42,120 nt of DNA. Origin: a virus. Position numbers and translations under genes: made by a program. Numbering within the stretch: the first letter of the stretch is position 1; each line of letters begins with the position of its first letter. The stretch lies in IMG/VR virus record IMGVR_UViG_3300001683_000039, positions 1 through 42,120 of that record. One strand, written 5' to 3'. Below are positions 1 to 42,120 of the stretch, piece by piece. Under the pieces are notes generated by a model. The model did no database searches, had not been told where the DNA came from, and worked only from the letters and a program-made list of their open reading frames with translations.

Positions 1-2
1 TG

Positions 3-242
3 CTTCAAGCCGATATACAAGAAGCGAAGGAATTGCCCATACCTCTATCGTTATTCTCTCAAGAGTATCCAAGTAAGGGGATTAGTGATTTTAATTGGAG
101 TCCCTCCTACGAACAATATAAACAGCAGGTAGGCAACCTTCAAGAAAATCAAGACGACCTCTATGAAACTATTGAAGGACTTCAAGATGAAATTAAAGAA
201 CTAAATAGACAGATTACAAACTTAAGGATTGCTGTCCAATGA
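3..242 (+). CDS. 3' end of an upstream gene with a coiled-coil C-terminus (partial)
   Basis: The reading frame is open from the window edge (first full codon at base 3), so this is the C-terminal part of a gene that begins outside. A TTG at 33 could be taken as a start, but no Shine-Dalgarno site precedes it and the frame is open upstream. About 80 residues are visible. The last 45 are heptad-like (LQENQDDLYETIEGLQDEI and onward), typical of a trimeric or dimeric coiled coil. The stop overlaps the next start (ATGA). Given the fibre genes at the other end of the window it may end a fibre or baseplate-type protein, but no family is recognisable. Confidence 0.6.
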   Translation, partial: LQADIQEAKELPIPLSLFSQEYPSKGISDFNWSPSYEQYKQQVGNLQENQDDLYETIEGLQDEIKELNRQITNLRIAVQ

Positions 243-631
243 AGTGGCTACTATTACTATCATTGGCATTTGGTCAACCTGTACAACAGGAGGTAAATGA
301 TGCGAATTTTTATGGTGCTATCTACAAAGGAATGTGGTTAGTGAGAATAACCAGTTCGTGGTCATCAGAAGATGGAAGCAATTTTTACAAAGGAGACTTT
401 ATAGTATTGGGGGATTCTGCATATATGGGAACACAAATGATGATATTGCCCGTGGAAAAAGTTAGCGAGACTGCGAGAAAACTACGATTAAGAAATTTCC
501 CAAGCGTAGTCCTATTCAAAGATGGAAAGAAAGTAAAAGTATGGAAAGCAAATTTTGATGGGAAACTTGAATTGACAACAGAAGAAGTCCGAAAAGCTAT
601 TAATTGGCACTCAAAGGGAACGGTCTATTAA
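239..631 (+). CDS. Secreted thioredoxin-fold protein without cysteines
   Basis: 130 aa. Residues 1-12 (MKWLLLLSLAFG) form a short hydrophobic N-terminus that looks like a signal peptide or anchor. Residues 75-105 resemble the second half of thioredoxin: a helix, then NFPSVVLFKDGKKV, where Pro88 sits at the cis-proline position and is followed by the beta-strand and turn. The region where CXXC would lie reads SSWSSEDG (39-46), and the protein has no cysteine, so disulfide chemistry is excluded. It overlaps the preceding gene by ATGA and lies just upstream of the lysis genes. It may be a periplasmic binding or scaffold protein. The fold is inferred from the cis-Pro signature only. Confidence 0.6.
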   Translation: MKWLLLLSLAFGQPVQQEVNDANFYGAIYKGMWLVRITSSWSSEDGSNFYKGDFIVLGDSAYMGTQMMILPVEKVSETARKLRLRNFPSVVLFKDGKKVKVWKANFDGKLELTTEEVRKAINWHSKGTVY

Positions 632-674
632 AATAATAGGCTTATTAAATTTTTAACTAAACAAGGAGAGAACC

Positions 675-890
675 ATGAAAAATGGAGTATCGGTAAAAAC
701 AGCGGACATAGGGTCTAAAATAGAAGAGCATACAGAGGCTCTTAAAAAAACAGACTCAGAAATACAACAGTTACAACAAGTGCTGTCTGACCGCCAGCAA
801 CAGAAAATCGCCCTAACGGGTGCAATTCAGGGACTTCAAGAGTTTATGCCTCAAGAAGCGCCTGAAGAGGCTCCGACTACTGCCGGGTAA
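675..890 (+). CDS. Small coiled-coil protein upstream of the lysis genes
   Basis: 71 aa. The start is set by AAGGAGAG ten bases before the ATG. Residues 10-55 are predicted coiled coil, rich in Glu, Gln, Leu and Lys (EEHTEALKKTDSEIQQLQQ). The C-terminus is flexible and rich in Pro, Glu and Ala. There is no membrane segment or signal peptide. The stop TAA shares its last base with the next ATG (TAATG), so the two are translationally coupled. Small coiled-coil proteins like this often sit between tail-fibre and lysis modules. The function is unknown. Confidence 0.7.
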   Translation: MKNGVSVKTADIGSKIEEHTEALKKTDSEIQQLQQVLSDRQQQKIALTGAIQGLQEFMPQEAPEEAPTTAG

Positions 891-1129
891 TGTCTCATTC
901 TACACTTGACATCCCTAAACCTCCAAAAGATTTGCGAGAATATCGCCTAAAGTTATGGACGGAAGTTCATATGCTTCGGAAAGATATGCATACCGTAGAA
1001 ATTCTTGAGCAGGAGATTGGGGATGTTAAGGAAGAGATTAAAACTGTAAAGATATGGGGTAAGGTTTTGGGTGCGTTTATTACTGTGCTTATATCTATTG
1101 TCAGCCTCGTCCATAGATTTGAATCATGA
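890..1129 (+). CDS. XhlA-like holin accessory protein (coiled coil plus C-terminal TM)
   Basis: 79 aa. An amphipathic or coiled-coil region (about residues 25-53, with MLRKDMHTVEILEQEIGDV) leads into one C-terminal membrane helix (about 56-76, GKVLGAFITVLISIVSLV) and a short tail. This is the layout of the haemolysin XhlA family, small membrane proteins that act with a holin and endolysin in host lysis. The resemblance is architectural; I see no diagnostic motif. It overlaps the next gene by ATGA and sits two genes before the endolysin, which supports a lysis role. Confidence 0.55.
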   Translation: MSHSTLDIPKPPKDLREYRLKLWTEVHMLRKDMHTVEILEQEIGDVKEEIKTVKIWGKVLGAFITVLISIVSLVHRFES

Positions 1130-1443
1130 TCGATTCTAAGCTTTTCAGTCTGTATGCAGAGTACGGGGCTGTTGGAATAATAGTATTTTTATTTATTATG
1201 ATGATAGTAAACTTGATGAAAAGCCAAAAGCTTCAGAATGAAGATTTGGATAGCATAAGGCAGTCTATAGCCAAGACAGAAACGAAGATAGGTAATGTGG
1301 AGTCGATTATAATAAAGATGTTAGACCGTTGGAACAAATCCGACGAAATAGGACAGAGGCATAGAGAAGACATTGTTCGAGAACTTAATGACGTGACTGA
1401 TGATTTAGCTTTCCTTAAGGGAAGGATGAATGGGCGGTCATAA
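1126..1443 (+). CDS. Holin-like membrane protein with N-terminal TM and coiled coil
   Basis: 105 aa. One membrane helix near the N-terminus (about residues 14-31, GAVGIIVFLFIMMIVNLM) is followed by a long charged helical region (40-100). It is the mirror image of the preceding gene, which has the coiled coil first and the TM last, so the two could form one membrane complex. Position in the lysis cassette suggests a holin, or a spanin-like partner. There is no lipobox, so an outer-membrane spanin is not supported. The start overlaps the upstream stop (ATGA). Confidence 0.55.
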   Translation: MIDSKLFSLYAEYGAVGIIVFLFIMMIVNLMKSQKLQNEDLDSIRQSIAKTETKIGNVESIIIKMLDRWNKSDEIGQRHREDIVRELNDVTDDLAFLKGRMNGRS

Positions 1444-1470
1444 TAAAAACAGAAAAAAAAAGGAGTTAAT

Positions 1471-1650
1471 ATGAGCTTAGTAGATATGGTATCTGACCAT
1501 TTGTTTAATGAGGATACAAAAAAATCAATCATTGACGGTTTGAATGAAAAGGTTGATATTCCAATAATCAACGAAAGAACCGAAGAAAAGATTCTTACGG
1601 CTATATATGATGTAATAGAAGACGTAATGAAAAAGGTTTTAGCCAAATAG
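1471..1650 (+). CDS. Small helical protein, 59 aa
   Basis: The ORF starts at ATG 1471 behind a strong AAAAGGAG and ends with TAG at 1648-1650. The protein (MSLVDMVSDHLFNEDTKK onward) contains no cysteine. Its C-terminus (ILTAIYDVIEDVMKKVLAK) would make an amphipathic helix. It sits between the holin-like genes and the endolysin, inside the lysis cassette. I recognise no family. The good ribosome site, length and packing make it a real gene despite its size. Confidence 0.7.
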   Translation: MSLVDMVSDHLFNEDTKKSIIDGLNEKVDIPIINERTEEKILTAIYDVIEDVMKKVLAK

Positions 1651-1669
1651 CACTGGTTAACATTAAAAA

Positions 1670-2146
1670 ATGAACCACAAGCAAATTAAAGAATTAATCG
1701 AATCTACGCTGAAGAATATGAATATGTATTCTGAAGATGCGCTTGAATTGGTGTTTCTTACCGGGCTTGTTGAGAGTGGGTACAACTACATATCTCAAAT
1801 AGGGTCTGGAATAGCGAGAAGCTTTTTTCAGGTAGAACCAGCAACAGCTTTTGATTCTATAAACAGCTATCTTGTTTATAGGGACAGTAAGATGGAAAGG
1901 GTAGCCGATTGTATGATGATTGACCCCATGGCTCTGAAGTCCATGGATGAACTTGAGCTTGAGGAGTTGCTCTGGGGAAACATATACGCTGGTATTATAT
2001 TTTGCAGATTAAAATACTGGCGTGTTCCTTTGCGAATCCCAAGTGACTTAGATGGAAAAGCCAAATATTGGCTCAAGTATTACAATGCAGGTGGAAAAGG
2101 AACCATAAACCACTTTCTGGAAATGGCAGAGACAAGAAAAGATTAG
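1670..2146 (+). CDS. Endolysin, lytic-transglycosylase/lysozyme-like
   Basis: 158 aa. The segment FLTGLVESGYNYISQIGSG places a candidate catalytic Glu at residue 35, in the ExSGY-type context of soluble lytic transglycosylases. This is followed by SFFQVEPATAFD (51-62), matching the family's G-x-FQ-x-x-P-x-TA strand, and by KYYNAGGKGT (136-145), matching the conserved AYNAG motif. The role is cleavage of peptidoglycan glycan strands at lysis. There is no signal peptide, so export would depend on the holin-like proteins upstream. A hairpin follows the stop. The catalytic assignment is by motif. Confidence 0.75.
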   Translation: MNHKQIKELIESTLKNMNMYSEDALELVFLTGLVESGYNYISQIGSGIARSFFQVEPATAFDSINSYLVYRDSKMERVADCMMIDPMALKSMDELELEELLWGNIYAGIIFCRLKYWRVPLRIPSDLDGKAKYWLKYYNAGGKGTINHFLEMAETRKD

Positions 2147-2152
2147 CTGTTT

Positions 2153-2181
2153 GGAGAAAGAATAAGTTTCATTTTTTCTCC
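2153..2181 (+). terminator. Stem-loop after the lysis cassette
   Basis: GGAGAAA (2153-2159) pairs perfectly with TTTCTCC (2175-2181) across a 15-base loop, seven bases after the endolysin stop. A T-rich run lies inside the 3' arm rather than after it, so it is a poor intrinsic terminator. It may instead protect the 3' end of the lysis mRNA. Confidence 0.4.
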
Positions 2182-2191
2182 ACCGAAACCC

Positions 2192-2221
2192 TTGCTTTAG
2201 AATAGGTAGTGTAGGTATATT
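2192..2221 (+). promoter_or_regulatory. Candidate sigma70-type promoter P1 ahead of the terminator
   Basis: TTGCTT (2192-2197), 18 bases, TATATT (2216-2221). Transcription would start near 2228, only about 80 bases before the intrinsic terminator at 2275-2309. It would therefore make a short leader RNA unless read-through occurs. No host sigma factor is known, so the call rests on consensus alone. Confidence 0.4.
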
Positions 2222-2274
2222 CAGCCAAGGATGAGGAAAGATATTGTCCTATATGATACGTCTTCCTTTTGTTT

Positions 2275-2309
2275 AAGCCCTCCAAGAAATTGGGGGGCTT
2301 TGTGTTTTT
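2275..2309 (+). terminator. Intrinsic terminator before the early operon
   Basis: AAGCCCTCC (2275-2283) pairs with GGGGGGCTT (2292-2300) over nine pairs with one G-T, eight-base loop, followed by TGTGTTTTT. It separates the late lysis genes from the early operon that starts at 2381. Confidence 0.8.
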
Positions 2310-2324
2310 AGGGCAAATCTCATC

Positions 2325-2353
2325 TTGCATTTTCAGACCAATTGTGCTTAATT
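2325..2353 (+). promoter_or_regulatory. Candidate promoter P2 of the early operon
   Basis: TTGCAT (2325-2330), 17 bases, TTAATT (2348-2353). It lies just downstream of the terminator and 28 bases before the first early gene, the expected place for an early promoter. The -10 is weak. A TATAGA at 2359-2364 is another possible -10. Confidence 0.4.
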
Positions 2354-2380
2354 TCCTTATAGACATAGGAGGTATTTAGC

Positions 2381-3196
2381 GTGAGTAACTATTTAGACAA
2401 TTATCTGTGTACATCGGTATACAAAACAACCCCATTAGGCAGAGCATATTACGATCCCAATGATGAGAGCGATCCACCGTTCCTTGCCCTGTCTGTGACA
2501 ACAATATTGGGTCTCGTGGTCGCTAAGGGAAACCATTTCGACCAGTGGCTGAAGAATAACGGACGACACTCGGACACTATTCGTGACTACAAGGGTCACC
2601 TCGGAACAGCCGTACATCTGTTATCCGAAAACCTATTCAACGGACGTGAAGTATCCCCATCTGTGGTGTCTGAGATTATTCTAAAGTTTCTCGATGCCCG
2701 CGATTTTAATGAAGGCGGTGGGATTAACAAGATTCGCAATATGGTGAATCTATACTTGGAGTCTCTTTGTAAGTTTTGGGATGACCATGATTGTACGACA
2801 GTGGGGACTGAAGTGAAAATGTTCTCAAAGAACGTACCGTACGCTGGTACTGGAGATTGGATTGGGACTGTTAACGGTGAACCTTCCCTATTGGACATAA
2901 AGACCGGGACTGAGGTGAGTACACACGACTACCAGTTGGTTGCCTATGGGATGTTGCACAACTATCTCTTCCCTAACAATAAGGTGACAAAGCTTTATAC
3001 ATTATATCTAAAGGGTGCATACAGACTTAAACCCACATACAAGCTCGTGGATGTTAGCTGGGACTTGAGCAATGACTGGCGGAGTATATTAAAGCTCGCC
3101 CTAAGCATCCATGGAAAAAACGGTCTCTGGAGATTCCCTAAACGGTTTGAACCAAGAGAGACTTTCAAGTTAACTCAAACGAAAGGAGCCAAATAA
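2381..3196 (+). CDS. RecB/Cas4-like PD-(D/E)XK exonuclease
   Basis: 271 aa. A GTG start is placed by TAGGAGG nine bases upstream. The full set of RecB-type nuclease motifs is present in order: GTAVH (75-79), Glu144 (TEVKM), AGTGDW (155-160, Asp159), DIKT (172-175, the D-x-K pair that holds the metal) and QLVAY (185-189). Such phage enzymes act on DNA ends in recombination-dependent replication or in degradation of host DNA. It is the first gene of the early operon and is followed by an SSB-like protein, a common recombination pairing. No annealing protein (Beta or Erf type) is visible. Confidence 0.8.
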   Translation: MSNYLDNYLCTSVYKTTPLGRAYYDPNDESDPPFLALSVTTILGLVVAKGNHFDQWLKNNGRHSDTIRDYKGHLGTAVHLLSENLFNGREVSPSVVSEIILKFLDARDFNEGGGINKIRNMVNLYLESLCKFWDDHDCTTVGTEVKMFSKNVPYAGTGDWIGTVNGEPSLLDIKTGTEVSTHDYQLVAYGMLHNYLFPNNKVTKLYTLYLKGAYRLKPTYKLVDVSWDLSNDWRSILKLALSIHGKNGLWRFPKRFEPRETFKLTQTKGAK

Positions 3197-3438
3197 TGGC
3201 TTATGAAAACAAACCGGGATCAGGAGCACTGTTCCCAAACGATAAGAAGGGGAATGAAAAAGCCCCTGACATGACCGGGAACCTCTGTGCACATAGAGAT
3301 ATGAAGGCTGGTGAGGAGTTTCAGGTTGCCATGTGGAAGACAAAGTCAAAAGCTGGTAAGCCTTATGGTAGCCTAAAGGCGAGCGATAAGCAAGGCACAT
3401 CCGTTTCAGATTCATCTGGTGACGAGTTGCCTTTCTAA
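3196..3438 (+). CDS. Small SSB-like/DUF736-like protein with acidic GDELPF tail
   Basis: 80 aa. The N-terminus (MAYENKPGSGALFPNDKKGN) and the GKPYGSL strand resemble small phage proteins of the DUF736 type that are thought to have a compact OB-like fold. The C-terminus ends in SGDELPF, much like the acidic hydrophobic tip (DDDIPF) by which bacterial SSB recruits partners. The start overlaps the nuclease stop. The likely role is single-strand DNA binding during phage replication or recombination; this is inferred from the tail and the neighbour. Confidence 0.6.
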   Translation: MAYENKPGSGALFPNDKKGNEKAPDMTGNLCAHRDMKAGEEFQVAMWKTKSKAGKPYGSLKASDKQGTSVSDSSGDELPF

Positions 3439-3440
3439 TT

Positions 3441-3641
3441 ATGACCGAAAACCAATTCTGCGAGTGTACTGAAACAAGTGAACATGTGAATGAGGACTGT
3501 ACTATATATGGTAGAGGTCACTCGTATTATTGGGATGAAGACTACGTTGAATCGTGTGAGTATATCGATATGGGAATTATAAAATATTTAATGTTTCAAT
3601 TTTACATTATAGACCATACTATAATATTGCTCGGTTTATAA
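3441..3641 (+). CDS. Hypothetical protein, Cys-rich N-terminus and hydrophobic C-terminus
   Basis: 66 aa, starting at ATG 3441, two bases after the preceding stop. The N-terminal half is acidic with cysteines at C-x-C (8 and 10), 20 and 39. The last 20 residues are hydrophobic (YLMFQFYIIDHTIILLGL) and could be a membrane segment. No SD is evident apart from coupling to the upstream gene. No family recognised. Confidence 0.5.
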   Translation: MTENQFCECTETSEHVNEDCTIYGRGHSYYWDEDYVESCEYIDMGIIKYLMFQFYIIDHTIILLGL

Positions 3642-3647
3642 AAACAT

Positions 3648-4097
3648 ATGCCTGATTTTAACAAAGCGCTGGCTTATGGGATGGAACATGAGGATAGGTT
3701 TCTGAGTAGGTTGAAGGCTCAATACCCTCATAGCGTCAAAATTGATGGGTCGTTTAAACAGTTTGATTTTTATTTAGCTGACATTGATTCCAAGGTGGAA
3801 CTCAAGACTGATATCAAGTCTAATGAGACAGGGAACTTTGTGGTTGAAGCATATCACTACGGAAAGCCAAGCGGAATTACGACAACCACAGCAGACTTTT
3901 GGGTCTTTAATGATGGTAAGCATTATTATTGGGTAGACCCTGATACAATAAAGAACCTAATACTTACGTCTGGAATTAGACAGGCAAGATTTGTGGGGGA
4001 TGGGGACACCGTAGAAAAGAGGGCATATCTTATGCCTAAGAAGTGGATCATTGAAAAGTCTATGCGGTGGGATGTTGAGGAGACAGGACAATCATAA
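3648..4097 (+). CDS. PD-(D/E)XK-type endonuclease (Holliday resolvase-like)
   Basis: 149 aa. Nuclease-core signatures are GMEHEDRFLSRL (11-22, helix with acidic residues), FDFYLADIDSKVELKTD (39-55, with E51-x-K53 as the metal-binding E-x-K) and TGNFVVEA (61-68), a strand often following in this superfamily. Phage enzymes of this size cut branched or damaged DNA. The substrate cannot be read from the sequence. It lies in the early operon between small genes, and its stop is one base before the next ATG. Confidence 0.65.
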   Translation: MPDFNKALAYGMEHEDRFLSRLKAQYPHSVKIDGSFKQFDFYLADIDSKVELKTDIKSNETGNFVVEAYHYGKPSGITTTTADFWVFNDGKHYYWVDPDTIKNLILTSGIRQARFVGDGDTVEKRAYLMPKKWIIEKSMRWDVEETGQS

Positions 4098-4098
4098 A

Positions 4099-4290
4099 AT
4101 GACCGAACCAACAGCAGAAGAAATTAGACGCACCCTATCTCACTGGCGGGATGAGACCTTAGAGAAGAATCTCAGGGAACTCCAGTCTGAGATACTCAAG
4201 CTTAAGTTGGGTAAGGGAAGCGTTGCAATGATCCAGAACCTACAACAAGAGTACGACAAGAGGAAGAGTGAGCTGGTTAAAAGTAAATGA
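4099..4290 (+). CDS. Small helical protein, 63 aa
   Basis: ATG at 4099 immediately follows the upstream stop. An in-frame upstream start at 4051 lies inside the previous gene and is not preferred. The protein is almost entirely charged helix (ETLEKNLRELQSEILKLKL) and likely a coiled coil. No family recognised. It overlaps or abuts the next nuclease gene, so the two are probably co-translated. Confidence 0.6.
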   Translation: MTEPTAEEIRRTLSHWRDETLEKNLRELQSEILKLKLGKGSVAMIQNLQQEYDKRKSELVKSK

Positions 4291-4294
4291 ACAT

Positions 4295-4795
4295 ATGTTC
4301 CAACATTTAGATATTAAAACTGATAAGGGTAAGGAATCTCTGCTCCATGAAAGAATTATGTTGAAAAGAATAAAAAAATCGTGGGGAGTTAATCTAATAG
4401 AAACCGATAAGGATACTGATGCTAAATGTGATGGGGTGGTCACAAAGAACGATAACTTAATAGCTATATATGAATCCAAATGCAGGGACATGAGCCATAT
4501 GCAGTTGTATAAATGGGGAAGTTGGCTTGTAACAAATCAGAAGATTCTTGACTGTCAGATAATGTCTAAGATGTTAAGAGTTCCATTTCTTGGGTTCCTA
4601 TATCTAATACCTGATGAAATGATATTGTACTGGAAAATAACAAACAGGATTGGTGATTTCAATTTTGAGTATGAAGTGAGAAAAACAGAAACACAAAAAA
4701 CAGTCAATGGGGGTAAAATAATTAGGGAGAATGCTTATCTTCCATATAAATACGGATTTAAGATACTTTGCAAGGAGGAATCTCATGAAAGATAA
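4295..4795 (+). CDS. Third PD-(D/E)XK-like nuclease
   Basis: 166 aa from ATG 4295. A GTG at 4268 in frame would add nine residues and overlap the previous gene; GAGG lies just upstream of that GTG, so the start is uncertain. Candidate active site: Asp46 (KCDGVV), then YESKCRD with E60-x-K62, followed by the helix MQLYKWGSWL (69-78) with Gln70, in the usual spacing for restriction-like nucleases. It is the third enzyme of this superfamily in 2.5 kb. The 3' end overlaps the replication gene by 11 bases, and the SD of that gene lies inside this one. Confidence 0.6.
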   Translation: MFQHLDIKTDKGKESLLHERIMLKRIKKSWGVNLIETDKDTDAKCDGVVTKNDNLIAIYESKCRDMSHMQLYKWGSWLVTNQKILDCQIMSKMLRVPFLGFLYLIPDEMILYWKITNRIGDFNFEYEVRKTETQKTVNGGKIIRENAYLPYKYGFKILCKEESHER

Positions 4796-5534
4796 AAATT
4801 ACGAGGGTATATGGATTCCCGCATCCACATTAAACGACAACGCCCTTACCTTACATCAGAAGCTTGTGCTCGCCATGATCACAAATCTAAGCACAGACAC
4901 AGAGCCTTGTTTTGCCAGCAATGAATATTTCGCCAAGATACTTGGCATCTCCGCAAAGAACGTGAGCGTTCACATTAATAACCTTAAACATATTGGAAGG
5001 GTGACCACTCTATTGATCCGAGATAATAGGGCGAGGGTTGTGAGACGTGAAATACGACCTACTTACCAGTTACCGGAATCAGGGAGAGGGTATCCCCGAA
5101 ATCAGGGGGAGGGTATCCCCGAAACCGTTAACCAGCTTTCAGACGAGAACCTACTTAACGATATTGGGGAAGATATAATAAAGGATAATAAAGATTATAA
5201 TAAAGACTATAATAAAGATTACAGTGATCCCCAAATCATAAACGACACTACAAATAAGAACAAGATTGTTAAGGATGAGGAAAGGTTGTTTGAATTATTC
5301 TGGAAGGCTATACCACAACTCAGAAGAATTAACAAGACAAGGACGAGGGCAGAGTGGAAGAGGGCGCTACATAAGAAAAGCGGTGAGGAGCTTGTGGAGG
5401 CGATGGAGCTTTTCGTCCAGCGTGTTGAACCAAAGTTTATAAAGACCAGCTACAACTGGCTAAAAAATGAGTATTGGAATGCAGTGCCAGATAAGACAGA
5501 GAAACTGTCTGAGGCTTTTAGGTACAGACAATAG
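4785..5534 (+). CDS. Winged-helix replication initiator (phage O/replisome-organiser type)
   Basis: 249 aa. ATG 4785 is chosen over upstream in-frame starts because of CAAGGAGG seven bases before it. Residues 10-85 form a winged-helix domain (LTLHQKLVLAMITNLS, then SNEYFAKILGISAKNVSVHI as the recognition unit), as in lambda O and replisome organisers. The centre (about 130-160) is an Asn/Asp/Lys-rich linker with DYNKDYNKDY repeats. The C-terminal domain (ELFWKAIPQLRR to FIKTSYNWLKNEYW) resembles the partner-binding domain of such initiators. It should bind the origin and recruit the host helicase through the next protein. The origin often lies inside such genes; the repeat-rich linker DNA near 5180-5225 is a candidate. 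Confidence 0.7.
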   Translation: MKDKNYEGIWIPASTLNDNALTLHQKLVLAMITNLSTDTEPCFASNEYFAKILGISAKNVSVHINNLKHIGRVTTLLIRDNRARVVRREIRPTYQLPESGRGYPRNQGEGIPETVNQLSDENLLNDIGEDIIKDNKDYNKDYNKDYSDPQIINDTTNKNKIVKDEERLFELFWKAIPQLRRINKTRTRAEWKRALHKKSGEELVEAMELFVQRVEPKFIKTSYNWLKNEYWNAVPDKTEKLSEAFRYRQ

Positions 5535-5544
5535 GAGGATTGAG

Positions 5545-6048
5545 ATGAATACGACAACCGTACTTGAGACGATGTTTAGTGTCCATGGAAAGAGACCACT
5601 GGAAGCACAGTTCAATGAGTACCTGAAGGTTTTTGATCAGATAGGTCTGAATGATAGCGTTAAGGTATTTGAACATGTCCGTGACAAGGAAGACAAGTTC
5701 CCAACGATCAGACAGATGAGGGGTATCATCGGGAACTTAGGTATCTGGGGAAAGCCCAAGGCAACCATTCAGTATGATGATTGTTATTATTGTCAGGGTG
5801 TGGGATATATACCCTACCTATTGTCTCCAAAGACTGTAAAAAAGATAAGCAAGTACACCACAACGGTCATGGCTTGTAAGTGTAGCGCTGGTCAGGACTT
5901 GCCTGAGAGTGTCCAGAGATATTTTGATGTTCACAAGTCTGTACAATTTGAAGAGGAGGAGGAAGGTGAGTTGAAGGACGTGGCTTACCCTGTACTCGTG
6001 ACAGTTAAGCAGACTGAGTTTAATGATATACTGAGAGCCAAAGAGTGA
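5545..6048 (+). CDS. Probable helicase loader (phage P/loader-like) with Zn-binding cysteines
   Basis: 167 aa from ATG 5545, behind AGGAGGATTGAG. Residues 20-65 are helical and end in KFPTIRQMRGIIG, similar to the PT-x-x-x-[IM]-R segment of phage helicase loaders. C80-x-x-C83 and C111-x-C113 could bind one zinc. Residues 141-146 are a run of Glu. Directly downstream of the winged-helix initiator, the pair mirrors lambda O-P or SPP1 38-39. No phage helicase is visible, so a host DnaB would be loaded. The assignment is by position and a weak motif. Confidence 0.5.
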   Translation: MNTTTVLETMFSVHGKRPLEAQFNEYLKVFDQIGLNDSVKVFEHVRDKEDKFPTIRQMRGIIGNLGIWGKPKATIQYDDCYYCQGVGYIPYLLSPKTVKKISKYTTTVMACKCSAGQDLPESVQRYFDVHKSVQFEEEEEGELKDVAYPVLVTVKQTEFNDILRAKE

Positions 6049-6482
6049 GTTACTATGGACATGGAAAAAAGAAAATTAAGAGAACATGGACTGACCAATT
6101 ATTCTCAAAGTACATCAGAGACAGGGCTAACTGGAAGTGTCAGCACCCGAAGTGTGATAAGGAGTTTGATAAGGACGATGGAAAACAGTCTCGAAAGCTT
6201 CATTGCTGTCACATTGGCTACGGTAGGGGTCATATTCCTACTCGTTGGAATGAGTATAACTGTCTTGCTCTTTGTATGTATCACCATGATTGGGTTGATC
6301 AGCATCCCTTTCGTGCTCTTTGGTTACTTAATACCCATTTTTCCTTGGTTGAAATCTTATTTGTCAAGGATCAATATTCAAGCAAGAGGGTAAGAAGGAT
6401 CAACAAGGAATTTGAAAAAGAGGAGCGCAAGAGGGTTAAAAAACTTATGTTAGAACAGGAGAAAAAACATGCAAAGCTATGA
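6045..6482 (+). CDS. HNH/NinG-like zinc nuclease
   Basis: 145 aa with a GTG start overlapping the upstream stop (GTGA). C32 and C37 (NWKCQHPKCDKEF), C54-C55-H56 (KLHCCHIGYGRG), N72-C73 (EYNCLALC) and C77 followed by H80-H81 give the Cys/His arrangement of HNH nucleases, close to the NinG/Rap recombination proteins of lambdoid phages. The C-terminus (112-145) is a highly basic helix. Likely roles are resolution of recombination intermediates or nicking. No intron or intein flanks it, so it does not look like a homing enzyme. Confidence 0.65.
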   Translation: MSYYGHGKKKIKRTWTDQLFSKYIRDRANWKCQHPKCDKEFDKDDGKQSRKLHCCHIGYGRGHIPTRWNEYNCLALCMYHHDWVDQHPFRALWLLNTHFSLVEILFVKDQYSSKRVRRINKEFEKEERKRVKKLMLEQEKKHAKL

Positions 6483-6705
6483 ATTACCAGAGGAAGGTCT
6501 TGAGGTACTCCTGCTTGCTCTACAGATACTTGAGAAGCATGGTAACAAGTATCCAAGCATAGTTACGGAAGAACATTTTAAAATAGCAAATAGAATGGTG
6601 AGGGAACTTCTTATCATGACCACCACACGGATAACAAAAGGGAGAGAAAATGACACAAACGAGAATGGACTCACTAACGGTGGAGAAGTCACAGAGGGCG
6701 CTTGA
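6469..6705 (+). CDS. Hypothetical early protein, 78 aa
   Basis: ATG 6469 follows ACAGGAGAAAAAAC and overlaps the HNH gene by 14 bases. The N-terminal half is helical (EEGLEVLLLALQILEKHGNK), then VTEEHFKIANRMVRELL. The tail is polar and disordered. No motif recognised. The 3' end overlaps the next gene by 56 bases in another frame, so the true functional length may be shorter. Confidence 0.55.
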   Translation: MQSYELPEEGLEVLLLALQILEKHGNKYPSIVTEEHFKIANRMVRELLIMTTTRITKGRENDTNENGLTNGGEVTEGA

Positions 6706-6877
6706 TCTTGATCTGTCGTATATAAAATCTATATACACAAGGTTGATTGTCAAGAAGGCTTTAAAGGGTGATGATGTGAGTCTATTAGTCGAGAGACTGA
6801 AAGCAGTGGAGATACAGATATGGGGAATGAAAACCGCAAAAAATATTACAGGAAGAAAGACTCAATCCAATGGGTGA
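6650..6877 (+). CDS. Hypothetical early protein, 75 aa
   Basis: ATG 6650 lies behind GGGAGAGAAA. Helical protein (LDLDLSYIKSIYTRLIVKKA, then DVSLLVERLKAVEIQIWGMK) with a basic tail. It overlaps both neighbours, as is common in this tightly packed early operon. No family recognised. Confidence 0.55.
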   Translation: MTQTRMDSLTVEKSQRALDLDLSYIKSIYTRLIVKKALKGDDVSLLVERLKAVEIQIWGMKTAKNITGRKTQSNG

Positions 6878-7101
6878 TCGATCAGTTAGAAAAGGTTTGG
6901 GTTACGGAGGTGAAGCCACAAGGGATTGGGTCAATAAACTATGACAAGAACTTGGGTGACAAGCACCTCGTATGGTGTGAAAAGTGTGGGAACGTATGGG
7001 ATAGGGTCTATGGTGATCTCTACCCCGACTTCCCAAAGATTGGGAAAGAGAGGAAAGACCATGAAGCAAACTGTGAGTGGTTTGTTGGAAAAAGAAAATG
7101 A
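6820..7101 (+). CDS. Small zinc-binding protein, 93 aa
   Basis: ATG 6820 with GTGGAG upstream. A basic N-terminus (NRKKYYRKKDS) is followed by WCEKCGNVWDRV (residues 52-63), a C-x-x-C knuckle. A later H-x-x-x-C (HEANCEWF) could complete a zinc site. Such small phage proteins often bind nucleic acid, but no specific family is recognised. It overlaps the next gene (start 7061) in another frame. Confidence 0.55.
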   Translation: MGNENRKKYYRKKDSIQWVIDQLEKVWVTEVKPQGIGSINYDKNLGDKHLVWCEKCGNVWDRVYGDLYPDFPKIGKERKDHEANCEWFVGKRK

Positions 7102-7408
7102 TATTATTGAGGAGATGATGGAGAAGCATCCGATCCTTATGAACAGCATAAAAGATCACATGAATGATTGCTATCGTCTGTTCGCTAAGAAGCAGTCGGA
7201 CTATGGACTGGGGAACATTGGGATGAATGGAAACAAGAGACTGGCTCTCATGGGTCTGGCTATTCGTCTTAACGACAAGGTACAGAGACTGCTCAATATA
7301 CTGGATAGTGGTAAGGGGGGCATGAACGAGTCTCTGGAGGATACTGGGATGGACATTACCAATTATGGTGCGATCCTGAACACTGTCCTGAAGGATGAAT
7401 GGAAATAG
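7061..7408 (+). CDS. NMAD1/DUF1599 nucleotide-modification-associated protein
   Basis: 115 aa. ATG 7061 is preferred over upstream in-frame starts because GAGAGG lies seven bases ahead and the domain begins just after. The pattern FAKKQSDYGLGN, LALMGLAIRLNDKVQRLLNI and ESLEDTGMDITNYG matches the DUF1599 (NMAD1) family, named for its association with modified-nucleotide pathways in phages. The R-L-x-D-K and E-x-x-x-D-T-x-x-D-x-x-N-Y residues look like the family's all-helical active site. No hydroxymethylase, TET or similar partner gene is seen here, so what it acts on is unknown. Confidence 0.7.
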   Translation: MKQTVSGLLEKENDIIEEMMEKHPILMNSIKDHMNDCYRLFAKKQSDYGLGNIGMNGNKRLALMGLAIRLNDKVQRLLNILDSGKGGMNESLEDTGMDITNYGAILNTVLKDEWK

Positions 7409-7783
7409 GTGAAAGGGAAGGGAGAGAAGAGCAGTGCAAGTTTACTATACAAGTCAAAGTCACTCGGAAGAAGACCAACCGGAAAGAAACGTATATATAA
7501 AAAGGCAGAGGTTCATGAAATCGATAATGATCACCTGTACCGAATTAACTACAGCGACAAGAAAGATTGGCAGAGCGCTATCTCTCGCGTTGCCCTATCC
7601 CAGCGGGGTTTCCCTAAAGGGGTGGGGGTTAAAATTAGCATGGATTGTATGGAGCGGTCTGTACGAGATCGCAAGATTAGGGAAATGGGTTACGTCTATT
7701 GTAGCCCGAAGGATATCAAGGTAGCCCTTGGGTTTATGGCGAGAGAGTACAAGAGAATTAAAAAAACAAAAGAGAGAGGATAA
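7409..7783 (+). CDS. Hypothetical basic protein, 124 aa
   Basis: GTG start at 7409, immediately after the NMAD1 stop. The N-terminal 30 residues are very basic (KSKSLGRRPTGKKRIYKK). The middle (HLYRINYSDKKDWQSAIS) and C-terminus (DIKVALGFMAREYKRIKK) look folded. No motif recognised. The coupling suggests co-expression with NMAD1 and it could be a nucleic-acid-binding partner. The start is uncertain because the SD is weak. Confidence 0.5.
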   Translation: MKGKGEKSSASLLYKSKSLGRRPTGKKRIYKKAEVHEIDNDHLYRINYSDKKDWQSAISRVALSQRGFPKGVGVKISMDCMERSVRDRKIREMGYVYCSPKDIKVALGFMAREYKRIKKTKERG

Positions 7784-7787
7784 TAAA

Positions 7788-7958
7788 ATGGAAGAGTTTA
7801 CGTGCATTGAGTGTGAAACGCTTTATGATAGCAGTGATGGGGATACCGATGAGAGGATGTGTAATTCCTGCCTTGATAGTGTGAGCGATTATAAACAAAA
7901 CTATAATGAGAACAGCAGTCCTAACTTTATCAGGCAGACAGATGGGCTGGTGGGCTAA
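7788..7958 (+). CDS. Zinc-ribbon protein, 56 aa
   Basis: ATG 7788 behind AGAGAGGATAATAAA. C6-x-x-C9 (TCIECETLYD) and C25-x-x-C28 (MCNSCLDSV) make a compact zinc ribbon. The protein is acidic overall, which fits protein-protein contact rather than DNA binding. The stop overlaps the next start (TAATG). The earlier in-frame start at 7728 lies inside the preceding gene and is rejected. Confidence 0.65.
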   Translation: MEEFTCIECETLYDSSDGDTDERMCNSCLDSVSDYKQNYNENSSPNFIRQTDGLVG

Positions 7959-8152
7959 TGACTAAAGAAGATAGAAATATTCACGACTGGAGGAAGAGCC
8001 CATCTAAAGGATTCCCATATACAGGGGACGTTAACAACAAGAAGTACCTGAAAGATAGGGCAGAGTTATTTGCCAAGAGCGGGAATGGTTGGTGGTGGTA
8101 TCAGGGAACTCCTTTAGGTAAGTTTATAGGCTTAGAGGCTGATACTGTTTAA
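7958..8152 (+). CDS. Hypothetical protein, 64 aa, last gene of the early operon
   Basis: ATG 7958 is coupled to the Zn-ribbon gene. Polar with an aromatic patch (GNGWWWYQGTPLGKFIGLE). The TAA stop lies inside a GTTTAAAC palindrome (8147-8154). The gene ends 32 bases before the bidirectional terminator. No family recognised. Confidence 0.6.
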   Translation: MTKEDRNIHDWRKSPSKGFPYTGDVNNKKYLKDRAELFAKSGNGWWWYQGTPLGKFIGLEADTV

Positions 8153-8184
8153 ACAGTGTTAACCTTGGTTGGCAAACCAAAAAA

Positions 8185-8219
8185 AAAGCCCCCAATGGCT
8201 ATTAACCAGAGGGGGCTTT
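8185..8219. terminator. Bidirectional intrinsic terminator between convergent operons
   Basis: AAAGCCCCC (8185-8193) pairs with GGGGGCTTT (8211-8219) with a 17-base loop. On the minus strand it is followed by nine Ts, so it is a strong end for the accessory operon; on the plus strand it is followed by TTTCTT. A second small hairpin (TTGGTT/AACCAA, 8165-8180) flanks it. Confidence 0.9.
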
Positions 8220-8257
8220 CTTGTGCATACCATTCTCTGGCATGCGTGGAGACAAAC

Positions 8258-8455
8258 CTAATGTTTAGCGTACTGCCTTAAGTCCTCCTGCGCCGTTAAG
8301 TAATTCTGATCGTCCATCGTTGACTTACCAGCCCATTCTTTTAGAATGTGACCAATAAGCTTCTCTTGGGACGTGCTTAATTGCACAGCACGAATCTTAA
8401 TTACGTGCTCAGTACCTTTACTTATGTAGGCTCTGACCAGCTTATTTTTCAACAA
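8258..8455 (-). CDS. Hypothetical protein, 65 aa, last gene of the minus operon
   Basis: The start is TTG at 8455 (or TTG 8452) behind GAGGTGG and overlaps the previous small gene by 14 bases. The basic N-terminus (LKNKLVRAYISKGTEHVIK) followed by TSQEKLIGHILKEW is reminiscent of small DNA-binding or ribbon-helix-type regulators, but no definite motif is seen. Between its stop and the terminator lies a seven-pair hairpin (GCATGCC/GGTATGC on the minus strand). Confidence 0.5.
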   Translation of the reverse strand: MLKNKLVRAYISKGTEHVIKIRAVQLSTSQEKLIGHILKEWAGKSTMDDQNYLTAQEDLRQYAKH

Positions 8456-8558
8456 CTTCCACCTCGCTTTCTTTGTTAATCATTGGTAAAATAATCCCAG
8501 CCATTACGACTGCAAGGATTATAATTAATCCGAATGTGTGATTATTACATATGTCCAT
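8442..8558 (-). CDS. Small single-pass membrane protein, 38 aa
   Basis: ATG at 8558 shares its first base with the stop of the preceding gene (TAATG); stop TAA at 8442-8444. Residues 9-27 are a membrane helix (FGLIIILAVVMAGIILPMI), followed by an acidic tail (KESEVEVVEK). It is translationally coupled to genes on both sides. Small membrane peptides of this kind are common among phage host-takeover or exclusion genes; the function here is unknown. Confidence 0.6.
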   Translation of the reverse strand: MDICNNHTFGLIIILAVVMAGIILPMINKESEVEVVEK

Positions 8559-8890
8559 TACCACTCACTTTCTTCATCATACCAAGAGGTATCGTTACTT
8601 CTGTTCATATAGTCATCAGGGTCTTTATCTATCCAAACCACCCAATCAAAATCACCATCAGCATCAGCTAATATTGCAGATTGATAACCTTTTTTAGTGA
8701 ACCAGTTGTAAATGACTAAGGCATCTACAAAGGTTGTAGTAAACAATGCGACTCTACCGTCCTTGCATTGATTAAAAGGGACACCCTTATAGGTAGTCTC
8801 TTCGAATCTGTACTTCTGCTCTTGAAAGAAACTCTTACTTCCTGTGTGATAAAAATACTTCACATCTTGAGCGTCTATTCTTAATTCCAT
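8558..8890 (-). CDS. Hypothetical acidic protein, 110 aa
   Basis: ATG 8890 is chosen over GTG 8893 because CGGAGG lies seven bases upstream; it overlaps the previous stop (TGATG). The sequence is rich in aromatics and Asp, including DADGDFDWVVWIDKDPDDY near the C-terminus, which ends in WYDEESEW. Such extreme acidity could mimic DNA, as phage anti-restriction proteins do, but this is speculation. No family recognised. Confidence 0.6.
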   Translation of the reverse strand: MELRIDAQDVKYFYHTGSKSFFQEQKYRFEETTYKGVPFNQCKDGRVALFTTTFVDALVIYNWFTKKGYQSAILADADGDFDWVVWIDKDPDDYMNRSNDTSWYDEESEW

Positions 8891-9132
8891 CACACCACCT
8901 CCGTTGAATTATCAAAGTCATCCTCGTTTATTGCTGTTATGGGAAACATTGCATCGTCTTCAAGTCCATTGTCTATTGCAATATTTACCGGGAAACCGGA
9001 CGGTCTTTTCATCTTCATTTCCAAGACAATGAACCGTTGCCCTTTGGAAAGTATCCATCCTTCAATATCAGTTATATCTACAGTCGCTTTCCTGACTCCA
9101 GACTTTTTGAATCCTTTAGGTATTCCTATCAT
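8890..9132 (-). CDS. Hypothetical protein, 80 aa
   Basis: ATG 9132 overlaps the upstream stop (ATGA), with GAGGTGG ahead. Predicted mostly beta: DITDIEGWILSKGQRFIVLE followed by RPSGFPVNIAID, an acidic turn and FPITAINEDDF. The small beta-barrel look resembles short OB or SH3-type domains, without enough signal for a call. It is in a tight cluster with the genes on each side. Confidence 0.55.
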   Translation of the reverse strand: MIGIPKGFKKSGVRKATVDITDIEGWILSKGQRFIVLEMKMKRPSGFPVNIAIDNGLEDDAMFPITAINEDDFDNSTEVV

Positions 9133-9494
9133 GAGACCACCTCACTTTCATCGTTGTAGAAATCGACATAACAACCAATCTCCCACTTATGTACAGCGGT
9201 CTTGAGGTCACATAACCATTCGTATTCCGCATGCAATTGGAAAACATCCACATTGATTATCTCATCGATACAATCTACGATTGCAGTCTTAAGACCATCG
9301 TCAAGGTTATGCATATCAACTTGATCGTTGACTATACCCCAACCATTGTCTCTGAGATGTTCTTCAATAGCGTCCTTAATTTGCCATTCATGTTCACCCT
9401 TAAAGTCGTACTTTTGAAGTTCCTTTCTTACTGCGGGATATGGGACTTTCAAATCCCAAGTGAATTCCTTTATTATTCTTAATTGAATCTCCAT
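9129..9494 (-). CDS. Hypothetical acidic protein, 121 aa
   Basis: ATG 9494 is set by AAAAAAGGAG; an in-frame upstream start at 9524 would lie inside the leader hairpin and is rejected. The protein is acidic and helical (EIQLRIIKEFTWDLKV at the start; KTAIVDCIDEIINVDVFQLH in the middle). No family recognised. It is the first gene behind tRNA-like element 1 and begins a tightly overlapping run of five genes down to the terminator. Confidence 0.6.
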   Translation of the reverse strand: MEIQLRIIKEFTWDLKVPYPAVRKELQKYDFKGEHEWQIKDAIEEHLRDNGWGIVNDQVDMHNLDDGLKTAIVDCIDEIINVDVFQLHAEYEWLCDLKTAVHKWEIGCYVDFYNDESEVVS

Positions 9495-9545
9495 AAGATT
9501 CTCCTTTTTTGTTTGTTTGTGCATTGGTCACACTGCGCGACCAAT
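9495..9545 (-). promoter_or_regulatory. 5' hairpin and ACAAACAAAC leader with SD, for the gene at 9129-9494
   Basis: On the minus strand, ATTGGTC plus GC pairs with GT plus GACCAAT (9523-9545; nine pairs, loop GCAGT). This is followed by the A/C-rich unpaired stretch CACAAACAAACAAAAAAGG and AGGAG. The module starts two bases after tRNA-like element 1. The same hairpin, leader and SD arrangement, with different stem sequences, precedes six other genes of this operon. Confidence 0.8.
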
Positions 9546-9547
9546 AG

Positions 9548-9590
9548 AACCCTGCCAAGGAATCGAACCTCGGGTAAACCATTCAGGGTT
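9548..9590 (-). ncRNA. tRNA-like element 1 (acceptor stem plus T-arm, no anticodon arm)
   Basis: Minus strand, 43 nt: AACCCTG pairs perfectly with CAGGGTT (acceptor, 7 bp). The linker is AATGGTTTAC. CCGAGG/CCTTGG (6 bp, one G-T) is closed by the loop TTCGATT, the canonical TTCRANY T-loop. The T-arm abuts the 3' acceptor strand directly, as in tRNA. There is no D-arm stem, no anticodon arm and no CCA end. A small hairpin (GCCTA/TAGGC, 9593-9606) overlapping the upstream stop codon precedes it. It is too short to be a tRNA gene; inferred to be an RNase P-type processing signal. Confidence 0.85.
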
Positions 9591-9601
9591 TCAGCCTATC
9601 G

Positions 9602-9844
9602 TTAGGCGTTTCGGATCACTGCAAAACCACCACCAGTAAGTTTCCTTACCGATAGCTTTTTCCCATTCAGCTTATTGAACTTACTAACCTGATTCCTCAC
9701 TCTACCGAGAATTGTCTCGCTTAGTGTAGAATATAGTTTAGCATCTCCAATGTCCATGGCATTCATCCATGTGCGCTTTCTTTGGGAGCCCTTCTTTATC
9801 CCTCTTGAGACAAAGCTAAGGCTGTTAGCATCTGCGAATTGCAT
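9602..9844 (-). CDS. Basic hypothetical protein, 80 aa
   Basis: ATG 9844 behind AGAAGGAG. Strongly basic (RGIKKGSQRKRTW, then GRVRNQVSKFNKLNGKKL, then SVRKLTGGGFAVIRNA), so nucleic-acid binding is plausible. No family recognised. It has the hairpin-plus-leader module but no obvious tRNA-like element directly upstream, where a short ORF overlaps its start instead. Confidence 0.6.
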   Translation of the reverse strand: MQFADANSLSFVSRGIKKGSQRKRTWMNAMDIGDAKLYSTLSETILGRVRNQVSKFNKLNGKKLSVRKLTGGGFAVIRNA

Positions 9845-10005
9845 TTGATACTCCTTCTGTTTGTTTTGGACTTAATTGTCCAAATTTTACCTTGGTGGCT
9901 CCACAAAGGATTACGATGGATCATGAACCCTCGTTTTCTTGCTTCAAGCCTGTTTAAACACCATCGCTTTGCGGTGTCCAAGGATTTTGTGGGTGGATTG
10001 TACAT
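9796..10005 (-). CDS. Possible small basic ORF overlapping the next gene
   Basis: ATG 10005 behind GAGGAATGGC, 69 aa. The first 44 residues look protein-like (LDTAKRWCLNRLEARKRGF, MIHRNPLWSHQGKIWTI). The last part runs through the leader and 49 bases of the next gene in another frame. It contains a GTTTAAAC site (Trp-Cys-Leu-Asn codons). It could be a real basic protein or a chance ORF in a 200-base gap. Immediately upstream, GGGTGG (about 10040) can pair with CCACCC (about 9993), a possible remnant of a structured element. Confidence 0.4.
   Translation of the reverse strand: MYNPPTKSLDTAKRWCLNRLEARKRGFMIHRNPLWSHQGKIWTIKSKTNRRSIKCNSQMLTALALSQEG
9845..9883 (-). promoter_or_regulatory. 5' hairpin and leader for the gene at 9602-9844
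   Basis: Minus strand: TTGGAC/GTCCAA with loop AATTAA (9866-9883), then AACAAACAGAAGGAG. The AATTAA loop is shared with the hairpin at 10365-10382. This is the only copy of the module that lacks a recognisable tRNA-like element before it. Confidence 0.7.
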
Positions 10006-10045
10006 GCCATTCCTCAGAATTAGCTGATGACCACCCCAATATAAT

Positions 10046-10297
10046 CTAAACTGTCACCAATAACTTATGCAGTAGTGATGTGTCTTTCTCGCCCCTTGAC
10101 TTCAGGCGAAGACTAACACTTTCACCAACACACTCACCGTTCTCAATGAATCCACCGGAAATGGGATAAAGCATCCCATCCGATAACTCCTTAAGACTGT
10201 CAGCGAACTCTCTATGGGTCACATACGCTGGAAAAGTTAGTATGTGCTTGTCCAATCCATCGTCAAAGACGACATACTTCGTTACATCTTCTATCAT
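10046..10297 (-). CDS. Hypothetical protein, 83 aa
   Basis: ATG 10297 behind GAAGGAGG, 12 bases after a nine-residue micro-ORF. Mixed alpha/beta (YVVFDDGLDKHILTFPAYV, then SDGMLYPISGGFIENGECVG). No family recognised. Its expression may depend on translation of the micro-ORF, since both lie behind tRNA-like element 2. Confidence 0.6.
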   Translation of the reverse strand: MIEDVTKYVVFDDGLDKHILTFPAYVTHREFADSLKELSDGMLYPISGGFIENGECVGESVSLRLKSRGEKDTSLLHKLLVTV

Positions 10298-10309
10298 CTT
10301 ACCTCCTTC

Positions 10310-10339
10310 CTATTCTTCTTGTTTTCCTGATAATGACAT
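10310..10339 (-). CDS. Nine-residue micro-ORF (MSLSGKQEE)
   Basis: ATG 10339 sits seven bases after AAAAGGAGATAAT and ends with TAG at 10310-10312. It directly follows the tRNA-like element, hairpin and leader module that elsewhere drives full genes, and a second SD for the next gene starts right after its stop. It could be a leader peptide that couples or tunes translation of the 83-aa gene. The strong SD supports translation; the role is unknown. Confidence 0.5.
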   Translation of the reverse strand: MSLSGKQEE

Positions 10340-10382
10340 ATTATCTCCTTTTGTTTGTTTGTGTAATGGCTTAATTGCCATT
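10340..10382 (-). promoter_or_regulatory. 5' hairpin and leader for the micro-ORF/83-aa gene pair
   Basis: Minus strand: AATGGC/GCCATT with loop AATTAA (10365-10382), then ACACAAACAAACAAAAGGAG. The hairpin begins two bases after the acceptor stem of tRNA-like element 2. Confidence 0.8.
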
Positions 10383-10384
10383 GA

Positions 10385-10426
10385 GGATAGCCCCGGAATT
10401 GAACCGGGGCGTGCTCCAAGCTATCC
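10385..10426 (-). ncRNA. tRNA-like element 2
   Basis: Minus strand, 42 nt: acceptor GGATAGC/GCTATCC (7 perfect pairs), linker TTGGAGCACGC, T-stem CCCGG/CCGGG (5 perfect pairs, exactly tRNA length), loop TTCAATT. The linker holds TGG, which could supply the G18-G19 equivalents for an elbow contact with the T-loop, and GCTTGGAGC can form a three-pair mini D-arm. Acceptor plus T-arm is 12 bp, the tRNA standard. The first base (10426) is the last base of the TAG stop of the upstream gene. There is no anticodon arm or CCA. Confidence 0.88.
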
Positions 10427-10638
10427 TATATAAGACCTGCCTTTCTCATTAATGATGTTAATCTTCCTTCGCCACACTCAGGGCAAGGATAATCGGCATC
10501 GGTTTCTACATCCTGTGAGAACCCACACTTGTCACATTCCGCTGAGTCGTTTTCAAGGTCGAAAACTATGCGCACAAACCGATCCATTTCCTCTTTTGTG
10601 AAGCCCTCATATCTGTGAGTTTTCTTTTCTGTACTCAC
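10426..10638 (-). CDS. Zinc-ribbon protein, 70 aa
   Basis: GTG start 10638 behind TAAGGAGGTCTGAC. Two cysteine pairs, ECDKCGFSQD (C-x-x-C) and YPCPECGEGR (C-x-x-C), are separated by an acidic loop and form a rubredoxin-type zinc ribbon. The N-terminus is charged. The start lies one base after the stop of the candidate histone-fold gene, and its SD is inside that gene. The stop codon overlaps the first base of tRNA-like element 2. The partner is unknown. Confidence 0.65.
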   Translation of the reverse strand: MSTEKKTHRYEGFTKEEMDRFVRIVFDLENDSAECDKCGFSQDVETDADYPCPECGEGRLTSLMRKAGLI

Positions 10639-10639
10639 G

Positions 10640-10936
10640 TCAGACCTCCTTACTTAAGGCAACAGCCTGTTCATGGCAAAAGCCCTGAACTGTCATTGCC
10701 CATTTGTAGAATTGCGGTTTGAGATTCACGCCATCCTTCTTTGCCTTCTCTGTGACCACCTTGGTCTTGAGAACACAATGATGAGACATGATCGTTTTCA
10801 TGTTGTCTTCGGTACTGTTTAAACAGACCTGATCCAACACCTCTGCCAGTAATCTATTGATGCCATCATAGGCATCCGCTGATACTGACAGTCCCTGATC
10901 GTTGATGTACGATCTAACTTTGGTTTTCTGGATCAC
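10640..10936 (-). CDS. Candidate phage histone-fold protein, 98 aa
   Basis: GTG 10936 is chosen because GAGAGG lies six bases ahead and the codon overlaps the previous stop (GTGA); a TTG at 10963 is an alternative. Residues 3-54 follow the histone-fold plan: a short helix KTKVRSYINDQ (4-14), loop GLSVSADA (15-22), a long helix (about 22-40, DGINRLLAEVLDQVCLN), loop with MKTIMSHH (47-53). The S-x-D-A and K-T-x-x-x-x-H positions match archaeal-type histones. A 45-residue tail follows (NLKPQFYKWAMTVQGF). Histone folds are known in bacteria and phages. DNA binding here is inference. Confidence 0.55.
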   Translation of the reverse strand: MIQKTKVRSYINDQGLSVSADAYDGINRLLAEVLDQVCLNSTEDNMKTIMSHHCVLKTKVVTEKAKKDGVNLKPQFYKWAMTVQGFCHEQAVALSKEV

Positions 10937-11244
10937 GCTAAACCTCTCTTTGTCCCATGACAAACCTTAGCGTCAATCAGTAATCTCGCCTGTCTCCCAA
11001 AGTAACCTTGGAGTTTCCAAGCAATTCCAGTATCAATGAGGTACTGGTTTGCTTTAATGAAAAGAGAGTTAGCTTCATCTACGCCTAACTCACTCACAAT
11101 AAACCCAGCCAATTCCCAATGTCCCTCTGCAATCATCGTAGCTTGGAAGGTGTTTAAACACTCTCCAGTTACTTTGTTACCTTGGGAATCATATGGGTTA
11201 TGGGTTGACTTATTCTGTTTCTTAATCGTGCTTAATCCATGCAT
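10933..11244 (-). CDS. Hypothetical protein, 103 aa
   Basis: ATG 11244 behind AGAAGGAG. The N-terminal 25 residues are basic and polar, then helical (GECLNTFQATMIAEGHWELA, then DEANSLFIKANQYLIDTGIA). A GTTTAAAC site lies at 11152-11159. The gene is joined to the candidate histone-fold gene by a GTGA overlap, so the two products may work together. No family recognised. Confidence 0.6.
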   Translation of the reverse strand: MHGLSTIKKQNKSTHNPYDSQGNKVTGECLNTFQATMIAEGHWELAGFIVSELGVDEANSLFIKANQYLIDTGIAWKLQGYFGRQARLLIDAKVCHGTKRGLA

Positions 11245-11293
11245 GATTGGTCTCCTTCTGTTTGTTTGTGTAAACGGTTACTTTGTGTAACCG
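11245..11293 (-). promoter_or_regulatory. 5' hairpin and leader for the gene at 10933-11244
   Basis: Minus strand: CGGTTAC/GTAACCG (7 perfect pairs, loop ACAAA, 11275-11293), then ACACAAACAAACAGAAGGAG. It begins four bases after tRNA-like element 3. Confidence 0.8.
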
Positions 11294-11297
11294 ATTG

Positions 11298-11344
11298 AAC
11301 TCAGGGGAGGAATTGAACCTCCCCATAGCTACCAAGCCTGAGCT
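11298..11344 (-). ncRNA. tRNA-like element 3
   Basis: Minus strand, 47 nt: acceptor AGCTCAG/CTGAGTT (7 pairs, one G-T), linker GCTTGGTAGCTATG, T-stem GGGAGG/CCTCCC (6 perfect pairs), loop TTCAATT. The 5' part, AGCTCAGGCTTGGTAGC, is strikingly close to a tRNA D-arm sequence and shares GCTTGG-T-AGC with element 2. Its first two bases are the AG of the TAG stop of the 30-aa membrane ORF. There is no anticodon arm or CCA. Confidence 0.85.
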
Positions 11345-11435
11345 ATTTGGTGACATACCATTCAATGAATCTTCCAAGCAGTAAGCAGGACGTTGTCCAG
11401 ACATACCACACTGTGAGTTTCTCGTACCATTTCAT
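11343..11435 (-). CDS. Small membrane-like protein, 30 aa
   Basis: ATG 11435 overlaps the stop of the SprT gene (ATGA), with GGAGG upstream; TAG at 11343-11345. Residues 8-25 (TVWYVWTTSCLLLGRFIE) are hydrophobic and aromatic and could lie in or on a membrane. Its stop overlaps the acceptor stem of tRNA-like element 3. It fills the gap exactly between two well-supported features, which argues that it is real. Confidence 0.6.
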   Translation of the reverse strand: MKWYEKLTVWYVWTTSCLLLGRFIEWYVTK

Positions 11436-12064
11436 TCCGCCACCTCCATATTCTCGTGACACTCAGGACAAATTGGTGTCCCGTAGTTTTCAATTGAAGT
11501 GCGCGACTGTCTTACGATAATCCCACAATCACAGTACACCTTGAGCATTCTTGTGGTCTGCTTACCTCTGGTATTAGGAATCCATTTCTTATGGGGCATT
11601 TTACCATGCGTCTTGATCCATTTGTTGATCTCTTTTTTCAGATCAGCACCCACTGACGTGGCTGTCATCTTACCTCCAAGACCAACATCCACTGCAACCC
11701 ACCTGAACGCATTCTTGTGACCATGACCTTTTGTGATCGCATGAATCATCTCATGGATCAGCACGCCAATGATCTGAACTTGGTTAGTTAGATTGGGTGT
11801 TATGAATATCTCAGTACCAAACTTGTCGTTACCAACTTTATAGTCGTAGTGACACTGTCCGATGTGACCGAGTTTAACATCAACTCCACCATTATGTGAG
11901 TGAGCCTTAACCCTCTGGTTTGGGCTGTATGCCATGTTGAACTGTACCGATTTGAGATTTAATGGTTTAACTTTGAAACCTCTGATTGTACGCCGTTTAA
12001 ACAGTGTCAAATTAATCGTTTTAGCAATCTCATGTAGCCACTGTTCTCGTGTGTCAATTTTCAT
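11432..12064 (-). CDS. SprT-like zinc metalloprotease
   Basis: 210 aa from ATG 12064 behind AAAAAAGGAG. HEMIH (104-108) with KGHGHKNAF (112-120) gives the HExxH-(n)-H zinc site of SprT/Spartan-type proteases. GTEIFITPNL before it is the conserved strand region. The C-terminus has a zinc ribbon, C178-x-C180 and C199-x-x-C202. Spartan-family enzymes remove proteins crosslinked to DNA; the phage substrate is unknown. It lies within the accessory operon, just behind tRNA-like element 4, and contains a GTTTAAAC site at 11995-12002. Confidence 0.75.
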   Translation of the reverse strand: MKIDTREQWLHEIAKTINLTLFKRRTIRGFKVKPLNLKSVQFNMAYSPNQRVKAHSHNGGVDVKLGHIGQCHYDYKVGNDKFGTEIFITPNLTNQVQIIGVLIHEMIHAITKGHGHKNAFRWVAVDVGLGGKMTATSVGADLKKEINKWIKTHGKMPHKKWIPNTRGKQTTRMLKVYCDCGIIVRQSRTSIENYGTPICPECHENMEVAE

Positions 12065-12105
12065 AATATCTCCTTTTTTGTTTGTGTGTTACAGCTTGTG
12101 CTGTA
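12065..12105 (-). promoter_or_regulatory. 5' hairpin and leader for the SprT-like gene
   Basis: Minus strand: TACAGC/GCTGTA (6 perfect pairs, loop ACAA, 12090-12105), then CACACAAACAAAAAAGGAG and the ATG. The hairpin starts one base after tRNA-like element 4. Confidence 0.8.
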
Positions 12106-12106
12106 G

Positions 12107-12150
12107 AACCTGTGGGTGGAATCGAACCACCCACTTGAACCATTCAGGTT
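12107..12150 (-). ncRNA. tRNA-like element 4
   Basis: Minus strand, 44 nt: acceptor AACCTG/CAGGTT (6 perfect pairs), linker AATGGTTCAAG, T-stem TGGGTGG/CCACCCA (7 perfect pairs), loop TTCGATT. The total of 13 stacked pairs is one more than a tRNA acceptor plus T-arm. The junction CTGAATGGTT is shared with element 1, so these two are probably sister copies whose T-stems have diverged while still pairing. The first base (12150) is the last A of the TAA stop of the upstream gene. Confidence 0.87.
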
Positions 12151-12422
12151 TATTGTTTATCGAAAAAGTGACCTACTTCGACAGTAGTGCGATAGGTATC
12201 ATTACCATCCCACCTCGATAGACTGACACACCGGACACTTCTTGGTCTTTCTGTAGAGGAAGTCACGAGCGACGTGTCACCATGGTCATGTCTGTCAATA
12301 TCGACTGAACCATATCCATCATTATCATCATAAATCCAAATCTCATCACCATTGGATAATTTGATTTCAATAGTATGACATTTTCTCACTTCATCTGTTT
12401 CAAGATTTTGAGTTATTTTCAT
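12150..12422 (-). CDS. Hypothetical acidic protein, 90 aa
   Basis: ATG 12422 behind AACAGGAGACTAAA; the longer in-frame start at 12479 would run through the leader hairpin and is rejected. The centre is acidic and Gly/Asp-rich (DEIWIYDDNDGYGSVDIDRH), followed by a Ser/Arg stretch and a beta-rich end. No family recognised. The stop codon overlaps tRNA-like element 4. Confidence 0.6.
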   Translation of the reverse strand: MKITQNLETDEVRKCHTIEIKLSNGDEIWIYDDNDGYGSVDIDRHDHGDTSLVTSSTERPRSVRCVSLSRWDGNDTYRTTVEVGHFFDKQ

Positions 12423-12465
12423 TTTAGTCTCCTGTTGTTTTACTTGTGTAACGACTTTGTGTCGT
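12423..12465 (-). promoter_or_regulatory. 5' hairpin and leader for the 90-aa gene
   Basis: Minus strand: ACGAC/GTCGT (5 perfect pairs, loop ACAAA, 12451-12465), then an A/C-rich stretch containing ACACAAGTAAAACAAC and AGGAG. The loop matches the hairpin at 11275-11293. Confidence 0.7.
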
Positions 12466-12468
12466 AGT

Positions 12469-12513
12469 GGGCTGGTCAATAGCGAATTGAATAATGACTG
12501 ATCATTCCAGCCC
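12469..12513 (-). ncRNA. tRNA-like element 5 (degenerate T-arm)
   Basis: Minus strand, 45 nt: acceptor GGGCTGG/CCAGCCC (7 perfect pairs). Inside, AATGATCAGTCATT can form a perfect 5-bp hairpin, and TTCAATTC follows at the T-loop position, but the T-stem is weak (GTCA/TGAC with a mismatch, then TA/TA). The junction CTGGAATG recalls elements 1 and 4. It keeps the acceptor and the linker start but appears partly decayed or differently folded. A TATAAT lies about 16 bases upstream on this strand. Confidence 0.6.
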
Positions 12514-12528
12514 TACACAAACATTAGG

Positions 12529-12534
12529 TATTAT
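12529..12534 (-). promoter_or_regulatory. Possible internal -10 box upstream of element 5
   Basis: TATAAT on the minus strand, with no good -35 (TTATCT at 19 bases is the nearest). If active it would start transcripts at or next to tRNA-like element 5. Weak call. Confidence 0.25.
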
Positions 12535-12576
12535 AGTGATCGTCTATCCTATTGAGATAACCGCCAGTGTCTGACT

Positions 12577-12627
12577 TTATGTTAATCTGCAACTACCTGA
12601 GACTGCTCTGCTCAGTAAGTCGGTCAT
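12577..12627 (-). CDS. Sixteen-residue micro-ORF
   Basis: ATG 12627 lies behind AGAAGGAATCC and ends with TAA at 12577-12579. The peptide is MTDLLSRAVSGSCRLT. It occupies the place where a gene would follow tRNA-like element 6 and its hairpin. It is the first translatable ORF of the operon and may be a leader peptide. Function unknown; the only evidence is the SD and the repeated architecture. Confidence 0.4.
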   Translation of the reverse strand: MTDLLSRAVSGSCRLT

Positions 12628-12669
12628 GGATTCCTTCTTGATCACTTATTGTGAAGATGCTGTCTTCAC
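12628..12669 (-). promoter_or_regulatory. 5' hairpin and leader after element 6
   Basis: Minus strand: GTGAAGA/TCTTCAC (7 perfect pairs, loop CAGCA, 12651-12669), then AATAAGTGATCAAGAAGGA. The leader is less A/C-rich than in the other copies. Confidence 0.6.
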
Positions 12670-12673
12670 TCAA

Positions 12674-12715
12674 GGTTTTGTCGAGGAGTATTCCCTCGAT
12701 GCACCGGGCAAAACC
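12674..12715 (-). ncRNA. tRNA-like element 6 (non-canonical T-loop), head of the operon
   Basis: Minus strand, 42 nt: acceptor GGTTTTG/CAAAACC (7 perfect pairs), linker CCCGGTGCA, T-stem TCGAGG/CCTCGA (6 perfect pairs), seven-base loop GAATACT. The geometry is the same as in elements 1-4 but the loop does not match TTCRANY. It lies about 25 bases after a candidate promoter, so it would be near the 5' end of the primary transcript. The structure reads almost as well on the plus strand, so the strand is inferred from its neighbours. Confidence 0.65.
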
Positions 12716-12744
12716 ATCTAATTGTCTAATAACTTCACCAGAAA

Positions 12745-12772
12745 GGTATAACATTTGTTACATATGTTGCAA
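12745..12772 (-). promoter_or_regulatory. Candidate promoter of the minus-strand accessory operon
   Basis: Minus strand: TTGCAA (12772-12767), 16 bases, TATACC (12750-12745). The start would fall near 12738, about 23 bases before element 6. The -10 overlaps a perfect inverted repeat TAACA-TT-TGTTA (12749-12760), a possible operator. A TATAAT on the plus strand (12783-12788) may belong to a divergent promoter for the structural genes. Confidence 0.45.
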
Positions 12773-12910
12773 GCATTATTATTATAATGATGAAAATAGT
12801 TTGTATTGTTGGTCGTGAGAAAGATTAGTGAATGATGTAGTTTAGAGTCATTTCGTAAGCTATTATTGAACCCTTACCATGCACATTTTTTAATTTTTGG
12901 AGCGAGAAGT
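12773..12910. other. Divergent control region, no gene seen
   Basis: AT-rich stretch between the minus operon and the packaging genes. It holds TATAAT at 12783-12788 (plus strand) without a convincing -35, and the SD GGAGCGAGAAGT for the next gene. No repeat or RNA structure recognised. Confidence 0.4.
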
Positions 12911-13225
12911 ATGAAGAAAACAGATAAATTGGCAAAGTCATGGGGAATGTGGATCAGGGAGCATCCTCAGACACCAGTATTGTTGCAAAAGATCATGGAT
13001 ACAGCCATGACTGATGGCGACACAAACCAATGGACAGCCATTAAGATGATGGTCGATAGGATTGCTCCTCACCTCAAGGCTATTGAGATGGAAGTACAGG
13101 GTGAATTGACCCAAGGTGTCATTGTATTACCAGAGAAGAGGGTTAGGACAGTGAAGAGGGAAGAGATAGATAGGGTAGCCGAGTCCACCGTTAAGACAAT
13201 ATTGAATGGTAGCGCTGAGGCGTAG
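12911..13225 (+). CDS. Probable terminase small subunit
   Basis: 104 aa from ATG 12911 behind TTGGAGCGAGAAGT; an in-frame start at 12866 has no SD. Helical and basic in both halves (DKLAKSWGMWIREHPQTPVL, then KRVRTVKREEIDRVAESTVK), with TNQWTAIKMMVDRIAPHLKAI in the centre. The position directly before the large terminase, and the size, fit a DNA-recognition subunit that binds the packaging start. No helix-turn-helix is obvious. The call rests mainly on position. Confidence 0.6.
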   Translation: MKKTDKLAKSWGMWIREHPQTPVLLQKIMDTAMTDGDTNQWTAIKMMVDRIAPHLKAIEMEVQGELTQGVIVLPEKRVRTVKREEIDRVAESTVKTILNGSAEA

Positions 13226-13430
13226 CCATTGAAATGGTGCATAATAGACATTATGTATAATTGGGTAGGAATGTCCTCTCAACCTCTCCCTTCCCCGCAG
13301 GATAAAAAGGGGTGAAAGCGACCCCCCTATCCCCGGTGCGATCGTCCCGTATCCGCCTATATGTGTTAGTTAGTCACTCACAGACATTTTTATGTTCTGT
13401 AACCCCCCCCTCTTTTTTAACAAATAAGAT
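13226..13430. other. Intergenic region before terminase: palindrome, hairpin and C8/T6 tract
   Basis: No gene. Contains a perfect inverted repeat CATAAT-AGAC-ATTATG (13240-13255) flanked by TTGAAA (13229) and TATAAT (13256-13261, spacing 21, too long for a normal promoter). A small hairpin GGGGT/ACCCC lies at 13309-13325, and a run of eight C then TCTTTTTT at 13403-13418 just before the terminase ATG. A location between terminase genes is typical for pac or cos sites, which this could include. Confidence 0.4.
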
Positions 13431-14819
13431 ATGAATATAGATAACAAAAAAATATTATGGAAACCTCATAAGGGAGCCCAAACAACCGCCCTTCAACAGA
13501 CAGCATTTGAAGTCTTATATGGAGGAGCAAGAGGCGGAGGTAAGACTGAGGCTGGTTTAGCTTGGATGATTGAACCTAATTATCTAATGAATCCACGATA
13601 CAGGGGACTTGTTATTCGTAGGAACTACGATGACTTGCGAGATTGGATTGATAGAGCGAGACAATTCTATAGGAGCTTAGGTGTTAAGGTAACTGGGAAT
13701 CCAGCAGAGTTTAATTTCCCATCAGGGGCAAAGATACGGACTGGTCACCTTGCAGATAGCGATGCTACATATAAATACTTAGGTCACGAGTATCACAAGA
13801 TACTTATTGAAGAGCTTACTATCATACCTGAAGAGGAGCACTATCTTAGGCTTATCTCTACATGCCGTTCTACGGTAAAGGGTCTCATTCCACAAATATT
13901 TTGCACAACCAACCCCGGAGGTGTCGGGCATATGTGGGTAAAACAGAGGTTTGTAGATGTCGCCCGAAACGAAGAGTACATTGATCCAGTTACTGGTAGG
14001 GATAGAATATTCATACCATCTCGCGTATACGACAACCCAACTCTAATGAAACACGATCCTAATTATGTAAAGACGCTTGAAGGGTTACCTGAAGAGCTTA
14101 AACGTGCATGGTTAGATGGAGACTGGGACGTATTTAGCGGGCAATACTTTAATAGGTGGAGATATGAGAAGCATGTTGTGAAACCATTTAAGATTCCTTC
14201 TGACTGGCATAGATATCGCGCTATTGACTATGGATTCTCTGCCCCTTTCTGTTGTCTCTGGATTGCTGTGGATTACGATGGGGACGCATATGTATATAAG
14301 GAACACTATGAAAAGCGCCAACCCCTATCACATCACACGGCAAAAATAAAAGAATTCAGCGCTGATGAAAAATATCAGAACACTCTTGCCGATCCAGCCT
14401 GTTGGATAAGAAACCCACAGAACACAAACAACTGGAGTAACGCCTTGCCTACCCATATGTCTATTGCAGATATAATGCAGTTTGATGGAGTAACGGCTAA
14501 CAGGGCAAACAATGACCGTATAAACGGTTGGAATGTTGTACGCGAATACTTAGAGTGGAATGATTCGGATAAACCTGAGCCACGTCTTAAAATCTTTGAG
14601 AATTGTAAGAATCTTATAAGGACTCTGCCAATGCTTGTACACTCTGAGAAGAGACCGGAGGACTTGGATACCAAACAGGAAGACCATTCTGCTGACGCAC
14701 TCCGTTATGGTTTGATGTACATAGGTAGCCCAAGTAAAGACAGTGTTAAGCCTTATTTACAGAGGGAACTTGAGAAACTTTTAGCAATGGATTCCACATG
14801 GACGGGGATAAGAAATTAA
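13431..14819 (+). CDS. terL: Terminase large subunit (packaging ATPase-nuclease)
   Basis: 462 aa. Walker A is GGARGGGKT (31-39), Walker B LIEE (125-128) and coupling motif CTTNPGG (158-164). The nuclease domain opens with AIDYGFS (264-270), whose Asp266 should bind metal; DHSADALRYG near the C-terminus supplies the last acidic residue of the RNase H-like site. It translocates DNA into the prohead and cuts it. The ATG has no clear SD and follows a C/T homopolymer tract, so initiation may be weak. Confidence 0.95.
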   Translation: MNIDNKKILWKPHKGAQTTALQQTAFEVLYGGARGGGKTEAGLAWMIEPNYLMNPRYRGLVIRRNYDDLRDWIDRARQFYRSLGVKVTGNPAEFNFPSGAKIRTGHLADSDATYKYLGHEYHKILIEELTIIPEEEHYLRLISTCRSTVKGLIPQIFCTTNPGGVGHMWVKQRFVDVARNEEYIDPVTGRDRIFIPSRVYDNPTLMKHDPNYVKTLEGLPEELKRAWLDGDWDVFSGQYFNRWRYEKHVVKPFKIPSDWHRYRAIDYGFSAPFCCLWIAVDYDGDAYVYKEHYEKRQPLSHHTAKIKEFSADEKYQNTLADPACWIRNPQNTNNWSNALPTHMSIADIMQFDGVTANRANNDRINGWNVVREYLEWNDSDKPEPRLKIFENCKNLIRTLPMLVHSEKRPEDLDTKQEDHSADALRYGLMYIGSPSKDSVKPYLQRELEKLLAMDSTWTGIRN

Positions 14820-15007
14820 TGCACATAACAATGTTTGATGAGAGGGGTGACCGGAAAGAGGTCATACTTGAGTCAGAAGACTATCCTAATATTGAACTAA
14901 ATAAGGATGCCCAATGTCAGTTTGATCAGGCAATATCAGATATAGCTTGTTCGTCCATAGACCTGACAATCAACAATAAGAACACCCCATATGGAGCACA
15001 CGGTTAA
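14819..15007 (+). CDS. Hypothetical protein between terminase and portal, 62 aa
   Basis: ATG 14819 overlaps the terminase stop (TAATG). An in-frame ATG at 14798 would add seven residues. Acidic, with a short beta start (MHITMFDERGDRKEVILE) and DQAISDIACSSIDLTIN. No family recognised. Confidence 0.5.
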   Translation: MHITMFDERGDRKEVILESEDYPNIELNKDAQCQFDQAISDIACSSIDLTINNKNTPYGAHG

Positions 15008-15012
15008 TAAAA

Positions 15013-15156
15013 ATGTATCACAATAAACAGCAGGTGCGAGCCAGTGTATCAGCCTCCATTAAAAAGAACAAAACTCCTAAAGGTTTTCATCGTATGCCTG
15101 ATGGGAGCTTAATGAAGGGGAGTTCACATCCTAAAAATAATAAAACGAGGAAATAA
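15013..15156 (+). CDS. Small basic head protein, 47 aa
   Basis: ATG 15013 to TAA 15156. The segment KTPKGFHRMPDGSLMKGSSH is characteristic of tiny basic proteins encoded just before the portal in many podoviruses and siphoviruses; their role is not established. The rest is Lys- and Asn-rich. The SD is poor, so it may depend on coupling with the gene upstream. Confidence 0.65.
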   Translation: MYHNKQQVRASVSASIKKNKTPKGFHRMPDGSLMKGSSHPKNNKTRK

Positions 15157-15161
15157 TTGTA

Positions 15162-16952
15162 ATGGCAGATAACATAAACCACTTAGATAAATATCAACCA
15201 TCCACAAAAGATAGTGACGCTGTACGTAAGGTAACCAATATGTTTGGTATGGCACGCAAGGCTCGTGGTAGCGTTGAGAAATTGTGGCGAGAGGCTGAGG
15301 GGTTATATCAGGGAAACCACTGGGAAAGCATGAACATGCCTAAGTTTAAGAACCAGATTACGGTTGACTTGATCGCATCAGCGATTGATACTATGATCCC
15401 AATATTATCTTCAAGACCTCCAAAGATTGATATTATTGCAGTTGCAGGGGATGAGCGTGGCAGTGATGTCGCGGGAACTGTTCAGGCGTTTATGGATGAG
15501 CTTTGGACTATAAGGGATATGCAGAATCTTATACCAGAATTCTTACTTGACTATCTTGTCTATGGGACTGGCGTTATGAAGGTTAACTGGAATAACGTAG
15601 ATGATCTGCCGGACTGTGATGTTGTTGATCCATTTAATTTCTACGTAAACCCATCAGCTACAAAATTAGAGAACGCTGAGTGGGTGTGTATTGTATCTCC
15701 AATGCCTATATATGAGATTAAGGAAAGATTTGAAAACGGTAAGTACGTCAAACCAATGTCGGACTTAGATAAATTTAGCGCAACTAAAATTGGCACAACT
15801 GATGTTGACGGTGAGAAGGTTCAGGTAACGGATACGAAAGGTCAGGAAACTAATTATTATGAGAGCATGGGAAAGGCAATGGAAGACCTTGAGCCCAGAG
15901 CCCTTGTTATCGAGTGTTATATGCGAGACCCTTCTAAGGAATATGTTGTTGATGACGAAGGCAAAGAGGTTCACAAGCGTAAATATCCAAATGGAATGCG
16001 TCAGGTGATCGTGAGCAATGGTGTTCTATTATATGATGGACAAACAAAGTATCCATTCTTTAATAGAGAAAACCACCTTCCTCATCCTTTCCCTTTTGTT
16101 TCTATTAAAAACACAGGGTCACCGCATTCGTTCTGGGGCAAACCAGAACCTAAAAGATTAAAGTCTCTCAATCTCGCCATGGATAGAATAAGCTCTCAGG
16201 TTATGGATAATATCCACCTGACAGCCAATCCAATGTGGGTTATAGATGAGAGCACTGGTGTGGAAAACCAGATAACAAATAAACCAGCTCAGGTTATACG
16301 TAAAAAGGGGGCAGGTAGTGTTGAGATGAAGAGCCCGCCATCCATGCCCGGATACGTGTTTAACTTTTACGAGCTTCTTAGTGATGTGTTTGAAACCGTA
16401 AGTGGCGTGAACAAGTCAACTCAAGGTAAGGATTCGTCTAATGTCACGAGTGGCGTTCAAGCTCAAATATACAGACAAGCCTCCACTACTAAGATTGACT
16501 TCAAGTCACGATCTGTAGATCAGGCTATTTCAACATTAGGCGCAATGTGGGTAGCAATGTTTAAACACCTTGGGAGCAGTATTGTTCGTGTAAACTATAT
16601 TAACGAGGATGGTTTATCTGAACAGCGTGATATGGTTGGTGTGATGTTCCGTGACGTTGACATGTTAGTTCGCGCAAAGGCAGGATCAATGTTACCTGAG
16701 AATAGGATGTTCATCGAAAACAAAATTTTACAGCTTGCCCAACTTGGCATTGTAACCGATCCAGAGTACATTGTTGATAGCATGGAGCTACCCGGCAAGG
16801 AGAGGTTGCTCGCTAAGATTAGGGAAGAAAAAGCAAAAGCGGAGGCTGAGGAAAACGCTCCGGTGACTCCCGACCAGCTTGGTGGTAATGAGGACGAGAT
16901 TTATGAGACGCTCATGGAGAATCCTGAGTTAGCTGATAAGGTACAAACTTAA
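15162..16952 (+). CDS. Portal protein
   Basis: 596 aa from ATG 15162. The N-terminus (RKARGSVEKLWREAEGLYQG, then ITVDLIASAIDTMIPILSSR) and the region LVYGTGVMKVNWNN to DPFNFYVNPSATKLENAEW match podovirus-type portals. PEPKRLKSLNLAMDRISSQV and the VNKSTQGKDSSNVTSGVQAQ segment match the stem and crown part. The C-terminus is a charged helix. It forms the 12-subunit channel for DNA entry and exit and the base for the adaptors. Length and placement after terminase fit. Confidence 0.9.
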   Translation: MADNINHLDKYQPSTKDSDAVRKVTNMFGMARKARGSVEKLWREAEGLYQGNHWESMNMPKFKNQITVDLIASAIDTMIPILSSRPPKIDIIAVAGDERGSDVAGTVQAFMDELWTIRDMQNLIPEFLLDYLVYGTGVMKVNWNNVDDLPDCDVVDPFNFYVNPSATKLENAEWVCIVSPMPIYEIKERFENGKYVKPMSDLDKFSATKIGTTDVDGEKVQVTDTKGQETNYYESMGKAMEDLEPRALVIECYMRDPSKEYVVDDEGKEVHKRKYPNGMRQVIVSNGVLLYDGQTKYPFFNRENHLPHPFPFVSIKNTGSPHSFWGKPEPKRLKSLNLAMDRISSQVMDNIHLTANPMWVIDESTGVENQITNKPAQVIRKKGAGSVEMKSPPSMPGYVFNFYELLSDVFETVSGVNKSTQGKDSSNVTSGVQAQIYRQASTTKIDFKSRSVDQAISTLGAMWVAMFKHLGSSIVRVNYINEDGLSEQRDMVGVMFRDVDMLVRAKAGSMLPENRMFIENKILQLAQLGIVTDPEYIVDSMELPGKERLLAKIREEKAKAEAEENAPVTPDQLGGNEDEIYETLMENPELADKVQT

Positions 16953-16964
16953 AGGACAATATAA

Positions 16965-17294
16965 ATGCCACAACGTAGAATTAAAAAAATAAGAAAAAAG
17001 AAACCGACTGATATAAAGCTTCAAAGTAGGGCTCATGGTTTGAGTTTAATGAAAACCTCTGTTCTCGGTATGAATCCAGTGAAAATGAGGAAGATAAAAC
17101 CTCAAACTAACAAAGAAGCAACAGCAAGCTATAGAAGAGAGAATCCATATCAAAATATGAATTGGGAAGAGTCCGAGAAGGCTCGGTTGAAACGTAAGAA
17201 AAAAACAGATGAAGACGATAGTAGGCGTGAAAGACTTAATATTCCAGATAGATGGGACGCTTATAAATCACGGGTTAAAAAAGAAAAATTGTGA
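16965..17294 (+). CDS. Lys/Arg-rich hypothetical protein, 109 aa
   Basis: ATG 16965 behind AAAGGACAATATAA. Extremely basic throughout (PQRRIKKIRKKKP, KARLKRKKKTDE) and probably disordered. It lies between portal and scaffold. It could be a small virion or prohead protein that contacts DNA. No family recognised. Confidence 0.55.
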   Translation: MPQRRIKKIRKKKPTDIKLQSRAHGLSLMKTSVLGMNPVKMRKIKPQTNKEATASYRRENPYQNMNWEESEKARLKRKKKTDEDDSRRERLNIPDRWDAYKSRVKKEKL

Positions 17295-17397
17295 AAAGAA
17301 AAAATAATTAAAACCTCTTTTGCTATTTTAGAAGTAGAAGTGGTTAGATATTCTTATAGTACAGTGCTTACATATTGTTAATTAACCTAATGGGGAA

Positions 17398-18306
17398 ATG
17401 AATATGACTGAGAGCATAGAAGGTGGAACTTACGGAGAATCGGTAACACGAGAGGTTGCTGACTCGCTAATTACAGAAGACATTGAAGATGTCTCTACAC
17501 CAGTTAGTGATGAAGTAACAGAAGTAATGGAAGCCAGCAGTGAGGAAGCGACTGCAAAGGAAGCAGAGACTCAGGAAACTGAGCAACTTGCGGAAGAAGA
17601 CACAGCTCCTACGGAAGACGATAGTATTTACGATGTTGAAATCGATGGTACTATCTACACAGCCGAACAGTTAACTGAGGCTATAAAGGACTCCAATAAC
17701 AAGTCCGAATGGCAGAAAAGTAATACTCAGAAGGCTCAGGATGTCTCTCAACGAGAGTCCGAGCTTAAGACTGAACTCGACAGAATCAGTGGTGTGATGA
17801 AAGACGAGGAAGTTGTGGAAACTATGAAAGATATTCTTGGCGAAGACCATGAATTCTTTAGAGAGTCTAACGTAAAGTTTTCAGACAATGCGGATAATCA
17901 GGAACAGCCTACTGTTAGTAATCAATCTGATAGTAGGGTAGACGCTTTAGAAGCTCAGTTGCAGGAAATTCACTTGAAAGATCAAGTGAGCCAAGAGATA
18001 AACTCTCTTATAACAGCACACCCTGAGCTCAAGGATGATGGCGAAGCTATATCTGAGGTGTTAGATATAGCAGTAGATCGGGATATTCCCAATTTAGAAG
18101 ACGCACTAACCCTTGCACAATCAAGAGCATCTGAACAATCCGCCGTAATGAGGGCTATGAAGAAACTGAAAGAAGCTGAAAATCTAAAGGCTATACCTGA
18201 AGTGGATAGTAAGACGAAGGGTGATCACAGTCCAACTGTGACAAAGAGCCCTGACTTTGATCATGCACGAGAGGTAGCATTTAAGGATTATCAGCTCTTT
18301 GAATAA
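17398..18306 (+). CDS. Scaffolding protein
   Basis: 302 aa, starting at ATG 17398 (or 17404) after ATGGGGAA. The first 80 residues are very acidic and Glu/Thr-rich. The middle is helical (KAQDVSQRESELKTELDRIS), with further coiled coil (DALEAQLQEIHLKDQVSQEI) and a basic, polar C-terminus that would bind the capsid protein. Placement between portal and major capsid and the composition fit a scaffold. A 103-base AT-rich gap precedes it, holding the palindrome GTTAATTAAC near 17374, a possible control site. Confidence 0.8.
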   Translation: MNMTESIEGGTYGESVTREVADSLITEDIEDVSTPVSDEVTEVMEASSEEATAKEAETQETEQLAEEDTAPTEDDSIYDVEIDGTIYTAEQLTEAIKDSNNKSEWQKSNTQKAQDVSQRESELKTELDRISGVMKDEEVVETMKDILGEDHEFFRESNVKFSDNADNQEQPTVSNQSDSRVDALEAQLQEIHLKDQVSQEINSLITAHPELKDDGEAISEVLDIAVDRDIPNLEDALTLAQSRASEQSAVMRAMKKLKEAENLKAIPEVDSKTKGDHSPTVTKSPDFDHAREVAFKDYQLFE

Positions 18307-18334
18307 TTAACCACAATTTAGGGGGTAAAGTCAA

Positions 18335-19315
18335 ATGGCTTTAAACTATGATAATTTATCAGCCTTAACGAAGAATCAATACATTCCTCTTATGGTCGAT
18401 AATATATTCAATAGCAATGTCTTGACACACCGTCTCTTGAGAAAATCCAAAGCTGGCGCTTCTGGCATGAAAGTTCTGCAACCTGTAGAATATGCTAAAG
18501 CTGATGCTAAGGGTTTCTACTCTGGATACGATATACTTGATACCTCACCTACAGAAGTCTTCACGGATGCCGAGTACGATTGGAAACAGTGTTATGCTAC
18601 AATCTCTATATCTGGGCGCGAAGAAGCTTTGAATGACGGTGCGGAACGAGTTATCGATCTATTAGAGGCTAAGGTCAAGAATGCTGAAAAATCACTTAAA
18701 GACATGTTTGGTACTTCATTATATGGTACTCAAACTGGTAGCGGAACGGACTTTGTTGGTCTCCAACATATGATCGCTTCAGCTCGCTCTTTAGGTGGAA
18801 TTGACACCAGTGGTGGAGATTACACATGGTGGGATGCTGGCTCAGTGAAAGCTGTGTCTGGTACACCAACATATGCTAACATCACCGATACAGCTCACGC
18901 AAGCTTCATTCAGAAGTTAATTCGTGAGACGTATGGTGTTCTTACCATTGATGGTCAAAAACCATCCATAATCGTAACAACTCAAGTGGTATTCGATGCC
19001 TATGAGGAAAGCTTAGTAGCTCAGAAACGCTTCGGTGCTTCGAGCAAGTCTCTTGCAGACGCTGGCTTTACAAACCTCTTGTATCGCGGAACACCTGTTG
19101 TTGTTGACGATCACTGTCCTGCTGGAATGATGTTCTTCTTAAACGAGAACTACATCCGGTTTAGACACCACAGAAAGAGAAACTTCAAGTTCGAGGGCTT
19201 TCAAAAGCCAGTGAACCAAGACGCTCGCGTCGCGAAGATTCTATGGCTTGGAGCATTAACCTGTTCTGCTCCTCGCTACATGGGTAAAATAACAGGCTTA
19301 CCCTCAGCTTACTAA
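18335..19315 (+). CDS. Major capsid protein (HK97-like fold)
   Basis: 326 aa with a strong SD, AGGGGGTAAAGTCAA. An N-terminal helix (NQYIPLMVDNIFNSNVLTHR), then MKVLQPVEYAKADAKGF (E-loop region), QCYATISISGREEALNDG (spine helix start) and a P-domain including TTQVVFDAYEESLVAQKRFG. The end resembles phage coat proteins with APRYMGKITGL. The Gly-rich section TSLYGTQTGSGTDFVGLQHM is typical. It forms the icosahedral shell. It is likely highly expressed given the SD. Confidence 0.88.
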   Translation: MALNYDNLSALTKNQYIPLMVDNIFNSNVLTHRLLRKSKAGASGMKVLQPVEYAKADAKGFYSGYDILDTSPTEVFTDAEYDWKQCYATISISGREEALNDGAERVIDLLEAKVKNAEKSLKDMFGTSLYGTQTGSGTDFVGLQHMIASARSLGGIDTSGGDYTWWDAGSVKAVSGTPTYANITDTAHASFIQKLIRETYGVLTIDGQKPSIIVTTQVVFDAYEESLVAQKRFGASSKSLADAGFTNLLYRGTPVVVDDHCPAGMMFFLNENYIRFRHHRKRNFKFEGFQKPVNQDARVAKILWLGALTCSAPRYMGKITGLPSAY

Positions 19316-19328
19316 TAAGGAGTAAACT

Positions 19329-19562
19329 ATGGCAATGACACAAGCAAGTTCTGACAAAGTAAAAGTCGGAATGTTGGGCGAAAAAGATGCTACTGATAAG
19401 GTTTACACCCAAATTGGTGGAGTGAGGTTTTACACCGGAACTGGTGCGCCTACTCATGCATCTGTTAAGGGTTCTATTGCGATCGATGTTTCCACTGGTA
19501 AAATGCATATTTGCACAGTTGCTACTGGCACGTGGGTTGTAGTCGGAGCGCAAACGACTTAA
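19329..19562 (+). CDS. Head decoration/fibre-like protein, 77 aa
   Basis: ATG 19329 behind AATAAGGAGTAAACT. The segment GAPTHASVKGSIAIDVSTGK followed by ATGTWVVVG matches a short beta motif (A-x-x-G-x-x-x-x-D-x-x-x-G-x-x-x-x-x-x-x-G-T-W) found in head-fibre and tail-fibre proteins. The position directly after the capsid suggests that it decorates the head. No cement-protein family can be named. Confidence 0.6.
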   Translation: MAMTQASSDKVKVGMLGEKDATDKVYTQIGGVRFYTGTGAPTHASVKGSIAIDVSTGKMHICTVATGTWVVVGAQTT

Positions 19563-19585
19563 CACAGTAACGTAACGTATTCTTG

Positions 19586-19605
19586 GGGGGAGCTTCGGCT
19601 TCCCC
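19586..19605 (+). terminator. UUCG-capped hairpin after the capsid genes
   Basis: GGGGGAGC pairs with GCTTCCCC (8 pairs, one G-T) around a TTCG tetraloop, a very stable fold. There is no T-run after it, so it is more likely an mRNA 3'-end stabiliser or partial terminator that keeps capsid expression above that of the tail genes. Confidence 0.6.
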
Positions 19606-19635
19606 TGAGACTACTTAACAAATAAGGAAAGAAAA

Positions 19636-20361
19636 ATGACCGGAACTGAAATGACCGACATGCTCGGACTAAGGTTAGAAGACCCTGATCAAGCATCATT
19701 CACACAAGCAACAAAAATTAAATCAATTAATATTGCACAAAGGACTGTCGTTAATCTTATCGATAACGCATACCTAACAGAATTACAAAGTATTGACACT
19801 AACACCTTGCACGCCACTAATGGTTTTATGGCTAATTATCTAACGGATGGTGTGGCGACATTCGCATTCCTTGAGATCGACCCAATAAGGGGTGGTGTAA
19901 TAGCTGTGAAAGCACACAATAAAACTGGAAGTTCTGGTAGCTTTGCTTTAGCACCCCTTGGATTTGCAAACATGATAGAACCACAAGATGTTAAAAGGCT
20001 GGAGAATTCCTATTTAGCAGGATCAACGTCTAACGTAGTAGCTTACGTATTCAAAGAATCTCTTTATGTTGAACCAACCACAGTTGAGGCTGTAGATGTT
20101 TGGTATATTAAAAATCCATTAGAGTTCACTTCAGGTAGTGCTGTCGCAAATGTTAGTCAGGCTTTATCTGCTGAATGTGAACTGAATGTTTCGCTACAAG
20201 AACCTATTCTTGATTTCGCTGAAAGCCAGTTATGGAAAATGGACAACAAGCCTGATAGGGCTGGTATTGCATACACAAATGCTGTCAGTCAGATAAAAAC
20301 ACTCAACGAGAGATATCAGGTCGAAAAGCCAAAAGGTATTGGTACACAAGGTAGGGCATAA
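19636..20361 (+). CDS. Head-tail adaptor-like protein
   Basis: 241 aa behind AAGGAAAGAAAA. The N-terminal helix pair (TKIKSINIAQRTVVNLIDNA) and the C-terminal helical section (EPILDFAESQLWKMDNKPDR, then AVSQIKTLNERYQ) resemble podovirus adaptors (T7 gp11/DUF6682 type), with a beta-rich insert between. It would sit under the portal ring. The stop overlaps the next start (TAATG). The family is not certain. Confidence 0.55.
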   Translation: MTGTEMTDMLGLRLEDPDQASFTQATKIKSINIAQRTVVNLIDNAYLTELQSIDTNTLHATNGFMANYLTDGVATFAFLEIDPIRGGVIAVKAHNKTGSSGSFALAPLGFANMIEPQDVKRLENSYLAGSTSNVVAYVFKESLYVEPTTVEAVDVWYIKNPLEFTSGSAVANVSQALSAECELNVSLQEPILDFAESQLWKMDNKPDRAGIAYTNAVSQIKTLNERYQVEKPKGIGTQGRA

Positions 20362-21284
20362 TGCTTTGGTCGGATATGGTAGACAGGGCATCGATACCAT
20401 TCGAGCCGTCCGATGAGACCAAGCAAAAGGCAAAAAGATATTTAGAGGAAGCCCAACAGGACTTCGCCTTTCACTCCCGATGTTATCAGCGTAATCTATC
20501 TATATTTATTGATGCGGGGGATCATACAATCGCTCTCCCAGATGATTTTATAGAAATTAGTGGCTATATAGAATTTAGAAATAGGGTTCTTAAGGCATAT
20601 AGAGATAAGGAAAAAATGCCCCGTAGGAACGCCAATGATGTCTACTACACAGGCATCCCAACAAATTATGATATTCAGGGTAATAATATTGTACTTTACC
20701 CTTCTCCATCTCAAACCGGGATACTCCAATTTAAATATAATGCGACTGTTAATAATGCAGTTGATAGCGCCACTGCATATAAGAAATTGAATTATAAGGA
20801 TTTGGCATCCAATTATTTTACAGTAGGGGAAAGTGTTCAGGGGCTGACAAGTAACGCGACTGGGATTATTTTTGAAGATATAAGCGATAACAAGACAGGG
20901 ACTCTTGTCCTTACAGACATATCTGGAACCTTTGTGAATACTGAACAGATAGTTCAGATAGACGAAGAGCAGACAATGGAAAGGTCGCTGTATAACACTA
21001 TGACTGAATTGCTCGTTCAGTGGGATAAGCTTGGGTTAGGTGGTCGAGCAACGGTTAACGGTAGCCCATATCCCCACGCAACCGCAGGAGATAAACCAGC
21101 AGTTCAACAGGCATACCACCCTTTTCTGATTGACTACTCTAAGGCTATGCTTTTTGAAGACTTAGGGGATTATAGTAAATCTGATAAGCATATGCAGAGG
21201 TATATGTTTAATAGGGATACAGTAAAAGCACAACACCCACACAGACACCTATATGGGTCTGAACAGGTTATTGATGTTTTATGA
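20361..21284 (+). CDS. Second adaptor/tail-tube-like protein
   Basis: 307 aa, coupled to the previous gene. LPDDFIEISGYIEFRNRVLK is close to the P-x-D-F-x-x-x strand of phage adaptor proteins, and GNNIVLYPSPSQTGILQFKY followed by KLNYKDLASNYFTVGESVQG has the usual mixed beta pattern. The C-terminus has YHPFLIDYSKAMLFEDLGDY, a helix typical of these proteins. The central Ig-like insert around residues 140-200 is unusual. It overlaps the next gene by ATGA. Confidence 0.6.
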   Translation: MLWSDMVDRASIPFEPSDETKQKAKRYLEEAQQDFAFHSRCYQRNLSIFIDAGDHTIALPDDFIEISGYIEFRNRVLKAYRDKEKMPRRNANDVYYTGIPTNYDIQGNNIVLYPSPSQTGILQFKYNATVNNAVDSATAYKKLNYKDLASNYFTVGESVQGLTSNATGIIFEDISDNKTGTLVLTDISGTFVNTEQIVQIDEEQTMERSLYNTMTELLVQWDKLGLGGRATVNGSPYPHATAGDKPAVQQAYHPFLIDYSKAMLFEDLGDYSKSDKHMQRYMFNRDTVKAQHPHRHLYGSEQVIDVL

Positions 21285-23380
21285 TAATTGAAATACCATT
21301 ATTTGACGGAGGGCTAATTACCAATGTTGATCCAGAGGATATACCGCCAATTGCAAGTTCTGATACTGAAAATTTTGATGTGGATGTTAAAGGAAAGCTC
21401 CTCAAAAGACAAGGATTAGAGAGTAAGGGAACATTAGCAGGTTCGCATCTAACAAAATTATTCTATTGGACTGATTCCCATCTAACAAATGGTGCAATAT
21501 GGGTAGGATACGAAGAACAAAATAATCAGATAGTAACCTTTGCTGTAAATGCTAATGGTACATTTGGAGCGAAAACTGCACTAACGACACTCTCTTCAAG
21601 TCCCCCAAGTGACATACAAATCATTCCACTATCCAATAGTTTGAGATTCGCAAATGGGGATAACAACGATGTTGGATTCTTACAGTATATTGATCGCAAA
21701 TTTTTTATGCACAAGGCTTCTCCAGCTCAGGGATTGAGCTATGATGCGCTGAAGTTCGATAGTGCCAGTCCAACCTATCCTTCAACATGGGAACTTGAAC
21801 ATGTTGCTGATATAGTCGGTAAAAATGCTACAGGTACATATTATTATAAAGCGGTGGCTCTGTTCGATGGTAATCAGGAGGCACAGTTTCAGGATCAATT
21901 TTTTAAGAGTAAGTTTGTTGACGACGATAAGGGTGTTCACTTTACGCTTAAGGTCGATACAGATGACTTTAATCCACGATTAACTGGATTAAATATCTAT
22001 CGACACTATGCGGAGGTTGACAACCTCGCCCCAGTCTATAGGCTTATTAAGTCGGTTAACTTAGTCACAGATTCAGATTCACCTGATCGTGAGGATGGAC
22101 ATAGCAATGCCCATGTTGGTAATGTTGCATACTTCCCGGGTGCGAATTTATCGTCATTAATTTCAGAGGCGAACACATTCGGCAATACCTATGGAGATCA
22201 AGAGTCCGTCTCTGTACGTCTTGGTGGTGTTAATTATATCGTTGAGAACAGTATGGGATCAACGACAGCCACTTACACGAGCACCCTGTTGAAATTAGAT
22301 TCAGGTACGTTACCCACAGCAACGGAGTATTGGAATGAAAGTGCAACCGTAAGGCTTACCTATCGCCCAGACTCAAACGGTAACTCCTCATTTGTTGACA
22401 AAGATTACAGTATAGCGAGCTGTTATGCTGGAAATAATGTCATCTATGATGCAAGAACGTCCGAATACTGGGATTTTACTATTGGAGAAAAGAATAACTG
22501 GATTGCAACTATTGGGGCTCAAGATTTAGCAGTCTTAGAGAGTATAAAAAGAGTCCTTAAGGTTAATGACAATGTTACGACCACTGGTTACGATAAGACA
22601 GTTACAGCTCTACATAATGGATATTATTATGAGTACCTTTCTAATAATGAAATAAAAATACACGTTTTTGACATTGGTCACTTAGACGACAGAACTCATC
22701 CTTTATCTACCACTAAGAATAAGGTGAACTACAAATATGGCGCATATGTGAATGGCAGACTTTTTGCAGGAGATGTAAACTTAGACCCTGATGATGAGGC
22801 AGAGAAGCATAATGATTTTATCATATTCTCCGAGTTCAATCAACCTGACATATTACCAGTGTCTAATTATATACAGATTAAAGACTCTCAAGGTGGAGCG
22901 GTGATGGGATTACGGAGATTGGGAGATAATTTAATTGTCTTTATGGAGAGGGGAATATATCAACTGTACGCCCCAGCAGGAAATCCAGCAGGGTATAGTT
23001 TAAGGGAGAGCGATATAAATATTGGTTGTGTGGCTCCAAACAGTATTGTCGAAGCGGGTGGTGTTATATTTTTTGCGAGCAAGGATAATATTTATGTATT
23101 AAAAGCAGGATCGCAATCTGTACCAGTATCAACGGCGGTTAAGGATATATACACAGGTTCCGCTAATTTAGATAAGACGGTTGGTGTATATGATCCATTA
23201 AAAAACAGGGTATTGTTTAGATTCGGGAGCGGGGGGACTGCTCTATACGCCTTAGACTATCTTAAGATATTGAATGGTCAGGAGTCGTGGAATAAGCTAA
23301 CATTCGTCGCCGGGAAATCAATTGATACGATAGCAATAGACAGTGATCTAAAGGTTCACGTAACGCATAACGAGACATAA
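21281..23380 (+). CDS. Tail nozzle-like protein (T7 gp12 type)
   Basis: 699 aa. The N-terminus IPLFDGGLITNVDPEDIPPI followed by ENFDVDVKGKLLKRQGLES is the recurrent opening of podovirus nozzle or tail-tubular B proteins (GG-L-x-x-N, N-x-D-x-D-x-x-G-x-L-x-x-R-x-G). A Gly/Asp-rich beta body follows, and the repeated strands near GGAVMGLRRLGDNLIVFMER and GCVAPNSIVEAGGVIFFASK have the beta-propeller look of that family. It would close the tail tip. The size is close to T7 gp12 (794 aa). Confidence 0.7.
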   Translation: MIIEIPLFDGGLITNVDPEDIPPIASSDTENFDVDVKGKLLKRQGLESKGTLAGSHLTKLFYWTDSHLTNGAIWVGYEEQNNQIVTFAVNANGTFGAKTALTTLSSSPPSDIQIIPLSNSLRFANGDNNDVGFLQYIDRKFFMHKASPAQGLSYDALKFDSASPTYPSTWELEHVADIVGKNATGTYYYKAVALFDGNQEAQFQDQFFKSKFVDDDKGVHFTLKVDTDDFNPRLTGLNIYRHYAEVDNLAPVYRLIKSVNLVTDSDSPDREDGHSNAHVGNVAYFPGANLSSLISEANTFGNTYGDQESVSVRLGGVNYIVENSMGSTTATYTSTLLKLDSGTLPTATEYWNESATVRLTYRPDSNGNSSFVDKDYSIASCYAGNNVIYDARTSEYWDFTIGEKNNWIATIGAQDLAVLESIKRVLKVNDNVTTTGYDKTVTALHNGYYYEYLSNNEIKIHVFDIGHLDDRTHPLSTTKNKVNYKYGAYVNGRLFAGDVNLDPDDEAEKHNDFIIFSEFNQPDILPVSNYIQIKDSQGGAVMGLRRLGDNLIVFMERGIYQLYAPAGNPAGYSLRESDINIGCVAPNSIVEAGGVIFFASKDNIYVLKAGSQSVPVSTAVKDIYTGSANLDKTVGVYDPLKNRVLFRFGSGGTALYALDYLKILNGQESWNKLTFVAGKSIDTIAIDSDLKVHVTHNET

Positions 23381-23382
23381 TT

Positions 23383-23901
23383 ATGATAGAAAACATGGGA
23401 ATACAGGGGCAGTGGTTTTGCGAGATCAAGAGGAAGAATGGCGATATAGAGACGTTTAAACAGCCAAACGCAATACACTCAAATCTGAAAGACAAGATAA
23501 CAGATGCCATGAATGCTTCTGATATAAACTTCAGTTGCGGGTCAAACTTCCACGGTAATGATGGCAGTGGTCAGGGAAGCAATTCGAGCTCATTAACCGC
23601 AATAGGTGCGGGGACTGCTGGAGTCAGCATGTCTCTGAGTGGGTTAAGTGGGTACTATGGAATGGACAGTAGCGTAGAGACAGGTGCAACCAGTAACGGT
23701 AGTGGTGGATATTACTGTGAATGGAGAGGTACGATACGTGTCACACAGGCTTATACCGTAACTGCGATATTTTTAGGTAGAGATACTAATAGTGGCACAG
23801 GGGCGTTTAATACAATTTATGCAACAGGAACAAGTTGGAGCAATGTCGTGCTTGCCGATGGAGATCAAATGGATATTGTCTGGAGGATTACACTATCATG
23901 A
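23383..23901 (+). CDS. Minor tail protein A (paralogue of the next gene)
   Basis: 172 aa, two bases after the nozzle stop. N-terminus GQWFCEIKRKNGDIETFKQP, then an N-A-x-x-x-N-L-K-D-x-I motif; a Gly/Ser-rich beta centre; the end LADGDQMDIVWRITLS. The neighbour at 23898 has the same plan (N-T-I-D-x-x-N-x-x-I-K-K-L-I near the start and D-I-I-D-I-T-W-T-I-T-V-G at the end), so the two likely arose by duplication. Probably a tail-surface protein. A GTTTAAAC site lies at 23454-23461. Confidence 0.6.
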   Translation: MIENMGIQGQWFCEIKRKNGDIETFKQPNAIHSNLKDKITDAMNASDINFSCGSNFHGNDGSGQGSNSSSLTAIGAGTAGVSMSLSGLSGYYGMDSSVETGATSNGSGGYYCEWRGTIRVTQAYTVTAIFLGRDTNSGTGAFNTIYATGTSWSNVVLADGDQMDIVWRITLS

Positions 23902-24446
23902 TAGGGATATTTGAATTATCACTGTACCGTGATGATAAATTAATAAAAGAAGTATACCGTAAAAACACTATCGATGTCTCGAACACCGGGATAAAAAAAC
24001 TTATAATTGCCCATCTCGTATCTTCGAGTGGGAACGCTGGTATATTTCTTGATCAGAACTGGTCGTCTCCAAATGGGAGCCCCACAACGAATAATCAGGA
24101 AGGCATATTCTTCGACTCAAGTCCAATACAGGTCAGTCAGTATACCGGAACCAACGATACGGTAATAGGCTATGGTGCTCTATGTAGCTCGAGTAAAGCG
24201 GAATCTCAACCATCATCAAATCAAGCCCGATGGACAGCACGAAGGACTTGGACAGAGTCTACTATGACTGGGACAAATTATGTAACCGACTTTTCTATTG
24301 GGATGAACTATCAGGCAGACATGCTTAATGACGGAACAGGGAGCTTTAGTATACCGTTCGCTACTACCACATTAAGTGCATCAGACAAATTTCAACCAGC
24401 TACTAATGATATAATTGATATAACGTGGACAATTACGGTAGGGTAA
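23898..24446 (+). CDS. Minor tail protein B (paralogue of the previous gene)
   Basis: 182 aa from ATG 23898, overlapping the upstream stop (ATGA); an in-frame start at 23835 lies inside the previous gene. It opens with IGIFELSLYRDDKLIKEVYR, has a Ser/Asn/Thr-rich middle and ends ATNDIIDITWTITVG, matching the ending of paralogue A. Structural role inferred from the position in the tail region. Confidence 0.6.
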   Translation: MIGIFELSLYRDDKLIKEVYRKNTIDVSNTGIKKLIIAHLVSSSGNAGIFLDQNWSSPNGSPTTNNQEGIFFDSSPIQVSQYTGTNDTVIGYGALCSSSKAESQPSSNQARWTARRTWTESTMTGTNYVTDFSIGMNYQADMLNDGTGSFSIPFATTTLSASDKFQPATNDIIDITWTITVG

Positions 24447-24447
24447 T

Positions 24448-24729
24448 GTGGCTCACGGCACAGTATCTGTAACCGTACCTGCAAGCGGAGCTACGTGGTA
24501 TAAGGGGACTTCGCAAACTATAACATGGTCTGTGGCTGGAAGTCAGATTGCATGGAATTATTTTAGTTTATATCTCTACACCGACTCTGGTGGAATTGAA
24601 GATACTATCGCATCTAATATAGATGGTACGTACAGAAGTTACACCTACACACCAGCCACTGAATTGGACACCGCCAGCGATTATTATATACTAATAACTG
24701 GAAATTATGACCATTCAGGTGGTGTATAA
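24448..24729 (+). CDS. Ig-like (Kre9/KNH-type) tail protein fragment, 93 aa
   Basis: GTG start 24448, two bases after the previous stop. SVTVPASGATWYKGTSQTIT followed by W and a beta sandwich ending DTASDYYILITGNYDHSGGV is the P-x-x-G-x-x-W-x-x-G-x-x-x-x-I-x-W pattern of the Kre9/KNH (Ig-like) domain. The domain normally ends with an S-G-x-F-x-I strand; here the gene stops before it, and that strand (GESGRFTITD) opens the next ORF. So the domain is split across two genes in different frames. It is either a broken gene or two chains that reassemble. Confidence 0.6.
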   Translation: MAHGTVSVTVPASGATWYKGTSQTITWSVAGSQIAWNYFSLYLYTDSGGIEDTIASNIDGTYRSYTYTPATELDTASDYYILITGNYDHSGGV

Positions 24730-24739
24730 CGGGTAACTA

Positions 24740-26026
24740 ATGGCTTTTACCGCAACTGGTGAGAGTGGTCGATTTACAATCACAGACCCGCAGTCGGTCA
24801 CCCTATCCGCACCAAACTCTGGATCATACGCTCATAACGTGAGCATGACAATATCGTGGACTAAAACAAATTTCACATCAAATATAGATTTATATTGGAC
24901 AACAAACACAACCTTTAGCACATCTAATAATATTCTTTTTAATTCTGCTCTTTCTTCTTTTGGGTGGAATATACCATCATCTTTAAGCGGTACAAGTATA
25001 TATGTGTGGGTTCGTAAAACTTCAGACAGCAGTGTAAAGGATAGGAGCAACAGTTCAATCTCTATAACGGGTGCTGTCCTATCTAAGACCATAACCGATT
25101 CCATACCTATCTCAGATGCGTATACAAAGACAGAGAGTACATGGAGAACATATGTATACAAAACATTATCTGACAATATATCGTTAAACGATATATGGAC
25201 AAAGACAGATAGTACGTGGCGGGAATACTTTTATAGAACATTATCGGATTCCATTTCAGTGGCTGATTCATGGGTTAAAACAAGCCGTCTATGGTTAACG
25301 ATAAGAACGATCAGTGACTCTATCTCAATGGTCGATACGAGTACGTTATCGCAACGTAAATGGATCAAATTCGCCACTTCTTTAGACGACCTAACATTGG
25401 GTGACACTTGGACTAAAACACAGCGCAAATGGATAAAATTTGTCGTATCTAATGATAGCCTTGGTTTGGCAGATGTGTGGACTAAAACTCAGAGAAGATG
25501 GATAAAAATACGATCATTTCTTGAGTCTATCTCCGTTTCAGATATAATAGCAAAAACAGAGAGAGTGTGGATTCATTTCCATACAGTTAATGAAACCATA
25601 ACCTTAATAGATATATCTACTGAGACTGAAGGTGTCTCAATGTCTGATAATATTGGCATTAGTGATAGCTGGACTGTTTCAAAAGCATTCCCATCTATTG
25701 GTTATCTTCTTGATGGTGGTGGAGAATCGTTGAAGTCTAAGTGGAATACGGGTTGGATATCTCCAACAGACCTTAGCAAGAATCCGATTATAAGACGTAT
25801 AAATATGGACTATAAGAGCGATGATGATCTAACTATGAAGGTGTACTCGAACGAGGATATAACCACACCAGTGGCAACAAAAACATTTTCATCTTCATCT
25901 ACACCAACGCACGGAAGTATTAGGTTAGGTACGAGGGTTAAGTATTTTCTACTATCAATTGAGACTGTTCAATCGTCTAATGCTGATGTTAGGATTGAGC
26001 GCATAGAAATAGAGGTAGATACGTAA
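24740..26026 (+). CDS. Tail protein with eight 23-25 aa SDSIS/WTKT repeats
   Basis: 428 aa from ATG 24740. Residues 1-110 hold the last strand of the preceding Ig-like domain and a second Kre9-like Ig domain (SVTLSAPNSGSYAHNVSMTI). Residues 117-304 are eight tandem repeats: two of 25 aa, then 23 aa each. The consensus is roughly S-D-S-I-S-[LV]-x-D-x-W-T-K-T-x-R-x-W-I-K-F. Residues 318-428 form a beta domain (TGWISPTDLSKN, IIRRINMDYKS) that recurs in the next gene. Likely an extended tail appendage. TAATG coupling joins it to the next gene. Confidence 0.7.
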   Translation: MAFTATGESGRFTITDPQSVTLSAPNSGSYAHNVSMTISWTKTNFTSNIDLYWTTNTTFSTSNNILFNSALSSFGWNIPSSLSGTSIYVWVRKTSDSSVKDRSNSSISITGAVLSKTITDSIPISDAYTKTESTWRTYVYKTLSDNISLNDIWTKTDSTWREYFYRTLSDSISVADSWVKTSRLWLTIRTISDSISMVDTSTLSQRKWIKFATSLDDLTLGDTWTKTQRKWIKFVVSNDSLGLADVWTKTQRRWIKIRSFLESISVSDIIAKTERVWIHFHTVNETITLIDISTETEGVSMSDNIGISDSWTVSKAFPSIGYLLDGGGESLKSKWNTGWISPTDLSKNPIIRRINMDYKSDDDLTMKVYSNEDITTPVATKTFSSSSTPTHGSIRLGTRVKYFLLSIETVQSSNADVRIERIEIEVDT

Positions 26027-26397
26027 TGGCAGATTCCACGGTATATATTTTAGGCGGAGCTGATTCTGAGTCGTTTTCTGTGAAAAGGAAAACAGGATGG
26101 ATACCTCTCACCGATATGTCAACCAATACTACCGTCCGTCGATTCAATGCTCGATATAAAAGCTCAGAAACAGTGTCCGCCAAGATTTATAGTAACGGAG
26201 ATGGTTCCACTGTATTGTGGAGCGGGTCTCTGCCGGAGAATATGGTCGTTGAAGACCCTCCGGTTGTTAAAGACAAGTATGATAGTATTAAGGTTGGTAG
26301 GCGTGCAAATAGTATAATGGTTGAGGTATACACAAGTGCCTCAACATCAACGGATTTAGAAATCGGTAAAATAGAGGTAGAGGTAGATGGCAAGTAA
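26026..26397 (+). CDS. Tail protein, duplicate of the upstream C-terminal domain
   Basis: 123 aa. TGWIPLTDMSTNTTVRRFNA, RYKSSETVSAKIYSNGDG and the ending DLEIGKIEVEVDGK align over their length with the C-terminal 110 residues of the 428-aa protein (TGWI-x-x-TD-x-S-x-N, YKS, KVYSNED, IERIEIEVD). So it is a stand-alone copy of that domain, likely a beta-sandwich binding unit. It overlaps the next gene by 11 bases. Confidence 0.65.
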   Translation: MADSTVYILGGADSESFSVKRKTGWIPLTDMSTNTTVRRFNARYKSSETVSAKIYSNGDGSTVLWSGSLPENMVVEDPPVVKDKYDSIKVGRRANSIMVEVYTSASTSTDLEIGKIEVEVDGK

Positions 26398-26614
26398 AAC
26401 AGCATATAAGCATGATCTCGACAGGAAACAGAGTTCAATTAATTTTTCAAAATCAGGAGTAAGTAATACTGAGATGGGTATGGGAGACTTTAAGTTTACA
26501 AGTCTAACGAAGGGGCAACTAAGCCCCAGTGAACCAACCCAAGATGAAGGTCGCCTATATATAAAAGATCAGGCGGGCGTTTTGTATTACATAACAGCAA
26601 CGAGGGTAGGATAA
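26387..26614 (+). CDS. Small structural protein, 75 aa
   Basis: ATG 26387, inside the end of the previous gene with GGTAGAGGTAG ahead. The C-terminal part, LTKGQLSPSEPTQDEGRLYI followed by KDQAGVLYYITATR, resembles the short beta motif with G-x-L-Y-I-K-D-x-x-G found in phage fibre and adaptor proteins. The N-terminus is polar. A likely virion or linker protein. Confidence 0.55.
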   Translation: MASKTAYKHDLDRKQSSINFSKSGVSNTEMGMGDFKFTSLTKGQLSPSEPTQDEGRLYIKDQAGVLYYITATRVG

Positions 26615-26615
26615 T

Positions 26616-27101
26616 ATGTGGGGAGCATTACTTAGTGCCGGGGCAGGATTGGTCGCCCCAGCGATGGACGCATTTGGGATTGGTAAGGGTCATGAGAAGA
26701 AGTATATGGATTACCTAAAAAAGAAAGGCATGACCGACGCTGATGTTAATAAGGGTCTCAATACAGCGACAGGTCAGATAGCAGATCAAACCGACAGATC
26801 AAAATTTCAAATAGACACTGGTCTGTTGAGTCAAAATATGGGTAGCAGTATTATCGGATCACAGGCAAAGATGGGCGCCGAGATGGACAAGAATAAGATG
26901 ATCCAAAAACGCTCAAGGGAGCTCTATGAAAAGAAAAGGCTTGATGAAATGAAGAGAAAACAAGAGATGGCAGAATTTAAGTTAGGTCAGGGTCAAGCCA
27001 AATCACAAGGTTGGGCGGATTTACTTGGTGGTGGCATGGGTGCACTTGGTGCTCAAGATAAGGGTGGAAACTATCTCTTTGACTGGCTTGGTAAAAAATA
27101 G
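26616..27101 (+). CDS. Internal virion/ejection protein, 161 aa
   Basis: ATG 26616, one base after the previous stop. The N-terminus is small and hydrophobic (WGALLSAGAGLVAPAMDAFG). The central region is helical, rich in Lys, Met and Gln (KMIQKRSRELYEKKRLDEMK). The C-terminus is Gly-rich (LLGGGMGALGAQDKGGNY). This composition is typical of small ejection proteins (like T7 gp14) that enter the host envelope with the DNA. Inferred from position, size and composition. Confidence 0.55.
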   Translation: MWGALLSAGAGLVAPAMDAFGIGKGHEKKYMDYLKKKGMTDADVNKGLNTATGQIADQTDRSKFQIDTGLLSQNMGSSIIGSQAKMGAEMDKNKMIQKRSRELYEKKRLDEMKRKQEMAEFKLGQGQAKSQGWADLLGGGMGALGAQDKGGNYLFDWLGKK

Positions 27102-27109
27102 GTAATTAT

Positions 27110-28711
27110 ATGGAATATCAACACGGAACAAAAAGAATGAAAAGAACTCCCTTACAGGAGTTGCTTGCCCATAAGAACGCACGTATTGACGCTGAAGCAA
27201 AACGAAAAACAGACGCTCAAGCTTATGTGGGTAAGAACGCACAGAAAGAATTATTTACAAAGAAGGTTGATGGGAAGGATAAATTTTTTGTAAGGGAGGA
27301 TGACGGCGAAGGTAACTTAAGAGACCAAGAAATAACCAAGTTGCAGTATGAGTCTGACAAATCGAGTAATGAATATATAAACTCTCAAAGAAAACTTCTT
27401 GGACTCGACCAAACAGATATAGCCACCGATGATCGTACACCAGTCCCAAAGCCCGGTATACTTAAGAGATTATATAAAGGTGCATCTGACTACTTAAAAG
27501 GTGACTCTGGTGATACGCCCCCTAAGGTGAAGGGAGATATAATCAAGAAAAATATTGAAAACAATGTGGTTGAGACCAACACTAATCCAGCAGGGGTCAC
27601 TGATCCTATTGCTAACGCTGGAGGTGGAAAAGTAAAGACTGACCTATCTAAACCAATGAAGCCAGTCATAAAAGAAACACCAACGGGTTTACCAATGGAT
27701 GTAACGAATCAGGCTCAGACTTCAAAAATACATGCTGGCACACCTGAGACAGAAAAAGCTTTTCTAAAAAGTCAACTTCCAAATCAGGGTAATGAGCCTA
27801 AAGTGTATGCTGGCACACCTGAGACAAAACAAGCTTATGAAAGCAGTTTACTAAAAGGAAAACCACCTCCGGGCTTATCAGATAGAGATAAGGCTAACAT
27901 TGCTGATGGCAGTTATAGAAGGAATGCTGAAAGTTTAGATGCGAGGCGTAACCAACTACAACAAAACATTGACACACAAAAAGCAAAGCCCGATCAAAGT
28001 CCAAATGTACACACTCAAATCGCTCAAACGATGAAGAGGCGCAGACGTGAGGAAATGCCAAGAATTGCTCTCCCTAATAAAGAGGAAGCAAATCGTGGTG
28101 CGCAACAACAATTAGCAAATATTGAAGCTAAGAAAATACAAGACGCTAAAAATATTGAAGCTAAGAAAATGAAAGACGCTAAAGATAGATCGTTTATTGC
28201 AAGCGCTAAGAGTAGTAATAAAAAAGCAAAAGAAGCCTTGGGAAAACATGAAGCAGAGCAAAGACATAATGCTTTAGTAAATAGTCCTGCATATATCGCA
28301 CAGCGAAATAAATCAATGGCTTCTGTTAATTATAAAGAACCTACTCCAACAACAAAACGGACTGTGAGCAAAACAATGGGATCGTTTGCTAACACAAGTC
28401 CAGTTAAGAGAAGTAAAATTCAATTAGCGGGTAGATCAAAAAATCCTAAATCAAGTTCAAGTATTGTAGAGCGCAGAGCTATACAAAACAAAAGATATCC
28501 AAGTAAAGCTGAAGGTTCAAACATCGTTAAAGATGTATTTGGAAGGACTGGTATACTTACAGGAAACGCTAAAAAAGATAAAGCCATAGGTATTGAAAAT
28601 AAAGAAAAGAGAAAAATGGCTTTAAAACAAATTGGAGGAATGTTTAAACGAGGTGGGTTTGGGACGAAGAGGGTCGATTTAGAAAGTCTAAATAAATATA
28701 AAAAGAAATGA
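27110..28711 (+). CDS. Lys-rich internal virion protein, 533 aa
   Basis: ATG 27110 without a clear SD. A basic, low-complexity, mostly helical protein. It contains two copies of AGTPET about 30 residues apart (IHAGTPETEKAF and VYAGTPETKQAY) and a repeat ANIEAKKIQDAK/NIEAKKMKDAK. There is no enzymatic motif. It overlaps the giant gene by ATGA, so they are made together; in podoviruses such pairs form the ejectosome. A GTTTAAAC site lies at 28642-28649. Confidence 0.6.
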   Translation: MEYQHGTKRMKRTPLQELLAHKNARIDAEAKRKTDAQAYVGKNAQKELFTKKVDGKDKFFVREDDGEGNLRDQEITKLQYESDKSSNEYINSQRKLLGLDQTDIATDDRTPVPKPGILKRLYKGASDYLKGDSGDTPPKVKGDIIKKNIENNVVETNTNPAGVTDPIANAGGGKVKTDLSKPMKPVIKETPTGLPMDVTNQAQTSKIHAGTPETEKAFLKSQLPNQGNEPKVYAGTPETKQAYESSLLKGKPPPGLSDRDKANIADGSYRRNAESLDARRNQLQQNIDTQKAKPDQSPNVHTQIAQTMKRRRREEMPRIALPNKEEANRGAQQQLANIEAKKIQDAKNIEAKKMKDAKDRSFIASAKSSNKKAKEALGKHEAEQRHNALVNSPAYIAQRNKSMASVNYKEPTPTTKRTVSKTMGSFANTSPVKRSKIQLAGRSKNPKSSSSIVERRAIQNKRYPSKAEGSNIVKDVFGRTGILTGNAKKDKAIGIENKEKRKMALKQIGGMFKRGGFGTKRVDLESLNKYKKK

Positions 28712-31700
28712 ACGAAAAAAACGGTTTTCTTTACAACACCGTAAGGCTGTTCGAGAAGGGGTCTGCTAACCAAAACCAGTACGGTAACCATCTATGGACT
28801 CCTGAATTAGCTGAAATGTTTGGCGCTGAAATAGGAAAACCTTTCACGGGTAGGGATGCCAATGGCAACCCAGCCCAATATAATTATGCATTTTATAGCG
28901 ACCCAGAAGTTGGGAAGCAAGCATCTAATCACATTGTAGATAATATATGGGAATCCACTAAGGGTGACTCTCTGGCATTTGCAAAGCAGTACACAGGTCT
29001 CCCTGAAGACGACCCTACCGTCCAAAATTACGCTGGTGAGATAAACCGATCTAAGAAAGCCCAAGAGTTTGAAGGTGCTGTAGAGCGTTTAAACAACTCC
29101 AAAGAAATAGAAAAGAACAAGGGCGATCTCATTGCAGATATTCCTAAAGCTGAGTCTATTGTTAATAAGGCTATCAAGAATGGTAGACAGACCTTAGAGG
29201 AAGTTAAAAGCGCGATAGGTAAACTTGTAAAAGATAACCCTGAGGCTATTTCTGAAACAAAGAGATTAGCAGAAGAGACAGCAAATTCTTTCACATATGG
29301 ATTAAATGCCCTTGGTGACAATCTCGCTAATGGAGTTCTGTGGTTAAACGGTCTTGCTGATGAGCCACTACCTGAAGGCGCTATAAACAATATAGAGCTT
29401 GCCTCTGATTGGTTTGAGGAGAACATGGATGACCTCTATATACCAGAGCTTGGTAAGGAATTTGAATGGAGTGACTTCAAAAACCCAAGCTTCTACAGTA
29501 CAAAGATTGCATCTCAAATTCCACAAATGGCAACCCTAATGATTCCCGGTGCAAAGATAGCAAGGGCTTACAAAGGTATAAAAGGTGCTGTTATGGGCGC
29601 TCTTGCCATGAGACCTATTGAGAGCTTTATGGAAGCGTCTGATACCTATAAGAATTTAGTAGAGGGTGGGATAAGTAAAGACGTTGCTGGTGAAGAAGCC
29701 AGTGGTGTGTTCCAAAAGAATTTAACTTTAGTTGGGGCTGACGCTGTCCAGTTTGGATTGGCGTTTGCTGGTGTGAACCCGGCAATGCGTAAACCGCTAT
29801 CAAAGTTTATAAGAGGTATTGGAACAGTCGGTACTGTTGCTACTATGGAGGGTGCAGAAGAGCTTGTACAGAACTTCTTTCAAACACAGGGTGTCGCATC
29901 AGCCACAGGTCAACCAGACCCAGATTTTATGGATGCCTTATTGTTGTCCACCCCTGCGGATAAAGAAGCATTCGCAATTGGTGCGTTTTTTGGGGGTACT
30001 TTTGGTGCTGTAGGTCAATTAACTAAGGGGCAGGTTGATGGTATTGTTAATGAAGAGATTGAGAAGTACAAAACTATCAAACAGGCAAAAGAAGATCAAA
30101 TACAAAAGCCAGCAAATGAAGAACAAGCTGAATTCTCTAAACGAGTAGGTCAGCTATCAAAGTATAAAGATAAGATCGGACTTGGGTTCTCCGATACCGC
30201 AATAGAAGATATCAAAAGCGAACAAGAACTGGTTGAAGTAGGATATGATCCATCCCAGTTTGAGGACGCACTAATCAAGGAAGGGGAAGAAGGTTATGTC
30301 AATGACGGTATCAACAGATACGCAGTTACAGTCCAAGCAACAAACTATGAATTCGAGGACGGTACGCGACGTGTGTTATTATCACCAAACGCTACCCAAT
30401 CCGATTTCCTTGAAGATACAGCAGAGGCTGTCTACTCCAGACTTCCTGAAGTTAATCAGGAACTTAGAGGAGCTATCGATAGCTGGTTAAATGCTGTAGA
30501 GATAGAGGCTCAAAACCGCGGTGAGTCTCTTCCGTATGGGGGGGCGGAGCTATTCAGCAAGTCACTACTCAGAAGCTTAGGCTACGATGTTGCTCTGCCC
30601 GCATATACGGTAATACCCGATAATATTTTAGATGCCTTTAAAAGTGAGTTGGCACTTGATGATGGTACAAACCTCATTGATGGCATGGAGATACTTGAAA
30701 AACAAGCAAAGCCAACTGAGGCTATAGATAGAAGTGATATAAGATCGTTCGCAGAAAGAATAGCTAATAGTGAGGATGTAACTTCTGTGGAAGACTTGCA
30801 GTTTTATGAAAATAATAAGACTGAGATAGAAAAAGAATTGAAGTTTATGGCTCGTGAGGTTCCCACGGAAAACAAGCAAATGGAGATGTTTTCGATGGGG
30901 GCTAATGCGGAGGGTGGAATATTTGTGATTGGTGGTGATGCTATAGCAAGGAATGTTAAGGGTGAGAGGTCTATTGAAGGTATAAGATATCCCGAAAAAC
31001 ACAACGGTTGGCAATTGAGCGTAGGCGGTGCAACTGCATTAGAAAATCAGGCAAAAGCAGGTAATGATGTGGTTATTGTTTATCAGTATCCAAAATCATC
31101 ATCAAGTGAATCTAATCCAAGATTCAAGGAAGCCTTAAAGGTAGCTTTAAAGATAAACAATCGCCGAGTAAAAAAGAATAGAAAGACCTTAATAGAATTA
31201 AGAAAAGAAGTTGAGAGGTCTGTATCTGAACCTGATATAAATTTAACCAGAGGGAAGGTGTTATACGTAGCACAGTTCGATAAGGTACTAACTGGCGACA
31301 ATAGGACTGTCAAGCATCCAACATATCCAGCACAAATTGTTTTTAAGAATATTAAGGAACTACCAAGACCGTTTAAGATTGAGTCTTTAACAGAGTCTAT
31401 TGATCCAAGTATTTCACACAACGCCAGAACCTTTATTCGTTCGAGAGAATTAAGAGCAACGAGCTCTAACTTATATTTAGCTTCAAATGAATCTCCAATA
31501 GTTGGTGAGATTAGGAAGTTCATTAATGGGAAAAAGTCTACCTTTGACGAAAGGGCTGATCCAAACAAGGTGTTCTCTTCATATAGACGAAAAGGTGAAG
31601 TGGGTGTAACTGGAGTGTTTGATTCTATTAATAGTGAACGTGAACACGCATACGTTTCAGCCCTTGCGGATATCGCAAAAGAGTTGGGACTTAATGGAAG

Positions 31701-34620
31701 AATCGCCCAAGCTGGGGCGGTTACTGATAAATACGGTAAAGAGAATAGTGTTGTTTTTACTGCTGAAAATCCAGACCAAAACAAATTAGAGTTATATATC
31801 GCTTATGCTGGACTGCTTGGTAATCAGTTTAGCGTATTACACTTTGACCCAAGTACAGGTAAGAATGACTCTATATATATAAATGAATTTAAAATTAAAA
31901 ACATGGATGAGCTCAAATCCATATCTCAAGAATTGTTAGATAAGAGTGTTGACCATACGGTTGAAATTAGGGGGTCTAACGCACGGTTAATTGTACTTGA
32001 TCAAGATGGCAAAAACTTCGTAAATTTCCAAGAGAAAGGAATTATAGATGACTCAACAAGAACTTCAACGGGCAGTATCTCGTTTAGAGAAGCTACCGAC
32101 CCCAAGCTTAATTCGGAAGAACTCTCCGATAAAGACAAAAGAAAAATCGCAAGAGATTATTGGCTCTCAGAGGTCGAAAGGATTAAAGAGCTCGGATACC
32201 AATCAGAATCAGGTGAACGATCATATAGTGATCTCAAGTCTAAGTTAGAAAAAGGGGAGGGCTACTCCCTATCCCCAACCAAACAAAAAGAATACGCCAA
32301 AGAGTTTGGACGCACACCCACCCGAAAAGAATTAAGGCGAGCCAAGAAGAACGAGCGAGCCACAAAACCAAAACAGCTCAGGGACATATTCAAGACCTTC
32401 TCATCACAAGTCAATAGGATCAATCCTAAGATAACCCAGAACGTAGTTAAATTTCAAAGGGGTGAGAAGAGGCTCGTGGATGAGTATATGAAATCCGCAA
32501 TCCCATTTGCTACCTCACTAAAAAAATTAAAAAACAGGGCAATCGGCAGACGAAAGAAAGCCAACTACGTTGCGCTTAAGCTTGCTCTATTAAATGGGGA
32601 CAGTGCTACCATCCAATCGATCCTGAGTCGCAGTGCGTTTAAACAGTACGAAACATGGAAAGTTGCTCATGAGAGTATGCATGAAAAAGCCCACGCCGTT
32701 GGAATAGACTTAGGTCACATAGAGACACACTTCCCAAGGCAGGTGTCTGACTATGACGCTTTTCTGCAATACGTTCATGGGATAACCTCCTCTGGTAAAA
32801 AGAGCAAGTTAACAGAAGCTATCCAAGACGCTGAGGCTCTTAGGGGGAGAAGTTTAACTGAGGAAGAGCAGATCGCTCTTGCTAATTATATAATGAGAGA
32901 GGTAAAGGGATTGAACACTGTGAACTTTGCCGACTGGACTAAATCACGAAAAATTGATGTCATAGGTCTCGATCAGCTTAGGTTTTATGCTGACCCAAAT
33001 GTATCCCTTATTAATTATGGAAGCAATATGTCGAGGATGGTCGCTCTGGCTCAGTGGCTTGGTGGTAAACCAAACAGGTATACACTAAGGTCAATCCCAA
33101 AAGGACAGAAGATTAAGGGTGTTGGAATATTCGATAATAAGGTTGGAGTGTTCTTACGCAATGAAGATAACGGATTGACTGTATACACGAATAGAAAATC
33201 ATCAGAAGCCATTAAGGCTATTGAGGTTTTAAGAAAAGATGAACAGGTCAGGACTGGAATGCCATACATGAGTATGGAGGATCAGGTTGGTGGTATGTTA
33301 ATGCAACTTCAGGCAGAACATGGAGCATTCAAAACAATAGGGGAAGAGACAAGAATTAGAACCCTGTTTAATGCTTATTTTAATAAAGCTGGCATGCCAA
33401 CCCTTCTAAATGGTGTTAGAAACATTGGGTACATAACAACTATGGGGAGTGTTTTTTCTGCGGTAACACAGCTCGCTGACTTAGGGGTTAGTGTCTACAG
33501 ACAGGGGCAGGGTAAGTTCCTTGGATACCTTAGACCCGGAACCTACGCATCTGTATTAAAGGAGATGATGTTATCTACCGTCCGATTAAATAAATATAAG
33601 CTGAAGAATTTAGGTTTAGATGACACCATCTTAAGGGAATTAAATGAGAGCGATACAGCCTTATCGAGAGTTGGTCGGGTTGTGTTTAAACTGACTCTCT
33701 TAAAAAAGATGGACGCGATTGGCAAGGAAACATTAACCAACACGGTTATGAAGAAGTATGAGAAGCAAGCCAAGATGGCTATGAAGGGTAAGGATAATAA
33801 GAATACGAGGCTTATGTACGCACGCCTAACCAGAAAGTTCAGCGGAAAAGAATTAAATCAGCTCGTTAAGGAGCTCGCCAGTGGGAAGGTTACCGAGCTT
33901 ACCGAGTTACTTGCCTATTCTGAGTTGCTCGATGTTCAGCCTGTTGCTGACAGCGAATTACCAGTTGGGTACTTAAGATATAATGACGGCAGGAGACTGT
34001 TCTACATGTTAAAAACATTTGCACTTAAGAGACTGGACTTGTTTGTGAATGAGGCACAGATATTAAAGAATGAGGCTGAGGCATTACATAGGGCTGGAAA
34101 GCATATAAAGGCAAAGCACAAGAGACTTCAGTCTATGTATAGATTCTTAGTCCTTGGGAGTATATTGGCTATGGCAGAGGCTGGGGCAGACACAATTAAA
34201 GATTGGATGGCTGGAAGAAAAACACCAATAAACGATCTTGTCTTGAGCAACATACTGAAACTGATGATGTTAAGTAGATATCACTATTACAACTTCTTAC
34301 ACAGCAAACCAAGCGAGGCTATCATTAAAATGATCATGATGCCAATTGACTGGATTGATGATCCGGCGAGGGACTTGTTTGCTTTTAATAAGAGGATACA
34401 AAAATATAAAAATTCAGACGAGATGTTTAAACGAGCCCTAAAAGATTTTAAAAAGAGGGGTGCAAAATCCATAAGACACATACCTATAGTTGGTAAGCAT
34501 CTGTACTGGTTAGATATGAAAAGTGACCCAGCAAAAGCATTGGACAAGTATGCACCGTTACTTGCCCCGGGATACGGTAAGCGGGTCATGAAAGAGTACG
34601 AAAAACGTAATCGGAAGTAA
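28708..34620 (+). CDS. Giant internal virion/polyvalent ejection protein, 1970 aa
   Basis: Longest gene of the window (14%). The N-terminus (NQYGNHLWTPELAEMFGAEI) and helical stretches lead to a hydrophobic zone around 270-300 (IPQMATLMIPGAKIARAYKG, then GAVMGALAMRP). A middle region with ATALENQAKAGNDVVIVYQY and NSEREHAYVSALADIAKELG looks like the domains of phage polyvalent proteins. The C-terminal half includes IDLGHIETHFPRQVSDYDAF and LRYNDGRRLFYMLKTFALKR. No transglycosylase or protease motif is found with confidence. It carries four GTTTAAAC sites in the coding frame, and one follows the stop. Confidence 0.75.
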   Translation: MNEKNGFLYNTVRLFEKGSANQNQYGNHLWTPELAEMFGAEIGKPFTGRDANGNPAQYNYAFYSDPEVGKQASNHIVDNIWESTKGDSLAFAKQYTGLPEDDPTVQNYAGEINRSKKAQEFEGAVERLNNSKEIEKNKGDLIADIPKAESIVNKAIKNGRQTLEEVKSAIGKLVKDNPEAISETKRLAEETANSFTYGLNALGDNLANGVLWLNGLADEPLPEGAINNIELASDWFEENMDDLYIPELGKEFEWSDFKNPSFYSTKIASQIPQMATLMIPGAKIARAYKGIKGAVMGALAMRPIESFMEASDTYKNLVEGGISKDVAGEEASGVFQKNLTLVGADAVQFGLAFAGVNPAMRKPLSKFIRGIGTVGTVATMEGAEELVQNFFQTQGVASATGQPDPDFMDALLLSTPADKEAFAIGAFFGGTFGAVGQLTKGQVDGIVNEEIEKYKTIKQAKEDQIQKPANEEQAEFSKRVGQLSKYKDKIGLGFSDTAIEDIKSEQELVEVGYDPSQFEDALIKEGEEGYVNDGINRYAVTVQATNYEFEDGTRRVLLSPNATQSDFLEDTAEAVYSRLPEVNQELRGAIDSWLNAVEIEAQNRGESLPYGGAELFSKSLLRSLGYDVALPAYTVIPDNILDAFKSELALDDGTNLIDGMEILEKQAKPTEAIDRSDIRSFAERIANSEDVTSVEDLQFYENNKTEIEKELKFMAREVPTENKQMEMFSMGANAEGGIFVIGGDAIARNVKGERSIEGIRYPEKHNGWQLSVGGATALENQAKAGNDVVIVYQYPKSSSSESNPRFKEALKVALKINNRRVKKNRKTLIELRKEVERSVSEPDINLTRGKVLYVAQFDKVLTGDNRTVKHPTYPAQIVFKNIKELPRPFKIESLTESIDPSISHNARTFIRSRELRATSSNLYLASNESPIVGEIRKFINGKKSTFDERADPNKVFSSYRRKGEVGVTGVFDSINSEREHAYVSALADIAKELGLNGRIAQAGAVTDKYGKENSVVFTAENPDQNKLELYIAYAGLLGNQFSVLHFDPSTGKNDSIYINEFKIKNMDELKSISQELLDKSVDHTVEIRGSNARLIVLDQDGKNFVNFQEKGIIDDSTRTSTGSISFREATDPKLNSEELSDKDKRKIARDYWLSEVERIKELGYQSESGERSYSDLKSKLEKGEGYSLSPTKQKEYAKEFGRTPTRKELRRAKKNERATKPKQLRDIFKTFSSQVNRINPKITQNVVKFQRGEKRLVDEYMKSAIPFATSLKKLKNRAIGRRKKANYVALKLALLNGDSATIQSILSRSAFKQYETWKVAHESMHEKAHAVGIDLGHIETHFPRQVSDYDAFLQYVHGITSSGKKSKLTEAIQDAEALRGRSLTEEEQIALANYIMREVKGLNTVNFADWTKSRKIDVIGLDQLRFYADPNVSLINYGSNMSRMVALAQWLGGKPNRYTLRSIPKGQKIKGVGIFDNKVGVFLRNEDNGLTVYTNRKSSEAIKAIEVLRKDEQVRTGMPYMSMEDQVGGMLMQLQAEHGAFKTIGEETRIRTLFNAYFNKAGMPTLLNGVRNIGYITTMGSVFSAVTQLADLGVSVYRQGQGKFLGYLRPGTYASVLKEMMLSTVRLNKYKLKNLGLDDTILRELNESDTALSRVGRVVFKLTLLKKMDAIGKETLTNTVMKKYEKQAKMAMKGKDNKNTRLMYARLTRKFSGKELNQLVKELASGKVTELTELLAYSELLDVQPVADSELPVGYLRYNDGRRLFYMLKTFALKRLDLFVNEAQILKNEAEALHRAGKHIKAKHKRLQSMYRFLVLGSILAMAEAGADTIKDWMAGRKTPINDLVLSNILKLMMLSRYHYYNFLHSKPSEAIIKMIMMPIDWIDDPARDLFAFNKRIQKYKNSDEMFKRALKDFKKRGAKSIRHIPIVGKHLYWLDMKSDPAKALDKYAPLLAPGYGKRVMKEYEKRNRK

Positions 34621-34658
34621 TAGTTTAAACATAATAAATATGAGAGATTCATAACACT

Positions 34659-35006
34659 ATGGCAGGGATAGGATCGAAAGTACCGGGACTGGTCTTTAAG
34701 GACTTATTGACTGTGCATGACTCAGCCAATGATAATGAGGGTCTTGAGACCAACTTAAAACGAGTAGTTGATGGCGAGGGTGTGCAGAGTTCAATGGAGC
34801 TATCCTCTGACGATATGAACATAACAACTCATAATGGGGCAGATAAAGGATTGCGACTAAACAGCTCTTTAGTGACCTCCAGTGCTTTAGAAATTAACAA
34901 CCTCGATGGTAAGGCTTTCGGGGGTACAGCATCTAACGATGTGTTATTAAATTCAAGCCTACAAACACAATTAACGGATAAATCTATTAACGGAGGAACC
35001 TTCTAA
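34659..35006 (+). CDS. Fibre-region structural protein, 115 aa
   Basis: ATG 34659. Beta/linker pattern: VPGLVFKDLLTVHDSANDNE, then MELSSDDMNITTHNGADKGL. It ends SINGGTF, and the next gene ends TISGGTF, so the two share a C-terminal signature, perhaps a trimer or fibre-joining tip. The stop shares a base with the next ATG (TAATG). Confidence 0.55.
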   Translation: MAGIGSKVPGLVFKDLLTVHDSANDNEGLETNLKRVVDGEGVQSSMELSSDDMNITTHNGADKGLRLNSSLVTSSALEINNLDGKAFGGTASNDVLLNSSLQTQLTDKSINGGTF

Positions 35007-36010
35007 TGGGTAACACAATCCAAATCAAACGTGGAGCAGACACAGGTCGAACCACATTAACACCCGGCGGTTTAGGTGAACCCATCTTTGGAACAACTAA
35101 TGATGGTTTTTATATCGCTAATTCAACATCGCAAGGTGGATGGGCTTGGGTCGGAGCACCAATCCTTGACCAAGACACATTAGGTGGAGGTTCTGCGAGT
35201 GCCACTTCACTTGCCACCCAGCAATCAATTAAAGCCTATGTAGATGCTGAGATGGCTACGGCAGATGACTTTGCTGACCTTAATGATACAAACATTAATA
35301 ATACTGTTTCGTTGATTGGTGGACATATAGCGGTTTACGACGGTACGAGCAAGTGGTTTAACAGAGCCTTATCTGGAGATATAGCGATTACGTCAACTGG
35401 TGTTGCTTCTATTTCAAGTGGTGTTGTAGTCAATGCGGATGTAAACGCATCGGCGGGTATCGCTTATTCAAAGCTAAACCTAACAACGTCTATTGTAAGC
35501 GGTGATCTTGTTGACAGCACAATAGCCAATGCTAAATTAGCCAACTCTACTGTAACTGTAGCAGGAAACACCGGAAGCGTTGCCATTGACCTTGGCGACA
35601 CTTTAACCATTCAGGGAACCGCAAATGAAGTGGTAACCGCTATGAATGGTGATGTTTTAACAATAGGAATGCCAGATGACGTTACTATAACCGGAAACCT
35701 CATCGTGAACGGCGATACCACCACCGCAACCTCGACAGAAGTTGCGATTGGAGATGTTAACATCAAATTAGCGCAAGCCAACTCTGCCGATTCTGCTGAT
35801 TTCGGGTTTTATGGGAAGTATGTAGCAACAGGTACAAAGTATTCAGGTATATTTAGAGATCAATCGAATACAGGTGACAGTACGCCTTGGACATTTGTTA
35901 ATGCTATGACGACTGAACCCAGCACAACAGCGACTTTTACCACTGCAATGTTGGCAACAGTACGGTGTGGTGCTATTGTAGATGCTACCATTAGTGGTGG
36001 CACTTTTTAG
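35006..36010 (+). CDS. Tail-fibre protein, 334 aa
   Basis: Coupled to the previous gene. The N-terminus has GNTIQIKRGADTGRTTLTPG (a common fibre opening with I-x-x-R-x-x), followed by Ala/Ser/Thr-rich short beta repeats (AGIAYSKLNL, IANAKLANST) and the ordinary fibre sequence VTITGNLIVNGDTTTATSTE. It ends with TISGGTF. This is a trimeric, repetitive receptor-binding fibre or its adaptor. Confidence 0.75.
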   Translation: MGNTIQIKRGADTGRTTLTPGGLGEPIFGTTNDGFYIANSTSQGGWAWVGAPILDQDTLGGGSASATSLATQQSIKAYVDAEMATADDFADLNDTNINNTVSLIGGHIAVYDGTSKWFNRALSGDIAITSTGVASISSGVVVNADVNASAGIAYSKLNLTTSIVSGDLVDSTIANAKLANSTVTVAGNTGSVAIDLGDTLTIQGTANEVVTAMNGDVLTIGMPDDVTITGNLIVNGDTTTATSTEVAIGDVNIKLAQANSADSADFGFYGKYVATGTKYSGIFRDQSNTGDSTPWTFVNAMTTEPSTTATFTTAMLATVRCGAIVDATISGGTF

Positions 36011-36216
36011 TGGCTAAAGAAAATACTTTAAAGCTCTTTAATAGTGCAACGACGGACGCTGAACCCACTACGTCAAATCTTGACTATGGAGAGTTGGCAA
36101 TTAACTATGCGGATAAAAAGCTCTTTTTCAGGGACAGTGGTAATAACATAAAGCAAATTCGGGACGATGAGGCTGTAAGTGCGGACATCACAGCTTTAGC
36201 GATTGCCCTTGGATAA
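36010..36216 (+). CDS. Small fibre-attachment protein, 68 aa
   Basis: GTG start 36010 overlaps the previous stop. ATTDAEPTTSNLDYGELAIN followed by YADKKLFFRDSGN matches the frequent fibre N-terminal motif (G-E-L-A-I-N-x-x-D-x-K-L-F-F-x-D). In other phages this motif begins large fibres; here it is a free 68-aa protein. It may join a fibre to the tail. Confidence 0.6.
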   Translation: MAKENTLKLFNSATTDAEPTTSNLDYGELAINYADKKLFFRDSGNNIKQIRDDEAVSADITALAIALG

Positions 36217-36225
36217 GGAAACAAT

Positions 36226-36576
36226 ATGGCTAATACATTCAAACTCGCAACCAAGCTGAATATGACCACCTCTGGTGGGAGTGCTTTTAACAAGACACTT
36301 TACACAGCCCCGAGCAGTTCCGGTAGTGAGAAAACTGTTATAATAGGCATGACGTTCGCCAATACGTCCGGTACTTCAATAACCGTAACTGTTCTGATCG
36401 AGAATAGTGATGGTGACAATATTACTTTTGTAAAAGGTGCTCCAATTCCACAAGGAGGTTCTTTGGAAGTTATGGCTGGGAATAAATTAATTTTAGAATC
36501 GAGTGACATATTGAAGGCTTACGCCAGCGCAAGTACGTCTTGTGACTGTGCTCTTTCGTATATGGAGATAACCTAA
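36226..36576 (+). CDS. Hypothetical virion protein, 116 aa
   Basis: ATG 36226 behind AAGGAAACAAT. Beta-rich: KTVIIGMTFANTSGTSITVT, then GAPIPQGGSLEVMAGNKLIL and an end with DCALSYMEIT. It looks like a small all-beta tail or capsid-surface domain widely seen in marine phages next to fibre genes. The stop overlaps the next start (TAATG). Confidence 0.55.
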   Translation: MANTFKLATKLNMTTSGGSAFNKTLYTAPSSSGSEKTVIIGMTFANTSGTSITVTVLIENSDGDNITFVKGAPIPQGGSLEVMAGNKLILESSDILKAYASASTSCDCALSYMEIT

Positions 36577-38771
36577 TGGGTTTCTACCTCGGAAATGAAC
36601 CTGCCAAAGTCGCTACTAAGGTAGGCGTTGGTGTTATTACTGCGACAGAGCTTGCAGATGATAGTATCACCACTGCTGATATAGTAGCCGACGCAATTAC
36701 CCCCATAGAATTATCTGAATCCGCCACAGGATACCAAGTAGGCTCTTTAGGTGTAGCCACTGCCGTATCAGGCACACATAAGCTTGTCGTCGGCGGTACT
36801 GCATCATTCACTGGTGCGATAACTGGGGATTTAACTGGGAATGTCACAGGTAACGCAACTGGACAAGCAGGAACGGTAGCAACAATAGCTGGATTAGCAC
36901 CGAATACTGCAACAACTCAAGCAACTCAAGGAGCTATTACTTCAGTTGGTGCTCTTACTGGATTAGAAATTGCTGGAGATTTTGATACTTCTCAAAATCC
37001 ATCTCCTTCACACACAACATCAAATAAGGGAATATTGATTGCTAAGGAAGCCTCTGGAAGCTATTCTATCAATGATTTATATGGTATTGATTTTTCAACT
37101 GCAAATTCTGCTGGTGGTACAAATTATAATATTTCGGCAATATATGCAGAACCAACCTCAACACCATATTTTAACGCTGGGGCACTTCATTTCTTAACTA
37201 ATAGTGGTGCTAATTTAACAACTTTAGTAAAAAGAATGACTATTGACTCAACAGGCAATGTCGGAATTGGAATTGACAGTCCTACTACCGCATATGAGAA
37301 AGTTTTACATATTCACGAAGCAAGTGGTTCGTGTAATCTTCATTTAACAAACAATACAACTGGCTCAGCTTCTTCTGACGGGTCTGATATAATTGCTTAC
37401 GGGAGTGATTTATATATTTGGAATAGAGAAGCAGGGGCAATGTACTTAGGAACAAGTGCATCAACTCGGTTAACGATTGAATCTGGTGGCAACGCCACAT
37501 TTGCTGGTGATGTAACTCTTTCTACTGGCACTGCTAAACTTGGAGTCGGTAAAACCGCTTCAAGTGGATATACGATTGATGCACAAGCATCTTCAGGTAA
37601 TTGTAATCTTAGATTAAATGCTACTGCGTCAGGGACAGGTGCAAGACTTCATCTACAGTCATCCAGTAATGATGGTACATATATTGCATACAATGATAAT
37701 GATGGTACAAATTTAGCATCAATATACAGTTATGGCTCTGCTTTTGTTACAACTGCTTTAAGAAAAAATTTAGTATTCAAAACTAATGGAGGTACAACAG
37801 CACTCACATTGGATGCTTCTCAAAACGCCACATTTGCTGGTAATATTGGTCTTTGTGGCACAGCTCCAAATGCGGCAATGGCTCTGACTGTTGAATATTC
37901 TACTACTAATTATATTATGAAAATTCAAAATGACCATTCATACGATGGACACGGAGTAATGATTAGGGCAGGTGACGATGGTAATGTTGATTCATTAATC
38001 GTTCAAGATTTTGATGGGTCTAATACTCTTTTTAGAGTTAAAGGTGATGGCACTTCAGTATTTGCTGGGACAGGGACTTCTATGTTACACGATATAGGAA
38101 GTGCTACCCAAACGCAATATGCTGACATTAGACTTATCTCAAACTCAGGTACTGGGGAGATTTGGAAAAGCGGTACAGATCATACAACATATGCTGGAGC
38201 AGGTGGTCTTAATATTTATTGCAGTAATGGGTCTATCGCTTTTATTGCCAATGCTGTTCTGTCTTTAGTAATTGATACTAACCAAGATGCCAATTTCTAT
38301 GGCGATATTAAAACCAAAGCATATGGTAGTAGTGGAGTACAAGGTAATCTTCAGATGACTGGGGATTTAACAGGATATGGTGCAGATACATATCCTACTC
38401 TTAGGACAACTGGTAGTACTATCTATTTTGATGCAGGTTCAACATATACTGGATACATTGCCCATAATACAGGTTTTACTGATATATCAGATGTCTCTTT
38501 AAAAGAAAATATAACAACTATTGACGATGCTTTGGATAAGGTTAGTCAATTAAAGGGTAGATATTTTGATTGGAAAGACGGTAGAAATGGGGATGAAAAG
38601 AGTATTGGTTTAATTGCTCAAGAAGTAATTGGGGTTGTAGATGAGGTAGTGAGTGGTGGAGAAGGTCACGCTGGAGAACTATATGGAGTAGCTTATGGGA
38701 AATTAACTCCACTGTTGATTGAAGCAATAAAAGAATTAAGTGCTAAAGTAACTGCATTGGAGAACGCATAA
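36576..38771 (+). CDS. Tail fibre/spike with C-terminal S74 chaperone domain
   Basis: 731 aa. The N-terminus starts FYLGNEPAKVATKVGVG. The body has repeated GNATFAG(D/N) strands. The last 96 residues are an intramolecular chaperone of the peptidase S74 type: ISDVSLKENITTIDDALDKV with candidate catalytic Ser638 and Lys643, SIGLIAQEVIGVVDEVV, then YGVAYGKLTPLLIEAIKEL. In known members the domain trimerises the fibre and then cleaves itself off, so mature chains should end near residue 637. A host-recognition protein. Confidence 0.88.
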   Translation: MGFYLGNEPAKVATKVGVGVITATELADDSITTADIVADAITPIELSESATGYQVGSLGVATAVSGTHKLVVGGTASFTGAITGDLTGNVTGNATGQAGTVATIAGLAPNTATTQATQGAITSVGALTGLEIAGDFDTSQNPSPSHTTSNKGILIAKEASGSYSINDLYGIDFSTANSAGGTNYNISAIYAEPTSTPYFNAGALHFLTNSGANLTTLVKRMTIDSTGNVGIGIDSPTTAYEKVLHIHEASGSCNLHLTNNTTGSASSDGSDIIAYGSDLYIWNREAGAMYLGTSASTRLTIESGGNATFAGDVTLSTGTAKLGVGKTASSGYTIDAQASSGNCNLRLNATASGTGARLHLQSSSNDGTYIAYNDNDGTNLASIYSYGSAFVTTALRKNLVFKTNGGTTALTLDASQNATFAGNIGLCGTAPNAAMALTVEYSTTNYIMKIQNDHSYDGHGVMIRAGDDGNVDSLIVQDFDGSNTLFRVKGDGTSVFAGTGTSMLHDIGSATQTQYADIRLISNSGTGEIWKSGTDHTTYAGAGGLNIYCSNGSIAFIANAVLSLVIDTNQDANFYGDIKTKAYGSSGVQGNLQMTGDLTGYGADTYPTLRTTGSTIYFDAGSTYTGYIAHNTGFTDISDVSLKENITTIDDALDKVSQLKGRYFDWKDGRNGDEKSIGLIAQEVIGVVDEVVSGGEGHAGELYGVAYGKLTPLLIEAIKELSAKVTALENA

Positions 38772-40480
38772 TGCCATATATAGGACATTCACCAACCAAC
38801 GCTGGTTCTTTCATCCAGATAGATGACTTCTCGGCTTCCTTTAATGGGAGCACTACGGGATTCACCATGCAGATAGGTTCGGTAAACATTACTCCTAACG
38901 TAAACAACCTTTTAGTTACCCTTGATGGCGTACTCCAGCACGAAGAAGATGCTTACACTATTAGTGGTAGCACGATAAACTTTGATTCTGCTCCTCCAAT
39001 TGGGGCGAGCGCATATATAATTTTAATGGGACAGTCTGCGAGTGTAGGTCAGGGAACTATTGGTGCAGATGAATTAAATGTTTCTGGCGATGGGACAGTC
39101 GGACAAGCTCTGATCAGCGATGGTGACGGTACTTTCTCTTGGTCAACTGACGCAGAGCCCTATCTTGAGCTTGCTGGCGGAACGATGTCAGGGGACATTA
39201 ATCTTGCCAGTAATGCCATTATTAATGGTGGAGCTATAGCGGGAACTTTTACTGGAGGGCTTACTGGTAATGTTACTGGTAATGTGAGTGGGACTGCACC
39301 AGCAGGGTCACTAACAGGCACAACACTTAAAAGCACAGTAGTTACAAGCTCACTTACTTCAGTAGGCTCATTAACCTCATTAACAGGTAATGGGGCTCCC
39401 TTTGTTATTTCAAATATTAATAATGGAAATAATATAGACATTAAAACAACCTCTGGTGGTAGTTTAGTTCACGCTGTAAAAATACATTCAGGTGGATTAT
39501 TGGAAGCCAAACAAGGAATATCATCTACTACTGGAACATTTACTGGTAATGTCACAATGGGCGATTTGACTATAGACGATGATTTACATTTTAATGGAGG
39601 TGGAACGAGTGCTTGGCTTATAGGAAAGACTAACGGATATGGAACATTAAGAGTACAAAATTTTGCTGAATTTGAAGTTGATGGCGTTCTTGATATTAAT
39701 GGAACAGGTACATCCACATTTGCTGGTGCATTAACTGCTAATGGTAATGTTACATTAAATGTTGCTGGTGATAATTTAGGTCTTGTAATGAAACCTTCTG
39801 GTTCAGGCTCTACTACATTAAGGTTAGATACTTATGCTGATAATGCTGATGGAAGAAATTGGGCATTTAGAAATCGTTATAATGTTCACGGTAGATTAGA
39901 ATTAATGAAGGGGACTAATAATACTGATAGTCCTCTTACTACAGTTCAACACTGGGATAACGATGGTACATCTACATTTAAAGGTGATGTGACCGTTGAA
40001 GGCGATGTTAAGATGGCAAATGGTAGGGGAATTAGTTTTACTGCAAGTTCTAATACTGGTGGAATGTCAAGCGAACTTCTTGATGATTATGAGGAAGGGA
40101 CTTTTACACCAACACTTACGAATGTTGGGTCATACACTACTCAATTTGGGAAATATACAAAAATTGGTAGGCTTGTTCACGTGGCAGGAAAACTTCACGC
40201 AACAGGTGTAACGGTTAATGGGACAACGATAATATTGGGAGGGTTGCCATTTGACTCAGCAGATGAAAGCGATTCGGCTCAAAGGTCTGCTATTAGACCT
40301 GAAGGCGATTGGGGAGGTATGGGTATTGCATTTACGGATGGGGCTCATTTTAGAATAAATGGTACATCGGCACAAGGAGTCGCAAATAGTGGGGGCTCAT
40401 CAGTTTATTGGAGTCATAATGCGTCAGGAATGGGTACAACAATGGAATTTAATTTTAGTGGCACATATTACTCAAATTGA
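38771..40480 (+). CDS. Tail-fibre protein, 569 aa
   Basis: Coupled to the previous gene. The first residues, PYIGHSPTNAGSFIQIDDFS followed by ASFNGSTTGFTMQIG, are a common marine-phage fibre start with the later LDGVLQHEEDAYTISGSTIN. TFTGGLTGNVTGNVSGTAPA and DVTVEGDVKMANGRG show the fibre repeats, and the C-terminus (VGSYTTQFGKYTKIGRLVHV) is a globular beta head. There is no S74 domain. Likely a second receptor-binding fibre. Confidence 0.8.
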   Translation: MPYIGHSPTNAGSFIQIDDFSASFNGSTTGFTMQIGSVNITPNVNNLLVTLDGVLQHEEDAYTISGSTINFDSAPPIGASAYIILMGQSASVGQGTIGADELNVSGDGTVGQALISDGDGTFSWSTDAEPYLELAGGTMSGDINLASNAIINGGAIAGTFTGGLTGNVTGNVSGTAPAGSLTGTTLKSTVVTSSLTSVGSLTSLTGNGAPFVISNINNGNNIDIKTTSGGSLVHAVKIHSGGLLEAKQGISSTTGTFTGNVTMGDLTIDDDLHFNGGGTSAWLIGKTNGYGTLRVQNFAEFEVDGVLDINGTGTSTFAGALTANGNVTLNVAGDNLGLVMKPSGSGSTTLRLDTYADNADGRNWAFRNRYNVHGRLELMKGTNNTDSPLTTVQHWDNDGTSTFKGDVTVEGDVKMANGRGISFTASSNTGGMSSELLDDYEEGTFTPTLTNVGSYTTQFGKYTKIGRLVHVAGKLHATGVTVNGTTIILGGLPFDSADESDSAQRSAIRPEGDWGGMGIAFTDGAHFRINGTSAQGVANSGGSSVYWSHNASGMGTTMEFNFSGTYYSN

Positions 40481-40507
40481 AATGGGACAAATAACAAGGA
40501 ATAAAAA

Positions 40508-40762
40508 ATGGCTTTAACAAAAGAAGTAAAATGCGACAAAATAGAAATTGTGGGAGATTACAAAGCGGTACAATGCCGTGAGGCGACCATAGTGAGTGAA
40601 GATGGTGTGGAACTTTCAAGAAGTTTTCATCGCCACGTACTTAACCCTGATTCTGATATTAGTGGTGAACCACAGGAAACCCAAGACATCTGTAATGCAG
40701 TTTGGACTGATGCAGTAAAAGAAGCTTGGGCAGTTAAATTAGCAGAGGATACGCCAGCATAA
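40508..40762 (+). CDS. Small fibre-region protein, 84 aa
   Basis: ATG 40508 behind CAAGGAATAAAAA. IEIVGDYKAVQCREATIVSE followed by DGVELSRSFHRHVLNPD and AVWTDAVKEAW is a short conserved pattern seen between fibre genes of aquatic phages (by memory of the pattern, not by search). The function is unknown. The stop overlaps the next start (TAATG). Confidence 0.6.
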   Translation: MALTKEVKCDKIEIVGDYKAVQCREATIVSEDGVELSRSFHRHVLNPDSDISGEPQETQDICNAVWTDAVKEAWAVKLAEDTPA

Positions 40763-42120
40763 TGGCTCTAACAAAAATTAAAACTGGTGGAATAGCAGAC
40801 AACGCAATTACTAATGCGAAGATGGCAGATGATGCTATTGACAGTGCTGATTTCGCTGATGGAAGTATAGATAATATCCACGTAGCCACTGGACTTGATG
40901 CAGTTAAGTTAGCTGATGGTACAGTTACTAATGCTGAATTTCAATATATAAATACTCTATCCAGTAATGCTCAGACTCAGATAAGTGCAGCCTTGCCAAA
41001 AGCAGGTGGGACTATGACGGGGGATATTACGCTTGACGGAAGTTCTGCTTCTAAAAAAATAAGATTGGAACAAGACTCTACTCACGCTTTACAGGTAGGA
41101 TGGACTTATAATGGGACAGTTGCAAATGCTTCTTCTTTTATAAAAACTCACTCGGCTAATAATGATTTGTTGATTGATGCTAAGAATATTTTATTAAGTA
41201 CTGATGGTGGTGGCAATGTCGGAATTGGAGTAACTCCATCTAATCTGCTTGATTTACAGAAGAATCAGAATGATTGGACTGGTGCTACAGCTTCAATGCA
41301 AGTTCAGTCTGGTGCAAATTTGGGTTATTTTTCTGCATTGAACGATAGTTATACTACATCAGGATTTAGGTTACCAGATACTGTTCACATAGCATCAAAT
41401 GATAATACTGGTGGAGGTTTAATACTGGCATCTGGTCACGCATCTACATCTAAAATAAGATTTTATACTGGACAATGGGGTTCTGAAGCAGAGCGAATGC
41501 GTATAGACTCAGCAGGCAAAGTCGGCATTGGATTAACGCCTGCTACAACATTACAAGTGGCTTCAAATGAAACACATACTGATAACCACTTTACTACGGC
41601 TGACAAAGGTATAGTTATTGGCTCAAGTACCACTCTTGGAGAAGGATTGGCGTTATGGCATCGTGGTGATGGAAGCGATGTTATTGCAAGTTTATATGAT
41701 AGTTCTGGCGTAGGATTAAAATTTATTAATAGAGCAAGTAGTAGTGGTAATGCGGTGGTCGCTCTTTCATTAGTTAATGGCAACGCCACATTTGGTGGGA
41801 ATGTAATCAAGCCAAATAATTGCTCCGTATATATTAATTGGGTCTTTGGGTCAAATAATGTTGGAGCAGGGACATATACTTATTTCCCATCAAGTCACGG
41901 GACTGTAAACGAAGACCGAGATGTAGGGGGAGATTTTGCGTCTGGAATTTTTACTGCTCCTGTTCAAGGCTCCTACTTATTTAATGTAATAGGTAGACCA
42001 GATGATGTATCAACAAGTTCAAGCTACTTTATGAATGAATACAGAATGCAGATACAAAAAAGTACAGATAGTGGCTCAACTTGGACTGGTGAAAAATATC
42101 CTCTTATTTGGGTTGACCCA
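40762..42120 (+). CDS. Tail-fibre protein (partial, runs off the window)
   Basis: ATG 40762 with 453 codons and no stop before the edge. N-terminal TKIKTGGIADNAITNAKMAD is a fibre repeat opener; PKAGGTMTGDITLDGSS, NVGIGVTPSNLLDLQKN and GKVGIGLTPATTLQVAS repeat within it and in the two fibre genes upstream. The visible end (SGIFTAPVQGSYLFNVIGRP) resembles a C1q/TNF-like jelly-roll head. The frame does not join that of the gene cut at the window start. Confidence 0.75.
   Translation, partial: MALTKIKTGGIADNAITNAKMADDAIDSADFADGSIDNIHVATGLDAVKLADGTVTNAEFQYINTLSSNAQTQISAALPKAGGTMTGDITLDGSSASKKIRLEQDSTHALQVGWTYNGTVANASSFIKTHSANNDLLIDAKNILLSTDGGGNVGIGVTPSNLLDLQKNQNDWTGATASMQVQSGANLGYFSALNDSYTTSGFRLPDTVHIASNDNTGGGLILASGHASTSKIRFYTGQWGSEAERMRIDSAGKVGIGLTPATTLQVASNETHTDNHFTTADKGIVIGSSTTLGEGLALWHRGDGSDVIASLYDSSGVGLKFINRASSSGNAVVALSLVNGNATFGGNVIKPNNCSVYINWVFGSNNVGAGTYTYFPSSHGTVNEDRDVGGDFASGIFTAPVQGSYLFNVIGRPDDVSTSSSYFMNEYRMQIQKSTDSGSTWTGEKYPLIWVDP

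Follow-up and report, generated by a model that had tools for sequence, protein, structure and literature searches.

The window, that is, the whole stretch of 42,120 nucleotides analyzed here, comes from the IMG/VR virus record IMGVR_UViG_3300001683_000039. No named phage resembling its first 25 kb was found. The window TerL was 100% identical to that of a contig assigned by binning to a Flavobacteriales MAG, an assignment that does not prove the host. Four intergenic elements of near-identical plan (elements 1–4) were found in a minus-strand operon of the window, and their coordinates, together with those of the neighboring features, are listed in Table 1. Each element has an uninterrupted 13-bp acceptor and T helix that runs from the T-loop to the helix end, a 7-nt loop of TTCGATT or TTCAATT (UUCRAUU as RNA), and a linker that forms a 2-bp armlet around UGG(U) and resembles a tiny D-arm. 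On the 3′ side, the elements are followed by C, a hairpin, an A/C-rich leader, a ribosome-binding site, and ATG. The 5′ end of element 3 is overlapped by the TAG of the gene at 10426–10638, and element 4 scored 54.1 bits. The 42-kb window holds these four elements, whereas control viral loci totaling 1.04 Mb gave a single match scoring as high as they do. The four elements are real and exceed chance occurrence.

Table 1. Elements, hairpins, promoter, and genes of the minus-strand operon, in the direction of transcription
Feature	Position	Strand	Description
Predicted sigma-70-like operon promoter	12745–12772	−	TTGCAA, 16 nt, TATACC; read directly
Leader hairpin at operon start	12674–12715	−	7+6 bp, loop GAATACT
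Type II variant element	12468–12514	−	8-bp acceptor-like stem + 4-bp D-like hairpin + 5-bp arm, loop UCGCU (TCGCT)
Hairpin 3′ of type II element	12451–12465	−	ACGAC acaaa GTCGT
Element 1	12107–12150	−	13 bp: AACCTG/CAGGTT + TGGGTGG/CCACCCA; armlet AA-TGG-TT; T-loop TTCGATT; precedes SprT-like gene
Hairpin 3′ of element 1	12090–12105	−	TACAGC acaa GCTGTA
SprT-like protein gene, after element 1	11432–12064	−	PF10263, E 6e-5, slightly under Pfam cut-off
Element 2	11298–11344	−	13 bp; armlet CT-TGGT-AG; T-loop TTCAATT; precedes DUF7417 gene
Hairpin 3′ of element 2	11275–11293	−	CGGTTAC acaaa GTAACCG
DUF7417 gene, after element 2	10933–11244	−	
Element 3	10384–10427	−	AGGATAGC/GCTATCCT + CCCGG/CCGGG; armlet CT-TGG-AG; T-loop TTCAATT
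Hairpin 3′ of element 3	10365–10382	−	AATGGC aattaa GCCATT
Similar hairpin and leader without tRNA mimic	9865–9884	−	Before gene 9602–9841; read directly
Element 4	9548–9590	−	AACCCTG/CAGGGTT + CCGAGG/CCTTGG; armlet AA-TGG-TT; T-loop TTCGATT; precedes gene 9129–9494
Hairpin 3′ of element 4	9522–9546	−	10 bp
Gene without assigned function, after element 4	9129–9494	−	

An earlier note on this DNA had listed six elements, four of which follow the plan described above, with the third extending over 10384–10427 instead of 10385–10426. Its reading of the T-loop and of the absence of both an anticodon arm and CCA agreed with elements 1–4, and ARAGORN detected no tRNA. The TGG that it placed in the linker was present and turned out to belong to a covarying 2-bp armlet, and the hairpin behind each element and the conserved leader had been overlooked. 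The fifth listed element is real and conserved but has a different form (type II), with a D-like hairpin larger than the armlet of elements 1–4, and it opens the operon in the relatives examined. When eight relatives were aligned, 98.3% of the cells of the type II element were paired and five pairs were altered on both sides. The sixth, at the operon start, was ruled out as a class member; it is a different leader hairpin with no T-loop. The two nearest relatives carry this hairpin unchanged, and the remaining relatives have some other leader in its place. The position of the promoter-like site was kept in relatives (TTGACA...GATACT).

A search of Rfam 15 yielded nothing above the gathering threshold at the elements. 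The best sub-threshold matches were mascRNA (18.1 of 42.5 bits, element 4) and Plastid-ycf2 (24.1 of 65.7 bits, reverse strand). The tRNA models (RF00005 and ARAGORN) did not match the elements, which have a short linker and a T-arm directly behind the armlet, and no description of such RNA elements was found in the open-access papers searched.

Covariation within this one genome had been taken as a sign of RNA selection, and the comparison of further copies bore this out. Among 60 diverse copies, 98.6% of the cells were paired, the covariation score was 1.05 compared with 0.17 after shuffling, and 349 cells were altered on both sides compared with 87 after shuffling. Unselected pattern matches had 12 of 12 pairs in 56 of 103 cases, compared with 0.7 expected by exchange. 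Compensatory changes were also found in relatives; for example, the ortholog of element 1 at L001:1915–1959 showed T-A to C-G and T-A to A-T changes. The relatives contained 31 distinct copies, collected by a search that required only the T-loop and helix and was thus unbiased for the armlet. All 31 copies had 13 bp and GG in the linker and lay on the strand opposite to TerL, and the armlet was paired in every copy, compared with nine with shuffled linkers. The armlets covaried as AA-TGG-TT, CT-TGG-AG, TT-TGG-AA, CA-TGG-TG, and TA-TGG-TA. Raw pattern match counts were dropped because a scrambled control also matched more than 120 stretches, and the fraction of matches with at least 11 of 12 pairs was adopted as the measure. 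By this measure, the matches of three paired-armlet patterns were structured in 87/107, 51/64, and 52/62 cases, compared with 7/27 for a broken armlet and 2/45 for a scrambled TGG. The tRNA-like fold, with deep covariation and a D-armlet facing the T-loop, is well supported. Together with the placement between stop and start codons and the occurrence in unrelated phages, described next, it lends strong support to RNA selection and tRNA mimicry.

The same elements occurred in relatives of the window and in many unrelated phages, both in IMG/VR and among mycobacteriophages (Indlulamithi, Cuke, Fowlmouth, and MrMiyagi), with the largest arrays reaching about ten copies per genome. The arrangement was visible gap by gap in the mycobacteriophages. 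The order was nearly always stop codon, element, hairpin where present, ribosome-binding site, and ATG. A start codon lay at most 140 nt downstream on the same strand in 103 of 108 copies (median, 38 nt), compared with 39 of 108 on the opposite strand, and a stop codon lay just upstream in about 100 of the 108. The second hairpin occurred in 70 of 108 copies compared with 8.6 expected, leaving about a third without it. The element was not found in the model phages T4, lambda, T7, P1, P2, phiKZ, Bxb1, and TM4. A weak match of model R1 in T4 (21.6 bits) was an artefact located within the annotated tRNA-Leu gene. The elements were nearly absent from the bacterial genomes sampled. The exact pattern of one armlet type occurred in one of 395 Bacteroidota genomes, and this count, though limited to one armlet type and one phylum, is firmer than the covariance model search of bacterial phyla (0/199 and 2/296 genomes), which is weak because few candidates were scored.

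We propose that the elements are anticodon-less tRNA mimics that punctuate phage mRNA via host RNase P, perhaps together with RNase Z, and we rate the chance of this at about even. Each element forms one continuous helix of acceptor and T-stem, 12–13 bp long, with a canonical T-loop, and the GG in the loop of the 2-bp D-armlet could make the D-loop/T-loop elbow contact. The host tRNA-maturation machinery, RNase P foremost, would recognize the elbow, measure 12–13 bp, and cut or otherwise mark the transcript between the genes. RNase P is the most economical recognizer, and RNase Z may or may not assist it. The predicted cut falls at the 5′ boundary of the acceptor stem, either at the stop codon of the preceding gene or immediately after it. 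Every cistron behind such a cut would acquire a separate 5′ end with a stable tRNA-like fold as its cap. In many phages, this fold would be followed by another hairpin and then by an A/C-rich, open leader ahead of the ribosome-binding site, and the cistrons would thereby be separated and stabilized. That unrelated dsDNA phages with different hosts share a virus-specific system of this kind, in which the mimics direct the universal enzyme RNase P to divide polycistronic messages into cistrons that each start with a structured 5′ end, is possible at somewhat less than even chance.

RNase P cleaves acceptor and T-arm model substrates with a 12-bp ruler and contacts G19, G53, A58, and RCC, and it also cuts several phage and operon RNAs (PMC11143913). 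The elements likewise have a stacked acceptor and T-stem of 12–13 bp with a T-loop of TTCRAYT. The elbow nucleotides (D-loop GG, G53, C56, and A58) are present, the GG in all copies of the armlet-unbiased set, although C56 and A58 are not independent evidence because the search required both. The earlier note's view of the tRNA-like top half as an RNase P substrate agrees with the helix, T-loop, and GG elbow. With regard to the 3′ RCC(A) motif, C at position 74 is common (79%) and fits, but C at position 75 is avoided (3%); position 73 can be any base. In a minority of copies, about 15 of 108, the stop codon of the preceding gene extends into the expected cut site; in the window, this holds for two or three elements, 2 and 3 among them. 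A cut within the stop codon would produce a non-stop mRNA, and these overlaps count against unconditional cleavage.

The same overlaps favor a rather unlikely but substantial alternative, in which the element remains uncut and serves as a roadblock to exonucleases between cistrons or as an insulator that frees the leader and ribosome-binding site from the upstream coding sequence. It explains the position of the elements equally well and agrees with their stable covarying folds, the frequent second hairpin, and the open A/C-rich leader. However, a plain stable hairpin would be enough for such a role, which leaves the conserved T-loop, GG armlet, and common C74 in unrelated phages unexplained. 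The acceptor and T-arm are also read by RNase Z, and this or another tRNA 3′ enzyme might cut past the discriminator so that the mRNAs begin at the second hairpin. The missing CCA and avoided C75 suit a CCA-less substrate, and the second hairpin begins within a few nucleotides of this cut; yet RNase Z does not need the common C74 and may be impeded by a hairpin immediately behind the site, and we consider cleavage by such an enzyme unlikely.

Improbable to a greater degree is that the elements act by their number as decoys, soaking up a host factor that binds tRNA, such as RNase P, TruB/TrmA, EF-Tu, or a defence nuclease. Their multiplicity within a genome and intact T-arm would be in line with this role, which would nevertheless need neither one copy per gene boundary nor a fixed order of stop codon, element, and ribosome-binding site. 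The earlier note suggested decoys for tRNA-cutting enzymes; for anticodon nucleases, this is unlikely, as the elements offer them no anticodon arm. There is very little likelihood that the elements are DNA-level sites, that is, recombination boundaries or protein-binding repeats that swap gene cassettes. Relative L008 lacks one gene and one element present in its near relative L007, with the joint at an element, and between L001 and the window the stems were swapped and the leaders retained, as expected for such sites. However, the stems covary and differ between copies, which therefore have hardly any DNA sequence in common apart from the T-loop, and the strand follows the genes. Likewise, the conserved T-loop and armlet covariation favor RNA over integron attC-like sites, whose core sites are read by an integrase of the same genome. 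Decay of tRNA genes, suggested by the tRNA-like T-loop and acceptor, was rejected as having almost no chance; the helices are perfect, the anatomy is shared by unrelated phages, neither ARAGORN nor the Rfam tRNA model matched, and the covariation contradicts it.

If RNase P punctuation is correct, the elements would be natural minimal candidate RNase P substrates and would make up a structured RNA class that is widespread in phages and not represented in Rfam. They would mark gene boundaries and allow start sites to be corrected in phages rich in small genes of unknown function. To our knowledge, operon organization by tRNA folds is known otherwise only for real tRNAs in organelles. Mitochondrial tRNA punctuation similarly places tRNA folds between genes, and tRNAs overlapping stop codons also occur there; the mitochondrial punctuators are functional tRNAs, whereas the phage elements lack the anticodon arm and do not code for a tRNA. 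Known RNase P substrates (minisubstrates, phage M3 RNA, P1/P7 C4 RNA, and operon mRNAs) share the acceptor, T-stem, and T-loop, the ruler of about 12 bp, and a phage or mRNA context (PMC11143913). The known non-tRNA substrates are single cases or synthetic, whereas the present elements, as candidate substrates, form arrays with one copy per gene boundary, have a D-armlet, and occur in unrelated phages. The start-associated sequences (SAS) and their extended form (ESAS), known from Cluster K mycobacteriophages and from Cluster EF Microbacterium phages, are likewise repeats located in gaps ahead of actinophage start codons. ESAS are imperfect 17-bp inverted repeats beside the 13-bp SAS, with little support for RNA pairing (PMC3203893), and identity with Cluster K ESAS was rejected, as model R1 had no match in TM4. 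MALAT1 mascRNA and the 3′ tRNA-like structures of plant viruses are also tRNA mimics read by tRNA enzymes, and they differ from the phage elements in position, hosts, and size.

The minus-strand operon at about 8.3–12.75 kb of the window, which lies 5′ of and opposite the large terminase gene (13431–14819), contained intergenic elements resembling tRNAs that lack an anticodon arm. From 5′ to 3′, each of elements 1–4 opened with an acceptor-like strand and a linker, continued into a T-arm whose loop was TTCGATT or TTCAATT, and closed with the return acceptor strand; an unbroken 13-bp pairing extended from the T-loop to the helix end in all four. At least four and probably six alike elements had been proposed in the earlier note; four are near-identical, the fifth is a variant (type II), and the sixth has no T-loop. 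A G+C-rich hairpin flanked by A and T runs, located between convergent operons (8165–8222), is probably a bidirectional terminator.

Features of the minus-strand operon of the window
Feature	Position	Strand	Description
Element 1	12107–12150	−	Intergenic; plan near-identical to elements 2–4
Element 2	11298–11344	−	Intergenic, minus-strand operon
Element 3	10384–10427	−	Intergenic, minus-strand operon
Element 4	9548–9590	−	Intergenic, minus-strand operon
Type II element	12468–12514	−	Larger D-like hairpin; 5-bp arm, loop UCGCU
Leader hairpin	12674–12715	−	T-loop absent

Single-copy RNA folding recovered the T-arm in all four elements and the acceptor in two, and the comparative evidence for the fold is therefore the stronger. 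As the earlier note had stated, the stems of the four elements differ in sequence and all pair, and the compensatory changes that it had proposed to look for in relatives were found: at the orthologous site of element 1, before an SprT-like gene, the related contig L001 showed two compensatory double changes. In an alignment of 60 diverse copies (A3), whose pattern-derived members had been required to form no fewer than 11 of the 12 pairs, 98.6% of the cells were paired, 349 cells were altered on both sides (87 ± 9 in shuffles), and the covariation score was 1.05 (0.17 when shuffled) and was destroyed by sliding the partners. Among 103 distinct pattern hits taken without selection for pairing, 12 of 12 pairs were formed in 56 and perfect acceptor stems in 73, compared to 0.7 and 5.5, respectively, expected from exchanging strands between elements. 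The tRNA-like fold is thus strongly supported.

The linker was reported to usually hold TGG; the triplet is indeed there, and in relatives it is also enclosed by two covarying base pairs (AA-TGG-TT, CT-TGG-AG, TT-TGG-AA, CA-TGG-TG, TA-TGG-TA, and AT-TGG-AT), hereafter the armlet. In 31 distinct copies from terminase relatives, picked by T-loop and helix alone, the 13-bp helix, GG in the linker, and a location on the strand opposite the terminase gene were common to all, and the armlet was paired in 31/31, compared to 9.2 with shuffled linkers. The armlet is a D-arm cut down to two pairs that keeps the GG. In tRNA, the D-arm GG contacts the T-loop to form the elbow; by analogy, the armlet GG may meet the T-loop in a similar elbow.

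The type II element is conserved: in relatives it takes first place among the elements of the operon, and five of its pairs were altered on both sides among seven distinct sequences. The 12674–12715 hairpin, identical in L001 and L002, was rejected as a class member because it lacks the T-loop and other relatives have a different leader there; it belongs to the predicted transcript start, 3′ of a sigma-70-like promoter. At the site corresponding to 12640–12740 (minus strand), where the window and L001/L002 carry this other hairpin, L007, L010, L012, L014, and L018 carry a conserved operon 5′ leader with the motif TAAGTCTCT(A/C)GAATGCA..., apparently a structured RNA.

In 108 distinct copies, a same-strand ORF (at least 30 aa, ATG start, within 140 nt) began downstream in 103 (median 38 nt), compared to 39 on the other strand. 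A stop codon ending an open frame was located at the element 5′ end in about 100 of the 108, with modes at −1/0 and +7 to +12 nt. A second hairpin (e.g., AATGGC aattaa GCCATT) lay within a few nucleotides 3′ of each of the four window elements, and an unstructured leader, for example ACACAAACAAACAAAAGGAG, separated it from the ATG; the hairpin was present in 70 of the 108 copies (8.6 expected). Gene 9602–9841 is preceded by such a hairpin and leader but by no mimic. In the Mycobacterium phages Indlulamithi and Cuke, the order could be followed from one gap to the next: a stop codon, usually 5–12 nt, the element, R-C-N-N, a hairpin, a GAGAGGATGG-like site, and ATG. One Indlulamithi element (NC_048824, 40963–41008; L207:7464–7509) overlaps the annotated gp53 start (40980); this gene probably begins instead at an ATG located about 38 nt 3′ of the element. 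One small gene and one element of L007 are missing from L008 at about 6300–6700, and the junction falls at an element, as though element and gene together formed a cassette.

Because this anatomy is common to unrelated phages, a widespread host factor reading the acceptor, T-arm, and elbow is implied. RNase P is our best guess, at about even chances, since it cuts acceptor/T-stem/T-loop models at the canonical site, has a 12-bp ruler, shows strong interference at G19, G53, and A58, pairs with C74 through its RNA, and acts on phage M3 RNA, C4 RNA, T4 gene 32 mRNA, and operon mRNAs (PMC11143913). Host RNase P would cut at the acceptor 5′ end, and each downstream cistron would then keep a double-stranded, tRNA-like 5′ end. 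If confirmed, such cleavage would be a phage counterpart of tRNA punctuation. The equivalents of tRNA positions 73–76 were N, C (79%), rarely C (3%), and A (59%) in the 108 copies, and the stop codon straddles the expected cut in window elements 2 and 3 and in about 15 of the 108 copies, so that early cutting would give non-stop mRNA. The stop-codon overlap and the avoided C75 speak against an unconditional cut, and both action of RNase Z instead of RNase P and an element serving as an uncut insulator are serious rivals to RNase P cleavage.

The elements are real and much more widespread than first noted. Terminase relatives of the window had one to six copies each, and some, such as L016, had none. 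Armlet and T-loop patterns matched considerably more than 100 viral contigs, the majority of them without terminase kinship to the window; 87/107 AATGGTT, 51/64 CTTGGAG, and 52/62 TTTGGAA matches were structured, compared to 7/27 for the broken armlet AATGGAA (only 39 stretches across the whole collection) and 2/45 for scrambled TGG. A covariance-model search, a step suggested earlier, was run on whole records (model R1) and found arrays, for example about 10 matches in Cuke (L111), about 10, some partial, in a second 87-kb record, 7 in two other records, and 10 each in Mycobacterium phages Fowlmouth and MrMiyagi. Indlulamithi has an array of 11 full-length copies. R1 matches were absent in lambda, T7, P1, P2, phiKZ, Bxb1, TM4, and HTVC033P; a single weak match in T4 lies in its tRNA-Leu gene and was rejected. 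No Rfam family matches the elements and no description was found in the open-access literature; an earlier description is considered unlikely. The start-associated SAS/ESAS repeats likewise precede actinophage genes, but their authors report little support for RNA pairing (PMC3203893), and R1 found nothing in TM4.

The exact pattern occurred in 1 of 395 Bacteroidota genomes. A contig with a terminase 100% identical to that of the window (L061, DQKQ01000231.1) was binned into a Flavobacteriales MAG; the window has strong Shine-Dalgarno sites, which are uncommon in Bacteroidota. The viral contig L040 has two of the elements and a type I hammerhead ribozyme (1376–1425; RF00163, 35.9 bits, above gathering). 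Other viral contigs held dense CT-TGG-AG-type arrays, some of them with hairpins downstream that were almost identical: L444 had six copies within 5 kb, and L397 had four.
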